Source: Vibrio gallicus (GTDB lineage: Bacteria; Pseudomonadota; Gammaproteobacteria; Enterobacterales; Vibrionaceae). Taken from it: a stretch of DNA of 64,000 nt. A program made the translations under genes and the position numbers. The stretch lies in contig NZ_AP024872.1 of assembly GCF_024346875.1 (NCBI RefSeq), forward strand, positions 868,001 to 932,000. Direction: 5' to 3'. Shown here piece after piece: positions 1 through 64,000 of the stretch. Below the pieces are notes generated by a model. That model ran no database searches, had not been told where the DNA came from, and saw only the letters and a program-made list of their open reading frames with translations. Positions within the stretch are counted from its first letter, which is position 1, and every line of letters begins with the position of its first letter.

Positions 1-332
1 GCACGTTAATGGTTGAGCCAACGGAATCGGAAGATCTTGAAGAGCTTAACCGCTTCTGTGATGCCATGATTGCAATTCGTAAAGAGATGAACAAGGTACG
101 TGACGGCGAATGGCCACTAGACAATAACCCGTTGGTTAACGCCCCACACACCCAAGTAGACCTTGCCCAAACCGATTGGAACCATCCGTATCCACGTGAA
201 TTAGGTGCATTCCCATCTAAGTCACAACGCAACTGGAAATATTGGCCAACCGTCAACCGCGTCGACAACGTCTACGGCGACCGCAACCTCATCTGCTCAT
301 GCCCGAGCATTGATGAGTATGTAGAAGAGTAG
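1..332 (+). CDS. gcvP: Glycine dehydrogenase (decarboxylating), P-protein, C-terminal end (partial)
   Basis: This is the last part of the PLP-dependent P-protein of the glycine cleavage system, which decarboxylates glycine and passes the aminomethyl group to the H-protein lipoyl arm in the cytosol. The reading frame is open to the left edge of the window (it reads Thr-Leu before the first Met), so the true start lies outside. The [11 protein letters not shown] segment, the [11 protein letters not shown] segment and the [20 protein letters not shown] tail are characteristic of bacterial GcvP C-termini. Two hairpins with T-runs follow the stop. The identification is firm; nothing can be said about the rest of the gcv operon from here. 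Confidence 0.96.
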
Positions 333-389
333 ATGTGTTATTCATGCAGCAATGAGTAAGATACCTACCTGAGTTATGACCGAAAATAG

Positions 390-416
390 AAAGCGAACCT
401 AATGGTTCGCTTTTTT
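390..416 (+). terminator. Rho-independent terminator of gcvP
   Basis: An 8-bp stem AGCGAACC/GGTTCGCT with a TAAT loop is followed by six T. It lies 58 bases after the gcvP stop and is the expected end of that transcript. Confidence 0.85.
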
Positions 417-454
417 GTTGAAGCTTAGTAGTTAAAGGTATCGCGGAATTGCTT

Positions 455-480
455 GCCAAGCCTCGAAGACTTGGCTTTTT
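455..480 (+). terminator. Second terminator-like hairpin after gcvP
   Basis: GCCAAG and CTTGGC pair around a 9-base loop and are followed by five T. It is a back-up terminator in the same orientation as the first. The left side has no A-run, so it is unlikely to serve the convergent lyase gene. Confidence 0.6.
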
Positions 481-513
481 GATATCTGTTGCTTAGTTTA
501 TTTACTTCGATAG

Positions 514-1497
514 TTATTGGATAAGCTGCACTTCTCTTATCTTAAAGTCTGCGAAGTAAACCTCATCCTGATCTTGGTTTAGAAGCTCCTCAGATTTAAG
601 CGAACGATAGATACCCCATTTAGGTCTTACAAAGTTTCCATCGCGTCCATCTAATCCTGAACGCCACATTTCTATGTTGTTCTCGATAATTTCTATCATT
701 GGTTTAGATTCACCCAACGGAGTTAATGTCATGTATAGGCTGCCAGATTCGTTGTAATTGACTCTCACAAAGGCTTCTATCCACTGCCCTGCAATATCAC
801 GACTCCAATCTACGTCATCCATCTTTGTGGTATGAACCAAGGTGTTGTTCACTGTACCTGTACGGTCGTTGTTGTAATGAACATGCCTTACTTCAAGACC
901 ACTTTGATTGCTGCGTACGTTAGCAGTAAGTGTCAGTATCGGACTGCTTATATTCACAAACTCCTCACTATTTTTCTCGGCTACCGCCTTTAACTGGAAT
1001 AGATGAGTAAATTGTTTCGTTACCTTAAGGTCATTACCAATTTTAAATTTCCAGCTGTATTCAAAGGTTTTACCAAGGTAACCCTTTAATTTATCGGGCG
1101 ATTTATCATATGCCTTGATCTCGTTTCTTTGTCGGTCAATCCGCCCTTTATCACGGTCTCCATCTTCAAAGTGCATGATGAACTTAAAGTGATTGCCAAT
1201 GACTTCGTCGTATTCTTCAACGATATGTCTACCGCCATCGGGGTCGTTGTTTGAATAGAGATCTGGAGCCTCTATAGCACCTCGACCCAAGACACTCTCG
1301 ATCAAGTCATAGGTTTCCATGCCTTCAGGACCATCTGAATTAAGCTCTGTAGAGCTAATTACCCTATAGTGACCTGTTTCATCAATTGGCGGATTAATTA
1401 GCTGACTAGGATTACTTGATTCTGTAGAATTAACACTACTTCCTCCACAACCCGCCAAGACCAATACAATGGTACTAGCAACAATAGTTCTTAACAT
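514..1497 (-). CDS. Polysaccharide-lyase-like lipoprotein (jelly-roll fold)
   Basis: A 327-residue predicted lipoprotein: the signal peptide ends in the lipobox LAGC, followed by a Ser/Asn-rich linker. The body carries three blocks in the order expected for concanavalin-like (jelly-roll) polysaccharide lyases: an Arg-Asn-Glu strand (RQRNEIK, about residues 122-128), a THLFQLKA strand (about 164-171) and a lysine/tyrosine strand (PKWGIYRSL, about 293-301). These correspond in style to the RTELR, QIH and YFKAGIY blocks of PL7, but the wording differs, so PL7, PL13, PL20 or a related family cannot be separated by eye. A role in cutting uronate-containing (algal) polysaccharide is inferred from this and from the PL6 gene on the same strand beyond the transposase. 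The ribosome binding site before the ATG is weak. Function class probable; substrate uncertain. Confidence 0.65.
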   Translation of the reverse strand: MLRTIVASTIVLVLAGCGGSSVNSTESSNPSQLINPPIDETGHYRVISSTELNSDGPEGMETYDLIESVLGRGAIEAPDLYSNNDPDGGRHIVEEYDEVIGNHFKFIMHFEDGDRDKGRIDRQRNEIKAYDKSPDKLKGYLGKTFEYSWKFKIGNDLKVTKQFTHLFQLKAVAEKNSEEFVNISSPILTLTANVRSNQSGLEVRHVHYNNDRTGTVNNTLVHTTKMDDVDWSRDIAGQWIEAFVRVNYNESGSLYMTLTPLGESKPMIEIIENNIEMWRSGLDGRDGNFVRPKWGIYRSLKSEELLNQDQDEVYFADFKIREVQLIQ

Positions 1498-1856
1498 AAA
1501 GGCACTTCTAGTATTCTAAATAGACGCTAAAAATATCATCGCCAGCAATAAACTTGTCTTATCATATCTACAGATTGTTACATGCATTACATTTTGCACC
1601 CGTCATCTTATTTGAAAGTCGATCTATGTCTTATTAAATTTTTTAATCCTGGACACCCAATAATTCTAATTATCAAAACAATACTTAACCGCTACATGGT
1701 GAAGAGTAAGATAATGCGTTAAAATCGGATAAATGTTGATTAATACCGTGAAATTGACATTAAAATACGTAAATTAGCGAATTCAAGGCGTGGCGTATCG
1801 TTAGCTAGGCTAATTAATAAAGATGTGTGGTGGATATGAATAAATAGAGCGAGTGG
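1498..1856. other. Intergenic: lyase promoter region and left flank of the transposase element
   Basis: The first 150 bases are AT-rich and should hold the promoter of the leftward lyase gene. From about 1649 the sequence belongs to the mobile element; from 1722 it is almost identical to 21539 onward. No additional gene was seen. Confidence 0.6.
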
Positions 1857-2855
1857 TCAGTGCAAACATCGTCGCAGTTGGTTCTTTTTCGCTATCCATC
1901 GCCTACCTGTGTGCTCTGCAAATAACGCCAACTCATCCAGCGTACCAACAGCTCCTTGATAATCTTTGCCAAAATTACTGGCTAAGCTCATCCAAGTCTC
2001 TGTATCTAAGCCAAGTGAGTGCAGTAGTTTCGGGTGCGAAGCGACAATTGCACCGGGTTTGTCATTTCGAATAGTACGGCCACTCCAATCCACTAGTTCA
2101 ATATAATCGAGTAATGAATACGGAATGCCTCGCTGCTCGGACTCACTGGTATCGCCAACAAAACCAAATAATCCCTTCTTGTTACAAGGGGGCTCGCTTT
2201 GCTGTTCATCTTGATGTGACACTCCGTGAACACGCTCATAAACGGAGGTGTATTCAGACGCTTCGATACTGTCGTTGATGCCTGCGCGTATGGGGTTCAA
2301 ATCGACATAAGCCATGCACGTTAATAAGGCTTCTTCATCAAGTAACGCTTGAGACTTAAACCGCCCCTCCCAAAACCTTCCGGAGCAGTCATCTTCTGCG
2401 TTGGCTTTGCGTGCAATAAACTCATTTAAGCTACGCATAAACCATGAAATATCAATCAGGCGCTCTCGCCAATCATTGATGATACTAAGAGCCGCTTTAC
2501 TTTCAACTTCAGCGCAGGTTTGCTTTTTTAGCCAGCGCTGAACTAATACGGGAAGTGAGTACAACTGCCCCCATCTCCAACAGACCTCTTCATCACTAAG
2601 CTGTTGATTTAATTTCTCATCGACATGCAGCACAATGTGGTAATGATTTGACATCACCGCATAGGCGCAGATATCCATACTAAATACCGTCGACAAATAA
2701 TGCATCCGCTCAACCACCCATGCTCGGCGGTGCTCAAATGATTGCCCTGTATATTTATCGTCGCCACACAGATAGGCTCGACGAACACAACGCGAGATAC
2801 AATGGTAATAAGGGGTATCAGAAAGGGAGACTTGAGACTGTCGAGATTGGGTCAT
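1857..2855 (-). CDS. REP-associated tyrosine (Y1/IS200-like) transposase, copy 1
   Basis: A single-strand DNA transposase of the Y1 HUH family. From the chosen start it has 332 residues: the TPYYHCISR block at about 14-22, the HUH motif HYH at 71-73 in SNHYHIVL, and the nucleophile region MAYVDLNPIRAG with Tyr183. The YVDLNPIRAG wording is the hallmark of REP-associated transposases (RAYTs); the length is greater than that of a minimal IS200 enzyme because of a C-terminal extension. I chose the ATG at 2855 because GAGG precedes it at a good distance; the upstream ATG at 2909 has no such site and lies in the flanking repeat zone. It differs from copy 2 by 16 bases in the longer frame, only one changing a residue (Ser to Gly near the C-terminus). 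The gene appears intact. Confidence 0.9.
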   Translation of the reverse strand: MTQSRQSQVSLSDTPYYHCISRCVRRAYLCGDDKYTGQSFEHRRAWVVERMHYLSTVFSMDICAYAVMSNHYHIVLHVDEKLNQQLSDEEVCWRWGQLYSLPVLVQRWLKKQTCAEVESKAALSIINDWRERLIDISWFMRSLNEFIARKANAEDDCSGRFWEGRFKSQALLDEEALLTCMAYVDLNPIRAGINDSIEASEYTSVYERVHGVSHQDEQQSEPPCNKKGLFGFVGDTSESEQRGIPYSLLDYIELVDWSGRTIRNDKPGAIVASHPKLLHSLGLDTETWMSLASNFGKDYQGAVGTLDELALFAEHTGRRWIAKKNQLRRCLH

Positions 2856-2925
2856 AACAACTACCTCTAAGATGCACTGTGTATCATTTAAGGTTAGTTG
2901 TGGGACCAAGAGGCGTCAATATTTA

Positions 2926-2967
2926 TGGGTGTCCACTAATTTTCTACTATGGGTGTCCACTAATTTT
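2926..2967. repeat. Paired TGGGTGTCC direct repeats at the element end
   Basis: Two copies of TGGGTGTCCACTAATTTT occur 24 bases apart (2926 and 2950). The same pair, in slightly diverged form, ends copy 2 (22743 and 22768). They are the likely transposase recognition sequence. Confidence 0.7.
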
Positions 2968-2993
2968 GTTTCTATTTTGGTAAGCGTAAAAAC

Positions 2994-3041
2994 AAAAGCG
3001 GGCCATTCACTTCCTACTTTCGTAAAAAGTGAATGGCCCGC
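2994..3041 (-). terminator. Terminator of the PL6 lyase gene
   Basis: A perfect 15-bp stem (2998-3012 with 3027-3041, starting GCGGGCCATTCACTT) is followed on the minus strand by a T-run (the AAAA at 2994-2997). It sits 22 bases past the stop of the leftward gene. Confidence 0.88.
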
Positions 3042-3062
3042 CTTAATATTTAAATAGTTCTA

Positions 3063-4631
3063 CTATTTGAATACGATTGAAGAACCAACCATATCTTCAG
3101 TTAGTACGGTTAGGTTAGTTGCACCCACTGTACCTACCGCTTTGATCAAGCCTTGCTCGTCTCTTTCCATCGCAGGAGCTTCGGTTGAGATCCCTGATGG
3201 CAGTGGCTCAAGGCCTTCAATCTGACCGTAGAAGATGTTGTTCACATATTCAGATCCGACCATTTGGAATTTCTCGCCTTCAAACTGTCTGAACGCGTTA
3301 GTACCTTGGTTCGCAGCGATTGATAAGTTGTTTTCAAATAATGTATCAACAGCTGGGAAGATAGTCTCAACACGAGCATCGTTGGTTAGGCTCACGCGGT
3401 GAACAGCATTACTAGCAAAGATGCCTTGCGTGTTATTTACTAAAGTATTGTTCTTAACAATGACATCTTTAGGCGTCCACTGCTTTTGTAGCGTTTTACC
3501 CTCTGTAGAGTCCTTGCTTAGCACCTCACCCTTAGCAACATCAATAATACCGGTATTTAGAACAAGGGCACCTCTGTAGGTTCCTTTTCCTAGCGTTCCT
3601 TCGATGTAGTTGTTTTCAATCAAATGATTCTCATCATAAATTCTGATACCGCCAGAGTTAGCCGTATTGCCAGGCAAGATAACGTTGTTTGTCACGACGT
3701 TATTATGACCATGTCTTAGAGAGATCATTGAAGTACTGTTTTTGATGGTATTTCCATCAAATGTAATGCCACTTGCTTTAACTGAGATTAACTCAATTTC
3801 ACCAGAGCCATTTTTGCCGACGTAACCACTGATGTTGTCAAAGTAGTTATTTCTTACAATGCTTTGAGAGTCAAAGAGTGAGTTGTGGCTATCACCAACG
3901 CGAATCGCTTGTCTATCGTTACGGTTTGTTCTCACCATTTTAGGGTCAGAATTCTCGATAAGTTCGATATCTAAAGCAGTTAAGTCTTTGAATATGTTAC
4001 CTTCAATCAATGTTTTTTCTAGCTTGTCTGAAGTTGCAACCACAAGCATAGCGCCACGCTTGTACTTACCTTCAAAGGTATTATTGGTGATCTTATTATT
4101 CTCTCCGCCAACAGTTACCCATCGGATGTTAGGGTATTTACCCTTCGCGTCTGCAACGTATTCGTAGTCATTGAACTTGTAGATCACAGAGTTGTTCAGC
4201 GTATTGTTTTTACCGAAGATCCCAAACACACCCATGATGTTTGCATCATGACTTTTTGTGCTTAAGGTCGCGCCACCGTCAGTAAATACCAAGCTTTCAA
4301 TAAGGTTGTTGTTACCCTTAATCAAGAACTGAGTCGAACCATTAAAAATAACCGTACCTGGCTGTTCAGCTTTAATAGTCACGTTGTTCGCGTTTAAAGT
4401 AACGCTGCCTAAATCTTTATAACGACCCGCTTTAATGCTGATTACATCGCCATCTTGAGCATTAACAATACTTTCTCGTAGCTCTACAACCTGTTGCATC
4501 GAAGCCATCGCAACACCTTGGCCTGCCATGATAAATGTTGGCTGAGTAGCTGGCACGGTACTTCCTTGATTTGAAGTACATCCCGCCAATAGTAGTGAAC
4601 CTGCGATTAATAGAATTGGTGACTTTTTCAT
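3063..4631 (-). CDS. PL6-family alginate lyase / chondroitinase-B-like lipoprotein
   Basis: A 522-residue outer-membrane or periplasmic lipoprotein (lipobox LAGC ending at residue 18) with a right-handed parallel beta-helix of the polysaccharide lyase 6 family. The many NNxI/NN turns (TNNTFEG, NNYFDN, GNTIKN, NNVILPG) are beta-helix rungs. The catalytic pair of PL6 is visible: Lys285 in ELISVKAS and Arg306 in ISLRHGH; in the family these abstract the C5 proton in beta-elimination, with calcium often bound nearby. Length fits a single-domain PL6 enzyme. Substrate is probably alginate (mannuronate or MG blocks), the usual PL6 substrate in marine Vibrio, but dermatan cannot be excluded from sequence. 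AAAGAGAT precedes the ATG. It forms a pair with the lyase at 514-1497, split by the transposase. Confidence 0.87.
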   Translation of the reverse strand: MKKSPILLIAGSLLLAGCTSNQGSTVPATQPTFIMAGQGVAMASMQQVVELRESIVNAQDGDVISIKAGRYKDLGSVTLNANNVTIKAEQPGTVIFNGSTQFLIKGNNNLIESLVFTDGGATLSTKSHDANIMGVFGIFGKNNTLNNSVIYKFNDYEYVADAKGKYPNIRWVTVGGENNKITNNTFEGKYKRGAMLVVATSDKLEKTLIEGNIFKDLTALDIELIENSDPKMVRTNRNDRQAIRVGDSHNSLFDSQSIVRNNYFDNISGYVGKNGSGEIELISVKASGITFDGNTIKNSTSMISLRHGHNNVVTNNVILPGNTANSGGIRIYDENHLIENNYIEGTLGKGTYRGALVLNTGIIDVAKGEVLSKDSTEGKTLQKQWTPKDVIVKNNTLVNNTQGIFASNAVHRVSLTNDARVETIFPAVDTLFENNLSIAANQGTNAFRQFEGEKFQMVGSEYVNNIFYGQIEGLEPLPSGISTEAPAMERDEQGLIKAVGTVGATNLTVLTEDMVGSSIVFK

Positions 4632-5117
4632 AAGTATCTCTTTAAAAGGGTATTTCCGTTGAGCGCAAGATTAGCAATAGGATGCATATCTAGAAAATTG
4701 CTTTTACCCAGTAATGTCTACTCACACCAAGCTAATTTATTAATTTGTGGACACCTTCAAATAATTTAATAACACAAATAAATCAAGGTAACATTGGCTT
4801 GAAAAAGATAAGGTATCGCGTTATTAAAAGTGAGATACACCTTGTGTACGCCATCGAAAAATTCATTAAATGAATAAACATCAAACCACTGATTTAATTA
4901 CATTAATTATAGATATAAAAGTAAATACTGATGTAAGTTTCGAGAATAATAGCTAGCCACATACACATATAAACCAACATTAAAATCCCAGCCACTCCGC
5001 TTAATTGTAATATTATATTTCTACAACTAAGGGGTTTAGTATAATTCGCGGAGCGACTCGGGTCATATCTGTTCCAACACTCAATTTGATCTAACAAAGT
5101 TAACCAATTCGGTATCC
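4632..5117. other. AT-rich intergenic region upstream of the PL6 lyase
   Basis: This stretch holds the leftward promoter region of the PL6 gene and the tail of the serine hydrolase transcript. At 4741-4755 there is TAATTTGTGGACACC, a degenerate single copy of the inverse of the transposase end repeat. A 64-codon minus ORF (4903-5097) is low-complexity and has no convincing start site, so I do not call it a gene. Confidence 0.5.
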
Positions 5118-6428
5118 CTAATCCACATAGTGATTGGCAATCGCTTCAAACGCCGCCAAACGCGGTAAATTGGTCGTTCTTGCTGCATTTGACGCTGATT
5201 CAGATGATGAGAATGTCGCCACGACTAGGTTCTGTTGCTGATTAACATATAAATGCTGACCAAAAATACCTCTGAATGTCGCAATACCTTTCTCACTATC
5301 ATGTATCCATAGGTAGTTTTTATAACCCTCTAGCCACTGGTCATAAACACCTGAGTCTCTATCCTTATATACACTTCGCTCCATATGTTTTCTTTCATCA
5401 TCCGTTAGCTTGAAGGTATCGTCTAACCACGCTTTAGAGAACACCTGATGGCCGTTGAATTTACCATCATTAGCAATCGCGACACCCACGCGAGCAAAGT
5501 CTTTTAAAGTCGTGGTAAAACCACCTGTCGCCACTGGCGTGAACGTCATATCAGCCATAAAACTCGCGTCATGTTCTACCCCGAGCTTGTACCAAATATT
5601 TTCAGCAATGAACTCATGCAAAGGCTTCCCTGATACTTCAGCAATAAGCCAACCGGCAATATCAACATTTGGAGAATGGTACTCAAATTGATGGTTCACA
5701 CTTAATCCTGAATTGTGTTGGAACTCAGATGCGAACTGATACAAGCCTCTTGGGGTCGCGTCTTTCTTGGGATCAAGCTGCATAAGATCATAGGACGGAA
5801 CCAAACCGATGCGTCGAAAATATTCATAATGAACACTACCAGGTGTAATATTTGCGTAATCCTCGCTGTAATCAAGCGCGGTTGTCATATTCAGTATGGT
5901 GCGAACCTTTTGTTTACCAAAATAACTGCCCTTCAACTGTTCAATATAACTGTCTACAGTGTGCTCAGGGTCAAGTTTACCCTGTTCAACAAGAATTCCA
6001 ATTGCCTGTCCAACGAGTGACTTGGTACTTGACGCCCAAAGGTGCTGTTTTTTAGCACTAAAGGTACCGAAGTATTGTTCATGCACTATATGCCCGTCTT
6101 TAATGATGACATAACCATCAGTGCGGTCATTTACCATAGCCTCGTTGACAGTGAATTTCTCTCCACCATATTCAAAGGTTAGTCTAGCTATATTGCTATC
6201 GAGATTCTCCGGTAACACTGCGACATTCCCATCACGTGGCACCACTAGGCTGGGGTGGATACCGACATTCTGGAATGACCAATGATTATGGTCAGGGTGC
6301 ATCCAATTACTAAGTGTTACTTGGTCTTTTGCTTGGGTAAAGGGCGAATACATCGCTTTGGCTTGTTCGTTGGCAGACACCATAGCTGCTGACATAGATG
6401 TAATAACCGCAAGTAATTTTAGCTTCAT
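5118..6428 (-). CDS. Secreted serine hydrolase, class C beta-lactamase-like fold
   Basis: A 436-residue protein with a signal peptide (MKLKLLAVITSMSAAMVSA) and the penicillin-binding/beta-lactamase (PF00144) fold. The nucleophile motif SxxK is SSTK at 133-136 (Ser133, Lys136), and Tyr250 in EYHSPN is the probable second catalytic residue. Wording such as WASSTKSLVGQAIG and DIAGWLIAEVSG is closer to the 6-aminohexanoate-dimer hydrolase/esterase branch than to true AmpC, so an esterase or amidase in the periplasm is more likely than antibiotic resistance. A LysR gene is transcribed divergently from 6576 and probably regulates it. Natural substrate unknown. Confidence 0.85.
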   Translation of the reverse strand: MKLKLLAVITSMSAAMVSANEQAKAMYSPFTQAKDQVTLSNWMHPDHNHWSFQNVGIHPSLVVPRDGNVAVLPENLDSNIARLTFEYGGEKFTVNEAMVNDRTDGYVIIKDGHIVHEQYFGTFSAKKQHLWASSTKSLVGQAIGILVEQGKLDPEHTVDSYIEQLKGSYFGKQKVRTILNMTTALDYSEDYANITPGSVHYEYFRRIGLVPSYDLMQLDPKKDATPRGLYQFASEFQHNSGLSVNHQFEYHSPNVDIAGWLIAEVSGKPLHEFIAENIWYKLGVEHDASFMADMTFTPVATGGFTTTLKDFARVGVAIANDGKFNGHQVFSKAWLDDTFKLTDDERKHMERSVYKDRDSGVYDQWLEGYKNYLWIHDSEKGIATFRGIFGQHLYVNQQQNLVVATFSSSESASNAARTTNLPRLAAFEAIANHYVD

Positions 6429-6532
6429 AAGCCCTCACTGAGTTTTCATTTTAAAGGAGAAGATTAAGACCTAATAAGTAACCTTCTCTGCACATTTGTA
6501 TATATAGTAAGCTTGCATAGGCATACACACGA

Positions 6533-6545
6533 ATCCATAATGGAT
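6533..6545. promoter_or_regulatory. Possible LysR-type operator between hydrolase and lysR
   Basis: The 13-bp palindrome ATCCAT-A-ATGGAT lies in the 147-base divergent intergenic region, 30 bases before the lysR ATG. LysR proteins bind short interrupted dyads of this kind in such positions, but no consensus for this regulator is known to me. Confidence 0.35.
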
Positions 6546-6575
6546 GGGTAACACGTACAAATATGAAGGAAAAAC

Positions 6576-7475
6576 ATGATTACTTTTGAGCAATTATCGT
6601 GCTTTACAGCGGTCTATGAATGTAGCAGCTATAGTAAAGCCGCTAGGAAGGTAAATAAAACCAGAGCAACTGTGCGAGAAAGGGTTAAAGCCCTTGAGGA
6701 TGTGTTGGGGTTTGAGTTATTTGAGATCCACGGCAAAACCCTAACCCCAACTAGCAGTGCTCAGCATTTGTACTCAAGAGCAGAGAACCTTACTCGGCAA
6801 TCAAAAGAATTCTACACAGTTGCACTGTCCACCTTCGAAACTTCCATAACCTCAGTAGTTCTTCACCACGATGACTTAGTACCACTTAGCTTACTATCGA
6901 GCATTGACGATGCCATTGAACGTGAGTTTCCAAACATAGCCATTAACTGGCTTCAAAGAGACCGAGAAGCTAGCCTTAAGGACATTGAGTCAGGTGAGGC
7001 ACTATTCTCTGTGATGCCGACAACAGGCAAGATCTACCCAAGCACTAAAGTTGCTATGACCAATTTAGGGACATATCAATACGCGGCTTATACTGCTACC
7101 GATTCTACGATTTCGCGTGAAGTCATCGACCTTAACGACCTAACCACCGAGGATTTATTACTCACAGAGAACTCAGCATTGAATAACATGAGGTATGCGG
7201 ATATCAGCAATCGCAAGCATCTCGTATCGAACAACGACATGCTACTCCACAAGATTCAAAAGAAAGGCTGGACGTTGTTAAGCACGGCAAACGCACACCA
7301 CCTAGTTAGCGCAGGGAAACTAAGAAGAATTAGGATCAGTGAGTCACTTGGTACACTAAGACACGAAATGGTGTTGTTCTACCCATTGCATTCAGAACTG
7401 GACCCAAACCGAAGTCGAATCATCAAAATCGCAAAAGAGTGCGCGGAACAGTTCTCGCATAGCCTTTATGCGTAA
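6576..7475 (+). CDS. LysR-family transcriptional regulator
   Basis: A 299-residue regulator with an N-terminal winged helix-turn-helix (FEQLSCFTAVYECSSYSKAA through LEDVLGFELFE, residues 4-56) and a C-terminal substrate-binding-like sensor domain. The recognition helix is unusual in reading NKTRATVRERVKALE rather than the common TQPAVSRQIKALE. It is divergent from the serine hydrolase at 5118-6428, the usual LysR arrangement, so that gene is its likely target. Ligand unknown. Confidence 0.85.
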   Translation: MITFEQLSCFTAVYECSSYSKAARKVNKTRATVRERVKALEDVLGFELFEIHGKTLTPTSSAQHLYSRAENLTRQSKEFYTVALSTFETSITSVVLHHDDLVPLSLLSSIDDAIEREFPNIAINWLQRDREASLKDIESGEALFSVMPTTGKIYPSTKVAMTNLGTYQYAAYTATDSTISREVIDLNDLTTEDLLLTENSALNNMRYADISNRKHLVSNNDMLLHKIQKKGWTLLSTANAHHLVSAGKLRRIRISESLGTLRHEMVLFYPLHSELDPNRSRIIKIAKECAEQFSHSLYA

Positions 7476-7505
7476 GAGCTGATTCGCGGGGCTTATAGAA
7501 AATAA

Positions 7506-7537
7506 AGGGACAGACTAAGGTGCACCCTGCTGTCCCT
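7506..7537. terminator. GGGACAG hairpin between convergent lysR and ldhA
   Basis: AGGGACAG (7506-7513) pairs with CTGTCCCT (7530-7537) around a 16-base loop containing GGTGCACC. It lies between two convergent stops and could end both transcripts, although T-runs are poor. It also resembles the other GGGACA palindromes of this window. Confidence 0.5.
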
Positions 7538-7552
7538 AAACTTGATTATGGT

Positions 7553-8542
7553 TTAAAGAAAATTAGCAGTGCTTTTACTCACGCTAAAGTTGTCAATGTT
7601 ATCTAGCGTGGTAGAGGCGATGCTTTTCAAGGCATCCACAGTTAAAAAAGCTTGATGCCCAGTAAATATGACATTGTGGCAAGAAGATAAGCGACGAAAC
7701 ACATCATCAACAATCACGTCATTGGATTTATCTTTAAAAAACAGCTCTTTCTCCGCCTCATACACATCTAACCCCAAGGCGCCTATTTTGCCGTGCTTCA
7801 AGGCTTCTATCGCCGCATTGGAATTAACAAGTTCTCCGCGACTGGTGTTGATGATCATCACCCCATCTTTCATCTTATTAAATGCCGCTTCATCAAGCAG
7901 ATGAAAATTCTCTTTTGTCATCGGACAATGCAAAGAAATCACATCCGACTGTTTAAAGAGTGTATCTAAATCGCAATAAATAACACCTAACTCCTTTGCC
8001 ACATCACTAGGATATGGGTCATAGCACAATATATTCATCCCTAAACCTTTTAGGATTCTCATTGTTGCAAGCCCAATTTTCCCAGTGCCTATGATACCAG
8101 CGGTGCGTCCATGAAAGTTAAAACCGACTAGGCCTTCCAAAGAAAAGTTAGCATCACGAGTTCGTTGATAAGCCTTATGGAAGCGCCTATTTAGGGTCAT
8201 CATTAAACCTACTGCATGCTCAGCAATTGCCTCTGGCGAATAAGCGGGAACACGAGCAACTTGAATTCCTAACTCTTTAGCTGCATCAAGGTCAACATTG
8301 TTAAACCCAGCACAACGCATGGCAACCATCTTCACGCCACGTATAGCAAGTTGCTCCAAAACTGGCTTCGACAAATCATCGTTCACAAAAGCACAAACCA
8401 CTTCGCAACCTTTTGCTAATTTGGCTGTTTTATCGGTCAACTGAAAATCAAAAAAATGGTATTGATAATTACGGTCAGCCTTGGCTGCTTTGAAAGCTTG
8501 TTCATCATAAGATTTGGTACTGAAAAACGCTATATTGATCAT
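7553..8542 (-). CDS. ldhA: Fermentative D-lactate dehydrogenase (NADH)
   Basis: A cytosolic D-2-hydroxyacid dehydrogenase that reduces pyruvate to D-lactate with NADH during anaerobic growth. It has 329 residues, the same length as E. coli LdhA, and aligns along its full length by eye. Visible key parts are the Rossmann motif GTGKIG (152-157), Arg235 in NTSRGEL for substrate carboxylate binding, Glu264 in the YEAEKELFF segment and the acid/base His296 in GHQAFLT. It is monocistronic, convergent with the upstream lysR gene. It makes D-lactate, whereas the dld-type gene at 43874-46690 oxidises it back, so both directions are encoded in the window. Confidence 0.96.
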   Translation of the reverse strand: MINIAFFSTKSYDEQAFKAAKADRNYQYHFFDFQLTDKTAKLAKGCEVVCAFVNDDLSKPVLEQLAIRGVKMVAMRCAGFNNVDLDAAKELGIQVARVPAYSPEAIAEHAVGLMMTLNRRFHKAYQRTRDANFSLEGLVGFNFHGRTAGIIGTGKIGLATMRILKGLGMNILCYDPYPSDVAKELGVIYCDLDTLFKQSDVISLHCPMTKENFHLLDEAAFNKMKDGVMIINTSRGELVNSNAAIEALKHGKIGALGLDVYEAEKELFFKDKSNDVIVDDVFRRLSSCHNVIFTGHQAFLTVDALKSIASTTLDNIDNFSVSKSTANFL

Positions 8543-8866
8543 TTATAGTTCCTTTGAATGCGTACTATTTTGAGAGATATACGGCTAATTGAGTTCACCA
8601 TATCAATGATGGAATAAATAGAGAAGGGAGAGATGCCCTATTGCACATGACTTTAATGGATTAAATCCGAGGGATAGGGAGCAATGTCTAAAGAAAATGG
8701 TATTGACGAACACCTTTGTGCCCGAAATGGGGCGATGGTATGAAGATCTGGAAAGGCAAATAAGGGGATGCCTTGGGGGGCTCCACTTACTGTAAAGCAC
8801 ATTAACTAAGTGGCCATTACACAAAAAACGGTTACAACCTTATAAACCTAGCTATTTTTATGAGAC
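8543..8866. other. Intergenic region upstream of ldhA with a coding-like stretch
   Basis: The part next to 8542 is the ldhA promoter region. From 8622 to 8795 the plus strand carries an open, protein-like frame (separate entry). The rest is featureless AT-rich DNA. Confidence 0.5.
8622..8795 (+). pseudogene. Possible remnant of an unidentified protein gene
   Basis: Between a TAG at 8619 and a TAA at 8793 the plus strand is open for 57 codons and reads as a normal soluble protein: charged and aromatic residues alternate, for example NGLNPRDREQCLKK, then FVPEMGRWYEDLERQIRG. Local GC is higher than in the flanks. There is no good start codon with a ribosome binding site at the head (first Met is at about codon 33). 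I do not recognise the family. It looks like the tail of a gene that lost its 5' part, but chance cannot be excluded. Confidence 0.35.
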
Positions 8867-8910
8867 AAAAAAGTAAGCTTCATATCTAGTGAACTGAAAG
8901 TGAAGCTTAC
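8867..8910 (-). terminator. Terminator of the lipoprotein gene
   Basis: GTAAGCTTCA (8873-8882) pairs with TGAAGCTTAC (8901-8910), and the minus strand continues into six T (8867-8872). It lies 12 bases past the stop of the gene at 8922. Confidence 0.85.
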
Positions 8911-8921
8911 GTTTAAACAAA

Positions 8922-9752
8922 TTAACCAGCGATAGTTCCAAGTTGTTCTGCTTGAGTTAACGCAATAGCGGTGCCATTTACTACCGCCACAGAGAATTGG
9001 CATTCCTTGTCAAATCCAGTTAACTCAACAATACCGGCTTTGGGTGCAATAGTGACATGATCAATATCGTTCAACCCATTTGGATTAGTTATTTTCTTTG
9101 CATCAACGAAATCTACAAAATCTACATCTGATTCAAAAATAACGTGTTGAATCATTGTTACTTCCGAAGTATTACTAGTCAGAGAATCTATAACATCATT
9201 GGTCGCATTATTATGATAATTTTCATTAGTCTGCAGTGCGCTAAATGTTTTAATTGCATAATCAAAAGCTGCTACATATCGAGAGATATTTTTAAGATCT
9301 TTTAATCCCAAATATTCACTACCATCATAATTTGTTCGTGCCTTCGCCCAATAAGGCTTATCGTTGTTTGTATTCGAAGCCCACTCGTTGTACATGACCG
9401 CATAATTAAAGTTTTGGTCAATAACGCCTTTTTCGTGTGCAGATACTGGATTGTCACCATCACATGCTACTTCAACGTTATATGTCGTCGGAAAACCTTG
9501 TAATAGAAAGGAGTCAGTCCCATCAAATGGCACTTTTTTAGGCTCAGCATCGTCATCAAGAACATCCGTACTAACACCAGCAAATACACGAATGGCTCTG
9601 CTATTTAGTTGAGCAGTTACACTTTGATCCGTTAGTGATGTTTCTTTTGCTACCGTTTCTTTTATTGCAGCATTGTCGTTATTACTGCTATTACAACCTG
9701 CCATAGCTAGAGTTGTTAAAGTCATCACTGCTACGTTTTTTGCTAATTTCAT
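8922..9752 (-). CDS. Uncharacterised lipoprotein behind a Zur-like site
   Basis: A 276-residue predicted lipoprotein: signal peptide MKLAKNVAVMTLTTLAMAGC with the lipid-accepting Cys at 20, then a low-complexity Asn/Thr/Lys linker to about residue 50. The body has no motif I recognise; it is acidic, rich in Asn, Asp and aromatic residues, with two Cys in the mature chain (ACDGDN and DKECQF) that could form a disulfide. A palindrome resembling the zinc-uptake regulator box lies 25-47 bases upstream of the ATG, suggesting expression under zinc limitation; this is inference. It stands alone with its own terminator. Confidence 0.8.
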   Translation of the reverse strand: MKLAKNVAVMTLTTLAMAGCNSSNNDNAAIKETVAKETSLTDQSVTAQLNSRAIRVFAGVSTDVLDDDAEPKKVPFDGTDSFLLQGFPTTYNVEVACDGDNPVSAHEKGVIDQNFNYAVMYNEWASNTNNDKPYWAKARTNYDGSEYLGLKDLKNISRYVAAFDYAIKTFSALQTNENYHNNATNDVIDSLTSNTSEVTMIQHVIFESDVDFVDFVDAKKITNPNGLNDIDHVTIAPKAGIVELTGFDKECQFSVAVVNGTAIALTQAEQLGTIAG

Positions 9753-10112
9753 ATTTATCCCTAAATCACACCACTCAATTTGTTATGTTATAACATAACG
9801 ATAATGTGGTATTCCAATACAACTAATGGCAGCATCGCTACTTTTACCAATCGAAAATACTCTATGAGTCTGATTTAAAAGGGAAAAACACGTAATCAAC
9901 CAAATATTGAATATTAATTTTACTTTTTGAGCTGTTTATTAGGGAGGTTAAAATTAAGATGAACATTAATTACAGCGCTTAAAATTAGCTCAAGCTATCT
10001 TATTTTGAATGTCGTAAATCTGATGAAATATATCTATTTAAAACACAAATTTGGCGTGGTTATATTATTTCACTCAACCCAAAGAGTATATTGAGTGCCA
10101 TTTATTGCATAC
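9753..10112. other. Intergenic region between the lipoprotein and methyltransferase genes
   Basis: Very AT-rich. Apart from the Zur-like palindrome close to 9790 and the methyltransferase terminator at its right end, I see no gene, repeat or conserved structure. Confidence 0.5.
9777..9799. promoter_or_regulatory. Candidate Zur (zinc uptake regulator) box
   Basis: The region contains the perfect 18-bp palindrome GTTATGTTATAACATAAC at 9782-9799. Aligned to the gammaproteobacterial Zur consensus (halves GAAATGTTATA and TATAACATTTC) it matches about 16 of 22 positions. It lies just upstream of the lipoprotein ATG at 9752, in promoter position. The core ATGTTATAACAT is shared with the stronger site at 16004-16026. 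Confidence 0.55.
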
Positions 10113-10141
10113 AAAAAAGCAGAGCTATTAGCTCTGCTTTG
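10113..10141 (-). terminator. Terminator of the TrmH-family gene
   Basis: GCAGAGCT (10119-10126) pairs with AGCTCTGC (10130-10137) across a 3-base loop; the minus strand then runs into six T. A short T-run on the plus side also exists. Confidence 0.8.
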
Positions 10142-10174
10142 TATCGATTGGATGGTAATTATTTGACCAAATAC

Positions 10175-10693
10175 CTAAAGACTTGCTGTTTTAACTTTTA
10201 GGTGATTTCGGTTATCACGGCTGCTGCGGATCAAGTCTTCACTTTCATCCATATTGTCTGATTTTGCCAAGCGATCGTAGAGTAATACATTGACGGTTGC
10301 CGCAAGGTTCATACAGCCAATAGTAGGTACATAGACAACATGATGGGCTTTATCTGCAACATCTTGGCTGATTGAGCCATCTTCAGGGCCAAAGATATAC
10401 ATCGCCTTTTTGGGGTGCTGAAAACGAGGAAGCGGGGTTGCTCCCTCGGCTAATTCCACACACACGATTTCAGTTTCAGGATCAAGATCATCTAGAAATG
10501 AATCTACTGCAGACAATGGTATGGTGCGAGCTGCGCTCTTTGTATCCGTATGAAATTTACTGGCTTTCTCGTAACGCTGCCCAGTATATTTTACTTCATC
10601 AACCTGATAGCAACCTGAGGCACGCATTACCGCACCAACATTAGTTGGGCTTTTAGGATTGGTTAAACCAATGGTGACATGGTTTGTTTTCAT
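10175..10693 (-). CDS. TrmH/SpoU-family RNA 2'-O-methyltransferase
   Basis: A 172-residue SPOUT-class methyltransferase that uses S-adenosylmethionine to methylate the ribose of an RNA nucleotide. The three SpoU motifs are present: motif 1 NPKSPTNVGAVMRASG (with the conserved Asn and Arg), motif 2 MYIFGPEDGS and motif 3 VYVPTIGCMNLAATVNVLLYD, which forms the trefoil-knot cofactor pocket. The start ATG at 10693 is preferred because GAGAAAGG precedes it and homologues begin near the THVTIGL strand; an upstream start would add 30 non-conserved residues. It lacks the N-terminal substrate domain of TrmH/RlmB, so it resembles TrmL-like small members. The RNA target is not known. Confidence 0.85.
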   Translation of the reverse strand: MKTNHVTIGLTNPKSPTNVGAVMRASGCYQVDEVKYTGQRYEKASKFHTDTKSAARTIPLSAVDSFLDDLDPETEIVCVELAEGATPLPRFQHPKKAMYIFGPEDGSISQDVADKAHHVVYVPTIGCMNLAATVNVLLYDRLAKSDNMDESEDLIRSSRDNRNHLKVKTASL

Positions 10694-10777
10694 CGCCTTT
10701 CTCGCTTTCAAATCAACACAGCTAGCTAAATAAGGGCGGCATTCTATCAAAGCTATCATCAATACAAAAGTAGCAAC

Positions 10778-10801
10778 CACCACTGATTAAAACAGCAGTG
10801 G
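10778..10801 (-). terminator. Probable terminator of the Nik/Opp operon
   Basis: ACCACTG and CAGTGGT pair around an ATTAAAACAG loop. It lies 32 bases past the stop of the fused ATPase gene. The T-run on the minus strand is short, so termination strength is uncertain. Confidence 0.5.
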
Positions 10802-10832
10802 TTGCGAGTTTAAGATATTTTCAATGCTCGAT

Positions 10833-12236
10833 TTATAAACGAATCACAGTATCACAGCACTTATCTATCATATGTGGATCGTGGCTCACTAAAAGAAGTG
10901 CACAGCCTTGCTCTTTTGCTAACGCCACTAATAAGTCTGTCACCTCTTTGGCTGTAATTGGATCAAGACGGGATGTCGGCTCATCAGCAAACAGGAATAA
11001 TGGGTCGAGGAGTAAAGCGCGAAAAATAGCAAAACGCTGAAGCTCTCCCCCAGATACCCCAGTACTGTTTCGCTGTAAAAGCTCAGGATCTAACTTTAGC
11101 TTTGCCATCAAAGGCGCAACTCTTTGGCGATCAAGTTGATGCAGTTTAATCACATCTTCGAGCAAAACACCGAGTGTCACACTTGAAGTAAATGCAGCGG
11201 GTGGGTCTTGGAACAGCTTCAACCATTGATAAGGTTTCGCCCCTTGAGCCAGTTTATTCACCTGGCCTTTTATCGGCTTTAATAAACCAAGCAAGGTATC
11301 ACCCAAGGTACTTTTACCACATCCGCTATCACCGACTACCCCGACGATTTCACCAGCATGGATGGTGAAGTTGATGCCATCAGAGAGCGCCTCACCATTA
11401 CGGCCAATCGCTAACCCATTAACGTCAAGCACCGCTGTTTGTTTAACCGGTGTTTTGTCTTGGTCAGGCCAATGACGCGGGTCTGCGTTAATTAAAGATT
11501 GAGTATACTCATGCTGGGGCGCATTCAGTACTCCATCGGCGCTGCCTTGCTCCACCACTACCCCTTGTTTCATGACAATGATGTCACCACCTATCTGGCG
11601 GGCAACCTCAATATCATGGGTAATAGTCAATAAACCGCCACCTTTTGCGCTTTGCATAAGCAGTTGGATAATGTCATCACGACGACTGACATCCAGCCCT
11701 TTGGTGGGCTCATCGGCAAGCACTAGTTTTGCGCCGCCTGCAGTAGCCGCAATAACGGCTAAACGCTGTGCCATCCCACCCGACAATTGACCCGGTCTTT
11801 TCATAGCACTGCTTTTCAGCCCAACCTTATCCAGATCTTTTTGCGATTGGTAATATGCCGATTCTTCATCCAGACCATGTAAACACTCATACACCTCAGA
11901 AACCTGCTTGTAGGCTGGCATTAAAGGGTCAAGTGCACGCCAAGGCTCTTGCGGCAGCATGATAACCTCTTTGCCCCATAGCTCAATCAAAGAGTCTCTG
12001 TTATGGGTTTGACCGAATAATTCAACCCGTCCGTTATAGCTCAACTCACTAGGCAGTAAACCGACTATTGCTTGCGCGAGTAGGCTTTTGCCCGAACCCG
12101 TCTGCCCAAGAATAGTCAATGGCCTATCTTGATAGAGGCGTAATGACAAAGGTTGCAACAGTTCAACCGATTGGGTAGCGGCATCACTTGCTTGAGTATG
12201 AATGGATAGATCAGTCAGCTGAATTAAGAGATGCAC
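10833..12236 (-). CDS. ABC importer, fused double ATPase subunit (NikDE/DppDF-like)
   Basis: The 467-residue protein contains two complete ABC ATPase domains in one chain, which in NikDE or DppDF are separate proteins. Domain 1 has Walker A GQTGSGKS, signature LSGGMAQR and Walker B LVLADEPTKGLD; domain 2 has GDSGCGKS, VSGGELQR and LFLFADEPTSRLD. It powers uptake through the two permeases upstream. Translation starts at a GTG at 12236, supported by AGGAG eight bases before it, inside the end of the permease gene (26-base overlap), so expression is coupled. A fused form is common in small metal or peptide importers. Substrate is inferred from the operon's Zur-like box to be a metal or metal chelate. 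Confidence 0.9.
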   Translation of the reverse strand: MHLLIQLTDLSIHTQASDAATQSVELLQPLSLRLYQDRPLTILGQTGSGKSLLAQAIVGLLPSELSYNGRVELFGQTHNRDSLIELWGKEVIMLPQEPWRALDPLMPAYKQVSEVYECLHGLDEESAYYQSQKDLDKVGLKSSAMKRPGQLSGGMAQRLAVIAATAGGAKLVLADEPTKGLDVSRRDDIIQLLMQSAKGGGLLTITHDIEVARQIGGDIIVMKQGVVVEQGSADGVLNAPQHEYTQSLINADPRHWPDQDKTPVKQTAVLDVNGLAIGRNGEALSDGINFTIHAGEIVGVVGDSGCGKSTLGDTLLGLLKPIKGQVNKLAQGAKPYQWLKLFQDPPAAFTSSVTLGVLLEDVIKLHQLDRQRVAPLMAKLKLDPELLQRNSTGVSGGELQRFAIFRALLLDPLFLFADEPTSRLDPITAKEVTDLLVALAKEQGCALLLVSHDPHMIDKCCDTVIRL

Positions 12237-13020
12237 GACTCGCTCCTGCTAATAAATGAAAACCTAACACCAACAAAGCTACAACGAGTAGTGGCTGGGC
12301 CAGTAGCCATGGCGCTTCAACATAGAACGGAAATAGCTCTACGCTCATCAAGCCAAGTTCAGCCAACGGAGGCTGAATACCCACAGCCACAAAGCCGAGC
12401 GAAGCCATCATTAAAATGGCATTAGCACCGCCAAAAGCGGCCATAGTAAACACAGAAGGAGCGATGGCAGGCCATATATGGCGTTTGAATTGATACCATT
12501 TTCCAAAGCCCATCATCACTGAAACCTGTCTTTGTGGGCTGTCCATTAAGGTACGAGTAATTGCGCGGCTAACACGGTAATACTCCACCCATTGCACCAA
12601 GGAGATAGCAAGGTACATCACTAGAAAAGAGCCTGGCGCAATTGCAGACAGCAATAACACCAACACCAAACCAGGCAGCGCCAATAAAATATTTACTACA
12701 ACATCTAGCCCCTGCTCAACTCGACCACCAGCCCACGCTGAGCATACGCCCAAGGTAACGCCAAGCACTGAAGAGCTGACCATACACAACACACCCAGAG
12801 TGAACGACAAACCTATCGCACTGGCTAAACGTGTCATCATATCGCGACCAAAATGGTCAGTACCAAGCCAATGCTCCGCATTCGGGGTAAGCAATCGAAT
12901 CGACAGGTTTTGCTCATCAATGCTGTAAGGCGATAACCCGCTCACTAACACTGAAAATAGAAACAATCCAAGCAGCAGAGCTATCCCAAGCCTTTGATTA
13001 AATGTAAAATTACTGATCAT
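12211..13020 (-). CDS. ABC importer permease, NikC/DppC type
   Basis: A 269-residue inner-membrane permease. It shows the family signature HWLGTDHFGRDMMTRL near residues 50-65 and the cytoplasmic coupling motif region around YYRVSRAITRTLMDSP. About six membrane segments are visible. The start overlaps the preceding permease stop by four bases (ATGA), a sign of translational coupling. Together with the NikB-type subunit it should form the transmembrane channel of the importer. Confidence 0.9.
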   Translation of the reverse strand: MISNFTFNQRLGIALLLGLFLFSVLVSGLSPYSIDEQNLSIRLLTPNAEHWLGTDHFGRDMMTRLASAIGLSFTLGVLCMVSSSVLGVTLGVCSAWAGGRVEQGLDVVVNILLALPGLVLVLLLSAIAPGSFLVMYLAISLVQWVEYYRVSRAITRTLMDSPQRQVSVMMGFGKWYQFKRHIWPAIAPSVFTMAAFGGANAILMMASLGFVAVGIQPPLAELGLMSVELFPFYVEAPWLLAQPLLVVALLVLGFHLLAGASRASLNSAD

Positions 13021-14012
13021 TTTTCTTGCTGCCCTCGAGGATCAATCCAATAACACAGCACATCAATCAAGCTGTTTAATGCCACAAAAAGTACGCCCAT
13101 AGTGAGTGCGCAGCCTTGGATAACTGGGATATCACGCGCAAAAATGGCATGTGCTAAACCATGCCCAACCCCAGGCCAAGAGAACAGAGATTCAATCATG
13201 ACAATGCCTTCAATCACACTGACAAGCTGAATGCCGATATAGGCAACAACTGGCACCGCCATATTTCTTACGCCATGGCGCATGAACGTCTGCCCTTCGG
13301 CCAAACCTTTAACACGCGAAAATTGATAAAACGGCGAGCGCAGAACTTTGCCAACGCTGTTATGTACCACTCGGTTTGATACTGCGGCGAGGCTAATAGC
13401 TAGGGTGATACTAGGCAAAACAAGATGCTGCCATGTACCAAAGCCAGCCACGGGTAACATTTGCCATTCGATAGCAAACACCAAAATCAGGATCAAACCC
13501 AATACAAAGATCGGCATTGCTCGGATAAGGGTTGAGAGGCCCACCACCAATGAGTTAAACCCATGTATCTGTTTAACGCGGCGTTGCTTGGACGCTTCCC
13601 CTATCGATACTTTTTTTACCGCCACCTCTTTGGCAGTAAAAATGCCAAGCGGTATCGCAATAACCATAGATAATGCAATGCCAAACCCAGCCAGTAACAA
13701 TGAGTGTCCCAATTGGTGAATGACAGTTTCACTAACCGGCAAGCCACTGACCAATGAATTACCGAGCTTAAATTGCAGTAAATCCATCAACCAATGTACA
13801 TAACTGCTTAGCCAACCTTGGCCTAAATTGAGCTCTTGACGAACCAACTCCGCCGCCGCGGAATCAACATTGTCTTGCCCGTAGCGACTAGCTGCAATTC
13901 GATACGCCATATCGCCGGGCAGGCTGCGCATCAACACAAATGTTAATGTCCCAACCCCCCAAGCGACCAAAATGAGTTGCAAGATACGCTTTTTAATTAG
14001 CCCCCACAGCAT
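13017..14012 (-). CDS. ABC importer permease, NikB/DppB type
   Basis: A 331-residue inner-membrane permease beginning with the family N-terminal helix (LILVAWGVGTLTFVLMRSLPGD) and ending in the motif block FSWPGVGHGLAHAIFARDIPVIQG, typical of DppB/NikB. The cytoplasmic segment between helices carries a Lys/Arg-rich insertion around residues 130-150. Its stop and start overlap both neighbours (TGATG with the binding protein, ATGA with the second permease). It pairs with the gene at 12211-13020. Confidence 0.9.
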   Translation of the reverse strand: MLWGLIKKRILQLILVAWGVGTLTFVLMRSLPGDMAYRIAASRYGQDNVDSAAAELVRQELNLGQGWLSSYVHWLMDLLQFKLGNSLVSGLPVSETVIHQLGHSLLLAGFGIALSMVIAIPLGIFTAKEVAVKKVSIGEASKQRRVKQIHGFNSLVVGLSTLIRAMPIFVLGLILILVFAIEWQMLPVAGFGTWQHLVLPSITLAISLAAVSNRVVHNSVGKVLRSPFYQFSRVKGLAEGQTFMRHGVRNMAVPVVAYIGIQLVSVIEGIVMIESLFSWPGVGHGLAHAIFARDIPVIQGCALTMGVLFVALNSLIDVLCYWIDPRGQQEK

Positions 14013-15625
14013 CAGTTGCTTCCTACTTGCTCTATGGTCATTTGATTAATGAAGTAATTACGCTCAAATGGGTCAAATTCGAAGTTTTTTACCCTGTGAT
14101 TTACAGATGTATGCTGGCTATAGCTTGAGATAGGCAATACCGGTGACTCATTGTAAATCTCAGTCGCCACGACTTGGCTAAGCTCAAAACGATTAGCAGT
14201 TGCCGTCGAGTTAACAAGCTTATCAATAGCGTCATCTACCGCTGAATTTGACCAGTTCATCGTGCCCCAATCACCACCAGAATTAGCAAAATCGGTGCTG
14301 ATAATCGGTAATGGATCGGCAATAAAACCAAAATTACGTGCAATTAGAGCCAACTCTAGCGAACCGTCTTGATGCCCTGCTGGGATCATACTTGAGTTAG
14401 TGACATCTACTTTTAACTGCACACCCAGTTTCGACCATTGCGCCTGAATAGCCGTTGCTACTGTGGTTAGTTCCGGACGATCAGCATAGGTAATCATGGT
14501 CAATTGAAACGGCTTTCCATCTCGTTCTAACACACCAGAAGCGTTACGTTGCCAGCCTAAGTCTGCTAACAATGCCTGCGCCTGCTGCAGGTTAAATGGA
14601 TTATCATCGACACCTTGAACAAACCACTGCGACATAGAACTCGGCATTAATTGCGCCGTTTGAGAGCCGCTCGTACCCAATACATTGTGCGCAATAGAAG
14701 CTCTATCTAATGCAAGACCAAGAGCCTTACGAGCCTTGACTGACTCTAGGTATGGATGAGCCGCATTGACCTTCACAAACATGGTTCTAGGTATTAAATT
14801 GCTGTGCACAACCACTTCAGAGCTATCTCGTAATTGATTTAGCATTGAAGGGTCAAGGGTAAAGACAATATCCGCCTCCCCTGATTTGGCCTGTAAAATA
14901 CGGCTCTCTGCTCGGTGGCCGGTTAAATAGGTCGCATACTGAATTTGTGCTTTCTGTCCCCAGTAATCAGCAAATTTCTTAACCATTAATTTATGAGGTG
15001 GAGAAAAGCTCTCCATTTGATAAGGGCCCGTGCCATATAACGCCTTGATTAAGCCGTCTGTTTGATATGAACTTGGGGCTAAGATAGCCGTAGAATAGTT
15101 GGTAAGCAGCGAAGCAAATGCGGTATAAGGCTGGGCTAACTCAATCACGATTGAGTCACTATCGACCGTACGAATTTCAACGATATCCGCTTTATTCAGT
15201 GTGCCATGCTTACGCTTTGCATACGCCAATGAATTAACGACCGCTTGCGCATTAAATTCTGAACCATCGTGAAATCTAACACCCTTGCGTAGCACAAATT
15301 GCCAATCTAGGCCATCATCGCTTACTTGCCAATCCGTTGCCAACCCAGCAGTGATGTCTCCTTGCGCGTCCACATTGAGCAAGGTCTCAATCACCTGCAT
15401 ACGCGTGAGGATATAGCCTTGCTTAGATGGGTCTAAGCTAGACATCTCCCAAGGGCCACTAATTGATAAAGTATTATTTTTACTCGCTTTTATTTGCTGC
15501 GTCGCTTGCTCTGTGTCAGTAAACACCACCACAATTATCGCTAGTACAGCTATTAGCGTAGCCATAAAGAGGCCACGCTTAATCAGCCTCTTTCTTGCGA
15601 TAGAAGCGTAAGTTATTTCGGTCAT
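14012..15625 (-). CDS. ABC importer substrate-binding protein, NikA/DppA family
   Basis: A 537-residue family-5 extracellular solute-binding protein that delivers ligand to the permeases in the periplasm. The signature region around GLATDWQVSDDGLDWQFVLR and the downstream GTGPY, NYFINQ blocks fit NikA and DppA. Instead of a cleaved signal it has an N-terminal transmembrane segment (ATLIAVLAIIVVVF) after a basic stretch, with no lipobox Cys, so it may stay anchored. The ATG at 15625 follows AGGG; the upstream TTG at 15631 is less likely. Sequence looks nearer NikA than DppA, but the ligand (nickel, zinc, peptide or metallophore) cannot be read from it; the Zur-like promoter site favours zinc. 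Confidence 0.85.
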   Translation of the reverse strand: MTEITYASIARKRLIKRGLFMATLIAVLAIIVVVFTDTEQATQQIKASKNNTLSISGPWEMSSLDPSKQGYILTRMQVIETLLNVDAQGDITAGLATDWQVSDDGLDWQFVLRKGVRFHDGSEFNAQAVVNSLAYAKRKHGTLNKADIVEIRTVDSDSIVIELAQPYTAFASLLTNYSTAILAPSSYQTDGLIKALYGTGPYQMESFSPPHKLMVKKFADYWGQKAQIQYATYLTGHRAESRILQAKSGEADIVFTLDPSMLNQLRDSSEVVVHSNLIPRTMFVKVNAAHPYLESVKARKALGLALDRASIAHNVLGTSGSQTAQLMPSSMSQWFVQGVDDNPFNLQQAQALLADLGWQRNASGVLERDGKPFQLTMITYADRPELTTVATAIQAQWSKLGVQLKVDVTNSSMIPAGHQDGSLELALIARNFGFIADPLPIISTDFANSGGDWGTMNWSNSAVDDAIDKLVNSTATANRFELSQVVATEIYNESPVLPISSYSQHTSVNHRVKNFEFDPFERNYFINQMTIEQVGSN

Positions 15626-15685
15626 GATCAACCCTATTTGAAGTTATTAACGTTATATAAATGAATAGCGAAAGCTATTTTTAAG

Positions 15686-15991
15686 TTAAAGCAAGACCAA
15701 AATAGGTGGAGAGCGTGTTCTAGGAAGGGATTTTGAGTGTGCTACTTGTTGTAACGTATTAAACGCCCAAAAGCTGCGCTCTATAACAACATAAAGATCT
15801 AAATCAGAAGCGGTGATCAGCGCATTTTGCATCGTTTCGTAGATTTCACACTGATGTTGCTCATGTACATCTTGGTCCATTTCCATTGCATGGACGAGCA
15901 CAAGGCTACTCAACCCAATAGGGAGTAAGAGCATCACAAGTAAAAGCAATAAATTAAGGTGAAAACGACGTAAGTAAAGCACAATCAGCAC
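15686..15991 (-). CDS. Small secreted, His/Asp/Cys-bearing protein (putative metal-related)
   Basis: First gene of the importer operon, 54 bases before the binding-protein gene. It has an Arg-Arg n-region and a very hydrophobic core (NLLLLLVMLLLPIGLSSLVLVHA), then a mature part starting EMDQDVHEQHQCEIYE, whose acidic, His and Cys residues look suited to metal binding, and a C-terminal PRTRSPP motif. It reminds me of short Vibrio proteins of unknown function found beside metal genes (DUF2607-like), but I cannot verify the family. The open frame extends to 16039, yet that part overlaps the Zur-like box, so a GTG start at 15991 (or 15982) is more likely; the start is uncertain. Confidence 0.6.
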   Translation of the reverse strand: MLIVLYLRRFHLNLLLLLVMLLLPIGLSSLVLVHAMEMDQDVHEQHQCEIYETMQNALITASDLDLYVVIERSFWAFNTLQQVAHSKSLPRTRSPPILVLL

Positions 15992-16003
15992 GGTAGAACT
16001 CAA

Positions 16004-16026
16004 GAAATGATATGTTATAACATTTC
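16004..16026. promoter_or_regulatory. Candidate Zur box of the Nik/Opp-type operon
   Basis: This 23-base site matches the remembered gammaproteobacterial Zur consensus (GAAATGTTATA, one base, TATAACATTTC) at 20 of 22 scored positions, with outer ends GAAATG and ACATTTC intact. It sits inside a longer inverted repeat whose arms CTCAAGAAATG and CATTTCTTGAG span 16000-16032. TATAAC in the minus-strand reading could act as a -10 element, so Zur with zinc would block the promoter. Confidence 0.72.
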
Positions 16027-16166
16027 TTGAGTTATGCAAGGCAAGTTTGTTTGATTGCTGACTCTCAATTTAATTCAAACAGGGGCTGACGACCTGTTAC
16101 AAACGACTAAACATAGATACAAGGAGTTGCGGCACACAAGCCTTGCTGCATCGTGCCTACAAGGTA

Positions 16167-16958
16167 TTAAAAGGTTAGCGTCTCACCATCTTCAGGGATA
16201 AGAACCTTCTCTGATAGAGCATTTTTTTCAATAGATTGTTTTAGTATTGGGCGAGTCACCGCGCAGTGATTGAGCGCTTCCATATGATTTGCAATAACCT
16301 TGTTTGGCGACAGGGCAATAAACTCCATCACCTCATCTGTAGACATTAATAATGGCTGTCCCACATCCATACGTGCACGACCTGCAGCCACCACCGTAAT
16401 ATCTGGTTTAAACTCATTCAAGGCACGCTTTACATCATCGGTTAACACGGTATCACCACTAATGAAAATAGATGGCTCGTTTGGTAGTTCTAGGAAAAAG
16501 CCAACGCCATTTGCCATAACCTTATGGATCCAGCCATGACCGTGCTGGGCGGGAACTGCAGTAAGCTTGCCCCCTAAAAAGTCGATGGATTGCCAGTCTT
16601 CTATCCCCCAATTTACGGTTAAACCGTATTTCTCCAGATAAGCCTTGTCTTTCGCTGGCGTGGCAACAGGTATATTACGCTTAGTTAAAAATGCCTCACC
16701 CGCAGCATCAAGGTGGTCACCGTGTTGGAGCGCCTTAATACCAAAGGTTTGGCTGTGAGTAATTAAGGTGTGAGTAACCTTGTTGAGTAATTCATCAGCA
16801 CTACTTGGCATATCAACCGTAGGATTTTTTGCAGCTTTAGCTTTAATTACCGAAAATGGCGGCATAGAGCCTTTCTTCCCCAGCATAGGGTCTATAAGGA
16901 TAAATTTGTCATTAGATTCAATGATAAAGGTCGCGCTACGCAGATGATGGATTTTCAT
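16167..16958 (-). CDS. MBL-fold metal-dependent hydrolase (UlaG-like)
   Basis: A 263-residue cytosolic metallo-beta-lactamase-fold protein of the PF12706/UlaG kind. Metal-binding positions are visible as ITHSQT followed, after a short insertion, by QHGDHLD, then AQHGHG, SGDTV and a final ANHMEALNH; the usual contiguous HxHxDH is therefore broken up. The start is set at the ATG at 16958 (AGAGAG precedes it) rather than the GTG two codons earlier. It is divergent from the GlxA-type regulator at 17071, which probably controls it. Substrate unknown, possibly a lactone or phosphoester. Confidence 0.82.
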   Translation of the reverse strand: MKIHHLRSATFIIESNDKFILIDPMLGKKGSMPPFSVIKAKAAKNPTVDMPSSADELLNKVTHTLITHSQTFGIKALQHGDHLDAAGEAFLTKRNIPVATPAKDKAYLEKYGLTVNWGIEDWQSIDFLGGKLTAVPAQHGHGWIHKVMANGVGFFLELPNEPSIFISGDTVLTDDVKRALNEFKPDITVVAAGRARMDVGQPLLMSTDEVMEFIALSPNKVIANHMEALNHCAVTRPILKQSIEKNALSEKVLIPEDGETLTF

Positions 16959-17070
16959 AATCACTCTCTAGATTCATAACAAGTTATAATTCGGATAGGG
17001 TTTAGTATGCATTGTTCACTATTAATGCAATACTGTCTCGAAAGTCACCATTCGCTCAAATCAAGACAAA

Positions 17071-18042
17071 ATGCCTAAATCAGACGATATTATTAAGATT
17101 ACTTTAGTTGCTTTTGAAGGGATCAGTGCTTTTCATCTATCTGTACCCTGCATGGTATTTCAAGATATCTTTGTGGGTCAGCCTCCTCGGTTTGATCTGG
17201 AAATATGTACTGAAAGCGGCTCACAGTTTGAAACTGGCTCTGGCTTTAGTGTTGTGATTGATCAAGATCTAAGCGCCATCGAAGACGCAGATATTGTTAT
17301 TATCCCAAGCTGGCCAAGTGAATTACCACAGCCGAGCACACAACTGCTTACGGCACTACAAAAACACCATACCAACGGCAAATTGTTAGTTGGACTGTGC
17401 TTGGGCGCTTATGCCCTTGGGTGTACTGGGGTTTTAGATGGTAAGCGAGCAACAACGCACTGGGCATTTACCGAACAATTTCAGCGTCGTTTCCCCAAGG
17501 TAGAGTTTGACCCAAACCCTCTTTTTATTGAGCATGAAACTGTTATGACCTCTGCTGGAATCGCCGCCTCACTGGATTGTTGTCTACATATAGTGCGTCG
17601 ATTTTGCGGCAGTGAGCTTGCCAATGATCTAGCGCGAAAGATGGTTACCGCCCCCTTTCGTAACGGGGGACAGCAGCAGTACATCCCTGCCCCTATCAAC
17701 ACCAAAGCTGTTACCGAGACAAGTCTTAGTCTTGTGATTGAACAAGTAGAGCAAAATCTAAATCAACCACATGCGTTAGATGAGGTAGCCAAGCGCAGTG
17801 CAATGAGTAAACGCACCTTCACCCGCCAATTTAAAGCCTCTTATGGCTGTACATTTGGCGAATGGTTGCAAAATCAACGCTTAGTGCTGAGTCAGCGCAT
17901 ATTGGAAACCACTCAGATACCTATTTCTCAAGTCGCTGAGCAGGCAGGCTTTGGCTCTGAAAGCGTGTTTAGAAAACACTTTAAGAGCACTTTTCATGTA
18001 TCACCGACTCAATGGCGCGCTTCGTTTAGCAGTAGTGTTTAG
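17071..18042 (+). CDS. GlxA/FtrA-type AraC-family transcriptional regulator
   Basis: A 323-residue two-domain regulator: an N-terminal DJ-1/PfpI-like (GATase1) domain with the nucleophile-elbow GLCLGAYALG (Cys near 111), and a C-terminal AraC double helix-turn-helix (ALDEVAKRSAMSKRTFTRQF, then PISQVAEQAGFGSESVFRKHF). Such regulators sense small metabolites and activate adjacent genes. It is divergent from the MBL hydrolase with about 110 bases between, so that gene is the likely target. The convergent glycerate kinase begins its stop only 12 bases away. Confidence 0.9.
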   Translation: MPKSDDIIKITLVAFEGISAFHLSVPCMVFQDIFVGQPPRFDLEICTESGSQFETGSGFSVVIDQDLSAIEDADIVIIPSWPSELPQPSTQLLTALQKHHTNGKLLVGLCLGAYALGCTGVLDGKRATTHWAFTEQFQRRFPKVEFDPNPLFIEHETVMTSAGIAASLDCCLHIVRRFCGSELANDLARKMVTAPFRNGGQQQYIPAPINTKAVTETSLSLVIEQVEQNLNQPHALDEVAKRSAMSKRTFTRQFKASYGCTFGEWLQNQRLVLSQRILETTQIPISQVAEQAGFGSESVFRKHFKSTFHVSPTQWRASFSSSV

Positions 18043-18054
18043 TTAATCTAAGAA

Positions 18055-19209
18055 TTACATCTGCTGACCTAATTTCAGCGTAGCGGCGACGTTACGTGCT
18101 GTTCTAATTAGGTTTCCCTCTGCTTCTTCAAGCACTTGAGGTAATGTTTGTGGTGAGCGTACTGTCCCAAATAAGCTAGACATAGTCTCGTAGAGAGCAT
18201 CAACATCCTTCCCTAAAGAGCCCGCTATCGCAATGGTTGGGATATTTTGTTTGTGCGCGCGTTGAGCGATGCCGAAAGGTGTTTTGCCTTGCAGGGTTTG
18301 GTTATCCATCTGACCTTCTCCGGTTACAACTAGCGAAGCACCTTCAAGCACCTTATCTGCATCTAAGGCGTCCAATACCACTTCGATACCCGCTTTGAGC
18401 TGAACATTAAATGCAATACTTAACCCTAACGGAGTGCCACCAGCGGCCCCAAACCCAGCTAAATTTCGATGGTCAACATTGGTATGTACTTGAGCAACAT
18501 CCGCAAAGTGTCCTAAAGCTGCATCCAATTCAACAACCTCTGCCGGCGAAGCACCTTTTTGCGGACCAAATACAGCACTGGCTCCGTTGTCACCACATAA
18601 TGGATTACTCACATCGCATGCAACAACCAAGGCCACCTCTTTGCATCTGGAGTGTAGACCCGCTAAATCTATGTTAGCTAACTGGCTTAACGCGGCCCCG
18701 CCACCAGATAACTCATTGCCTTGCTTATCTAACAACCTGCCGCCCAGCGCTTGGAAGATACCTGCGCCAGCGTCATTAGTTGCGCTGCCACCTAAACCAA
18801 TAATGATTTGTTCAACTCCACTATCCAAAGCGTCTTTAATTAGTAATCCTGTGCCAAACGACGATGCTATCAGTGGCGCTCGCTCATCAACACTCAACTG
18901 GTCTAAGCCTGAAGCTAGCGCCAATTCAACTAGCGCGGTTTTTACACTTTTGCCTTCCAGTTGTTGTTCAAGCGATGCCCAATAGGCAGTGCATTCACGC
19001 CCCAAAGCATCCGTGGTTTTTAGTAATTGCTTGTTTCCGTTGAGCGCAGTTAACAGTACATCTACCGTGCCTTCACCACCGTCAGCCAGTGGCATTTTGA
19101 CAAATTCGGCGCAAGGGAAGACATCCGAAAACCCACGTTCAATGCACGTTGCAACTTGATGAGCAGCGAGTGATTCCTTAAATGAATCTGGGGCAATGAC
19201 AATTTTCAT
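18055..19209 (-). CDS. Glycerate 2-kinase (GarK/GlxK family)
   Basis: A 384-residue cytosolic kinase that phosphorylates D-glycerate to 2-phosphoglycerate with ATP, feeding glycerate, glyoxylate or tartronate semialdehyde carbon into glycolysis. Diagnostic blocks are the N-terminal IAPDSFKESL, PLADGGEGTVD, the GLGGSATNDAGAG loop and GEGQMDNQTLQGKTPFG near the C-terminus. Start is at the ATG at 19209 (AGGTGGC before it); an upstream GTG adds three residues. No glyoxylate carboligase or reductase gene is next to it, so the source pathway is not shown here. Confidence 0.93.
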   Translation of the reverse strand: MKIVIAPDSFKESLAAHQVATCIERGFSDVFPCAEFVKMPLADGGEGTVDVLLTALNGNKQLLKTTDALGRECTAYWASLEQQLEGKSVKTALVELALASGLDQLSVDERAPLIASSFGTGLLIKDALDSGVEQIIIGLGGSATNDAGAGIFQALGGRLLDKQGNELSGGGAALSQLANIDLAGLHSRCKEVALVVACDVSNPLCGDNGASAVFGPQKGASPAEVVELDAALGHFADVAQVHTNVDHRNLAGFGAAGGTPLGLSIAFNVQLKAGIEVVLDALDADKVLEGASLVVTGEGQMDNQTLQGKTPFGIAQRAHKQNIPTIAIAGSLGKDVDALYETMSSLFGTVRSPQTLPQVLEEAEGNLIRTARNVAATLKLGQQM

Positions 19210-19385
19210 TTGTGCCACCTATCTATCTGGTTGTCGTAAAGCTTAAGTAGATGAGATGGCATCAGATATTGATGCTCATACCTGATGGGCTGTGCATACA
19301 ATGAGAGCATCCTCATGTTAGGTTTTGTTGAATACCCTTTATGGGGCATCTTCAACACAGTTATTCGATATCTAATCTTTTTTAA

Positions 19386-20231
19386 TCAAACATTTACGTT
19401 AGAAAAGTACTCTCGCCACGAGATATGCTCGCGCCCAGCGGCTTGTGCATAATGGCTTGGGTTGTTGGACTTTCCTTCGCGAATTCCTTGGTAGATACCC
19501 GCAATGACACAGCCAATAAACTCTCCTAACTCTGCAACTCTGTCTTGCTGATAATCTTCAACACTCATAGATTCAAATCTCAGTTTAGTGTTAAAGGCCA
19601 TGTTCATATAATTGGTCAATTCGCTTTGAGTAATTGCCTCACCGTGTAGGTTATAAACCTGCCCATTATGCTTATCTTCAACTAACATACGAGCATAGGC
19701 ATAGCCAAGCTCTACTCTTGTGGTATATCCACACCTACCGTCAGCTGCGCAGTTAAATATTCCACCAAGCTTTTTATAACTCTCGATATATTCAATATCA
19801 GGTTCAATATAGATACCATTGCGGCCAATAGCCCAGTGTAATCCACTCTCACGTATATCTTGTTCAGTTTGGCGGTTACTCTGAATCACAGGAGAGAAGG
19901 CTGTATTTTGTTCAGCCCCTTGTACACTGGTATAAACCAGCTTCTTCACTCCCGCTTTTTTAGCGGCACTAATTACGTTTCTATGTTGCTGGATGCGTTT
20001 CTCTGGCGCATCCATACCAGACACGATCAACAATATATCAACACCTGACAACGAATGCTCCAGTTGTGCAGGATCATTGTAATCACCCGCTCTTACTTCT
20101 ACCCCTAGATGCACGGCGCGTTGTGGTGTTCTTGCAAGCGCAATGACATTATCTTTTGAGGTTTGCTTAATTACTGCTTGTACAATAGCAGCACCTAATT
20201 GCCCACTTGCCGCTGTGACAGCGATTTTCAT
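19386..20231 (-). CDS. NAD(P)H:quinone oxidoreductase, QorB/NmrA-like SDR
   Basis: An atypical short-chain dehydrogenase of 281 residues with an N-terminal Rossmann motif TAASGQLGAAIV and the strand pattern of E. coli QorB (YtfG), including QHRNVISAAKKAGVKKLVYTS. In the family it reduces quinones with NADPH or senses the NADP(H) ratio. The ATG at 20231 is chosen because GGAG precedes it and homologues begin at this strand. It is monocistronic. A second NmrA-like protein lies at 25361, unrelated in position. Confidence 0.82.
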   Translation of the reverse strand: MKIAVTAASGQLGAAIVQAVIKQTSKDNVIALARTPQRAVHLGVEVRAGDYNDPAQLEHSLSGVDILLIVSGMDAPEKRIQQHRNVISAAKKAGVKKLVYTSVQGAEQNTAFSPVIQSNRQTEQDIRESGLHWAIGRNGIYIEPDIEYIESYKKLGGIFNCAADGRCGYTTRVELGYAYARMLVEDKHNGQVYNLHGEAITQSELTNYMNMAFNTKLRFESMSVEDYQQDRVAELGEFIGCVIAGIYQGIREGKSNNPSHYAQAAGREHISWREYFSNVNV

Positions 20232-20458
20232 ACCACGCTCCAAGGTCATCCTTACATCTAAATAAGCGTAGGCGATTTAATGGTTTAGCGATAATGAAAC
20301 ACCTTATTCCATGTTATGCATTTCGACCAAGATACGGAGTCACCAAAATTAAATACATAACAGTCAAGATTATTAACAATAGTTGGTGCCAATTTTGGAT
20401 GTAATGCGTAACAATAAGGTTTATATCGTCGCCATCAAAGATTGAGATAAGCAGGTAT

Positions 20459-20773
20459 ATGAAAGAATTAAACCTCATAAATGAGCCATCAATTGGCAGG
20501 GTAACGCTGCCAACCGGTGAAACAGCTCCATGGTTCTATAACCCTGACACCACTAAAATTGCACGGTTTGCAACGAGAGTTGTTTTTCGTCCCAACGAAT
20601 ATGGGCAAGAGTACATTTATATGCTGCTACTACCTAACAACAGCATAAATAATGGTTCGACAGTTAAATTGGCCTCTATCGCTAATGACCTAGGTTCAGT
20701 TGAGGGTAAACCTTACAAACCATATGTTTCTAAAAACATCTATGCCATTGCCGAGTGTGAAATAACAAAGTGA
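20459..20773 (+). CDS. Small hypothetical protein
   Basis: A 104-residue protein without signal peptide or membrane segment and of no family I recognise. It has a mixed beta-like composition (RVTLPTGETAPWFYNP, TRVVFRPNEYGQEYIYML), an even codon pattern and AGCAGG before the ATG, which argues that it is a real gene. It sits alone between the QorB-like gene and copG-like gene, convergent with the latter. Confidence 0.6.
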   Translation: MKELNLINEPSIGRVTLPTGETAPWFYNPDTTKIARFATRVVFRPNEYGQEYIYMLLLPNNSINNGSTVKLASIANDLGSVEGKPYKPYVSKNIYAIAECEITK

Positions 20774-20891
20774 GTCCGCATATCACCGATATGTGACAGT
20801 GATAGCACACATTAATTTTAAGCGAGCGTTAAGTGTTCGGTTACCTTCAATGTTGAAGACCGATGAGAGTTTAGATATGGCTAAAACCCAT

Positions 20892-21338
20892 TCAATACTT
20901 TTGGTAAAGTTTGACCTCACCTGATTGACTAAAGGACACAACATTAAAGTCTTTATACTCTTGTCCAGAACTTGCCATTCCAGGAGAATGTTGAGGCATA
21001 CCAGGGGCTGCAATCCCAGATATATTGTTTGGCCTTTCCTCCAATAGACGTTTAATATCGGGTTCAGGTACATGCCCTTCAATCATATATCCATCAATAA
21101 TCGCTGTATGACATGACATCACTTGATTCGGCATACCAAACTGTTTTCTCACATGACTCCAGTCTCGAGTATTATTGACATGCACTTCGTAGCCTTTTTC
21201 CTCCATGATTTCGGCCCATTCGTTACAACACCCACAGGATGGAGACTTGTACAAGTCTACGACTGGCTTAGCGAAAATATTGAAACTAAAAACCAAACAA
21301 GAAAGAGCAACAACTCTTAGTTCATTTTTCATATCCAT
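20892..21338 (-). CDS. Periplasmic copper-resistance protein, DUF411/CopG-like
   Basis: A 148-residue exported protein (signal peptide ending FNIFA) with the DUF411 fold. The thioredoxin-like SPSCGCCNEW motif gives CxCC, and MSCHTA gives a second Cys-His pair; these together bind copper in Vibrio cholerae CopG, a periplasmic copper-handling redox protein. The C-terminal Met-rich PGMPQHSPGMASSGQ stretch could also bind copper. No copA or cueR gene is adjacent; a transposase element lies directly upstream and may have altered the promoter context. Confidence 0.88.
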   Translation of the reverse strand: MDMKNELRVVALSCLVFSFNIFAKPVVDLYKSPSCGCCNEWAEIMEEKGYEVHVNNTRDWSHVRKQFGMPNQVMSCHTAIIDGYMIEGHVPEPDIKRLLEERPNNISGIAAPGMPQHSPGMASSGQEYKDFNVVSFSQSGEVKLYQKY

Positions 21339-21673
21339 ACCTACTAAATTGTCATGCAGAATCCATTTTTAACGTTTCTCGGCTATAAAGAAATCTCTTT
21401 AGATTCCATCTAAAACACCTTAGTTTCATATAGCTCAACATTCAACCGCAGCAATACTTCTCAATTCTGGACAGCCAATAATTAAATCTTTAGAACCATA
21501 CTGAACAGTTAAATGATGACGTATAAAATATTGTGTTTAAATCGGATAAATGTTGATTAATACCGTGAAATTGACATTAAAATACGTAAATTAGCGAATT
21601 CAAGGCGTGGCGTATCGTTAGCTAGGCTAATTAATAAAGATGTGTGGTGGATATGAGTAAATAGAGCGAGTGG
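21339..21673. other. Intergenic: promoter of copG-like gene and left flank of element copy 2
   Basis: About 130 bases precede the element end at 21469 and should hold the leftward promoter. From 21539 the sequence is the near-identical flank shared with copy 1. No gene seen. Confidence 0.55.
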
Positions 21674-22786
21674 TTAGTGCAAACATCGTCGCAGTTGGTT
21701 CTTTTTCGCTATCCATCGCCTACCTGTGTGCTCTGCAAATAACGCCAATTCATCTAGTGTACCGACAGCTCCTTGATAATCTTTACCAAAATTACTGGCT
21801 AAGCCCATCCAAGTCTCTGTATCTAAGCCAAGTGAATGTAGTAGTTTCGGGTGCGAAGCGACAATTGCACCGGGTTTGTCATTTCGAATAGTACGGCCAC
21901 TCCAATCCACTAGTTCAATATAATCGAGTAATGAATACGGAATGCCTCGCTGCTCGGACTCACTGGTATCGCCAACAAAACCAAATAATCCCTTCTTGTT
22001 ACAAGGGGGCTCGCTTTGCTGTTCATCTTGATGTGACACTCCGTGAACACGCTCATAAACGGAGGTGTATTCAGACGCTTCGATGCTGTCGTTGATGCCT
22101 GCGCGTATGGGGTTCAAATCGACATAAGCCATGCACGTTAATAAGGCTTCTTCATCGAGTAACGCTTGCGACTTAAACCGCCCCTCCCAAAACCTTCCGG
22201 AGCAGTCATCTTCTGCGTTGGCTTTGCGTGCAATAAACTCATTTAGGCTGCGCATGAACCATGAAATATCAATAAGCCGCTCTCGCCAATCATTGATGAT
22301 ACTAAGAGCCGCTTTACTTTCAACTTCAGCGCAGGTTTGCTTTTTTAGCCAGCGCTGAACTAATACGGGAAGTGAGTACAACTGCCCCCATCTCCAACAG
22401 ACCTCTTCATCACTAAGCTGTTGATTTAATTTCTCATCGACATGCAGCACAATGTGGTAATGATTTGACATCACCGCATAGGCGCAGATATCCATACTAA
22501 ATACCGTCGACAAATAATGCATCCGCTCAACCACCCATGCTCGGCGGTGCTCAAATGATTGCCCTGTATATTTATCGTCGCCACACAGATAGGCTCGACG
22601 AACACAACGCGAGATACAATGGTAATAAGGGGTATCAGAAAGGGAGACTTGAGACTGTCGAGATTGGGTCATAACAACTACCTCTAAGATGCACTGTGTA
22701 TCATTTAAGGTTAGTTGTGGGACCAAGAGGCGTCAATATTTATGGGTGTCCGCTAATTTTCTATTGATGGGTGTCCGCATATTTTA
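21469..22786 (-). mobile_element. REP-associated tyrosine transposase element, copy 2
   Basis: Left end has GGACAGCCA at 21469-21477, the counterpart of GGACACCCA in copy 1; right end has TGGGTGTCC at 22743-22751 and 22768-22776. Between 21539 and about 22760 it parallels copy 1 at a constant offset of 19817 with few differences. The element lies between copG and a small lipoprotein gene. Confidence 0.75.
21674..22672 (-). CDS. REP-associated tyrosine (Y1/IS200-like) transposase, copy 2
   Basis: This 332-residue protein equals copy 1 except for Gly in place of Ser in the MGLASNF segment. HUH residues HYH at 71-73 and Tyr183 in AYVDLNPIRAG are intact. The 16 base differences from copy 1 all fall in the 3' half of the gene (window positions about 21750 to 22280); the 5' 450 bases are identical. 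The start at 22672 follows the same GAGG site. Confidence 0.9.
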   Translation of the reverse strand: MTQSRQSQVSLSDTPYYHCISRCVRRAYLCGDDKYTGQSFEHRRAWVVERMHYLSTVFSMDICAYAVMSNHYHIVLHVDEKLNQQLSDEEVCWRWGQLYSLPVLVQRWLKKQTCAEVESKAALSIINDWRERLIDISWFMRSLNEFIARKANAEDDCSGRFWEGRFKSQALLDEEALLTCMAYVDLNPIRAGINDSIEASEYTSVYERVHGVSHQDEQQSEPPCNKKGLFGFVGDTSESEQRGIPYSLLDYIELVDWSGRTIRNDKPGAIVASHPKLLHSLGLDTETWMGLASNFGKDYQGAVGTLDELALFAEHTGRRWIAKKNQLRRCLH

Positions 22787-22920
22787 GTGAAGCAACAATA
22801 ATACAAACATTTTCTGGTCCTATTACCTCAGTAATATCAGATATATATAAAGATCATTATTCAGTCGCTTAATTAATATCTAATATCGCAACATATTATC
22901 TATATTAGTTTGGATTTAGA

Positions 22921-23169
22921 GTGAAAAAGTTCATAATTGTTTCATCAGTATTAGTCTTTTCAGGTTGTGCCACAGTGGCTCAAATGCAATCTCATGTACC
23001 TACCGAACCACAAGGTGGCAAGGTGTATTGCGAAACATTTGAAACTGAAGACGGTGATCAAAAAAACACTTATGCTTCTTCTAAAGAAGATTCTCGTTTA
23101 GTTTACGTTTCAGAGGTTGCTCACGACTCAGGCAAAGGCACAACACTAACCATGTGCTTTGAAAAATAG
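22921..23169 (+). CDS. Small lipoprotein
   Basis: An 82-residue predicted lipoprotein starting at GTG. The signal peptide VKKFIIVSSVLVFSGC ends in a lipobox FSGC. The mature part has two further Cys (VYCETFE and TMCFEK) that may form a disulfide. I recognise no family. It follows transposase element 2 by about 135 bases and ends 60 bases before a convergent transporter remnant. Signal and lipobox make a real gene likely. Confidence 0.7.
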   Translation: MKKFIIVSSVLVFSGCATVAQMQSHVPTEPQGGKVYCETFETEDGDQKNTYASSKEDSRLVYVSEVAHDSGKGTTLTMCFEK

Positions 23170-23228
23170 TTAGACCGCTCGTAATCAATAATGATCTCTT
23201 GAGTATCTCAGTGCAGAGCTGTCGGTAC

Positions 23229-24198
23229 TCAACATCTTGAACGGTTGTTACTGTGTTGGCAACGATAAGCCCAAAGCATAGGGAGCAATGCACTGGCGAA
23301 GATAGTTAACGCACCAATAATCGACCATCTATCTGGCAATTCAGAGAACACCACCAAACCAATAATAATGGAGTAGATGATCTTGACGTACTCTATGTTA
23401 ACAATAATATTCGCAGGAGCCCATTTGTAAGCGGAAATACCAACGTATTGCGCTAGTGAAGAGATAACACCAACCAACAGTAATAATATAAAATCGGCTA
23501 GCGTTGGGGTACTCCACAAATAAATGGTTGGGATAAGAGCAATCAAACCAATCGGTAGCGCTTGATACACCATCAAGGTGATTTTGGGTTCACTGTGAGC
23601 CATTTTTTTAACACATATACCGCTACTGCAGCACCTAACGCCGCAACTATCCCAATATTACATACACATTATGGCTATCCTCAAAGGTAGGTCGCACAAC
23701 CATCATCACCCCTATAAACCCCACCAATATACTAAATATGCGCCCTCGCGTGATCTGTTCTGCTAATACAAAGCGCGCAATCACCGCCACAAAAAGCACC
23801 TGCAAAAAACCTAACGCCGTTGCATCTGCAAATTGAATATTGCTAATCGTTATAAATCCACAATAAAGCGCGGTAAAAGCACCTGTTATCCGCAAAGCGT
23901 GAAGTCGTAGCTTGTTAGGTCTTAGCAACACATTAATACTTTTTAGGGCAGCTGGGACAAGCAATAGCATAAAGATCAGCTGTCTAAAAAACAGAATTTG
24001 AAAGGTATCGAAATCTGCACTTAGCTTACGCACGAAAATACCAACAATAGTAAATAAGGCCGTTGAAATAAGGGCAAGTATGCAGCCCTTCATCGTCGAC
24101 GGGAGGTAATTAAAAAGCTGTAATACCTTGGGATGTTGCACCGTATATTTTGCGAGTAACTGATACACCGAGATGAGTCCCTTTGGGAAAGTGGTCAA
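23229..24198 (-). pseudogene. EamA/DMT-family transporter, frameshifted
   Basis: Two open frames together encode one inner-membrane drug/metabolite transporter of about 10 segments. The 5' frame (24198 to 23647) gives the first EamA repeat and ends prematurely after VYVILG; the second frame continues as IVAALGAAVAVYVLKK, then MAHSEPKITLMVYQ, to the stop at 23229. Joining them after the glycine codon near 23650 restores a continuous protein, so one base is missing there. Either the gene is inactivated or the sequence has an error at this place. The start is also unclear: the longest frame begins with TTG at 24198, and the conserved part begins at the ATG at 24093. Substrate unknown. Confidence 0.8.
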
Positions 24199-24287
24199 GT
24201 GAGAGTAATTATTCTAAACGCATTACTTATAAACAAGTTAACTCAATAACCATAGTAAGCATGAATACGTTGTTTGAAACAGCACTT

Positions 24288-25202
24288 TTAGGTTGTTGAA
24301 CCTAATAATTTTTGTTTGAATTGTTGGCGCTTACTACGTATAAACTCGATAAAAAGCTGGGACTTGAGTGGTAAGTGACGCTTATCAGGATACACCAATA
24401 ACAGCGTTCTCTCTTGTGGAATCCACTGTTCCAGGACCGGTTTCATAACACCACCTTCAATCTCTTCACGTAGTAACGAATAAGGTAAGTAGCACACACC
24501 AACGTGATGCAAGGCAAGCTCTCTCGTCACATTAAAATCATCACAAATCAATTCTGAATTATTGGTAACTTCGATCTCTTCACTATTGTAGTTGAATCGC
24601 CAAGGAAGGAAGTACCCCTCGATATGATTGTGAATACAAGGCATCTGGAACAGATCTCTGGGGTGAGTTGGCTGCCCATAGTTAGCGAAGTAGCGCGGAG
24701 AGCCTGCTAATACATATTTAACTGGGGATAAGGTCAATGCCATCAGACTCGAGTCATGTAGCGGGCCTAATCGGAAGGCGAAGTCGATACTCTGCTTGGT
24801 AAGATCTTGATAGCGGTTTGATGAAGCTAAGTTGATCCGGATAGTTGGATAAAGTGTTCTAAACTCAGCGATGATAGGAGCTAACAAGTCTTGGCTAAGG
24901 GCCTTAGGTGCTGTGATAGTTAAGGAGCCAATAGGCTGAGTAGCCATATCTTCCGCTTGATTGTACAGCTCAAAAACTGTTTCAGCTATCAGCTGAGCCT
25001 TAGGCAAGACTTGCTCCCCTAACTCAGTTAAAGATAACGAGCGTGTTGAGCGATTAAGCAACTTACCACCGAGGTCATGCTCTAGCTGCTGTATTTTTCG
25101 ACTCACCGTTGTAGTTGGCACACTCAACTGCCTCGCAGCTTCAGCAAAGCTACTCAACTCCACAACTTTGGCAAACAGCGGTAAAGCAGATAGTTCTTTC
25201 AT
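24288..25202 (-). CDS. LysR-family transcriptional regulator
   Basis: A 304-residue regulator with a classical N-terminal helix-turn-helix (SSFAEAARQLSVPTTTVSRKIQQLEHDLGGKLLNRSTRSLSLT) of the CrgA/DmlR-like branch. It is divergent from the NmrA-type reductase at 25361 with 158 bases between and probably controls it, responding to an unknown electrophile or metabolite. Confidence 0.9.
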   Translation of the reverse strand: MKELSALPLFAKVVELSSFAEAARQLSVPTTTVSRKIQQLEHDLGGKLLNRSTRSLSLTELGEQVLPKAQLIAETVFELYNQAEDMATQPIGSLTITAPKALSQDLLAPIIAEFRTLYPTIRINLASSNRYQDLTKQSIDFAFRLGPLHDSSLMALTLSPVKYVLAGSPRYFANYGQPTHPRDLFQMPCIHNHIEGYFLPWRFNYNSEEIEVTNNSELICDDFNVTRELALHHVGVCYLPYSLLREEIEGGVMKPVLEQWIPQERTLLLVYPDKRHLPLKSQLFIEFIRSKRQQFKQKLLGSTT

Positions 25203-25220
25203 TCTCTCTAAACCCTAACA

Positions 25221-25236
25221 ATCCCATATGTGGGAT
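25221..25236. promoter_or_regulatory. Possible LysR operator between lysR and the NmrA-like gene
   Basis: ATCCCA-TATG-TGGGAT is a dyad directly upstream of the lysR ATG in the divergent spacer, where autoregulation by the LysR protein would be expected. The assignment rests on position and symmetry only. Confidence 0.35.
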
Positions 25237-25360
25237 AGTAAAGTGCATTTTAACCCTCTAATCAATGTTTTTGATATTTACTATAGTACCCCCATACAAC
25301 ACAGCGCACTCCATTTACGCTGTAGATTATGATTAGATTAATGAGATAACGAAGGGGTTA

Positions 25361-26224
25361 ATGATGGAAATTCTAGTATTAGGTGCGACAGGCAATACGG
25401 GTTCAGAGGTTGTACGTCAACTTAAACAGCAACAGGTTGATTTCGGTATTATGGCTCGCAACGCAGATGCGGCAACAACACTCGACGTTGCTCCAAGTCA
25501 GGTTCGTGTAAGCAGCTACGACAATGTTGATACCATGACAGAAGCGATGCGCGGCATTAAAAAGATATACGTTGCAATGCCTGCCCATCCTAATAATCAA
25601 AAATGGATAGAAAATATTGTGGCCGCGGCTAAAAATGCCAATGTCGAACTGATTGTGAAGCTTTCAGGTATGGGGGCTAAATCCGATGCGGGATCCGAGA
25701 TTATACGCACCCATGTAATAACAGATGATATCGTTAAGGCCTCAGGTATTAGCTATACCATAGTGCAACCAAACTCCTTCTTCCAGAATCTTTATGCCAG
25801 TCTTGGCACAATCAATGCGATGGGGCAGTTTTTCTTACCGCTGGCACAAGCAAAACAGAGTGTCATTGATATTCGTGATGTAGCAACAGTGGTGGTTTCG
25901 GTATTAACCAAGCCTGATCATCAAAACAAAACTTACTTAATTTCGGGTCCTGAAGCACTGACTTTTACCGAGCAAGCTGAAATATTAAGCGAGCTATCTG
26001 GAAAACAGATCGATTATATCGCTATACCTCAACAAGCGGCAGAGTCGGCTATGAAAGAAGCGGGAATGGATTACTGGAGTGCTGAGAAACTAGCGGAGAT
26101 CATGGCATGGTTTGCCAAGGGTGATTATGCTGACGTTACTACGACAGTAGAAAAGGTAACCGGAAACAAGCCGAGAACCTTCCGCGCTTTTGCTAAAGAA
26201 TTTGTATCACTAATAGAGAAGTAA
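25361..26224 (+). CDS. NmrA-family NAD(P)-binding oxidoreductase
   Basis: A 287-residue atypical short-chain dehydrogenase. The N-terminal GATGNTGSEVV is the dinucleotide motif; MARNADAATTL follows as the second strand, and VKLSGMGAKSDAGSEI, IVQPNSFFQN and IDIRDVATVVV fit NmrA/quinone-reductase relatives. It probably reduces a quinone or acts as a redox sensor. GAAGGGG precedes the start (ATGATG). Likely target of the divergent LysR protein. Confidence 0.85.
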   Translation: MMEILVLGATGNTGSEVVRQLKQQQVDFGIMARNADAATTLDVAPSQVRVSSYDNVDTMTEAMRGIKKIYVAMPAHPNNQKWIENIVAAAKNANVELIVKLSGMGAKSDAGSEIIRTHVITDDIVKASGISYTIVQPNSFFQNLYASLGTINAMGQFFLPLAQAKQSVIDIRDVATVVVSVLTKPDHQNKTYLISGPEALTFTEQAEILSELSGKQIDYIAIPQQAAESAMKEAGMDYWSAEKLAEIMAWFAKGDYADVTTTVEKVTGNKPRTFRAFAKEFVSLIEK

Positions 26225-26294
26225 TCACAACTAACAGAGGGGAGCATATCTGCCCTTTGTTTATAGATGATTCTATCCCAACAAGGACCCATGA

Positions 26295-27056
26295 ATGCCT
26301 CATCCTAACCCTTCCAATCAAGAGATTATTGATAATTTTGTCGCACCTAAGTGCCTAGGAAGAGTTGAGATCCTTTATCAAGATGATGACATTTTATTGA
26401 TCGATAAACCCAGTGGCTTATTAAGCTTGTCAGGTAAGAACCCTCTTAATTGGGATTCAGTGCACTATCGTTTAGTGCACGGCCAAGAAGCGACCCAGAT
26501 TGAGCAAGCAACTCCGGCTTTTGTAAACGCTAAATTACCACATCGGCTAGATCTTGGCACATCTGGCATTATGGTCGTAGGGCTTAACCATGAGGCATCG
26601 AAGAGTCTTAATCAGCAGTTTCAGGCGCGGTCAGTACAAAAGCGGTATGTAGCCATGCTTACTGGGTGGGTTGAATCTGACACAGGTCAAATCTCGGCGC
26701 CTATTGCTAAAGATAAGGCGTTGTTTCCACGAGTAAAAATTTGCCACAATAGCGGAAAAAGTGCCATTAGCGATTATCAAGTAATCCGTCGATTGAATAA
26801 CCCACCTCGTACTTTAGTGCAGTACACCCCTATTACCGGTCGTACCCACCAATTACGTATTCATAGCCTTGAATTTGGCCATCCTATTATTGGCTGTGAC
26901 CTTTATAACCTTTCACCGCCAACCAACAATCTTGACCAACAAGCAAGTATCTCATTGCCGAGATTAATGCTCCACGCTAGTGATATTTACTTCACCCACC
27001 CAACTACCGGGGCGCGCATTCATGGTAAAAGCCCCTATACTGATACATTCAAGTAA
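26295..27056 (+). CDS. RluA-family pseudouridine synthase
   Basis: A 253-residue enzyme that isomerises uridine to pseudouridine in rRNA or tRNA. The catalytic aspartate lies in PHRLDLGTSGI (about residue 94), and the family blocks LLIDKPSGLL, RYVAML and PITGRTHQLRIH are all present. No S4 RNA-binding domain precedes it, as in RluA itself (about 220 residues), so it is a compact member; the exact target nucleotide cannot be told. It follows the NmrA-like gene by 70 bases but probably has its own promoter. Confidence 0.9.
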   Translation: MPHPNPSNQEIIDNFVAPKCLGRVEILYQDDDILLIDKPSGLLSLSGKNPLNWDSVHYRLVHGQEATQIEQATPAFVNAKLPHRLDLGTSGIMVVGLNHEASKSLNQQFQARSVQKRYVAMLTGWVESDTGQISAPIAKDKALFPRVKICHNSGKSAISDYQVIRRLNNPPRTLVQYTPITGRTHQLRIHSLEFGHPIIGCDLYNLSPPTNNLDQQASISLPRLMLHASDIYFTHPTTGARIHGKSPYTDTFK

Positions 27057-27136
27057 CAGGGATGGATGTGTATAATAGTAACCTACTTTGGCTTTTGGTC
27101 TTAAAATCACCACCGGATAATTCATATCATCTATAA

Positions 27137-27169
27137 ACAAAAGCGGCCTAGCTGCAAGACTAGACCGCT
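27137..27169 (-). terminator. Terminator of the LPMO gene
   Basis: AGCGGCCTAG pairs with CTAGACCGCT (one mismatch) and the minus strand continues into a broken T-run (from AAACAAA). It lies 31 bases past the LPMO stop. Confidence 0.7.
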
Positions 27170-27199
27170 CAAATCAACAGTCGCAAGTGTAGTTAGAGC

Positions 27200-28708
27200 T
27201 TAACGCCAAACACCCCATTCGCCGGTTGTACCTGGTTCATCATTTTCACCTTGAGTCCACCAATGAGCCGTCCACACCTTACCATTGTGGGTAACCTTAT
27301 CCCCTTCGTAGTAAACAACCGTGGCATCCCACGCACTTATTTCAGGTGTTTCAGGTGTTTCAGGTGTTTCAGGAATATCGGCAGCCGCAGCCAAGATGTC
27401 AAAGCTATAGATAGCACTATCTGAGCCTGAACTATCAGACACCAACAACTTAAAGGTTACTTGATGATGTTGCGTGTTATCGACTGAATCGGTTTTTATT
27501 AACAATTCATTTTGGCTACCAATCTCAGTGCTAAGTAACGGGCCAGATAACTGCTCCCATGTAACGCTGTCAAAACTTCCTTGAGTATTATTTGGATGCA
27601 GTACTACCAACTGACCAAACTCTACTTGTGCGCTCAATAATTCTGTCAGTATTTGCGGCGTAATGATGGCCTCTAGATCAGAATCCTGCGCCTCTACAAT
27701 CGAAAACAAACCCGAGGCGCGATCATCTTTTGAATTGAAGTAGTTCGCTTGCAGGTTGTCTCTAAAGTACATGTAGTGATCCATCGCATCATGCCACGCC
27801 CCAATAAACACATTACCTGAATGGAAGCTTTGGTAATAACCACTCACTTGAGAGGCTAACAAGCGATCCCAATCGTTTTGATTGTCTTGGGTAATTTTTA
27901 AGGTAAAGGTATTGTGGATTTCACCGTGTTTATTGAATACTTCATATTTAACCTCATCACCAACCTGCGCTGATTCTAGAGTAACCCCAGCTGGCACAAA
28001 ATTAGCGCCCTGATGTAGATAAGCTCCTTCGGTATCTGCTGGCGGTTGCTCAACTGGTGGCTGCTGCGCTGAGCCTGTAATAGTGATATCACTGCAGTTG
28101 TAGAAACCTTCACCTACAGCATCAATACGCTGCCAACGAGTAAATAATACCGCATCACCACTTCTATCTGCTGGAATGGTTACATTCATTCGATATTTGC
28201 TGTGCGCATCAATCGCGATATTGCCATATTCTTGGAGCAACTCAAGGTCATCCCATGCCAGTGGTTTAGCTACATCAACACCAGGCTTAGTAATGAATAT
28301 TTCCCAGTAAGATGGGTTATGCGGAGCTGTTGCATTAAAAATCAGCTCAAAAGTGCCTGGAGAAATTTCAGTACGAGTCCATGCAGAGTGTTCTACGCCA
28401 AGTCCTTTTTTCTGTAAATCATTGGCATAGCACAAAGTGCCATTTGGGATCATTTGTCGAACGACGGCCTGGTTGGTGTAATCTGGGATATTAATTGCCA
28501 CTTCATTACGCTGGACAAAGGGGTAACTCCCAGACTCATCATACGCAGCTTTACAGGCTGCATTGGGAATATTACCCGTCCAAATTCCACCTTGCTCATA
28601 ACAAATTGATTGTCTAGCTTCAGGAAACTCAGTCCAACCATGAGAAAAAGCTGTGGGTGTATAAGCAAACGCCATCGCGATTAGTAAAGGGGAATGATTT
28701 TTTTTCAT
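27200..28708 (-). CDS. GbpA-like secreted chitin-active lytic polysaccharide monooxygenase (AA10)
   Basis: A 502-residue secreted copper enzyme that cleaves crystalline chitin oxidatively. After the signal peptide (ending TAFS) the mature protein begins with His23 in HGWTEFPEAR, which with His107 in GVEHSAW forms the histidine brace. The AA10 domain runs to about residue 210, ending near FYNCSDITITG. A middle region resembles the bacterial-surface-binding modules of GbpA. A Pro-Glu-Thr linker of three repeats (PETPETPETP) leads to a C-terminal CBM5/12 chitin-binding domain with WDATVVYYEGDKVTHNGKVW and AHWWTQGENDEPG. The ATG at 28708 is chosen because it starts a proper signal peptide; the longer frame to 28765 does not. 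In Vibrio such proteins aid chitin use and attachment. Confidence 0.93.
   Translation of the reverse strand: MKKNHSPLLIAMAFAYTPTAFSHGWTEFPEARQSICYEQGGIWTGNIPNAACKAAYDESGSYPFVQRNEVAINIPDYTNQAVVRQMIPNGTLCYANDLQKKGLGVEHSAWTRTEISPGTFELIFNATAPHNPSYWEIFITKPGVDVAKPLAWDDLELLQEYGNIAIDAHSKYRMNVTIPADRSGDAVLFTRWQRIDAVGEGFYNCSDITITGSAQQPPVEQPPADTEGAYLHQGANFVPAGVTLESAQVGDEVKYEVFNKHGEIHNTFTLKITQDNQNDWDRLLASQVSGYYQSFHSGNVFIGAWHDAMDHYMYFRDNLQANYFNSKDDRASGLFSIVEAQDSDLEAIITPQILTELLSAQVEFGQLVVLHPNNTQGSFDSVTWEQLSGPLLSTEIGSQNELLIKTDSVDNTQHHQVTFKLLVSDSSGSDSAIYSFDILAAAADIPETPETPETPEISAWDATVVYYEGDKVTHNGKVWTAHWWTQGENDEPGTTGEWGVWR
27341..27373 (-). repeat. Nine-base repeats encoding the PET linker of the LPMO
   Basis: The unit TTCAGGTGT occurs three times in a row (27341, 27350, 27359) with a partial fourth. 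It encodes the Pro-Glu-Thr linker on the minus strand. Near-perfect identity suggests recent slippage, so linker length may vary between strains. Confidence 0.75.
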
Positions 28709-28829
28709 TATTATCAACACTATGAGTAAGTTTGGCGCTGATTCTAATGGATTTAATGAACACATTTATCACAAAAATGAAACAAGGTGTTTCCATTTGG
28801 CTGGGCTATAACAACCGAGATTCCAGATG

Positions 28830-28853
28830 AAAAAAAACGAACCCAATGGTTCG
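28830..28853 (-). terminator. Terminator of the outer-membrane barrel gene
   Basis: CGAACC pairs with GGTTCG over a CAAT loop, followed on the minus strand by at least seven T. The stem is short, but the T-run is strong, and the hairpin resembles the gcvP terminator at 390-416. Confidence 0.78.
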
Positions 28854-28883
28854 CTCTTAACACATAAAGAGTGATGGATAAGT

Positions 28884-29324
28884 TTAGAAATTAAACCCAA
28901 GTTTAAAACCAAGCATGCTCATATCAGTATGTTCAATTACGGTATAGTAGTAGCCGCCACCAAAGGTAAAACAGCTCACATTCGCCATCACATCAATACC
29001 GCCAACTGGATTGGTATGGTTTATTTTATTGATCTTGGTCTTAGCGAGCCCAAATGTCGGGGCAACAAACAACCAATCAGTAATATTATAGGTTGCACCA
29101 ACTGATACGATATGTCCGTCTAAATCACCACTATAAGCATCATAACCAACCTTAAAACCAAACCCATTATTAATATCTGTCGCATAGAATGAACCACCCG
29201 CGGCACTCGCATCATCAACGGTAGAGCTGCTTATATGGGTAGAATTATAAGTAAGGTGCTTGGCATCCTTGGCAAAGGCGTGTCCAGTTATCAGGATCAA
29301 AACTAAAGGGATGAGCTTCTTCAT
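28884..29324 (-). CDS. Small outer-membrane beta-barrel protein
   Basis: A 146-residue exported protein: signal peptide MKKLIPLVLILITGHAFA, then alternating polar and hydrophobic strands (GFGFKVGYDAYSG, HIVSVGATYNITDWLFVAPTFGLAKT, FTFGGGYYYTVIEHTDMSMLGFKLGFNF) and a C-terminal Phe, the signature for outer-membrane insertion by BamA. It belongs to the OmpA-like/opacity type of small barrels, about eight strands. Function unknown; it may be a structural barrel or adhesin. Confidence 0.78.
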   Translation of the reverse strand: MKKLIPLVLILITGHAFAKDAKHLTYNSTHISSSTVDDASAAGGSFYATDINNGFGFKVGYDAYSGDLDGHIVSVGATYNITDWLFVAPTFGLAKTKINKINHTNPVGGIDVMANVSCFTFGGGYYYTVIEHTDMSMLGFKLGFNF

Positions 29325-29569
29325 TGGCTTATTACTTCTAAAATACGGGTCTAACCACGATGTTGCCTAGCATCAATTAACAACGCCCAACACCTGCTAA
29401 AAAATATTCAAGTGCTTTAATAGCATTAGATTCAAGCTTTGACTTGATTGGATCTTTTGATTCTAAATTTGGCAATAATCAACAAGTGGCATGAGCTAAT
29501 AATCCGCTGCATATTACCCCCTAAATTAAAGACATAAACCGCATAACGATTAGCTGAACCCACCTCAAC
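29325..29569. other. Spacer between desaturase and barrel genes
   Basis: AT-rich. It must contain the promoter of the leftward barrel gene; I see no gene or repeat in it until the hairpin at 29570. Confidence 0.5.
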
Positions 29570-29611
29570 AAAACGGGACACACACCAAATTTATGGTGTG
29601 TGTCCCGTTTT
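29570..29611 (-). terminator. GGGACACACACC hairpin, terminator of the desaturase gene
   Basis: A perfect 17-bp stem starts AAACGGGACACACACCA (29571-29587) and pairs with 29594-29610 over a 6-base loop. A-runs and T-runs at both feet make it a bidirectional terminator. Its core GGACACACACC is repeated in the inverted repeat at 30938-30988. Confidence 0.8.
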
Positions 29612-29645
29612 TATTTCACTATTTTATGAGTACTGTTTAATAAAG

Positions 29646-30770
29646 TTAGGCGTAGCGCTTTATGTCACTCATCCACATCTGTTGCTGATATTTAAACTGC
29701 TCTTTGAGCCTATGATGACGGTGCTTTAGTAGCTCCAATTCATGGCTTTTCAATATCTGCTGCTTCTTGCTTTGCAACAACTGCATTTTACTATCGTAAT
29801 AGTCATGCATACTCTCGATCAGAGATTCAAAGTCCTGTTCTAATTTATGAGCAAGGCTTGGGTTTACATCCATTGTATGTAGTTTCTGATGGGCATTTTG
29901 CAGCAGCATAGTGGCGCGCGCTTTCTCTATTTTAAATTGAGGAGTTACACGCAGCTTTTCAGTTAACCCAATCCAAGAGCACCCCTTAATCAGCCACTTT
30001 GTTGGGTCGTAATGCCACCAATCAATACCATTGCGATAATCGTTCTCAAACAGATGATGGAAATTATGGTAGCCCTCTCCAAAGGTAAGGAATGCCAATG
30101 CGCCATTATCCCGAGCTGAATTTTTGTTAGTAAAGGTTTGTTTACCCCAGATATGAGCTAAGGAATTAATAAAGAATGTGGTGTGATGGCTCAAGAATAA
30201 TCGCAACGCGCCAACGACTAAAAACATTCCCACGATGTCGCTATAGATAATCCCTAGCAAGATAGGAAAGCCAAAGTTTGTCGCTATAGCCAGCGCCGCG
30301 TAGTATTTATGCTGCCACTGGACAATCTTATCCTTTTTTAAATCACGACAATTTTTATAATCGAAATAGGTCTCATGATTGTAATCACGCAACATCCACC
30401 CCATGTGCGAATACCAAAAACCGCGTGAGGCTGAATATGGGTCTTTACTATCATGGTCTACATGCTTATGGTGATCTCTATGGTCTGACGACCAATGTAA
30501 TGCACTATTTTGCAAAGAAAACGCACCGCCTATTGCAAAGATCACCCTAAGGATTGAGCTCGCTTGATAGGTTTTATGACTCCATAGCCGATGGTAGCCT
30601 GCGGTTATCGACAAATTAGTAAAGCTAAACGCTATCAACAACCATATTAGATGCTCCCAGCCTAGCCCATGGCTAACTGCGTATAGCGGTGTTGCTACGA
30701 GCGCTAATAGCAAGCTCGAAGTAAATATAAAAATATTAAACCACAATAGTGGTGGACGTTTTGCACTCAC
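29646..30770 (-). CDS. Acyl-CoA/acyl-lipid delta-9 fatty-acid desaturase
   Basis: A 374-residue inner-membrane di-iron desaturase that puts a double bond into saturated acyl chains, important for membrane fluidity in the cold. The three histidine boxes are HRLWSH, HRDHH (in SDHRDHHKHVDHDSKDP) and HNFHH (in GEGYHNFHHLF). Four membrane segments flank the boxes. The C-terminal 100 residues are charged and helical (QSKKQQILKSHELELLKHRHHRLKEQ) and look coiled-coil. Translation starts at GTG 30770 with GGAG five bases before. Vibrio usually also makes unsaturated acids by FabA, so this is an additional oxygen-dependent route. Confidence 0.92.
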   Translation of the reverse strand: MSAKRPPLLWFNIFIFTSSLLLALVATPLYAVSHGLGWEHLIWLLIAFSFTNLSITAGYHRLWSHKTYQASSILRVIFAIGGAFSLQNSALHWSSDHRDHHKHVDHDSKDPYSASRGFWYSHMGWMLRDYNHETYFDYKNCRDLKKDKIVQWQHKYYAALAIATNFGFPILLGIIYSDIVGMFLVVGALRLFLSHHTTFFINSLAHIWGKQTFTNKNSARDNGALAFLTFGEGYHNFHHLFENDYRNGIDWWHYDPTKWLIKGCSWIGLTEKLRVTPQFKIEKARATMLLQNAHQKLHTMDVNPSLAHKLEQDFESLIESMHDYYDSKMQLLQSKKQQILKSHELELLKHRHHRLKEQFKYQQQMWMSDIKRYA

Positions 30771-31083
30771 AATAACTCCATAATCAACATTTCAGCTTAC
30801 ATGTGTTCGCCAGAATATCAGTTTCATATGACAATACAAATATCCTGATCACAATCCCGTGACCTCACCTCATAAAAAAGCCTAAATATTCAGCAATAAA
30901 TCTACCCAACATAGCCCTAGCGCCCCCTTAACATTTAAGGACACACACCTTATATAGGCATTTGGAAAGGCTAAGTGGTGTGTGTCCTAAATTGAAACGA
31001 AATATTTAGAGTCCAATTTGTCAGTATGCGGTTCCGCTCCTACAGTTAATGTGCTGTTTAGTATTCAATAGGAATTAGGCATT
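30771..31083. other. Divergent spacer with a GGACACACACC inverted repeat
   Basis: This 313-base region separates the leftward desaturase from the rightward quinone oxidoreductase and must contain both promoters. Its middle holds the inverted repeat listed separately. No coding frame. Confidence 0.55.
30938..30988. repeat. Long inverted repeat with GGACACACACC arms
   Basis: AGGACACACACC (30938-30949) pairs with GGTGTGTGTCCT (30977-30988), separated by 27 bases that can partly pair further (CTTA with TAAG). The same arm sequence forms the hairpin at 29571-29610, so this is a dispersed REP-like palindrome and not a simple terminator; it lies in front of a gene. Confidence 0.7.
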
Positions 31084-32070
31084 ATGAAAGCGATGGTTGT
31101 GAATAAGTTTGGTGGCAGTGATGCCTTTGTATTAGATGATATCCCCAAGCCAGAGGTAACGGCAGGTAATGTGTTGGTTAAGATCTCCGCTACCAGCGTA
31201 AATACTGTTGATATGATGATTCGACAGATGGGACCCGAACTTCCATTTTCCCCTGCATCACCCGCTATATTGGGCATGGATTTTGCTGGAGTTGTTGAAG
31301 CTGTTGGTAATGATGTAGATGGATACGATGTGGGGGATGAGGTATATGGTTGCGCCGGAGGACTGGGCGATCTCCCCGGTGCGCTGGCTGAATATATGCT
31401 TGCAGATGCGCGCCTGATATACCACAAACCTAAAAATCTTTCGATGCAACAAGCGGCTGCAATTCCGTTGGTCGGTATTACTGCTTATGAAGGTCTAAAT
31501 AGAGCAGGCCTCAAACCAGGACATCAGGTATTAGTGCATGGTGGAGCGGGTGGCGTAGGGCATATAGCCATCCAACTTGCCAAACATTTTGGAGCGGATG
31601 TTTATGCCACAGGAAGCTCAGATAAACAGATTGAGCTGATGGAAAAACTAGGTGCGACCGGTATCAACTACAATACCGAAAGCGTGGCTGATTACGTTAC
31701 AAAGTACACTAGTGGTGAAGGGTTTGATGTCGTTTTTGACTCTGTAGGTGGTGAAAACCTACCAAACTCGATTGAAGCAACCAAACTCAACGGGCAAATA
31801 GCAGCGACGGTTTCTTTCCTTGAACTTGACCTCTCCATGGTTCATTTTAAGGGGCTTTCCTTACACATCGTATTTATGCTCATTCCGATGATTTACAATG
31901 TAAATCGGCAACAGCATGGTGATATTCTAAAGGCGATGACTCTCATTGCTGAAGAAGGCGGCCTGACACCAATTGTTGATCCACAACAGTTTCCACTAGA
32001 AGAGGTAGGTAAAGCGCATGATCACCTAGCCAGTCGCACCGCCATTGGTAAAGTTATCGTAAACATCTAA
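31084..32070 (+). CDS. Quinone oxidoreductase-like medium-chain dehydrogenase (zinc-independent)
   Basis: A 328-residue MDR-superfamily enzyme. The GroES-like N-terminal domain is followed by the NADPH-binding motif GGAGGVGHIAIQLAK (about 155-169). The zinc-ligand Cys cluster of true alcohol dehydrogenases is absent, as in QOR/zeta-crystallin enzymes, so it is likely an NADPH-dependent quinone or enone reductase in the cytosol. It is preceded by a plausible ribosome binding site and ends before a large hairpin. Confidence 0.86.
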   Translation: MKAMVVNKFGGSDAFVLDDIPKPEVTAGNVLVKISATSVNTVDMMIRQMGPELPFSPASPAILGMDFAGVVEAVGNDVDGYDVGDEVYGCAGGLGDLPGALAEYMLADARLIYHKPKNLSMQQAAAIPLVGITAYEGLNRAGLKPGHQVLVHGGAGGVGHIAIQLAKHFGADVYATGSSDKQIELMEKLGATGINYNTESVADYVTKYTSGEGFDVVFDSVGGENLPNSIEATKLNGQIAATVSFLELDLSMVHFKGLSLHIVFMLIPMIYNVNRQQHGDILKAMTLIAEEGGLTPIVDPQQFPLEEVGKAHDHLASRTAIGKVIVNI

Positions 32071-32113
32071 TAAATCGACAGATTAAGAGCAAGAGCCTTT
32101 AAATTAGTCATAA

Positions 32114-32154
32114 GCGTTATAATTATCACAGCGTTATCCCGATAATTATAACGC
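32114..32154. terminator. 14-bp inverted repeat between convergent genes
   Basis: GCGTTATAATTATC (32114-32127) pairs perfectly with GATAATTATAACGC (32141-32154) around a 13-base loop. It lies between the stops of convergent genes, so termination is the simplest role, but there is no T-run on either side. Confidence 0.5.
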
Positions 32155-32168
32155 GACAAGGTTTCGTG

Positions 32169-32528
32169 CTAAAACTTATAGGTCAGAGGACAGATTTCTG
32201 TACTCCCTATATTAAGAATATAGCTCTCACCTAATACATCGTAATAACAGAGCTTATTAAAGCCCTCAATTTTTTCTCGTTTAAAGAAACCCGTTTTTTG
32301 AGCTTCTGGGGCCGCAGGTTGTAGCTTAGGCGTGAGCTCAAACTCATGCGTAAGAGGGCATATATCGGTCGATTTCAAATTCAGCGCATGGGTATCCCCT
32401 AACACATCATAAAAACACACCTTAGAAAACCCTTGGCTACTTTCTGAATCCAAAAAACCAGTCGTCGCCTGACTTGGTAAACTGAAAGCCCCTAACACAA
32501 GCAGCAGTGCCAATCGAATTTTATGCAT
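32169..32528 (-). CDS. Small secreted protein with two tandem 42-residue repeats
   Basis: A 119-residue exported protein (signal peptide to SQA). The mature part is two copies of one unit, joined by a short Pro/Ala linker: each begins TGF, contains GFxKxCxYDVLG and ends STxICPLTxxF. The two Cys of each unit (for example KVCFYD and DICPLT) probably form a disulfide. I know the unit as a feature of small uncharacterised Vibrio exported proteins but not its function. GGAGAA precedes the ATG. It lies 22 bases after the DUF4442 gene on the same strand, perhaps in one transcript. Confidence 0.75.
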   Translation of the reverse strand: MHKIRLALLLVLGAFSLPSQATTGFLDSESSQGFSKVCFYDVLGDTHALNLKSTDICPLTHEFELTPKLQPAAPEAQKTGFFKREKIEGFNKLCYYDVLGESYILNIGSTEICPLTYKF

Positions 32529-32549
32529 AAATTCTCCTTTGCACCGAGT

Positions 32550-33032
32550 TTACTTAGCCTTGAGTGATAAGGTCAACTTGAATTCTGCAACGGGAGCATC
32601 ACCTTCTAACTTGGGACAGGTCGCAACTATAGTTACATCTCTATTTACTCGCTGACCAGTTGATATGGTTTCATTTAGCATGTCATCAATGCTGGCACCT
32701 TCAGTACATATAAAGTGCACATCACTTTGAGGCCTTTTGATAAAATCAGCTTTAATGCCCTTAAATGCTAACGATATTGGCTGGCCTTGATTTTGAGCCT
32801 TCATCGCGGCCAAAAACCCACCCGCAACATCGGCCCCTGCCACTAACGCTCCTATATACATACTATCTAAGTGGTTTTTGGTGCGCCTTCTAAGGGGAAC
32901 CTTAACCTCGACCATATCATCGTCTATACGAATGATTTTAGGTCGACACAACCACAGCATAGGCACCTTGTTAAAGCTAAATAGCTTAAGATAGAGATTG
33001 GCCTTTTGTCTTACTGATAACATGGCACCCAT
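32550..33032 (-). CDS. DUF4442 hotdog-fold protein (thioesterase-like)
   Basis: A 160-residue cytosolic protein with the DUF4442/PaaI-like hotdog signature: NHLDSMYIGALVAGADVAGGFLA matches the helix region that carries acyl-CoA thioesterase residues. It probably binds or hydrolyses an acyl thioester. AAGGGG precedes the ATG at 33032. Same strand as the following two-repeat protein. Confidence 0.75.
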   Translation of the reverse strand: MGAMLSVRQKANLYLKLFSFNKVPMLWLCRPKIIRIDDDMVEVKVPLRRRTKNHLDSMYIGALVAGADVAGGFLAAMKAQNQGQPISLAFKGIKADFIKRPQSDVHFICTEGASIDDMLNETISTGQRVNRDVTIVATCPKLEGDAPVAEFKLTLSLKAK

Positions 33033-33288
33033 AACACCCCTTAACTTGAAAACTTATGGATAACTGACAGTTATGCTTAGCTCTGCACAGCGCTAAAAAA
33101 GTATTTAATTCAATAATTAAGATAGACCATCTAGTCAAAAAGAGCCCAAAGCGTTCAAATTGCGGTATTTGATTATTTTTAAGTAACATCCGCAACACGA
33201 TATACAGCAATCCTTTATATATTAACTATACTTTTTGCTATTCCCTGCCTGTAATCCGATTACAGGAGTAGCTTAAAAAGGATTTAAT

Positions 33289-33615
33289 ATGAAGCTAGTT
33301 TGGACTTTGATGGCGGCATTAAGCTTTACCGCCACAGCAGATGCAGCCAAAGATGAACAGTTCGAAATTGGTAAAGCAAAAGCAAAGGTATGTATGACCT
33401 GCCACGGTAAAGATGGCATTTCAACTCTCGATCCCTACCCCAATCTTCGGGGACAAAAAATGGGATACCTCATCTCCTCGCTTAAAGACTACAAAGCGCG
33501 TGAACGAACCAGTGGATTAGCTATCTTGATGCAGCAACAGGTTGATACGCTCTCTGAGCAGGACATCCGAGATATTTCATACTTTTACTCACAACTCGGC
33601 AGTGACGCTAAGTAA
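33289..33615 (+). CDS. Periplasmic cytochrome c (single heme, c-type class I)
   Basis: A 108-residue exported monoheme cytochrome: signal peptide ending TADA, heme motif CMTCH (about 36-40) and the distal methionine probably in GLAILMQQQV. It is the first gene of the cbb3 cluster, nine bases before ccoN, with AAGGA before its ATG. By position it is likely an electron donor for the oxidase. Confidence 0.88.
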   Translation: MKLVWTLMAALSFTATADAAKDEQFEIGKAKAKVCMTCHGKDGISTLDPYPNLRGQKMGYLISSLKDYKARERTSGLAILMQQQVDTLSEQDIRDISYFYSQLGSDAK

Positions 33616-33624
33616 TCAGGGGAC

Positions 33625-35043
33625 ATGATGGATACAACAACTCCCGACTACAGCACTAAGGTCGTTAAATACTTTGTGGTGGCATCTGTCACTTGGGCAT
33701 TTATTGGGATGTTAATCGGTGTGATCCTTGCCGCTCAACTCTATTGGCCCATCCTAAATTTTAATTCTGAATATTTTCAATTTGGCCGATTGCGTCCGCT
33801 ACATACCTCCGGGGTTATTTACGGCTTCGTGGTCAATATATTGATGGGTGCCTCTCTCTATATCGCACAAAAAACAGGGCACTGCGAACTCTTCAACAAG
33901 AGCCTCGCATGGATGGTATTTTGGGGATGGCAGTTGGTATTATTACTGGCAGTACTGACCTTACCTCTCGGTTATACCACCTCAAAAGAGTATGCTGAAC
34001 TAGAGTGGCCTATCGACCTACTAATCGTACTGGTGTGGGTGCTTTATGCCATTCTATTCTTTGGCACCATAGCCAAAAGAAAGATCAATCATATCTTTGT
34101 TGCCAACTGGTTTTTTGCCGCTTTCATTATAGTTATCGCATTGATATTTATTGTAAATAACCTAGCAATGCCTGCCTCACTTACCAAATCGTATTCGGTG
34201 TTTGCCGGCGCACAAGATGCCATAGTTCAATGGTGGTGGGGACACAACGCTGTAGGCTTCTTATTGACTGCAGGTGTCATAGGTATGAACTACTACTTTA
34301 TTCCCAAGGTAGCAGAGCGTCCCATCTATTCTTATCGTTTATCCGTTATTCACTTCTGGGGTCTAGTCGGTTTTTATACTTGGGCTGGAACTCACCACTT
34401 AGTGTACTCATCTGTACCCGTTTGGTTGCAAAACATTGGTATTGTGATGTCCTTGATTCTTTGGCTACCATCTTGGGCTGGGGCATTTAATAGTGGTATG
34501 ACACTCTGGCAGAACAAAGAAAAAATGAAGAACGATTACATAATGCTGTTCTTCTTCTCTGCGGTACTCTATTACTGCTTAGCAACGTTTGAAGGTCCAC
34601 TATTAGCAATTCGCTGGTTTAACATGGTCGCCCACAACAGTGAATGGATAATTGGGCATGTACACTCCGCCGCATTAGGTTGGGTTGGGATGTCCGGTAT
34701 TGCGGTATTTTATTACTTTATACCTCGCCTATGGGGTAAAGAGCAGCTCTGGTCAAATCGCCTAATCAAATGGCACTTCTGGCTAGCCCATGCAGGGGTT
34801 GCAATTTACGCCATAGCCCTTTGGGTAGCGGGTATTGGTGAAGGGTATATGTGGTTAGCTCAACAAGAAAACGGTGAGCTTATCTACAGTTTCGTGGAAG
34901 CTATGGACTTCAAAGCACCTTGGCTATTTCTTCGATTCTTTGGCGGTTCACTGTTTGTTATTGGCCTGGTTCTTATGATCTATAACCTCTATCGCACAGT
35001 GAATATGCCCAGACCTATCCTTGCTCGGGGGATAAAATCATGA
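33625..35043 (+). CDS. ccoN: cbb3-type cytochrome c oxidase subunit I
   Basis: The 472-residue catalytic heme-copper subunit, an inner-membrane protein of about 12 helices that reduces oxygen with high affinity. Metal-ligand regions are recognisable: RPLHTSGVIYGF (low-spin heme), WWWGHNAVGF and GTHHLVYSSVP (copper site histidines), and IGHVHSAALGW (hemes b and b3). No subunit-specific insertion or truncation is seen. The start is one of two adjacent ATGs after AGGGGA. The downstream ccoO start overlaps the stop by four bases. Confidence 0.95.
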   Translation: MMDTTTPDYSTKVVKYFVVASVTWAFIGMLIGVILAAQLYWPILNFNSEYFQFGRLRPLHTSGVIYGFVVNILMGASLYIAQKTGHCELFNKSLAWMVFWGWQLVLLLAVLTLPLGYTTSKEYAELEWPIDLLIVLVWVLYAILFFGTIAKRKINHIFVANWFFAAFIIVIALIFIVNNLAMPASLTKSYSVFAGAQDAIVQWWWGHNAVGFLLTAGVIGMNYYFIPKVAERPIYSYRLSVIHFWGLVGFYTWAGTHHLVYSSVPVWLQNIGIVMSLILWLPSWAGAFNSGMTLWQNKEKMKNDYIMLFFFSAVLYYCLATFEGPLLAIRWFNMVAHNSEWIIGHVHSAALGWVGMSGIAVFYYFIPRLWGKEQLWSNRLIKWHFWLAHAGVAIYAIALWVAGIGEGYMWLAQQENGELIYSFVEAMDFKAPWLFLRFFGGSLFVIGLVLMIYNLYRTVNMPRPILARGIKS

Positions 35044-35648
35044 ATAAAGACTTCACTCAATCAGTGGTGATTTTGATCATCACCACTATAGTCGTTGCCT
35101 CATTTTCCATCATAGTGCTATTGGTTCCAAACCTAGTGCGTGGCGACGATATCGCCAAAGGCAGCCTAGCTAAACCCTTAACCGCAGTGCAGGTCGCTGG
35201 GCGAGATATCTATATTAGTGAGGGGTGCCATGTTTGTCACACCCAGATGGTGCGCCCTCTTGAACCGGAAACCAAACGCAATGGCAGGCCCAATCAAGAG
35301 TCGGATGATATCTACGAATTCCCAAATTTATGGGGCTCAAAGCGAACAGGACCAGACTTAACCAATCTAGGTCGCAAATACTCTGACCAATGGCATGTAC
35401 TGCACTTGGTTGATCCTCGAGCTGTGGTTCCGACCTCTATAATGCCCGCTTATCCGTGGTTATTTGAACAAAAGCTCTCCGGTGACGATATCACCAACAA
35501 GATGGAGACATTGCGTATTCTTGGCGTGCCATATACCGATGAAGACATCGCGAATGCAAGACTTCAGGTAAGAGGAAAAACCAAGGGTGAAGCACTAATT
35601 CACTACCTGCAAAGCCTAGGGATTGATACCGCAGCGGAGGCCATGTAA
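35040..35648 (+). CDS. ccoO: cbb3-type cytochrome c oxidase subunit II
   Basis: A 202-residue membrane-anchored monoheme cytochrome: one N-terminal helix (VVILIITTIVVASFSIIVLLVP) and the heme motif CHVCH in ISEGCHVCHTQMVRPL. It accepts electrons from the last subunit and passes them to CcoN. It overlaps both neighbours (ATGA with ccoN and TAATG with the fused subunit). No ccoQ gene follows, unlike the standard ccoNOQP order. Confidence 0.95.
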   Translation: MNKDFTQSVVILIITTIVVASFSIIVLLVPNLVRGDDIAKGSLAKPLTAVQVAGRDIYISEGCHVCHTQMVRPLEPETKRNGRPNQESDDIYEFPNLWGSKRTGPDLTNLGRKYSDQWHVLHLVDPRAVVPTSIMPAYPWLFEQKLSGDDITNKMETLRILGVPYTDEDIANARLQVRGKTKGEALIHYLQSLGIDTAAEAM

Positions 35649-37804
35649 TGAGTAACTTTTGGAATTTATGGACCATCCTAAGCATCATCTCATTTTCTAT
35701 CGTGATGATAATTGTTGTGGTCTATTACTGGAGAAAAAACCACACCGCCGACGCTGACAAAACCTTAGATACCTTTGATGGCGTGGCTGAAAACGATGCA
35801 CCAGCACCTAAACTATTGTTTATCGCCTACGCAATAGCCTTAGTAATAGCCGTTGGTTACCTTATTTTATACCCGGGAATGGGAAACTGGCACGGCTTAG
35901 TAGATTGGGAGCAGAGTGAGGATAAACTCAGTACTCCTACTACCAATTTAGACCAACAGTTTGCGCAACTATCTGACGTATCATTAGCCTCACTAGCGAC
36001 CAATGATGCCATTACCAATAGCGGAGCAATGTTATTTAAAACTCATTGCGCCGCTTGTCACCGAGACAACGCTCAAGGACAAAAGCATTTTCCAAACCTT
36101 ATCGATAATGACTGGATGTACGGGGGCAGCGATCAGGCAATCCTGCATTCTATCGAGAAGGGGCGCAACGGTGCCATGGCGGGTTATTTAGAGATACTCA
36201 CTGAAGATGAAATCGCCAAAGTATCTTACTACTTAGCCTCACTCAATCAACGTCATACCGATGTCCCCCCCGTCAAGGTAGAGTTGGGTAAACAAACCTT
36301 TATGCAGTATTGTTCTGCTTGCCATGGCGATGGCTCTCATTCAAACCAAGATATGGGCGTTCCCGTATTATCCGATGACACCTGGCTACATGGCGGCAGT
36401 ATCGAAGAGATCCAACATACCATTCTCTATGGCCTCAATAACGTCATGCCTGCATTTGAAAAGCAGTTATCTCGCAACGAGATTCTAGCTATCGGTGCCA
36501 TGCTAACCAAGGCGCGCCTTGACTATGATGACAAGCTTGCAAAATTAGACCAAAGTGCTGTTACTCGTGGAGAGTACCTAGCGCATGCAGGTGATTGTGT
36601 TGCCTGTCACAGCGCCGAAGGGGGCGAACCCTTTGCTGGCGGACTGCCTTTTGTGACACCATTTGGTACCGTCTATTCTACCAACATCACTCCTCATAGC
36701 AGTGAGGGTATTGGTGAATATGACTTTGATGACTTTAAAGCGGCACTGGTCGATGGCAAAGGGCGCCATGGATACTTGTATCCGGCAATGCCTTATACCT
36801 CATATCAACACGTCTCAGAACAAGACATGCGCGATATGTGGGAGTACCTACAATCTATCACTGCGGTTCCTCGCCGCAATGACGACAACAGTATGATATT
36901 CCCATCCAATATCCGCCTTGGCTTGTTGGGATGGAATGTTGTATTCATGGATACCGCCCCGCTCTCTTATGAGGTACCAGCTGAATTGGGTGATACCGTT
37001 GAAGATATTGAAAAGTGGCAACAAGGAAAATACTGGGTAGCCGGTCTTGGTCACTGCTCTGAGTGCCACTCCCCGAGAAACCTCGCCCAAGCGATTATTA
37101 GCGACCGTATCTTCCAAGGCAATATCATTGATGGTTGGAATGCTCCAGATATTACCGCCAATGAATTATACGTAGATGGATGGGACTTAGACTCTCTTAC
37201 TGACTTCCTGCACACAGGGCATTCAGACAAAGGCACCGCGTTTGCAGGTATGGCCGATGTAATTAAGAACAGTCTCAGTCTAATGACTCGAGAAGACGTT
37301 GAAAGTATGTCTTATTATCTACTCAAAGGTGATGTAAATAACAGCATCGCAACGGATTCGGTGGTGTTAAAACCAAAAGGCTTTAGCCAAGGCGCTTACA
37401 AAACCGAGATTTATAAAACCTATGCTCAAACCTGTGGTGCTTGTCATGGAGATGATGGTAAAGGACGCGAGCCTATCGCCCCTGCGCTATTAAACAATGG
37501 CATCATAATGCATCGCGACCCATTCAATACTATTGCAGTGGCGGTACGTGGTCTTCAGCCAACCTATCTGGTTGAAGATAAAAACTTCATGCCGATGGCA
37601 AGCTTTGAAGATGTACTGTCGGATCAACAGCTAGCCGATCTTATCACCTTTGTTCGTTATCATTTAGGCGCACGAGATATTCCAGTAACCACTGAGGATG
37701 TAAAAGACGTACGTGAAACACTAGAAAAAGCCGGCTATGCCGGTGGTGTGCACACCACACCAGATATGTACGACCAACGTGATAGGAATATTAATATCAA
37801 GTAG
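35648..37804 (+). CDS. CcoP-like oxidase subunit III fused to a three-heme dehydrogenase cytochrome
   Basis: A 718-residue pentaheme protein. Residues 1-85 are the CcoP N-terminus, with two helices (5-28 and 56-76) and the YPGMGNW segment. Two cytochrome c domains follow with CAACH at 134-138 and CSACH at 222-226, completing a normal CcoP of about 295 residues. The remainder holds CVACH (317-321), CSECH (470-474) and CGACH (596-600) in the pattern of the triheme subunit of alcohol/gluconate dehydrogenases: CVACHSAEGG, STNITPH, GKGRHGYLYPAMPYTS, HCSECHSPRNLAQA. The fusion would wire a periplasmic dehydrogenase or quinol source straight into the oxidase. No catalytic dehydrogenase gene is adjacent. 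Length is more than double that of ordinary CcoP. Confidence 0.93.
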   Translation: MSNFWNLWTILSIISFSIVMIIVVVYYWRKNHTADADKTLDTFDGVAENDAPAPKLLFIAYAIALVIAVGYLILYPGMGNWHGLVDWEQSEDKLSTPTTNLDQQFAQLSDVSLASLATNDAITNSGAMLFKTHCAACHRDNAQGQKHFPNLIDNDWMYGGSDQAILHSIEKGRNGAMAGYLEILTEDEIAKVSYYLASLNQRHTDVPPVKVELGKQTFMQYCSACHGDGSHSNQDMGVPVLSDDTWLHGGSIEEIQHTILYGLNNVMPAFEKQLSRNEILAIGAMLTKARLDYDDKLAKLDQSAVTRGEYLAHAGDCVACHSAEGGEPFAGGLPFVTPFGTVYSTNITPHSSEGIGEYDFDDFKAALVDGKGRHGYLYPAMPYTSYQHVSEQDMRDMWEYLQSITAVPRRNDDNSMIFPSNIRLGLLGWNVVFMDTAPLSYEVPAELGDTVEDIEKWQQGKYWVAGLGHCSECHSPRNLAQAIISDRIFQGNIIDGWNAPDITANELYVDGWDLDSLTDFLHTGHSDKGTAFAGMADVIKNSLSLMTREDVESMSYYLLKGDVNNSIATDSVVLKPKGFSQGAYKTEIYKTYAQTCGACHGDDGKGREPIAPALLNNGIIMHRDPFNTIAVAVRGLQPTYLVEDKNFMPMASFEDVLSDQQLADLITFVRYHLGARDIPVTTEDVKDVRETLEKAGYAGGVHTTPDMYDQRDRNINIK

Positions 37805-37848
37805 CGGAGTGTATTTTGACAGCTGAGGGGCTGAAACGATGGTAGGAT

Positions 37849-37873
37849 CTAGGTCCTGGGAGCTGGGACCTAG
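37849..37873. repeat. Palindrome next to the heptamer array
   Basis: CTAGGTCC (37849-37856) pairs with GGACCTAG (37866-37873) over a 9-base loop. It lies 45 bases after the oxidase stop and could end transcription, although it lacks a T-run. Confidence 0.55.
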
Positions 37874-37874
37874 G

Positions 37875-37923
37875 TTCTGGGTTCTGGATTCTGGATTCTG
37901 GATTCTGGATTCTGGATTCTGGA
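37875..37923. repeat. Seven tandem copies of a 7-base unit TTCTGGA
   Basis: Units begin at 37875, 37882, 37889, 37896, 37903, 37910 and 37917; the first ends in G instead of A, the rest are identical. It sits between the oxidase operon and the metallopeptidase stop, in non-coding DNA. Copy number probably varies by slippage. Confidence 0.9.
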
Positions 37924-37984
37924 GTGATATGACCGGAACTTTAAGCGTTCGACCATCAATACAGTCCCGTTGAGTCGCACTCTG

Positions 37985-38734
37985 TTACTGCGCTTTGCCT
38001 TTCAGGTATCTGTGCCAGTTATAATTTAGTTGCAAGTAGCTCTCTTCACAGGTTTCTCGTTGCTGGGGAAGGTAATCATCTTCTACTTCATCTAGCAGAT
38101 CTGCGTTGGCTTGTGGGTCACTACCGTAAATAAGACATAATGTAGAAAAATAGCGTTGTAAATCAAAGCTATGCTCTCCAGCGTATTCGCCTAGTTCATA
38201 ATACTCTTCGCCATCTTCAGATTCGTAACCAAACATACCTGCGGCATTCAAAGCGGCTTGAGTCCCGTTGTCTAAATACCCAAGCATTATTAAGGTCGCT
38301 AGGTTATCTACCGCGTCCTCTTCTTTACCTAGGATGGGGATATCTTGGTCTTCTACCAATGCATGTCCTGCCTCATGCAGCAAAGTATGCAATAAGGTAT
38401 CTATCACCCCTTGCTCAACGTCTTGTTTGGGGCGGTGCTTGGCAAAATAAAATTGAGTATCAAGAATAAATGTATAAGGGATGAATATAGTATGTGATTC
38501 GGGGTCATACAGTGGCCCTTCTTCACCACCATAGACGAGGGTTAAGCGTTGTTTGAATGGAAATAAGCTCTCGATTAAGTCCGTAAATTGTTCATTTACT
38601 CCACTTTCAATCACCAGCTGGTAAGCTTTCTGTTCGGTTGTTAGGCGTTTCTGATATTTAAGTTCCAGCACATTATCAGCACAAACTAATGGCGTGAAAA
38701 ACAACAAACAGCACCCTAATATCCTTAGCATCAT
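37985..38734 (-). CDS. DUF4344 zinc metallopeptidase-like secreted protein
   Basis: A 249-residue exported protein (signal peptide ending VCA). The zincin motif HEAGH lies in LLHTLLHEAGHALVED (about residue 121), with a downstream acidic segment EEDAVDN that may give the third ligand. This pattern is that of DUF4344 family putative metallopeptidases. It probably works in the periplasm on an unknown peptide. It follows the small membrane gene by four bases, so the two form an operon. Confidence 0.85.
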   Translation of the reverse strand: MMLRILGCCLLFFTPLVCADNVLELKYQKRLTTEQKAYQLVIESGVNEQFTDLIESLFPFKQRLTLVYGGEEGPLYDPESHTIFIPYTFILDTQFYFAKHRPKQDVEQGVIDTLLHTLLHEAGHALVEDQDIPILGKEEDAVDNLATLIMLGYLDNGTQAALNAAGMFGYESEDGEEYYELGEYAGEHSFDLQRYFSTLCLIYGSDPQANADLLDEVEDDYLPQQRETCEESYLQLNYNWHRYLKGKAQ

Positions 38735-38738
38735 TAGA

Positions 38739-38927
38739 TTAGCGGTTCATATATTTTTTAAGTAACAGCATAACTAGTCCCGTCACTACTAATAACAGAA
38801 TAATAATTAGATTCATTTCACGTTCAAGGCCAAGCTTTTCTAGTAGGGCAATAGCGTAGATCTCTTCTAACAGCAGTAAAGTGATACCCGTAAACACCAA
38901 CCCAAAACCGGTACTGCGACTATTCAT
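38739..38927 (-). CDS. Small two-helix membrane protein
   Basis: A 62-residue inner-membrane protein with two hydrophobic segments (GFGLVFTGITLLLLEEIYAIALL and NLIIILLLVVTGLVMLLL) and a basic tail KKYMNR. AGAGATAG precedes the ATG. It is immediately upstream of the metallopeptidase gene and may be its membrane partner. I know no family for it. Confidence 0.65.
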   Translation of the reverse strand: MNSRSTGFGLVFTGITLLLLEEIYAIALLEKLGLEREMNLIIILLLVVTGLVMLLLKKYMNR

Positions 38928-39036
38928 AACTATCTCTATTTAAAGACGTACTATCATGCTAGCAAAGATGTCCATGTTTGCTTAAACCAGTATCGTAATA
39001 CCGCTTCTAGCTCTCATTTGTATTTGCAAGGAAATG

Positions 39037-39921
39037 TTACGTGGCGCTCTGCTCTAATAGCCAGTTTATAAATGAGTCAATCGATGTTTCTTGGGCTTGC
39101 TCAGGTCTCAATAAGCAATAACTTTGTCCCGATGCAACCGCAGTTTCGAAGGGACGCATTAATCGATTCATATTTAAGTCCTGCTTGGCCAAAGTAATAT
39201 CTCCAATTGCAATTCCAAATCCTTGCTGTGCGGCATTCATGGCTTGATCGAGTGTCGAAAATGTCTGATTGCGCTTCGCTTTTTGCAAACCGCTATTTCT
39301 ACTTTTTATCCATAGCTTCCAATCTTGCTGTTCGATATCTGCATGCAACCATGTAAAGCGAGAAAGGTCTGACTCTTGCCAGTCATCATCTAGGGTCACT
39401 TTCCACAATTCTGGAGAACATACCGGTGTCAGAAGTTCATCAAACAGCACATATTGGGTTACGGATAACGACTGTGTTGGCTTTCCATATAAGATAACCA
39501 AGTCAAATTCATCAAAATTGGGGAGAACTTGATGCTTAATACTGGAAGTTAGCTCCACTTCAATATCCGGGTAGAACTGTTGAAATGACATTAATTTAGG
39601 CAGTAGCCAAGAGGTAAGGCAACTCGGTGCATTTAACTTGATTCGATTTGAACGCTCCGCAACCTCTAACATCGCATTTCGCATACGAGTAAGAATATCT
39701 TCAACCAAGGGAATAAACTTACTTCCCTGTGGGGTTAAGCTAAGTCCCCTCGCCTGCCGATAGAAAAGAGCAACCCCAACCACATCCTCCAGTGCTTGAA
39801 TCTGCCGACTAAGCGCGCCTTGCGTCATATTTAACGCCTGCGCTGCATGAGTAAAGTTAAGGTGTTGCGCTGTAGCTAAAAAAGCTTGCAGATTTTTAGT
39901 TGTTGGAAGGTGATGCTTCAT
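39037..39921 (-). CDS. LysR-family regulator, GcvA-like branch
   Basis: A 294-residue regulator. The helix-turn-helix (NFTHAAQALNMTQGALSRQIQALEDVVGVALFYRQ) is of the GcvA/AmpR type. It is divergent from the hisC-like and hisJ-like pair at 40075, so it probably controls that pair in response to an amino acid. No gcv target is near it apart from gcvP nearly 39 kb away. Confidence 0.88.
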   Translation of the reverse strand: MKHHLPTTKNLQAFLATAQHLNFTHAAQALNMTQGALSRQIQALEDVVGVALFYRQARGLSLTPQGSKFIPLVEDILTRMRNAMLEVAERSNRIKLNAPSCLTSWLLPKLMSFQQFYPDIEVELTSSIKHQVLPNFDEFDLVILYGKPTQSLSVTQYVLFDELLTPVCSPELWKVTLDDDWQESDLSRFTWLHADIEQQDWKLWIKSRNSGLQKAKRNQTFSTLDQAMNAAQQGFGIAIGDITLAKQDLNMNRLMRPFETAVASGQSYCLLRPEQAQETSIDSFINWLLEQSAT

Positions 39922-40074
39922 TAAATTACCAAGGTATGCGTTTTTATCATAGGTAGTATGTAATTATTTCGATTCACTCTCAATAGCTTTTTGACTAAAT
40001 TATTAAAAAAACACAATAGATATTCACTTTAAGGTCATTAAGATGACTTTGAATGCAAAAAGGACTGCTCAACA

Positions 40075-41151
40075 ATGACATCTTTAGCAGAAAAACTAGC
40101 GCCTGAGAGTATAAAAAAATTAATACCGTATCAATCCGCACGTCGTATTGGTGGCTCAGGCCGGCTGTGGCTAAATGCGAATGAGTTAGAGCAAGGTGTT
40201 CAATATAATTCAGCTGATAGCGACTACAATCGTTATCCAGATTTTTTGCCCCATGATATTGCCAAGGCTTATCAAGAATATTGCGAGACAGACACTCCAG
40301 CGGTAGCGGTACGTGGTGCAGATGAAGCCATTGATTTATTGATTCGCACCTTTTGCAAACCAGGTGAAGACAAGATTTTAATCACCTCTCCAACCTATGC
40401 AATGTACGAGTTTTGTGCCGATGCGCTTGCCATTGAAACCCTTGATGCGCCGCTATTGGCACCTGACTTCTCGCTTAACACAGACCAGGTGATTCAATTA
40501 GCGTCATCAGCAAGCTTGGTCTTCCTGTGCTCACCAAATAACCCAACCGGTAATCTGCTCAAGCGCGATGATATAATCAAGGTACTTGAAGGCACATCCG
40601 ATAAGGCTTTGGTCGTTGTCGATGAGGCCTATATTGAGTTTGAATTGCACAGCAACTTAGTGGCACTCATCAAAGACTACCCAAACCTAGTTGTAATTCG
40701 AACCCTATCTAAGGCCTTTGGTTTAGCTGCAGTGCGCTGCGGGTTTATCCTGGCCGCGCCCGAAGTAATGCAGTTTGTTCAAAAGCTCATTCCACCTTAT
40801 CCAATGCCAGATTGCTCAGCAAAAATCGTTCTTGATGCCCTATCTACGCAAGGGATCAAGATCGCGATGGATAATACCCAAGCGCTTATTCACATAAAGC
40901 AAACGTTTGTAGACGCTATTAAAGCGCAACCTTGGATAGAAACTATTTACCCATCTTCAACAAACTTTGTACTTATTCGCACCAAGCAGGACGTTAACCT
41001 GTTTGATTATTTAAAGAAACATGGGGTCGTGACGCGTAATCAAAGCCATGAAAGCGCTTTACATAACTGTGTAAGAATCACCATCGGCACACAAGCATCT
41101 ATGCTCGAAGTCGCTGATTTGATCTGCCAATACCCTCAAACATCACTATAA
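40075..41151 (+). CDS. Histidinol-phosphate aminotransferase-like PLP enzyme (HisC paralogue)
   Basis: A 358-residue fold-type I aminotransferase of the HisC subgroup. Visible blocks are RGADEAIDLLIRTFC, CSPNNPTGN (cofactor and substrate binding), VVDEAYIEF and the Schiff-base lysine in RTLSKAFGLAAVRCGF, with the C-terminal VRITIGT arginine for substrate carboxylate. It lies outside any his operon, paired 11 bases before a histidine/arginine-type binding-protein gene, so it may transaminate an imported amino acid rather than serve histidine synthesis. Confidence 0.88.
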   Translation: MTSLAEKLAPESIKKLIPYQSARRIGGSGRLWLNANELEQGVQYNSADSDYNRYPDFLPHDIAKAYQEYCETDTPAVAVRGADEAIDLLIRTFCKPGEDKILITSPTYAMYEFCADALAIETLDAPLLAPDFSLNTDQVIQLASSASLVFLCSPNNPTGNLLKRDDIIKVLEGTSDKALVVVDEAYIEFELHSNLVALIKDYPNLVVIRTLSKAFGLAAVRCGFILAAPEVMQFVQKLIPPYPMPDCSAKIVLDALSTQGIKIAMDNTQALIHIKQTFVDAIKAQPWIETIYPSSTNFVLIRTKQDVNLFDYLKKHGVVTRNQSHESALHNCVRITIGTQASMLEVADLICQYPQTSL

Positions 41152-41162
41152 AGGACTTAAAC

Positions 41163-41936
41163 ATGAAAAAGATCATTATGGCCCTAGCATTTGCCGCAAC
41201 CTTAGCTTCAACAGTAGTGAGTGCAAAAGAGGTTCGCTTAGCATCTGACTTTACCTACCCTCCGTTTAACTATAAAAACGCACAGGGTGAACCAACGGGT
41301 TTTGATATTGAAATTGCTGCCGCTCTTTGTAAAGAAGCAAAGCTAGAATGTACTTGGGTATCTCAAGGCTGGGATGCACTTATTCCAAGCCTACTCGCTC
41401 ACAAATCAGACGTTATCATGGCTTCTATGCGTATCACCAAAGAGCGTCAGAAACGCATTCTGTTTACTAATAAATACTATCAAACACCTGCTCGCTTCGT
41501 CGCAGCAGCCGATACAAACTTCAGCATGGATAAAGCCGGTCTGAAAGGTAAAGTAATTGGTGTTCAGCAAGGTACTATTCATGATCGCTATGTAACAGAT
41601 AAGTTTAGTGACGTAGCTGAAATCAAACGCTATGCAGGACAAGATGAAGTCTACCTTGATATGAAAAATGGCCGTCTTGATGCCACGTTTGGCAACGCTG
41701 ACCAACTTGAACTGGCTTTCCTTGAAAAAGACATTGGTAAAGGATTCACATTTAAAGGTGAAGCGGTTACGGACAAAGCATATATCGGTGAAGGCACAGC
41801 CCTTGCGCTACGTAAACAAGATAAAGCACTAGCCGAGAAGTTTAACAAAGCTATTGCCGCTATCCGCGCCAATGGAACCTATGACAAAATTGCGGCCAAA
41901 TACTTCAACTTTGATATCTACGGCGAAAACCTATAA
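41163..41936 (+). CDS. Periplasmic amino-acid binding protein, HisJ/ArgT type
   Basis: A 257-residue exported family-3 solute-binding protein (signal peptide ending VVSA). The signatures LASDFTYPPFNYKNAQGEPTGFDIEIA and MASMRITKERQKRILFT mark the basic amino-acid group. No permease or ATPase genes follow, so it must work with a transporter encoded elsewhere. It is cotranscribed with the hisC-like gene. Preference for histidine, lysine or arginine cannot be read. Confidence 0.9.
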   Translation: MKKIIMALAFAATLASTVVSAKEVRLASDFTYPPFNYKNAQGEPTGFDIEIAAALCKEAKLECTWVSQGWDALIPSLLAHKSDVIMASMRITKERQKRILFTNKYYQTPARFVAAADTNFSMDKAGLKGKVIGVQQGTIHDRYVTDKFSDVAEIKRYAGQDEVYLDMKNGRLDATFGNADQLELAFLEKDIGKGFTFKGEAVTDKAYIGEGTALALRKQDKALAEKFNKAIAAIRANGTYDKIAAKYFNFDIYGENL

Positions 41937-41956
41937 GCCCTAGAACTATCATTTTC

Positions 41957-41990
41957 ACTATCACGGTCCCTTATCGGTGACCGTGATAGT
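41957..41990 (+). terminator. Terminator of the hisC-like/hisJ-like operon
   Basis: ACTATCACGGTC (41957-41968) pairs with GACCGTGATAGT (41979-41990) around a 10-base loop, followed by a weak T-rich tail. It lies 21 bases after the stop. Confidence 0.72.
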
Positions 41991-42074
41991 TACTATTTAT
42001 CGCTCTAATTTTCTCCAAATACTGCGCTAAATCACGCCTTTGCTTTGTACAATCTATAGAATAAATAACTCATT

Positions 42075-42572
42075 ATGAAAGTGAGTGCACCTATGACTTG
42101 TAAGCAGAAGCAGTATCTAGATACCTACCTAAATACCTTAAACAACAATCAAATAGATCCACTCAGCCGCATCAGCTTTGAGCATTTTTGTGCCGATGAA
42201 TTTAACGCCAATGAGTGCGCAAAACTCATCAACAACCATCAAAAGCGCGCTTCATGTAGCCTAAAGTCAGGCTACGATATTGAAGGTGTTCCCTTACCCA
42301 AAGCAGGTGACCTAACCGTAGTATTAGATTGGCAACAGAATCCCGTTTGTATCATACAAATTGAACGAGTCGAAACCTGTGCTTTTAAAGATGTGGGGCA
42401 AGAGTTTGCAACCTTGGAAGGTGAAGGAGACAAGACCCTTGAATGGTGGAAGAAAGCGCATCAAAAGTTCTTCGATGATTACGCGCAACAACTTGGAATA
42501 ACATTCACCCCAGATTCCATTCTGGTACTAGAATATTTCAATAAAATCTTTCCTACAGATAAATCGCTATGA
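42075..42572 (+). CDS. ASCH-domain protein
   Basis: A 165-residue cytosolic protein with the ASCH fold (PUA-like): LPKAGDLTVVLDWQQNPVCIIQIERVE, FKDVGQEFATLEGEGDKTLEWWKKAHQKFF are typical. ASCH proteins bind RNA or hydrolyse modified nucleosides (some act on N4-acetylcytidine). The ATG at 42075 lacks a clear binding site; the Met six codons later follows GTGAG and is an alternative. The next gene overlaps by four bases, so they are coupled. Confidence 0.82.
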   Translation: MKVSAPMTCKQKQYLDTYLNTLNNNQIDPLSRISFEHFCADEFNANECAKLINNHQKRASCSLKSGYDIEGVPLPKAGDLTVVLDWQQNPVCIIQIERVETCAFKDVGQEFATLEGEGDKTLEWWKKAHQKFFDDYAQQLGITFTPDSILVLEYFNKIFPTDKSL

Positions 42573-43204
42573 GCAGCTTCGAGCAATATGAATCGCTATT
42601 TTTACGCTTTATCAGTGAGCAGATGAAAACCGATAGTGCGCACGATATATCCCATATCAAAAGAGTGGTCAAAACTGCAAAATTATTAGCCAATCAAGAA
42701 AAGGCGCAACTGGACATCGTCGTTCCAGCCGCCTATCTACACGACTGTGTCAACCTACCGAAAGACCACCCAGATAGACACCTAGCCTCGCAGCTCGCAG
42801 CTGATAAGGCAGTACAATTTCTCATCGAATTAGATTACCCAAGCCACACCCATAAGGCTATCTACCACGCTATTAGTGCACATAGCTATAGCGCCAATAT
42901 TAGCGCACAAACTATTGAAGCTAAGGTGGTTCAAGATGCCGACAGACTAGACGCGTTGGGCGCCATTGGCATAGCACGCTGCATTCAAGTAAGTACTCAG
43001 TTGTCATCCTCCCTCTATCAGGCACAAGACCCTTTCGCAGATAAGCGCGAATTAGATGACAAACGCTATTGTATTGACCACTTTTTTAGCAAGCTATTTA
43101 AGCTACCACAAACTATGCAGACAAAATCTGGCCAAAAAGAAGGAACTAAGCGCGCTATATTCATGCGTCAATACCTCAACCAGCTACGCCAAGAAATCGA
43201 GTAA
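42569..43204 (+). CDS. HD-domain phosphohydrolase, YedJ-like
   Basis: A 211-residue metal-dependent phosphohydrolase. The HD residues are in AYLHDCVN, with HDISHIKRV upstream and the later VQDADRLDALGAIGIAR block; with the LDDKRYCIDHFFSKLFKLPQTMQT block it aligns along most of E. coli YedJ. Substrate is probably a nucleotide. It shares an ATGA overlap with the ASCH gene, linking the two in nucleotide or RNA metabolism. The stop abuts that of the convergent methyltransferase. Confidence 0.87.
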   Translation: MSSFEQYESLFLRFISEQMKTDSAHDISHIKRVVKTAKLLANQEKAQLDIVVPAAYLHDCVNLPKDHPDRHLASQLAADKAVQFLIELDYPSHTHKAIYHAISAHSYSANISAQTIEAKVVQDADRLDALGAIGIARCIQVSTQLSSSLYQAQDPFADKRELDDKRYCIDHFFSKLFKLPQTMQTKSGQKEGTKRAIFMRQYLNQLRQEIE

Positions 43205-43804
43205 TTAGATTTTTTCGATAATCAGGTAGGTATGTAATTCAGGGTGTTGATCAAACTCCAAGTGCCGTATTTTACACCTAAGCCCAACAAACAACTGCAA
43301 AAATCCATTCAAGCCTAAGCTCGAATACGCGACTTTTGGCCCCATTACATCATTACTGTGTTCGCCACTTTGCTCAGTGCCACCGAAAGAGAAAATAAAT
43401 ACCCCTCCACTAGCTAAGCTATCAACTATCTTAATCAAGGTGGATTTTTGTTGTGATAGTGGAAGGTGCCAAAGGCTATCCCAAGCCGTAATAAAACTGT
43501 ATTTCCTCGATAGTGGGTACTCACATATATCAGCGTGAATAAACCGAACCTGAGGATGTTTGTTTGACGCAATGTCTATCATTTTGCGAGAAACGTCTAT
43601 CCCCTCAACCTCAAAGCCCTCTTCGAGTAGTAAATCAACAAAGCGTCCACTACAACCACAGCCAATATCAAGTGCCTGTCCTTTATTCTCAACAAAGCTT
43701 AGCGCTCGTTTATGGGCTTCTATCCCATTGTTCATATTGAAGTTATTACTTGTCCAACGCTCAGTTATCTGATCGTAGGCCTTACCGATATCCACTGGGT
43801 TCAT
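43205..43804 (-). CDS. Class I SAM-dependent methyltransferase
   Basis: A 199-residue methyltransferase with the Rossmann motif I ALDIGCGCSGRFVDLLLEEG (about 39-58) and acidic ribose-binding strand EGIDVSRKMIDIA. The methyl acceptor is not evident. Its stop is directly next to the HD gene's stop on the other strand (no gap), so the transcripts overlap at their 3' ends. Confidence 0.82.
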   Translation of the reverse strand: MNPVDIGKAYDQITERWTSNNFNMNNGIEAHKRALSFVENKGQALDIGCGCSGRFVDLLLEEGFEVEGIDVSRKMIDIASNKHPQVRFIHADICEYPLSRKYSFITAWDSLWHLPLSQQKSTLIKIVDSLASGGVFIFSFGGTEQSGEHSNDVMGPKVAYSSLGLNGFLQLFVGLRCKIRHLEFDQHPELHTYLIIEKI

Positions 43805-43821
43805 GACGACTTCCTTGGCAT

Positions 43822-43852
43822 AAAAAAACGCCCAGTTTATATCAACTGGGCG
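43822..43852 (-). terminator. Terminator of the lactate operon
   Basis: CGCCCAGTT (43829-43837) pairs with AACTGGGCG (43844-43852), followed on the minus strand by seven T. It is 22 bases past the stop of the D-lactate dehydrogenase gene. Confidence 0.88.
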
Positions 43853-43873
43853 CAGATTGTGTAGCTGAAGATA

Positions 43874-46690
43874 CTAACGGGTAACTTCGTCAACCAAATA
43901 CAGAATAGACTGATATGGGACCCCACTATGGTGAGAAAGCCCAATCTCACAGGTGCGACTATTACTAAAGCCTCTAGTACAAGAATCGGGAACCTGTTCT
44001 TTTAGCGGATGAACCGCGGCGGCGTTAAGCTCAGGCGTAGTAAAGCCTTTATCTCCAGCCCAGCCACAGCACGCGATATGCTCAGGCACAATTACCTCTG
44101 ATGCGCATGCCTTAGCCAGATCTAGCATCTGCCCTTCAATTCCCATCCGTTTTGAACTGCAGGTTACATGTAGCATTACGGTTTCTTGCTTTTGTTCAAT
44201 GCTTAAATGAGGCAAGAGATGCTCAAACACCAGTCCTGTTGGTTCAACAATTTTAAGTGGCTTAGAAAATTGCTCTTGGCTCAATTTAGCGCACGGGCTG
44301 GTATCCATAAATACCGGGACTGTCCCGTTATCGCTTGCCTGCCATATCGCCTGCTCCAATTGTTGTGACTTTGTCTTAGCAAGGGCGCTCATACCCTTGC
44401 TGTCATATGGCATACCACAACAAAGATCGTCCAACCCTTTAGGTATAATTACCTCAAAGCCCGCCTTTTCAGCCAGTGATAACGTGACCTCAGTCAAGCT
44501 TCGTTTATCGTCAGTTTGAGCCTGAGCCCCCATAGTTCTAGAGGCGCACGAAGGGACATACACCAATTTTTTATCAGAACTACCTTGAGCTTGCGCTTTA
44601 TGAGAGTTAGCCGTTGGCAGTTCTGGCAGCCATTGAGGTACCGTATTGCGTGATAGCTTACGTAGCCCATTGCTGGCTTTGCCAAGGTTATTCTCCCCCA
44701 GCCCCTTCATCGCTAACTGGTTTACTTTTAAGCCTGCTTTAACAAGCTTGGTGGTGGTATCAAAGTGTTCAGAAGTCCAGCGCGCGATACTTTGATACTT
44801 TTGATATTTTGCGGTGCGTAGTGACTTAACAAGATCGCCAGTATTGATCCCGACAGGACAACGATCGGCACACAATCCGGTGGCAGCGCAGGTATCAAGC
44901 CCTTGGTATTCAAAGATTTTTTCTAGCTCACTATGCTCAGGGGCTTCTCCCGCGGCACGCCTACGCTGAATTTCACGATATAACACGATACGCTGGCGCG
45001 GTGACAGTGACAATGTCCGTGACGGGCATACAGGCTCACAGAACCCACACTCAATGCAGTTATCAACAATCTCATTTGCAGCAGGCATTGGCTTGAGGTT
45101 TTCAATATGCGAATGAGGGTTATCGTTAATAATAACGCCTGGATTTAACAGCCCTTGCGGGTCGAATAATTGCTTAATACGTTGCATCAAGCGGTAGCCA
45201 TCTTTGCCCCATTCAAGTTCAACATATGGAGCCATATTACGCCCAGTGCCATGCTCTGCCTTCAACGAACCTTGATATTTAACCGCAACCAGCTGCGCCA
45301 CTTCATCCATAAAAGCGCCATAGCGCTCTATCTCGACTTGAGAATCAAACCCTTGAGTAAATACAAAGTGCAAATTACCTTCTAAGGCATGCCCAAAGAT
45401 GATTGCCTCATTGTATTGGTATTCATCAAATAGAGCTTGAAGGTCGCGCAGGCCGTTTGCCAGTCGCTCCACAGGAAAGGCAACATCTTCAATAATGACC
45501 GTAGTGCCTACATCACGCACCGCACCTACCGCAGGAAACATACCCTTGCGGATAGACCACAAGGTATCGGTTGTTTTCTTTTGTGAAGTGAAATCTACAG
45601 AGTGAGGAATTGTAAAATCAGATAATACCGACATCACTTGAGCACACTTATCTTCAAGCTCGTGGCTGCAACTTGCATGACACTCAATCAATAGTGCAGT
45701 GCTATCAAGACCTAGCGTCTTAATAAACTCAGGCAGACCTGCGTTATTTGCCACAGAACGAAGCGCTCGACCATCCATCAATTCAACGGCTGCCACTGGC
45801 AACTTTGATAGCGTGGTAACCGCAAGGCTTGCCTGTTCAATATCACCAAAGACCAATAATGCCGAAGCCTTATGGGCATGCTCAACCACAGTGTTATAGG
45901 TGATCTCAGCAATAAATCCCAAGGTACCCTCGGAACCAATCATAAGGTGTTGCAAAATATCAATCGGGTCGCGGTAATCAACCAGAGCATTCAATGAATA
46001 ACCCGTGGTATTTTTCAGTCGATACTTATGTTCTATCAGCTGTCGTAAATCCTGATTATTCTGCGTTTCCATCCCAAGCTGAGTTAAACCATCTAACAGT
46101 TGGGCGTGGGTTTTCTTAAAGCTCTCAATACTCTCATTTGAAGCGGTATCGAGCAGAGTTCCATCCTGAAAGACAATCTTCATACTTTCTAGGGTTCGAT
46201 ATGAATTTTGCGCGGTACCACAACACATACCACTGGCATTATTTGCCGCTATTCCACCCACTTTACACGTATTTATTGATGCTGGATCTGGCCCAATCTT
46301 ACGTGAAAAAGGGGCTAGGTATTTGTTTGCATCTGCGCCAATAACACCAGGTTGAAGGGTTATCTTGTGGCCATTTTCATGGATATGATGTCCACGCCAA
46401 TCGTCAGTGAGGGTGATAAGAACGGAATCAGAAACCGCCTGACCAGAAAGGCTTGTACCTGCCGCACGAAAGGTAAACGGCACCTTAAGTTCACGACAAC
46501 TTTGAATGGCAAAAATAACCTCATCAAGATCTTTTAGCCTAAGTACCACTTGTGGGATCAGGCGATAGAAACTGGCATCGGTACCATATGCAAGGCATTG
46601 ATCCTGTTGGGTAATAATGCGTTTTTCGTCAATTTTTTGACTAAAGTTCTCAACTAACTTTTGTATATCTTTGGCTTTATTCCGGCTCAT
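43874..46690 (-). CDS. FAD- and Fe-S-binding D-lactate dehydrogenase (Dld-II/GlcD-F fused type)
   Basis: A 938-residue respiratory dehydrogenase. The N-terminal FAD-linked oxidase domain (VPFTFRAAGTSLSGQAVSDSV and MIGSEGTLGFIAEI) is followed by two 4Fe-4S motifs (CIECGFCEPVCPS and CAATGLCADRCPVGI) and a C-terminal pair of CCG-type cysteine-rich domains (DDLCCGMPYDS, IACCGWAGDKG). Its place downstream of lldP and lldD makes D-lactate to pyruvate, with electrons to quinone, the best role; E. coli YdiJ, a relative, oxidises D-2-hydroxyglutarate. The ATG at 46690 is chosen because GGGGAGAGG precedes it; the longer frame to 46735 has none. Confidence 0.9.
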   Translation of the reverse strand: MSRNKAKDIQKLVENFSQKIDEKRIITQQDQCLAYGTDASFYRLIPQVVLRLKDLDEVIFAIQSCRELKVPFTFRAAGTSLSGQAVSDSVLITLTDDWRGHHIHENGHKITLQPGVIGADANKYLAPFSRKIGPDPASINTCKVGGIAANNASGMCCGTAQNSYRTLESMKIVFQDGTLLDTASNESIESFKKTHAQLLDGLTQLGMETQNNQDLRQLIEHKYRLKNTTGYSLNALVDYRDPIDILQHLMIGSEGTLGFIAEITYNTVVEHAHKASALLVFGDIEQASLAVTTLSKLPVAAVELMDGRALRSVANNAGLPEFIKTLGLDSTALLIECHASCSHELEDKCAQVMSVLSDFTIPHSVDFTSQKKTTDTLWSIRKGMFPAVGAVRDVGTTVIIEDVAFPVERLANGLRDLQALFDEYQYNEAIIFGHALEGNLHFVFTQGFDSQVEIERYGAFMDEVAQLVAVKYQGSLKAEHGTGRNMAPYVELEWGKDGYRLMQRIKQLFDPQGLLNPGVIINDNPHSHIENLKPMPAANEIVDNCIECGFCEPVCPSRTLSLSPRQRIVLYREIQRRRAAGEAPEHSELEKIFEYQGLDTCAATGLCADRCPVGINTGDLVKSLRTAKYQKYQSIARWTSEHFDTTTKLVKAGLKVNQLAMKGLGENNLGKASNGLRKLSRNTVPQWLPELPTANSHKAQAQGSSDKKLVYVPSCASRTMGAQAQTDDKRSLTEVTLSLAEKAGFEVIIPKGLDDLCCGMPYDSKGMSALAKTKSQQLEQAIWQASDNGTVPVFMDTSPCAKLSQEQFSKPLKIVEPTGLVFEHLLPHLSIEQKQETVMLHVTCSSKRMGIEGQMLDLAKACASEVIVPEHIACCGWAGDKGFTTPELNAAAVHPLKEQVPDSCTRGFSNSRTCEIGLSHHSGVPYQSILYLVDEVTR

Positions 46691-46761
46691 ACCTCTCCCC
46701 TGAGACAGACACCAGCCAAGCCAATAGGGCTTCACTGGTTAATTCTTATTATTAGTTTTCG

Positions 46762-47928
46762 CTACAGCAACTTGCCGCTAAGCAAGGCTTGGTGCGTGGT
46801 TTCTAGCGCATCCCTATTCAACTCTTTGATGCTTTTAGCACCCGTCAGAGTCATAGCAACTCGCATTTCTTTTTCATATAATTCAATAAGTTGCTCAACA
46901 CCAGCCTGCCCTTTGGCGGCCAAAGCATAGATATATGAGCGACCGATCATGGTGCAATCAGCGCCAAGGGCGAGCATACGCACCACATCCAGTCCTGAAC
47001 GAATCCCAGAATCCACTAAAATCTTTATATCGCCTTTAACCGCATCGGCAATCGATGGCAAAGCGTTAACACTTGAAGACACACCATCAAGCTGCCTTCC
47101 GCCATGATTTGAGACTACGATGCCATCGGCACCAAAACGAACTGCGTCTTTAGCATCTTGCTGGTCGAGGATACCCTTAATAATCATAGGTCCATCCCAT
47201 AAATCACGGATCCACTCTAGGTCTTTCCATGAAATTGATGGGTCAAAGTTATTGCCCAACCAGCCGATGTAATCTTCAAGGTTGGTAGGCTGTCCACGAT
47301 AGGTCGAAATATTGCCCAGATCATGTGGCTTCCCCATCAAGCCCACTTGCAACGCCCAATCTGGGTGCATTACCGCCTGCATCACGCGACGAATAGCGGC
47401 ATTAGGCCCACTCATACCAGAATGCATGTCTCTATAACGAGAGCCTGGGACTGGCATGTCTACCGTGAACACCAAGGTTTTCACCCCAGCGGCTTTTGCA
47501 CGCTCGAGGACATTTTTCATGAATCCACGATCTTTGAGTACATACAACTGAAACCACATATCGCGGTCAATCTTTGGTGTAACCTCTTCAATAGGACAGA
47601 CTGAAACCGTAGACATGGTAAACGGAATTCCCTTGTTACTTGCCGCAGTTGCCGCTTGCACCTCACCACGTCGCGCGTACATCCCCGTTAGCCCTACCGG
47701 AGCAAGTACTACCGGCAATGCTAGCTTTTCGCCAAACAATTCCGTATCTAAACTAAGGCCTTCCATGTTTCTCAGTATGCGCTGTTTTAACCCCACCTGT
47801 TGTAGATCGCTGGTGTTTCTACCTAGTGTGTGTTCAGAGTTTGCTCCACCATCTATGTAGTGAAATAAAAAGGGTGGAAGCTTTGATTTAGCGGCAGCGC
47901 GAAAGTCATTTGGAGAAGAAATTATCAT
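46762..47928 (-). CDS. lldD: L-lactate dehydrogenase (FMN, quinone-linked)
   Basis: A 388-residue flavoenzyme that oxidises L-lactate to pyruvate at the inner membrane and feeds quinone. It carries the alpha-hydroxyacid-oxidase pattern: [32 protein letters not shown], the QLYVLKDR segment, and the active-site loop [12 protein letters not shown] with the catalytic His and Arg; [21 protein letters not shown] follows. Length matches E. coli LldD. It lies between the permease and the D-lactate enzyme. Confidence 0.95.
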
Positions 47929-47957
47929 AGTCAGCTCGTTGGTATTGAAAGAAAATC

Positions 47958-47978
47958 AGAGGGCGTCCAACGCCCTCT
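47958..47978 (-). terminator. Intercistronic hairpin between lldP and lldD
   Basis: AGAGGGCG (47958-47965) pairs with CGCCCTCT (47971-47978) across a 5-base loop. Lacking a real T-run, it may slow transcription or protect the lldP message rather than end it. Confidence 0.5.
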
Positions 47979-47987
47979 AGCTTTGTC

Positions 47988-49676
47988 CTACATTAGGTAG
48001 TCAGTAAACTTAAATCCGTATACCACTATCAATCCAATCAGACCCGCAGCCAACAAGTAATACGCCGTTGGAATAATGGTTTTACGCAGCGTAGCCCCTT
48101 CTCGACCGAGTAGCCCAACTGTCGCTGACGCGGCAACTACGTTGTGAATCGCAATCATATTACCCGCCGCAGCACCTACAGCTTGCAGAGCAATCGCCAC
48201 CACGCTAGATATAGTTAATGTCTGTGCAACCTCATATTGGAACTGGCTGAACATCATATTAGACACCGTATTTGAGCCTGCGATAAAGGCACCCAGTGCA
48301 CCGACAGTTGCACTCAATGCAGGAAACGCATCGCCAACTAGTCCAGCGGCAAAGGTTGCGGTTGTAACTGGCATACTGGCTAAATCAGCCGCATTGACTC
48401 CCGAGTTAATAAAGATACGTACCATAGGGATGGTGAACACCAATACAAATCCAGCCCCGATTAAGGTTTTACTTGATTCACCAAACGCTTTTACCAATGG
48501 CTTTACATTTTGAGTCTGGATCAGCACCGCTAGCAGGGCCACAAACACCAAGATACCGCCAGGTAGATAGAGAGGCTGAATAGCAGCGCTCACGCCTGCT
48601 TCACCAAGAATATTGCTCACCCCAAGGTTAATACTGGTCAGCAACGACTTAAATTCCGTGCTGACACGACTCGCCACTAGAATCACAGCCAATAGAACAT
48701 ATGGAAGCCATGCAACAACCATATTCATTGGCTTAGCCGTCTCTTTTTTAAGGTCCATTTTTAGAGAGCCTAACCATTCTGCTGGCCACTTACTTTCATG
48801 TTCGAAATCCCACGTTTTCTTAGGGGCTAAGAAGTTACGTTTTGCGGCAAATACCACAACAGAAAGGCCAACTAAACCGCCAATCAAAGATGGGAACTCA
48901 GGTCCTAAGAACACACCCGTTAACGCATAAGGAATGGTAAAGGCTAAACCTGCGAATAGTGCAAAAGGAAGAATATCTAGCCCTTCTGTCCAGCTCTTAT
49001 TCTTACCAAAAAAGCGTGTCAACATCATCGCCATAAGCACTGGTATCAGGGTACCAATTACAGCATGGATGAGCGCCACACCAGCGGTTATCTGCTGAAG
49101 GTACGCCACCCAACTAGAGCCGTTCTCCAGTAGAGCAGCACTGATTGCAGTAGTATCTAATCCTCTATCTACCCCAACAATAATCGGTGTACCAACCGCT
49201 CCAAATGAAACTGGAGTTGATTGGATCATCATACCCATCAACACTGCGGCTAGAGCTGGAAAACCAATCGCAACTAATAGCGGAGCCGCTATTGCCGCTG
49301 GTGTTCCAAAGCCGGACGCACCCTCAATAAATGAGCCAAAGCACCATGCGATAATAATCGCCTGCACACGCCTATCTGGTGATACATTGATAAAGCCATT
49401 ACGGATCGTTGAGATTGCCCCAGTATGCTTGAGGGTATTCAGCAAGAAGATGGCACCGAAGATTATCCAAAGCACGGAAATGGTGATTCCGAATCCTTGA
49501 AATATTGAAGCCAACACTCGGTTTGCTGACATATCCCATACCGTTAACGCTATCACTACCGTTAACGCAAACGCCACTGGCATGGCGCGTTTTGCTGGCC
49601 AATTTAGGCCAACCAACAATATTGCCGCCACCACAATAGGTGAAAAAGCAATAAGGGCTAAGATGGTATCACTCAT
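47988..49676 (-). CDS. lldP: L-lactate permease
   Basis: A 562-residue inner-membrane lactate:proton symporter with about 12-14 helices; the blocks [41 protein letters not shown] and [23 protein letters not shown] are diagnostic of LldP/GlcA. It takes up L- and D-lactate (and glycolate). It is the first gene of the leftward lactate operon, divergent from a LysR gene at 49817. Confidence 0.95.
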
Positions 49677-49816
49677 GGTAGTTATATCCTTGTTCTTCTA
49701 TGAGCATACTGTTGCGTTCAATTAAACGTCTGTTAACACTTTGATAACTTAACCCTTTACATTATTTCGATATATGGAAACAATGACATTGATACTTTCC
49801 TAAAATGACATAATCA

Positions 49817-50716
49817 ATGAATTCTAATGACCTAATCCTTTTTTCTCAGGTAGTCGAACTTGGCAGTTTTAGCAAAGCAGCTGATAGGAATAACCTTACA
49901 AACTCTGTTGTCAGTAAGCGTATCTCTCGTTTAGAGCAACAAATTGGAGTGCAACTTCTATATCGAAGTACCCGAAAGCTATCACTTACAGAGGCAGGAA
50001 AAGCCCTCTATATTGGTTCTAGAAATGTGAGGCAAGCCACGCAAGAAGCATTAGATGCCGTATCTAAATTTGATGAGAAAATTGAAGGACATATCAAGAT
50101 GTCGGTCCCAACTATCTCCGGGGACCTATTGTTGGCTGATGCCGTATCAGAGTTTTGTAATCAAAATCCAGGCCTTAGCGTAGATATGTCTCTAGATAAT
50201 CGCTTTGTTGAGCTTATTGAAGATGGGTTCGATCTTGTGATTCGGACGGGTTATATGGAGCAAGCGAGCTTAGTATCTCAGCACATTATCGATTCACAAT
50301 GGATAGTGTGCGCCTCTCCCACTTACATTGCACAAAACGGTAGGCCGTTATCCCCTTATCAACTATCAGAATTCAATTGCTTGCAATACGCCTATCAATT
50401 AACCGGCGCCAACGAATGGGAGTTTAAAACTAGGGACAACAACTATTTTGTGCACGTTTCAGGAACGTTTTCTACTGATAACGCAGGTGCACTGCGCAAG
50501 GCAGCCTTAGGTGGAAGAGGGATCGCGTATGTACCCCGCTGTCTTGTCTATCAGGATTTAAAGAAAGGAACCTTAATTGACCTTTTTCCTGAGCAAGTCG
50601 CAAAGAATCTTGGGATTTATGCCGTTTACCCTTACTCAAAATACCCACCTCAAAAGATAAAAATGCTAATCGAACATATCAAACAGCGCTATCAGAAGAT
50701 AGCCCATTACTTCTAA
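49817..50716 (+). CDS. LysR-family regulator next to the lactate operon
   Basis: A 299-residue regulator of the DmlR/CrgA branch: HTH in SFSKAADRNNLTNSVVSKRISRLEQQIGVQLLYRSTRKLSLTEAG, with a co-inducer-binding C-terminal domain. It lies divergent from lldP with 140 bases between. E. coli uses a GntR protein (LldR) for this; here the position makes a LysR protein the likely regulator of lactate use. Confidence 0.87.
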   Translation: MNSNDLILFSQVVELGSFSKAADRNNLTNSVVSKRISRLEQQIGVQLLYRSTRKLSLTEAGKALYIGSRNVRQATQEALDAVSKFDEKIEGHIKMSVPTISGDLLLADAVSEFCNQNPGLSVDMSLDNRFVELIEDGFDLVIRTGYMEQASLVSQHIIDSQWIVCASPTYIAQNGRPLSPYQLSEFNCLQYAYQLTGANEWEFKTRDNNYFVHVSGTFSTDNAGALRKAALGGRGIAYVPRCLVYQDLKKGTLIDLFPEQVAKNLGIYAVYPYSKYPPQKIKMLIEHIKQRYQKIAHYF

Positions 50717-50778
50717 GCAATGACCATTAAGTTAGCACCCACTATCAAAATAAAGTTGATTGTAAGGTGTTTTATTCA

Positions 50779-50824
50779 GGACAGTCCCAATATTTTCAAA
50801 CATATTAGAAACGGGACAGTCCCG
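50779..50824. repeat. Two GGGACAGTCCC-type palindromes
   Basis: GGACAGTCC at 50779-50787 and the 13-bp CGGGACAGTCCCG at 50812-50824 lie 25 bases apart, in the convergent space between lysR and rbsR stops. They may act together as a terminator for either strand. The core recurs in other non-coding palindromes of the window. Confidence 0.6.
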
Positions 50825-50836
50825 AATATATTTCAA

Positions 50837-51841
50837 CTAGATAATAGCGCTAACGGTTTGACGCTCGGTGAGCTTTGGCTCAAGCTCAACGATTTCATAC
50901 TCAGTGTCCGGACCTTTCAGCCGGTTAAGTAACGCATCAACCGCAGCCTTTCCTAAACGAAACTTAGGTTGATGGATAGTGGTAAGGGCGGGAGCCATAA
51001 ACCGAGAAATCTGTAGGTCGTCATAGCCGATGATTGACAGATCTTGAGGGATGCGTATACCACTTTCGGTGGCAGCATTTATAACCCCCATGGCCATCAT
51101 ATCGTTACATACAAATAATGCCGAGGGTAAGTTTCCTTTTGCAAGTAAGCGATAGAAAGCATCGTATCCGCCTTCACACTCAAAATTTCCCTCTTCAATC
51201 CAATCGGGATTCACCGTCATGTTGGCGTCATTAAGTGCTTTCTTAAATCCTTCAAAGCGTTTTTGAGCTTGATACTTAATCAAAGGTCCGGTAATACAAC
51301 CTAGGTCTTGATGTCCCTTGTCAATCAAGTGCTGAGTGGCGATATAGCCACCTTGTAGTGAGTTATCTTGGATCTTATCCGCCTCAAAGCTGATATGCCC
51401 CCAATCCATAACTACTACCGGCAAGCTAGGATACCTATCAAACACCTCAAGATTTTCTCCTTCTAAAGAAGGACACATCAAGATCAACCCATCTACTCGC
51501 TTTTGCATCAAGGTTTCAATTGAATCTCGCATGCGAGCATGGTCGCCTTCGGTGTTACATAGGATCAAATTGTAGCCGAGCTGATAGCAGTGACGCTCAA
51601 CCCCTTTCACAACCTCACCGAAAAAAGGGTTGGTGCTATTGGTTACCAACATACCGAAGGTATTGGTTCGATTCAGCTTTAAGCTCCGCGCCAACGCTGA
51701 CGGGAAATAGTTGAGCTCTTTCGCTGCGTTGTTCACTCGCTTGGATATCTCTTCGCTCACATAGCGACTGTTATTAATCACATGGCTTACTGTAGAGGTA
51801 GATACCCCCGCGTGCTTTGCGATGTCTTTCATTGTCGCCAT
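50837..51841 (-). CDS. rbsR: Ribose operon repressor, LacI family
   Basis: A 334-residue repressor: N-terminal HTH with hinge (MKDIAKHAGVSTSTVSHVINNSRYVSEE, ALARSLK) and a periplasmic-binding-like ribose-sensing domain (NPFFGEVVKGVERHC, PSALFVCNDMMAMGVINAA). Last gene of rbsDACBK-rbsR, nine bases after rbsK. It should bind the perfect palindrome at 56853-56876. Confidence 0.93.
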   Translation of the reverse strand: MATMKDIAKHAGVSTSTVSHVINNSRYVSEEISKRVNNAAKELNYFPSALARSLKLNRTNTFGMLVTNSTNPFFGEVVKGVERHCYQLGYNLILCNTEGDHARMRDSIETLMQKRVDGLILMCPSLEGENLEVFDRYPSLPVVVMDWGHISFEADKIQDNSLQGGYIATQHLIDKGHQDLGCITGPLIKYQAQKRFEGFKKALNDANMTVNPDWIEEGNFECEGGYDAFYRLLAKGNLPSALFVCNDMMAMGVINAATESGIRIPQDLSIIGYDDLQISRFMAPALTTIHQPKFRLGKAAVDALLNRLKGPDTEYEIVELEPKLTERQTVSAII

Positions 51842-51850
51842 ATTTGCCTC

Positions 51851-52765
51851 TTATTTCGCTAAAAATGCTTCAACTTCGCTTCGAGTTGGAATCGAAGTTT
51901 GAGCTCCGAAGCGCGTAACAGATATTGCAGCAGCGGCATGTGCGAACACAATCGACTGATACAGATCTTTACCTTCTAGAAGTGCGGTCACCAAACCGCC
52001 GTTAAAGGTGTCTCCCGCTGCAGTAGTATCTGTAGCTTCAACCCTAAATCCGGCAACAATTTGCCCTTCACCATTCTCACTCACCCATACCCCTTTGGCA
52101 CCAAGGGTTATCATCACTGTGCGAATACCCTTTTGATGGAGCTTATTAGCCGCTAATTGCGCCGACGCTTCATCGACAACCGCGACACCAGTGAGCACTT
52201 CAGCCTCGGTTTCATTTGGCGTAATGATATCAATTAATTTAAGCAGTTCATCGGATAATTGACAGGCTGGAGCTGGGTTTAAGATCACCTGGGTAGCGTG
52301 CTGCTTTGCATGTTGCGCGGCTTTTTGGATGCCGCACAACGGTGTCTCTAACTGAGTTAATAGATACTGCGCTTCGGCTATCGCACTAAGATCACTTTCA
52401 ATAACTTGTGCAGTAAGCTCAGCGTTAGCTTCAGCTGAGATGCAGATGCTGTTTTCACCGCTATCTGCCACTTGGATCATTGCGATACCTGTCGGGCGAT
52501 CGGTGACAACCTTGATACCTTGTGTATCTATACCATCACCCTTGAAGCTATCAATAATATTGATACCAAATGAATCATCACCCACGCTTGCTACAAACCC
52601 AACATCGGCATTCAACCTAGCCGCCGCAACTGCTTGGTTGGCCCCCTTGCCACCAGGAATCACTTGATACTTGTGTCCGTGTAAGGTCTCTCCCGGGCGA
52701 GGAAAAGATGGTACCTGCAAAACATGGTCAGCATTCACGCTGCCCAAAACAATCAGTTTGCTCAT
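51851..52765 (-). CDS. rbsK: Ribokinase
   Basis: A 304-residue PfkB-family kinase that phosphorylates ribose to ribose 5-phosphate. The N-terminal signature is PGGKGANQAVAAARL, and the C-terminal ATTAAGDTFNGG motif carries the catalytic Asp in DTTAAGDTFNG. Length is typical. It follows rbsB after two intercistronic hairpins. Confidence 0.95.
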   Translation of the reverse strand: MSKLIVLGSVNADHVLQVPSFPRPGETLHGHKYQVIPGGKGANQAVAAARLNADVGFVASVGDDSFGINIIDSFKGDGIDTQGIKVVTDRPTGIAMIQVADSGENSICISAEANAELTAQVIESDLSAIAEAQYLLTQLETPLCGIQKAAQHAKQHATQVILNPAPACQLSDELLKLIDIITPNETEAEVLTGVAVVDEASAQLAANKLHQKGIRTVMITLGAKGVWVSENGEGQIVAGFRVEATDTTAAGDTFNGGLVTALLEGKDLYQSIVFAHAAAAISVTRFGAQTSIPTRSEVEAFLAK

Positions 52766-52809
52766 GGGATGCCCTCTACGAGTTGTAAATTAAGATAATA
52801 TATTCAGAT

Positions 52810-52840
52810 AGGTGTGAACTCTTTATAAAAACTCACACCT
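52810..52840 (-). terminator. Intercistronic hairpin, rbsB-rbsK gap (distal)
   Basis: AGGTGTGA (52810-52817) pairs with TCACACCT (52833-52840). It lies beyond the stronger hairpin in the minus reading direction and probably helps define the rbsB message end. Confidence 0.55.
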
Positions 52841-52846
52841 ATTTGA

Positions 52847-52876
52847 TAAGCCCCCAAAAAAGGAAAAGGGGGCTTA
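52847..52876 (-). terminator. Intercistronic hairpin, rbsB-rbsK gap (proximal)
   Basis: TAAGCCCCC (52847-52855) pairs with GGGGGCTTA (52868-52876) over an A-rich loop. Just after the rbsB stop, it fits a partial terminator or mRNA stabiliser, as is common behind abundant binding proteins. Confidence 0.65.
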
Positions 52877-52891
52877 AACAAACATCACATA

Positions 52892-53773
52892 TTACTGCTT
52901 AGCAATAACCTTTAGAGGCACAGGGATGTTCTTTTCAACGGTTTCGCCTTTAAGGACTTTAGCCGCAGTCTCAACACCTAGAGCACCAATCAAGTCTGGT
53001 TGCTGGGCAACTGTTGCAGAAAGCAAGCCACGGTTAACCGCTGCAATACCATCATCAGTCCCGTCAAAGCCAACGATCATCACATCTTTACCCGATGCTT
53101 GCACAGCACGCAATGCACCTAGCGCCATTTCATCATTTTGCGCAAACACTGCCTGTACATTTGGATTTGCGGCTAGCAGGTTCTCCATTACATTAAGACC
53201 CTTAGTGCGGTCAAAATCAGCTGGCTGGCTGGCTAGAACTTCCATTTTGCTTTCTTTTACTGACTTCATGAAGCCTTCGCCACGCTCACGTGCAGCAGAC
53301 GTACCCGCAATGCCTTCAAGTTGGATAACCTTCGCAGTTTCACCTACTTTTTCCATGATGAATTTTCCAGCCATTTCACCACCAGCAACATTATCTGATG
53401 CAATATGACTCACCACATCCCCACGGTTCGCGCCGCGGTCTAAGGTAAGTACAGGTATATTAGAACGGTTAGCCATACGGATTGCATTGGATACTGCATC
53501 TGAATCTGTTGGGTTGATCAAGATAGCCTTAACACCACGCACAGTAAGATCTTCGACATTCGAGAGCTCTTTACTTGGGTCATTCTGCGAGTCCAAAACA
53601 ATTAGGTTGTAGCCCAGCTCTTTGGCTTTAGCTTCAGCACCATCTTTCATAGTTACAAAGAATGGGTTGTTAAGAGTTGAAACAACAATTGCCATCGTAT
53701 CTTGAGCATGCGCTGAAACAGACATTGTTGAAGACAGTAGGGCTGCAGAGATTAAAGCAGTGAGTTTTTTCAT
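52892..53773 (-). CDS. rbsB: Ribose ABC transporter, periplasmic binding protein
   Basis: A 293-residue exported sugar-binding protein (signal [21 protein letters not shown]). The blocks [25 protein letters not shown] and [15 protein letters not shown] match RbsB and contribute ribose-binding residues. The start at 53773 is the only one giving a signal peptide. It delivers ribose to RbsC/RbsA, and also serves chemotaxis in relatives. Confidence 0.95.
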
Positions 53774-53863
53774 TATAATTTCCTTGTGTAGGTACAGGTT
53801 CAACCATTTAGTTTTATCCATTGACTGGCATTGCTAGCCAATGGTTGTAGGTTGTAGAAAAAC

Positions 53864-54853
53864 TTATTTATTTTTATTGTCTACCATTACCGCCAGCAGA
53901 ATCACCACAGCTTTGGCAATCATCTGGAAATAGGAAGAAACGTCGAGCAGGTTAAGGGCATTGTTTAAGAAGCCAATAATAAGCGCACCGACCAATGTTC
54001 CCATAATACGTCCTTTACCACCCATCAAGCTTGTACCACCCAGTACAACTGCTGCGATAGCGTCAAGCTCATAACCCATACCTGCGGTAGGCTGAGCTGA
54101 AGATAGACGAGAGGTCACAATGATACCGGCCAGTGCAGCCAACATACCGCAGATGGCGTATACACCCATTTTGACGCGGTCAACATTGATACCAGATAGA
54201 CGAGTTGCAGATTCATTACCACCAAGGGCATATACATAACGACCAAAGCGAGTGTGGTTTAGCAAATACCATGCCGATGCAAATACGATAACCATCAACC
54301 ACACTGGTACTGGAATACCAAACGCATAGCCGGTACCAAACCAAGCAAAGGCGTCAGCGGTGTCGGTAAAGCCGGTTGAGATAGGTCGACCATCGGTGTA
54401 AACCATAGTGACGCCGCGCAATAAGGTCATAGTGACTAGGGTTGCTATAAACGCCTGTACTTTACCTTTAGCGATAATGACACCACTAATTGCACCGAGC
54501 GCCGCTCCTGCTAACAATGCAGTGGGTACGGCTATTATTACGGGGATTTCGAGACCAATCATGGTGGCAGCAAAAGCGCCACACAGGGCTAGCACTGAGC
54601 CGACGCTCAAATCAATACCAGCGGTGAGAATAACTAAGGTCATGCCCACTGCGATAATTGCATTAACTGAGGTTTGACGCAGAATATTTAGGATGTTATC
54701 AAGCGTGAAAAAATTCGGGTTTAAGAATGACACTACTGCAATCAAAAATAATAGTGCAATCAATGACTTTTGTTCAATTAGCCATTGTTTACTGATCAAG
54801 GATTTCTTCACACTAGGTTCGGTTGTTGTTTTGTTCATAGCCTTGCTGCTCAT
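53864..54853 (-). CDS. rbsC: Ribose ABC transporter permease
   Basis: A 329-residue inner-membrane permease with about ten helices and the AraH/RbsC signature region [10 protein letters not shown] and [12 protein letters not shown]. Its ATG at 54853 (GAGGTAG before it) overlaps the rbsA stop by four bases, so translation is coupled. Confidence 0.95.
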
Positions 54854-56355
54854 GCTGCTACCTCTTTGATTTTTTTGCCAACGGCACACGCCATTAATTT
54901 CTCTTGGTCTGCCTGTTTGGCATCAAATTCACCACTAATTCGACCTTCGTGCATCACAATAATTCGGTCGCTCATCCCCAGTACTTCTGGCATTTCTGAG
55001 GAGACTAAGATGATGCTCATTCCATCTGCTTTAAAGCGGTTAATTAATTGATAGATCTCTTTTTTAGCCCCAACATCTACACCACGAGTCGGTTCATCTA
55101 AAATAAGAACCTTTGGTTTAGTCATTAGGCCTTTAGCAATCGCAACCTTTTGCTGATTACCCCCAGAAAGATTGCCAATAATCTGCTCGCGTGTTGGGGT
55201 TTTAATATTGAATAGCTGGATAAAATCATCTACCGCCACTACCTCATCACTATGCTGGATACGCCCACCCTTAGTGAGTTTGTTTAGCGAACAAAGCGAC
55301 ATGTTTTCTTTGACTGACAATCCTAAGACCAAGCCATCACCCTTACGGTCTTCAGAGATATAAGCTATGCCATTGGCTAACCCATCTTGTGGAGTGGCAG
55401 GATTAATAGTTCGGTTATTTAGATTAATCACGCCTCGCTCACTTGGCAGAGCGCCATAGATAATCTTCATTAACTCCGTACGCCCAGCCCCCATCAAGCC
55501 TGAAACCCCTAAGATTTCACCGCGCTTGAGGTTAAAGCTCACATCGTGAATACCAGAGCCGGTTAGGCCTTTAACTTCAAGGCAAAGATCACCATGGCTC
55601 ACCGCAATACGGGGGTACTGTTCATCGAGTTTACGGCCAACCATCATCTCAATTAGCCCATCTTCATCGGTAGATGAAACCTGACACTCACCGATAAACT
55701 TGCCGTCTCTAAGTACGGTGATGTCATCGCAGATCTCGAAGATTTCTTTGAGACGGTGGGAGATATAAACGATACCGCAGCCCTGCTCTCTTAACTCTCG
55801 AATAACAGCAAATAGAGACTCGGTTTCCGTATCGGTTAGAGCATCTGTCGGTTCATCCATGATGATAACCTTTGACTCAAACGATAACGCTTTCGCAATT
55901 TCAACCATCTGCTGCTCACCTAAACTCAGCTCACCAAGCAGGGTCTTAGCACTGTGTTTTACATTAAGTCGAGCTAATAACTTATCTGCTTCTTGATAGG
56001 TTTTATCCCACTGGATGCGACCTAACTTTGAGGTAAATTCACGGCCTAGAAAGATATTTTCCGCAATAGTTAGCTCTGGAATAAGGTTAAGTTCTTGGTG
56101 AATAATGCTAATACCCGCCTCTTGAGAATCCTTGGGACCTTTAAAGGCTGCAGATTTATCTTGATAGCGAATGGTGCCGGCATCTTTAGAATAGATCCCC
56201 GTTAACACCTTCATTAGAGTCGATTTTCCTGCGCCGTTCTCACCCATTAGAGCCATCACTCGGCCTGGGTACACATTCAAACCCGCTTTATCTAGCGCCT
56301 TAACCCCAGGAAAGGCTTTGTCTATCTGGGATAGCTGTAAAATGGCTTGTTTCAT
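54850..56355 (-). CDS. rbsA: Ribose ABC transporter, double-domain ATPase
   Basis: A 501-residue cytosolic ATPase with two ABC domains. Domain 1 has Walker A GENGAGKS, signature [15 protein letters not shown] and DEPTDALT; domain 2 has a degenerate Walker A (GLMGAGRT) and a good signature [15 protein letters not shown] with [10 protein letters not shown], as usual in RbsA. It energises ribose import by RbsC. Confidence 0.95.
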
Positions 56356-56379
56356 ACCACTTCCTCAAACTCAATTAGA

Positions 56380-56799
56380 TTAAAAGACAACACCCGCTTG
56401 GAAAATCACATTTGCGTATGGGGTACACTCACCAGTTCGAACCACAGCGCGACTATTGTGCGTTTGTTGTTTAAACTCCTCGTGAGATACATAATTGATT
56501 GAGATAGCCTTGCCAGTGCGTGCCTGTTCAGTCTGTAATTCATCCATCAATGCCGCATGCAATTTGGCACTTACCGTTTTGAACTCTTCAGCTATCACAA
56601 CGCCTTCAACTTGGGACTCAGTGAGTATCACCTTGACGGTCTCGATAAAAGAAGGGACACCATGGCTTAACGCTAGATCAATTCGTTGTACGTGGTCAGG
56701 GATGGGTAAGCCAGCATCACAGATGGTGATCTCATCGGTATGGCCTAGGGTTGCAACTAAGTAAGATATTTCCGAGTTAATTAGGGTACTTTTTTTCAT
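56380..56799 (-). CDS. rbsD: D-ribose pyranase
   Basis: A 139-residue cytosolic mutarotase that converts beta-pyranose to beta-furanose ribose for ribokinase. The catalytic His lies in LGHTDEITICDAGLPIP (about residue 20), and the last residues YANVIFQAGVVF are typical. The ATG at 56799 gives the exact E. coli length; it is the first gene of the operon, with the RbsR operator just upstream. Confidence 0.95.
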   Translation of the reverse strand: MKKSTLINSEISYLVATLGHTDEITICDAGLPIPDHVQRIDLALSHGVPSFIETVKVILTESQVEGVVIAEEFKTVSAKLHAALMDELQTEQARTGKAISINYVSHEEFKQQTHNSRAVVRTGECTPYANVIFQAGVVF

Positions 56800-56852
56800 A
56801 ATCAGAGCCTTGTTTTGCGCTTTTATGTAACACATTTTATAATGTAGAGCGC

Positions 56853-56876
56853 ATTCATCGAAACGTTTCGATGAAT
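56853..56876. promoter_or_regulatory. RbsR operator
   Basis: A perfect 24-bp palindrome centred on CGAAACGTTTCG, the LacI-family/RbsR core with the central CG. It lies 54 bases upstream of the rbsD ATG, at the promoter (TATAAA-like -10 between). Ribose binding to RbsR should release it. Confidence 0.88.
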
Positions 56877-56972
56877 AATAACTAGCAGAAATAAAATGAC
56901 GACTAGCAAAACTGTTTTATGGGATCAGACTCAAAAAATTCACACTATATTCACGCTAACTATAAGACTAGA

Positions 56973-57632
56973 TCATCCCTTCACTTCTACCTTCAAACAG
57001 GTTCTAGATAAAGGACAGTCACCACACAGAGGTTTTTTTCGACAAAAGGTCTGGCCATGCTCAACCATAAGCCCATGATAGTATGCATAGGTGGTCGTAT
57101 CTGCAGGAATAGCTTGTTGCATCAGAGCGCGCAGTTCCTCGTAGGATTTAGGTACAGGCATACCATAGCGAGAAAAAATCCTGCGCGCGTAGGCATCTAT
57201 TACAAACGAAGGCTTGCCGATGGCATAGGTTAAAATCACATCTGCAGTCTCCCCTCCCACGCCTTTGATTGCGAGTAATTGCTTACGAAGTACATCAAAG
57301 TGCTGCTCTCTTACGAGTTGAATATCAAAGTGGTAATTGGCATACCACTGGGTTAATGCCTTTATCTTGAGAGCCTTTTGATTGTAATAACCGCTTGGTC
57401 TTATCTTTTGCGCGAGATCCGTCACATCCATTTGCAAAATAGTATCGGCTTTTAAGTCGGGCTTTAAATTATCTAGGGCTTTTTGGGCGTTATTCCAGTT
57501 GGTATTTTGCACCAGTATCGAGCCTAACATAATCTCGAAAGGGTCCTGACTTGGCCACCATACAAGATAGCCGTAATGGGATTCTAACTGCTCAAATACA
57601 GCAATAATGGTATGGCTTGTATTTCGTTGCAT
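56973..57632 (-). CDS. Endonuclease III-related HhH-GPD DNA glycosylase
   Basis: A 219-residue base-excision repair protein. The helix-hairpin-helix is LLAIKGVGGETADVILTYAIGKPSFVIDAYARRI; the catalytic Asp is kept (VIDAY), but the Lys of Nth (GVGRKTA) is replaced by Glu (GGETA). A C-terminal iron-sulfur loop is intact (CRKKPLCGDCPLSRTC). The pattern fits the group called endonuclease III-related or MagIII-like monofunctional glycosylases, without lyase activity. The start at 57632 is favoured by homologue length; the longer frame begins at 57650. Substrate base unknown. Confidence 0.85.
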   Translation of the reverse strand: MQRNTSHTIIAVFEQLESHYGYLVWWPSQDPFEIMLGSILVQNTNWNNAQKALDNLKPDLKADTILQMDVTDLAQKIRPSGYYNQKALKIKALTQWYANYHFDIQLVREQHFDVLRKQLLAIKGVGGETADVILTYAIGKPSFVIDAYARRIFSRYGMPVPKSYEELRALMQQAIPADTTTYAYYHGLMVEHGQTFCRKKPLCGDCPLSRTCLKVEVKG

Positions 57633-57743
57633 AATTACCTTATATAACATGACTAGGTATGTTTTTTTATCCTCAAGTATAACGCTAGTAGCCTAGGTTA
57701 AATATCAAGAAAAAACACATGCCAAACGGGTTAACTGGCAAAG

Positions 57744-57778
57744 AAAAAGGCTAGATACTTTATGTATCTAGCCTTTTT
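57744..57778 (-). terminator. Bidirectional terminator of the DUF1330 gene
   Basis: AAAAAGGCTAGATAC (57744-57758) pairs with GTATCTAGCCTTTTT (57764-57778) over a 5-base loop. Runs of A and T at the feet allow both directions; it is 33 bases past the stop of the leftward gene. Confidence 0.88.
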
Positions 57779-57810
57779 CCGGACCTAAAACGAGTGAGAT
57801 TTGTTTAGGG

Positions 57811-58104
57811 TTATTCCAAGCCTTCAATCAGCACATGATGGCTAATCGAGCCTTCGGTTCTTGCCTTTAGATGCGGTGCATATTCTGGATCATTCATAAA
57901 GGCTAACGCAGCCTCCTTGGATGGCCACCACAGTATAACTCGTGCAATCGGGTCTTCACCCTCACCTTCTAGACGCATGTGGTTGGTCGTACGAGCAATA
58001 TACTTACCACCATGCTTGGCAACGATAGCACCTGATGCCGCTGCATATTCTGCACCCCATGAATCTGAGGTTGGGGATACCTCTAATACTGAATAAAATG
58101 CCAT
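57811..58104 (-). CDS. DUF1330 dimeric alpha/beta-barrel protein
   Basis: A 97-residue cytosolic protein with the DUF1330 pattern: an opening YSVLEVSPT strand, GAIVAKHGGKYIART and ILWWPSKEAALAFMNDPEYAPHLKART. Members form small ferredoxin-like barrels; function unknown. The ATG at 58104 is preceded by GGAAGG, and the 45 bases before it lack homologue support, so the shorter start is used. Confidence 0.8.
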   Translation of the reverse strand: MAFYSVLEVSPTSDSWGAEYAAASGAIVAKHGGKYIARTTNHMRLEGEGEDPIARVILWWPSKEAALAFMNDPEYAPHLKARTEGSISHHVLIEGLE

Positions 58105-58207
58105 CTTCCAATCCTTCCTTTCAATGATTTCTGAAACTTCAAATAGCATAGCACCGCTTTTATAGTTAGATAACCCTTACATATCGCGATTCAGTTTCAA
58201 CAAAAGC

Positions 58208-58239
58208 AAAAAAATCCCTCGGAGCAATGCTACGAGGGA
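58208..58239 (-). terminator. Terminator of the mmuM-BCCT operon
   Basis: TCCCTCG (58215-58221) pairs with CGAGGGA (58233-58239), and the minus strand goes into a run of seven T. It is 20 bases after the BCCT stop. Confidence 0.82.
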
Positions 58240-58258
58240 CTTAGTTTTATATATAGGA

Positions 58259-59800
58259 TTAAGCGGTAAGTTCTGTTGTTGAAGCTACCAATGTTTGGTC
58301 TTCATCACTTTCAACTATGGGTGTGCCCCTTAGTTGCATCATTAACTGCTTAACCAAAATCCCGTAGATAAACATCATAGGTAGGCCTGCAACCACACAT
58401 AGGGATTTAATGGTGTTGATACCTCCCCCGCATAAGAACACGCTAAAGCTTATCAAGGCAATAGCACCTGCCCATAAGAGTTTCACCTTGTTATCTGGGT
58501 CGCCGCTAAGTGCAAGTTGATTCGTTGTCAGCATTGATGTAGCAACACTTGCACTAGACATGGTGGTCAACATCAAGAAGAACTGGATGATGAGAAATAG
58601 TGCCAGAGTAAAATCTTTAGCCGGTAAAGTTTTAATTAACGACACCACCGCAAAGGTCAGCCCACCATCATTCATCCAATCCTGAACGGGGAAGCCACCC
58701 AGCATTTGAGCCCAAACCGCATAACCACCAAAGATTGAGATAAAGAATGCACAGCCAAGTGAGCCCATTGAAATAGTACACAAGATAACCTGACGGATCG
58801 TACGACCACGGGAGATTCGAGTAATGAATAAACCCATCATGATTAGATATGCGTAATACCAGAACCAATAGTATTCAGTCCATGCCTGTGGGAAGCCACT
58901 TTGCTGAACTGGGTCTGTCCACAATGACATACGGAAATAGCTATCAAGCATTACGCCAATAGAATCTGTAAAGTTATTCAATATGAAATGTGCATTAGAT
59001 GAAAATAGAACAAATAAAGCGAACGCTATAGCTGCTATCACGGTATAGTCGGAAACCTTGCTGATACCCTTGTTAAAGCCCACCAGCATGACCGCAAGTA
59101 ACACCACAACGAATAGTAAGATGATCCCGCCCTGCAACAACAGGCTATTTTGAATACCAAACAGCTCAGAGACCCCTGTACTTAACAGGGTAACTGTTAG
59201 CGCTAAGGAGCTAGCAAACGCGGCTAGAGTTCCAAAAATAGCAAGTAAATCAATACATCTCGCGACGATTGGATTTTTACCTACTACTGGCTCACACAGC
59301 GTGGAAAGTTTAAGTGTGCGCTTCTTTTGCACATAAAATGCATAAGCGAATGGTAGTGCAGGGAAACAGTAAATTGCCCATCCGGTCACACCCCAATGGA
59401 AGATTGAGTAGGTCACCGCCCATGCGGCGGCTGCATAGCTGTTCGGATCTGCAAACAGTGGTGGCGACTGCAGATAGTACATCGGCTCACCAATTCCCCA
59501 ATAGATAAGAGACGCACCGACACCTGCGGTAAAGATCATACCGCCATATGAAAAGTTTGAGTATTCAGGTTTACCTTCTCCAAGCTTAATAGAGCCGTAT
59601 TTTGAAAAAGCCAACCAGAATAAAAATCCAACTAGAGCAAGGCTACACAGCTGAACCAACCAACCAAACCAACGAGTAACAAAGGTCATAGCACCGTTTG
59701 CTACCGCTTGAGACTCAACTGGATACACAGAGGAAACAACAAGCAATAACAGCACTAAAACAATAGCTGGAATCGCCAGTCCAAAATTAAGATTCTTCAA
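58259..59800 (-). CDS. BCCT-family transporter (betaine/carnitine/choline or sulfonium)
   Basis: A 513-residue inner-membrane sodium- or proton-coupled transporter with 12 helices. The BCCT core is recognisable as SNFSYGGMIFTAGVGASLIYWGIGEP, SIFHWGVTGWAIY and the helix-8 block YYWFWYYAYLIMMGLFITRISRGRTIRQVI. Family ligands are quaternary amines and sulfonium compounds. It starts at a TTG (59800) inside the end of mmuM, with GGAG eight bases before it, so translation is coupled. Pairing with a homocysteine methyltransferase suggests a methyl-donor ligand such as S-methylmethionine or DMSP; this is inference. Confidence 0.88.
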   Translation of the reverse strand: MKNLNFGLAIPAIVLVLLLLVVSSVYPVESQAVANGAMTFVTRWFGWLVQLCSLALVGFLFWLAFSKYGSIKLGEGKPEYSNFSYGGMIFTAGVGASLIYWGIGEPMYYLQSPPLFADPNSYAAAAWAVTYSIFHWGVTGWAIYCFPALPFAYAFYVQKKRTLKLSTLCEPVVGKNPIVARCIDLLAIFGTLAAFASSLALTVTLLSTGVSELFGIQNSLLLQGGIILLFVVVLLAVMLVGFNKGISKVSDYTVIAAIAFALFVLFSSNAHFILNNFTDSIGVMLDSYFRMSLWTDPVQQSGFPQAWTEYYWFWYYAYLIMMGLFITRISRGRTIRQVILCTISMGSLGCAFFISIFGGYAVWAQMLGGFPVQDWMNDGGLTFAVVSLIKTLPAKDFTLALFLIIQFFLMLTTMSSASVATSMLTTNQLALSGDPDNKVKLLWAGAIALISFSVFLCGGGINTIKSLCVVAGLPMMFIYGILVKQLMMQLRGTPIVESDEDQTLVASTTELTA

Positions 59801-60692
59801 GGCTATCTCTCCAATTTGCTAATGCCTGTATATGAGAAGGCTCAATCCCACAGCATCCACCAATAATACTTGCACCTAAGTTGTACCAAACTTTGGCAAA
59901 TTCTAGGTACTCCTCGGGTGAGAAATTGCGCATTTGTTGAAGCGTCCCATTTGCTTGATGATCCGATTTAATCGGTGTAAAACTGTTTGCAAAAACCCCA
60001 ATTGTCAATTTGGTACCCGTCAGCTCTAGAGCTTGATTAACATCTTTTATCGCCTGCTCTATTACCTCAGGTACGGAGCAGTTAAAGAAAATACCTGCAG
60101 CAACATTGTGTTTAATTAACACCTTAACCGCATCTGTCACCAATTCACCAGAGCGCAAACGAGCACTGTGTTCGTTGTCATCAATGAGACTAAATGAGAA
60201 GTAACAAGGTTTATCAGTATTAGAAAGAACCTTAGCGATGACCTCGGCTTCTGCGATACTCGATACCGTTTCAGCAAACCAGATATCCACATAATCGTTC
60301 TGGGCTTGAAATAGAGTTAAACTAATTTCAAATGCCTGCTGAGCTTTAAATAAGTCGGGGCGATAAGACCCAAATACCGGCGGAATAGACCCTGCAACTA
60401 ACACATCTTTTTGCGACTGAGCAACGACATCACGTGCTATCTTAGCCGCACTTTTAGCTAATTCAGCACCCTGCTCTGCATAAAGCGCTTCCCCTAGGTG
60501 AAACGGGACACACGCATAACTGTTTACTGTGATGATCTCAGCGCCTGCATCAATAAAGCCTGTGTGCGCTTGTGCAACATGCTTAGGTGACTCAATCAGT
60601 GCTTGTGCACTCCATAGTGGTTGAGAAAAAGGAGCTCCGATTCTTTTAAGCTCTCTCCCCATTCCACCATCTAATATTGTTAATCTTGGCAC
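59787..60692 (-). CDS. mmuM: Homocysteine S-methyltransferase, MmuM type
   Basis: A 301-residue cytosolic zinc enzyme that makes methionine from homocysteine and a methyl donor (S-methylmethionine in E. coli). The N-terminal LDGGMGRELKRIG strand, the zinc ligands Cys in FFNCSVPE and the pair in GGCCG are all present. It starts with GTG at 60692. A MetJ-like box lies only four bases before the start, so expression should be repressed when methionine is abundant. A transporter gene overlaps its end by 14 bases. Confidence 0.88.
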   Translation of the reverse strand: MPRLTILDGGMGRELKRIGAPFSQPLWSAQALIESPKHVAQAHTGFIDAGAEIITVNSYACVPFHLGEALYAEQGAELAKSAAKIARDVVAQSQKDVLVAGSIPPVFGSYRPDLFKAQQAFEISLTLFQAQNDYVDIWFAETVSSIAEAEVIAKVLSNTDKPCYFSFSLIDDNEHSARLRSGELVTDAVKVLIKHNVAAGIFFNCSVPEVIEQAIKDVNQALELTGTKLTIGVFANSFTPIKSDHQANGTLQQMRNFSPEEYLEFAKVWYNLGASIIGGCCGIEPSHIQALANWRDSLEES

Positions 60693-60695
60693 TTT

Positions 60696-60711
60696 AGACG
60701 TCTATACTTCT
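60696..60711 (-). promoter_or_regulatory. MetJ box (methionine repressor operator)
   Basis: AGACGTCT (60696-60703) is the perfect eight-base met box; the next eight, ATACTTCT, match it at six positions, giving the tandem arrangement that MetJ dimers bind. The close distance to the GTG means either a short leader or a later start. Confidence 0.72.
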
Positions 60712-60915
60712 AACTGGATTTGGTGCTATTCAACCATACTGAGACATAAATCACAGTGAAAATTACTCACCATCAACATGAGCAAAATTCATGATGAGAT
60801 TATTGAGTATTAGTTATTCAATTACGCTAAGTGTGCAGTTTCATAAAATGATAAGTGAGCAAACTAACTTAAGGGTGCGTATGATTATTAGAGAAATAAT
60901 CTTAAAAGGCACGTC

Positions 60916-61557
60916 ATGGCTAGCGACGAAAGTAAAGTACCAACCCATAGGATTTCACGACTCGGTAAGATCGTATCCTTAACAACAAGAGTTGGAGGCG
61001 CTATGGTAACCGAAGGAGCCAAGCAATTAGCTCAAGGTAAACGCCCCAATACAAAAGACTTGCTACTAACACCTGCCAACATTAAGCGAATAGCAGATCA
61101 ACTTGCACATCTTCGCGGCGCCGCTATGAAAGTAGGACAGCTGTTATCCATGGATACAGGCGATCTTATCAATCCAGAGCTCGCATACATTCTGGCGCGA
61201 CTGCGCTCTGATGCAGTCCCCATGCCCGCTAAACAACTGTCTGAGGTTCTTACTGAACAACTAGGCTCCAACTGGAAAGAAAATTTTATAACATTCAAAT
61301 TTAAACAAATTGCAAGCGCCTCAATCGGTCAGGTACATCAAGCCCATGCTGACGACGGAACCCCATTGGCGGTCAAGGTTCAATACCCTGGCATTAGTGA
61401 GAGCATTGATAGCGATGTGGACAATGTTACTGCTCTATTAAGCATCATAGGGCTGATCCCAAAAGGTGTTGATTACAAAGGATTGCTAGATGAGGCAAAG
61501 ACACAACTTCGTGCTGCAGTTCCCATTGTATTGGTATTCAATCCCAGCACTACTTAA
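60916..61557 (+). pseudogene. Truncated ABC1/UbiB-type kinase gene
   Basis: The first 195 or so residues match the ABC1/AarF atypical kinase family: HLRGAAMKVGQLLSMD (KxGQ motif, helix AxxD region), ASASIGQVHQA (A-rich loop) and LAVKVQYPGI with the conserved Lys. After LLDEAKTQLRA the frame leaves the family and ends at 61557, where the rest (more than half of a usual 430-440-residue protein, including the catalytic loop) should be. The loss point coincides with the beginning of a truncated quinone reductase, so a deletion joined the two. The product would be an inactive fragment. Confidence 0.8.
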
Positions 61558-62269
61558 GAAATGGATAGACGATGTATTTAGCTACAACTTTGCTTATGGT
61601 TCAAAAGGGGACAAACTTAAAGGCAAAGACTTCCTATTGTCATTTACCATCGGCGGCCCAAATGAATCTTATGATCCACTAGGATACAACCACTTTACTA
61701 TTGAGCAATTACTTACACCGCTACAACAAACGGCATACCTTGCTGGGATGAACTACCAAAAACCACTATATAGCCACGGAATGGTGTTTATTCCCGGTGT
61801 ATATAACACTCAACAAGGGGTTGAAGAAAAAGCGGCATTGCACGGTGAGCAGCTTTGTGTTCGCCTTAATGAGCTTTTAGAGTCAACAGAAAACAAGGTT
61901 AAAAAGCTCGCCACAGAGTGGTTTGCAAAATTTGATCTCTTGCCAGAAAGCAGTGAATACTTCCTGCGATCTTTGTCTAAGGATATTCTCTGGCAATCAC
62001 CTGAAGGAAACTTTAGTGGTCATGCTGGGTTCAATGATTGGTACTCAACCATACGCAAGATGTTTAAGCCCAACTGCCAGCATATTATTGAAGACATAAA
62101 AGTCGATGAAACCGACTCAGGCATCTCAGCACAGCTACGTATACGATTATTGGCGCAAACCCTTCAGGGTGAATCTATTAATATGCTTGTCAATGAACAA
62201 TGGGCTCTTACAGATAGCAACGGCAAGCTAGAAATCTGTAGCTATATCGTTGAACCCGTTCAGGATTAG
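61490..62269 (+). pseudogene. 5'-truncated flavodoxin-fold NAD(P)H quinone reductase with SnoaL-like domain
   Basis: From about 61511 the frame reads VLQFPLYWYSIPALLKKWID, the middle strand and active-site region of the NQO1/KefF/MdaB family, followed by FTIGGPNESYDPLGYN and further family blocks to about residue 140; a SnoaL/NTF2-like domain (FLRSLSKDILWQSPEG, SGHAGFNDWYSTIRKMF) then completes the 259 residues. The flavin-phosphate loop and first strand (about 50-60 residues) are missing. Only accidental codons of the ABC1 gene precede it, in another frame. It cannot bind FMN normally, so it is probably non-functional. Confidence 0.78.
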
Positions 62270-62278
62270 AGGCTAGCC

Positions 62279-63175
62279 TCACACGTAGTGGTCGACTAAC
62301 AGGAACACAAATAACAACATTAAATGGTAGATGGAGAATTTAAAGGTCTCCATCGCCTGTTTTTCATCACTACGGTATTTTAACTTCCAAGCATGATAGA
62401 TAAACCCTGCACTTAACGACGTTGACCCTACCATATAGATATAACCACTCATGCCGACTAAAATCGGCATTGCACACACCAACGCGAGCAAGATGGTATA
62501 CAACAAAATACTAGTTTTGGTGTACGCCACACCGTGCGTTACTGGCAACATAGGTATATCTGCCTTAGCGTAATCTTCCCGTCGATGAATCGCCAACGCC
62601 CAAAAATGGGGTGGGGTCCATACAAAGATAATCATCACTAATAGCCATGCATGAGCATGAAGCTCCCCGGTTACCGCTGTCCAACCTAACAACGGTGGCA
62701 TAGCTCCTGCAATCCCGGCAATGACAATGTTTTGTGGCGTGGCACGTTTTAGATAAAGGGTGTATACAACGGCATATCCCAGTAAGCTGGCAAAAGTTAA
62801 TATGGCGGTCAACGGGTTGACTCCTAGCCATAAAATAACAAACCCCAATACACCTATCGAGGTAGCAAACCCAAAAACTCTTATAGATGAAAGATCACCA
62901 GATGGCAATGGCCTCTTGTAGGTGCGAGCCATTATGGCGTCAATTCGCTGATCAATTAAATGGTTAAAGGCTGCGGCTGAACCGGCCATCAACCCTATCC
63001 CCACCAATCCCAAACTAGCAGCTAGTAACGGCAGCCCAGCAGGCATAGCAAGACACATCCCCACAACCGCCGTTAATAACATCAATGCAACAACTTTTGG
63101 TTTGGTCAACTCATAATAACTGCGCCAATAACTGCGTATTTTTAGAGTATCTGCTTGAGGGGTATATTGAGTCAT
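62279..63175 (-). CDS. ctaB: Protoheme IX farnesyltransferase (heme O synthase)
   Basis: A 298-residue inner-membrane prenyltransferase with nine helices that farnesylates heme B to heme O. Conserved prenyltransferase blocks are [15 protein letters not shown], the aspartate region [24 protein letters not shown] and [30 protein letters not shown]. The ATG at 63175 overlaps the ctaA stop by four bases, so the pair is coupled. Heme O goes to CtaA for aa3-type oxidase. Confidence 0.94.
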
Positions 63176-64000
63176 AACGACAGTTCCTTGTTCGTTGACA
63201 CAGAAGAAATGGGGGCGATAACAACGCGAGCCCATAATGCATGATTAGCCGCAACTAAGGTTACTAACAAAAGGGCTGCACCTAGGTTGTGCATCACCGC
63301 ATTTATCAAAGGTAAGTGAAATACAACATTGGCAATTCCTAGCCAAACCTGTATCAAAAGCCCAATAGCAATAACCTTGGCAAGGCGTTGTAGGATTGAC
63401 AATTTACTGCGAACTAGAAAAACGATCGCAATCAATAAGCTGAAACTGGTTATCATTGCACCAATCCGATGAGATATATGTATGGTCATTCGAGCGCCGT
63501 AATCAAGTACACCGAACTCATAGCTATCATGCTCAGGCTGTATGAATGTAAACGCGTTTTCAAAATCAAGATGCGAGACCCATTGTCCCTGACAGATTGG
63601 TAAACTGGTACACATTAATGCCGCATAATTTGAAGACGTCCACCCACCAAGCATGATCTGCACTAGCAATATCAAGGTTGCAACCGCAACGATACAGCGC
63701 AAGGTGGATAATGGCTTAGCCGGCAAATACATCATTAACTCTCGGCTAAATCTAAGTCGACAACACACCAAACTTAATATACAAAACAGCCCGAAACCGC
63801 CAAGTAAGTGCAGCATCACAATCACAGGCATCAACTTAAGGGTAACCGTCCACATTCCAAGAGCTGCCTGCATAACAATAAGCACACTCATAGCGACTGC
63901 GATACCACGCATATCTGGTTTATATCGCCAAACCAACAAAGATAATGCAAATACGATAGTGCCTAATGTCCCTGCAAAGTAGCGATGAACCATCTCCAGC
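63172..64000 (-). CDS. ctaA: Heme A synthase, COX15/CtaA family (partial, open at window edge)
   Basis: An inner-membrane oxygenase that turns heme O into heme A. The frame continues past the right edge (Leu-Glu precedes the Met at 63993), so the N-terminus is outside. Heme-ligating His are seen in [32 protein letters not shown] and [10 protein letters not shown], and the pair of Cys in [14 protein letters not shown] is typical of CtaA. Together with ctaB it implies an aa3 oxidase operon to the right. Confidence 0.93.

What the first reader, a model, noticed from the sequence alone, without database searches (positions are those of the whole stretch)
35648..37804. A pentaheme CcoP-triheme dehydrogenase fusion ends a ccoNO operon without ccoQ
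The sequence shows five CXXCH motifs (residues 134, 222, 317, 470, 596) in a 718-residue protein. The N-terminal half is CcoP; the C-terminal half resembles the triheme cytochrome of alcohol or gluconate dehydrogenases (CVACHSAEGG, STNITPH, CSECHSPRN). A preceding monoheme cytochrome gene and the lack of ccoQ make this a non-standard oxidase. Inference: electrons from a periplasmic sugar or alcohol dehydrogenase could pass straight to the oxidase, bypassing the bc1 complex.
Basis: partly seen in the sequence, partly recalled or inferred. Interest (0 to 1): 0.75.

Follow-up and report, generated by a model that had tools for sequence, protein, structure and literature searches.

The report
Five-heme fused oxygen-reductase subunit in vibrios
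A marine Vibrio carries a second oxygen-consuming respiratory enzyme in which one subunit has been welded to a three-heme electron carrier normally found on sugar-, alcohol- and aldehyde-oxidising enzymes, yet no such enzyme was found in this bacterium, so what feeds it is an open question.

Summary
The 718-residue protein at 35648-37804 is a real fusion with five CXXCH motifs: residues 1-295 are CcoP, residues 300-695 a triheme cytochrome of the alcohol/fructose/aldehyde dehydrogenase type, by sequence and predicted fold. It ends a four-gene operon (c554-like monoheme cytochrome, ccoN, ccoO, fusion) without ccoQ. The operon recurs in 24 other named loci of Vibrio, Photobacterium, Aliivibrio, Shewanella and Psychromonas (decayed in two), and the gene in 37 of 118 sampled genomes of the genus. 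The fused trihemes form one clade that groups with trihemes of molybdenum-dehydrogenase operons; one fusion event is the simplest reading. A sequencing error is excluded. The genome also holds a canonical ccoNOQP cluster and a bc1 complex, so this is an accessory oxidase. The proposed sugar/alcohol-dehydrogenase donor is not supported: four family models for dehydrogenases that use such trihemes gave no match in this genome at the thresholds used (marginal for the molybdenum type), and none is part of the operon. Most likely the triheme arm is an added electron-entry port, fed by the co-encoded cytochrome or another donor such as quinol; the donor is unproven. Searches of an open paper library found no description. 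New variant of a known kind.

The parts
33289..33615 (+). monoheme class I cytochrome c (108 aa, signal-like N-terminus by reading, CMTCH), c554/c552/c4-like; first gene of the operon
   Evidence: phmmer to PDB 2zzs_A cytochrome c554 E 1.2e-22, c552 and c4 next; present in 25 of 25 loci
33625..35043 (+). ccoN, catalytic heme-copper subunit of a C-family (cbb3) oxidase
   Evidence: TIGR00780 592.6 over cut-off 583.15; aligned to 3mk7_A; 12 ligand, active-site and channel positions invariant in 23 intact operons (roles recalled)
35040..35648 (+). ccoO, monoheme subunit
   Evidence: PF02433 FixO 3.9e-61; NF011055 over cut-off, TIGR00781 just under (199.4 against 200.65)
35648..36532 (+). CcoP half of the fusion, residues 1-295: two membrane-type helices and two c hemes (CXXCH 134, 222; putative Met ligands 177, 267)
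36545..37732 (+). triheme half of the fusion, residues 300-695: three c hemes (CXXCH 317, 470, 596; putative Met ligands 381, 535, 648 or 650)
37733..37801 (+). hydrophilic C-terminal tail, residues 696-718; no hydrophobic anchor
   Evidence: largest 19-residue hydropathy mean in 601-718 is 0.63; low pLDDT 700-718

Best explanation
This is an accessory cbb3-type oxygen reductase whose CcoP subunit carries a covalently attached triheme module, related to the cytochrome subunit of molybdenum-type periplasmic dehydrogenases. The module extends the CcoP heme chain outward and gives the oxidase a second electron-entry port: donor -> triheme hemes -> CcoP hemes -> CcoO heme -> heme b -> heme b3/CuB -> O2. 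In this organism the feeding partner is most likely a small c-type cytochrome, first of all the c554-like protein encoded at the head of the operon (which could collect from bc1 or from periplasmic donors), rather than a classical sugar or alcohol dehydrogenase. Shown: fusion, five heme motifs and conserved candidate ligands, conserved active site, operon, single clade, no dehydrogenase found at the thresholds used. Inferred: direction of flow, heme spacing, identity of the donor.
For: Both halves verified by sequence and by predicted fold. CcoN keeps all 12 checked positions in 23 of 23 intact operons, so an active oxidase is expected. The c554-like gene heads 25 of 25 loci while the outer neighbourhood differs between lineages, so these four genes are the unit. 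The triheme half is more conserved than the CcoP half (73.6 against 64.9% all-pairs identity in 23 operons; 70.8 against 60.5% in 19 fusions), so it is hardly a vestige. Four dehydrogenase families gave no match in this genome; 31 of 37 fusion-bearing genus genomes show no PF13618, no TIGR03075 over cut-off and no PF20256 protein other than roughly 800-aa XdhB-like ones. A canonical ccoN-O-Q-P cluster is elsewhere and bc1 is present. The linker 276-299 is predicted helical, pLDDT 89-96 in the blocks 271-310, which suits a fixed heme path.
Against: No redox, spectroscopic or expression data. No coordinates were available to measure heme-heme distances. A c554-like gene in the operon does not prove that it docks on the triheme arm; it could feed CcoP directly and leave the arm to another donor. 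In two named loci a molybdenum dehydrogenase operon with its own triheme lies next door (L035, L041), which points back to a dehydrogenase. The PF20256 threshold (1e-15) was too strict to exclude a lone molybdenum dehydrogenase of the triheme-linked type in this genome, and dehydrogenases outside the four families were not searched.
Confidence: 0.43

Rival explanations
1. One reading: a periplasmic dehydrogenase docks on the triheme arm and sends its electrons straight to the oxidase, bypassing quinone and bc1.
For: The C-half belongs to the family of such dehydrogenases' cytochrome subunits. In Psychromonas marina (L035) and Photobacterium profundum (L041) a molybdenum dehydrogenase operon with its own triheme is adjacent, in L041 divergently transcribed (large subunits confirmed by PF02738 and PF20256). 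In the family sample unfused trihemes occur in 8 of 50 fusion-bearing against 7 of 109 other genomes, one-sided Fisher P 0.055, relatedness ignored. A lone molybdenum dehydrogenase in the window's genome is not excluded, because the threshold was strict.
Against: Own genome: no PF05199, PF13618, TIGR03075 or PF20256 match at the thresholds used and no unfused triheme at E 1e-25. Among the 24 named loci, tblastn with molybdenum and GMC dehydrogenase queries finds neighbours only in L035 and L041. Only 6 of 37 fusion-bearing genus genomes hold a candidate by three families (GMC not surveyed beyond the window's genome).
Confidence: 0.23
2. The triheme arm oxidises ubiquinol at the membrane, so the enzyme is a self-contained bc1-independent cbb3-type quinol oxidase.
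For: The triheme subunit of acetic-acid-bacteria alcohol dehydrogenase is described as reducing ubiquinone, and the enzyme as having a high-affinity quinone site (PMC9171043, passages read). No dehydrogenase partner is conserved in the operon. The fusion is tied to the membrane by the CcoP helices.
Against: A hydrophobic C-terminal region, which the title of PDB entry 9jqa indicates for fructose dehydrogenase (listed with its title cut), has no counterpart here. No quinone site was shown. All 50 fusion-bearing genomes in the family sample keep bc1, and the operon brings its own small cytochrome.
Confidence: 0.17
3. The arm is an exit or exchange port or electron store: it hands electrons from the CcoP chain to another periplasmic acceptor, as the third CcoP heme of Neisseria does for nitrite reduction.
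For: Neisseria precedent: the third CcoP heme supports nitrite reduction (PMC2924362, passages read).
Against: No single outside gene is conserved across the neighbourhoods: beyond the four operon genes the widest cluster reaches 8 of 28 loci. The extra module is of dehydrogenase-cytochrome type, not the c5 type of Neisseria.
Confidence: 0.1
4. The long reading frame is an artefact: two genes merged by a sequencing error, or a decayed gene.
For: Decay does occur elsewhere: in both V. maritimus assemblies (L042, L043) the gene is frameshifted and ccoN is broken or shortened too; G115, G063 and G083 also have interrupted or short frames.
Against: The whole frame is found in 22 of 24 named loci; all five CXXCH and the candidate Met ligands are invariant in 19 fusions.
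Confidence: 0.01

Closest known systems
Canonical cbb3 oxidase CcoNOQP (P. stutzeri 3mk7, P. aeruginosa 8smr/8snh; this genome's own C1 cluster)
   Same: CcoN active site, CcoO, CcoP with two membrane helices and two hemes
   Different: No CcoQ, own c554-like gene at the head, CcoP carries a further triheme module; CcoN only 50% identical to the canonical copy in the same genome
Triheme cytochrome subunit of membrane-bound dehydrogenases (ADH 8gy2_B, FDH 7w2j_C/8jej_C, GDH 8hdd_B, aldehyde DH 8gy3_A)
   Same: Three CXXCH, fold over residues 300-702
   Different: Fused to an oxidase subunit instead of paired with a dehydrogenase; no hydrophobic tail
Neisseria tri-heme CcoP
   Same: CcoP lengthened at the C-terminus by extra heme domain(s) through gene fusion
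   Different: There one heme from cytochrome c5; here three hemes of a dehydrogenase-type cytochrome
Other long proteins that contain a triheme of this type
   Same: The same module seems to move as a fusion partner
   Different: Open frames over 1000 codons at triheme matches suggest fusion to dehydrogenases; their other half was not examined here

Membership tests
C-family (cbb3) heme-copper oxidase | CcoN heme and CuB ligands, cross-link Tyr, K-channel residues (roles recalled) | tested here: met
   12 of 12 positions kept in 23 of 23 intact operons
C-family (cbb3) heme-copper oxidase | CcoO monoheme subunit | tested here: met
   PF02433 E 3.9e-61, NF011055 over cut-off
C-family (cbb3) heme-copper oxidase | CcoP with FixP_N and two hemes | tested here: met
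C-family (cbb3) heme-copper oxidase | CcoQ in the operon (common, not defining) | tested here: not met
   gap between ccoO and the fusion is -29 to +2 bases (predicted starts) in the 23 intact operons
C-family (cbb3) heme-copper oxidase | O2 reduction and proton pumping | not testable with these tools
   needs enzyme
Triheme cytochrome subunit of membrane-bound dehydrogenases | three c hemes and homology over the whole module | tested here: met
Triheme cytochrome subunit of membrane-bound dehydrogenases | dehydrogenase partner encoded in the same operon | tested here: not met
   none among the four operon genes in 25 loci
Triheme cytochrome subunit of membrane-bound dehydrogenases | dehydrogenase partner anywhere in the genome | tested here: inconclusive
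   four families without a match at the thresholds used; PF20256 threshold marginal
Triheme cytochrome subunit of membrane-bound dehydrogenases | hydrophobic C-terminal region (of the fructose enzyme) | tested here: not met
   hydropathy maximum 0.63 in residues 601-718
Triheme cytochrome subunit of membrane-bound dehydrogenases | reaction with ubiquinone | not testable with these tools
   biochemistry needed
Neisseria-type tri-heme CcoP | one extra heme domain derived from cytochrome c5 | tested here: not met
   three extra hemes, dehydrogenase-cytochrome type

The most novel reading that the evidence does not exclude
A cbb3 oxidase that has internalised its own upstream electron collector and works as a one-complex, bc1-independent oxidase, fed directly by quinol or by periplasmic donors through a five-heme CcoP wire: a respiratory shortcut spread through Vibrionaceae and relatives.
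Probability: 0.3. Interest if true: 0.8.

Novelty: new variant of a known kind. Interest (0 to 1): 0.52.

Why it matters
CcoP is as a rule a two-heme subunit. A five-heme CcoP with a dehydrogenase-type arm, more conserved than the CcoP part itself and found in about a third of the sampled Vibrio and Vibrionaceae genomes (37 of 118; 50 of 159), implies a branch of marine aerobic respiration that database names hide ('c-type cytochrome', 'diheme cytochrome c-553', 'thiosulfate dehydrogenase'). It makes a clear question testable: can a cbb3 oxidase take electrons without bc1?

Tried and rejected
Sequencing error or gene merger: rejected. Repeated CcoP-type domains in the C-half: rejected; 300-702 aligns to the dehydrogenase cytochromes. 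FNR control (consensus TTGATNNNNATCAA recalled): best upstream matches have 1 to 4 mismatches in 25 loci, 2 in the window; 3 of 25 (L038, L039, L047, all Aliivibrio, at -219 to -232) have 1 mismatch where simple shuffles predict about 0.8; no box conserved across the set. bc1 loss in fusion-bearing genomes: 0 of 50, so it says nothing for or against bypass. A nearer CcoN outside the fusion group: listed class matches are 47-55% identical (E up to 1e-150). Co-occurrence of the fusion with any PF20256 protein: 25 of 37 against 37 of 81, two-sided Fisher P 0.03; most of these proteins are about 770-850 aa and XdhB-like (label recalled, not searched), so I do not read it as a partner, relatedness ignored. 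Literature: ten searches of an open-licence library, seven of which bear on the fusion (the others, 17, 26, 35, on the dehydrogenases), gave no description of it in their listings; both hits use 'pentaheme' for NrfA (passages). PMC3084760 (passages) says nothing on it in the passages shown. Most subscription papers are not held, so novelty in print is not shown. Foldseek rows for thiosulfate dehydrogenase are weak (E 0.1). The adjacency evidence is small: L035 and L041 among 24 named loci, and G636, one of 8 family-sample genomes with both genes, which may be the same species as L041.

Rows dropped: 21 of 90 sequences, near-duplicates and the two frameshifted V. maritimus copies, left out of the tree. 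L042 and L043 are not. L048-L050 are ordinary CcoP loci and are not counted as fusions. The 37 of 118 and 50 of 159 include some interrupted or short frames (G063, G083, G115, G065; G622).

Full report
What is there. The window lies in contig C2 of a 3.5 Mb two-contig genome; the nearest named relatives of the fusion are V. comitans, V. breoganii, V. superstes and V. inusitatus at 82-83% identity, so it is a Vibrio of that kin. Four genes run head to tail: a monoheme cytochrome c (33289-33615), ccoN (33625-35043), ccoO (35040-35648) and the fusion (35648-37804). Gaps are 9, -4 and -1 bases, so they look like one transcription unit without room for ccoQ.

Spread. A scan of GTDB species contigs with six patterns returned 27 relatives, 24 of them the fusion, in Vibrio, Photobacterium, Aliivibrio, Shewanella and Psychromonas. 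In 118 genomes of the genus 39 match the triheme query; 37 of them carry the fused gene (a few interrupted), G010 and G126 only unfused trihemes. In 159 genomes of the family 50 carry it. In 398 genomes of the phylum, 112 match; the matches clearly of the fused kind (57-100% identity) are 5, all in the window's genus; the other listed ones are 32-42% identical (the list was cut). I fetched 20 regions with unfused or other trihemes (13 from the phylum sample, 1, 6 from the genus). In the 18 where the triheme frame was among the called ORFs no CcoP match appeared; in the other two (L110, L117) it was not called, and in L110 the match starts at residue 82, too early for a CcoP in front.

Origin. 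A tree of 69 trihemes puts the 29 fused ones in one clade (100/100) on a long stem, and one well-supported branch (98/96) sets them together with 11 of 13 trihemes from loci with molybdenum dehydrogenase genes apart from the flavin-dehydrogenase ones (partner labels by tblastn; of the five query partners three, from L116 and L119, were checked and are PF02738/PF20256, Fer2_2 and GMC proteins). The order within that group is unresolved and the root not inferred. One fusion event is the simplest reading. CcoN of this operon is 50% identical to the canonical CcoN of the same genome and at most 55% to the other class matches, so this oxidase looks like an old separate line.

Context. In 25 loci (window plus 24) the monoheme gene stands first in all, followed by ccoN, ccoO and the fusion; in L042 and L043 (V. 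maritimus) ccoN and the fusion are broken or shortened. Genes outside differ by lineage: seven Vibrio loci share nitrate-assimilation-like genes upstream (named by reading); in Shewanella L034 a DAO-type FAD oxidoreductase gene (PF01266) stands 477 bases upstream on the same strand, and L045 has the same cluster there. In L035 and L041 a molybdenum dehydrogenase operon with its own triheme is adjacent. The monoheme protein is most like cytochrome c554 (PDB 2zzs), c552 and c4; c4 is a chain of the P. aeruginosa bc1-cbb3 entries 8smr and 8snh. The genome also has a canonical cluster: ccoN, ccoO, a 57-aa FixQ/CcoQ (PF05545), a two-heme ccoP, a gene at the usual place of ccoH (no NCBIfam match), a copper-type P-ATPase at the place of ccoI, and ccoS. 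bc1 is present (cytochrome c1 pieces E about 1e-6; cytochrome b PF00032 E 3.9e-38).

Who feeds it. Trihemes of this kind pair with PQQ, flavin or molybdenum dehydrogenases (PMC9171043, passages read; PMC6472588, passages read). This genome gave no match to PF05199 (E up to 1e-3), PF13618 (1e-5), TIGR03075 (1e-10) or PF20256 (1e-15). Each model rang in some of 14 control genomes, though TIGR03075 passed its cut-off in none of them. The PF20256 threshold matters: triheme-linked molybdenum dehydrogenases in G067 and G135 scored 6.7e-16 and 1.3e-16 and that in G028 2.9e-25, so a lone one could lie below it here; an unfused triheme, which accompanies those, is absent at E 1e-25. Of 37 fusion-bearing genus genomes PF13618 occurs in 1, TIGR03075 over cut-off in 1 and a PF20256 protein other than the XdhB-like ones in 4, together 6. 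GMC was searched in the window's genome only. Against my own reading stand the adjacency in L035, L041 and G636 and a weak excess of unfused trihemes in fusion-bearing genomes (8 of 50 against 7 of 109, P 0.055).

Is the arm used? In 23 intact operons the triheme half is more conserved (73.6% all-pairs identity) than the CcoP half (64.9%), near the c554-like protein (74.8%) and ccoO (77.1%), below ccoN (83.5%). That is what one expects of a working port, not of a passenger.

Mechanism. I commit to an added electron-entry port on an accessory cbb3 oxidase, with the co-encoded c554-like protein as the likeliest donor (0.43), ahead of a dehydrogenase (0.23), direct quinol (0.17) and an exit or exchange port (0.1). 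Quinol stays open because the triheme subunit of alcohol dehydrogenase is said to reduce ubiquinone, but the fusion lacks a hydrophobic tail.

Known or new. The nearest precedent is the Neisseria tri-heme CcoP, a fusion with cytochrome c5, whose authors in 2010 contrasted it with a di-heme form in all other CcoP proteins (PMC2924362, passages read). My paper searches gave no account of the present fusion. I rate it a new variant of a known kind.

Noticed in passing
L042 and L043, about 10001-12150: In both Vibrio maritimus assemblies the fusion is split by a frameshift after the first CcoP heme and ccoN is broken or shortened too, so the operon looks to be decaying there.
   Followed up: partly
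L035:12544-18200 and L041:2464-7174: A molybdenum dehydrogenase operon with its own triheme cytochrome lies next to the fused-oxidase operon, in different orientation in the two genomes.
   Followed up: partly
L107:4021-6111, L109:3360-5381, and L110 (open frame of 724 aa): Other proteins with five CXXCH in which a triheme of this family lies in the N-terminal part with two further hemes elsewhere in the chain.
   Followed up: no
L044:5622-7820 and L046:10001-12187: Photobacterium lucens and P. kishitanii fusions are only 56% identical to the window's and carry an extra stretch before the last heme.
   Followed up: no
L034:5808-7172 (and the same cluster in L045): In two Shewanella loci a DAO-type FAD oxidoreductase gene, itself behind polyamine-transport-like genes (by reading), stands upstream of the operon on the same strand.
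   Followed up: partly
window:35648-37804 relatives P0105, P0119, P0009: Databases name this protein 'thiosulfate dehydrogenase' or 'putative diheme cytochrome c-553', which hides the five-heme fusion.
   Followed up: no
L003 / L130 (C2:935516-936256, 3.5 kb beyond the window's end): A further, distantly related heme-copper oxidase subunit I-like frame (23% identity to the window's CcoN).
   Followed up: no
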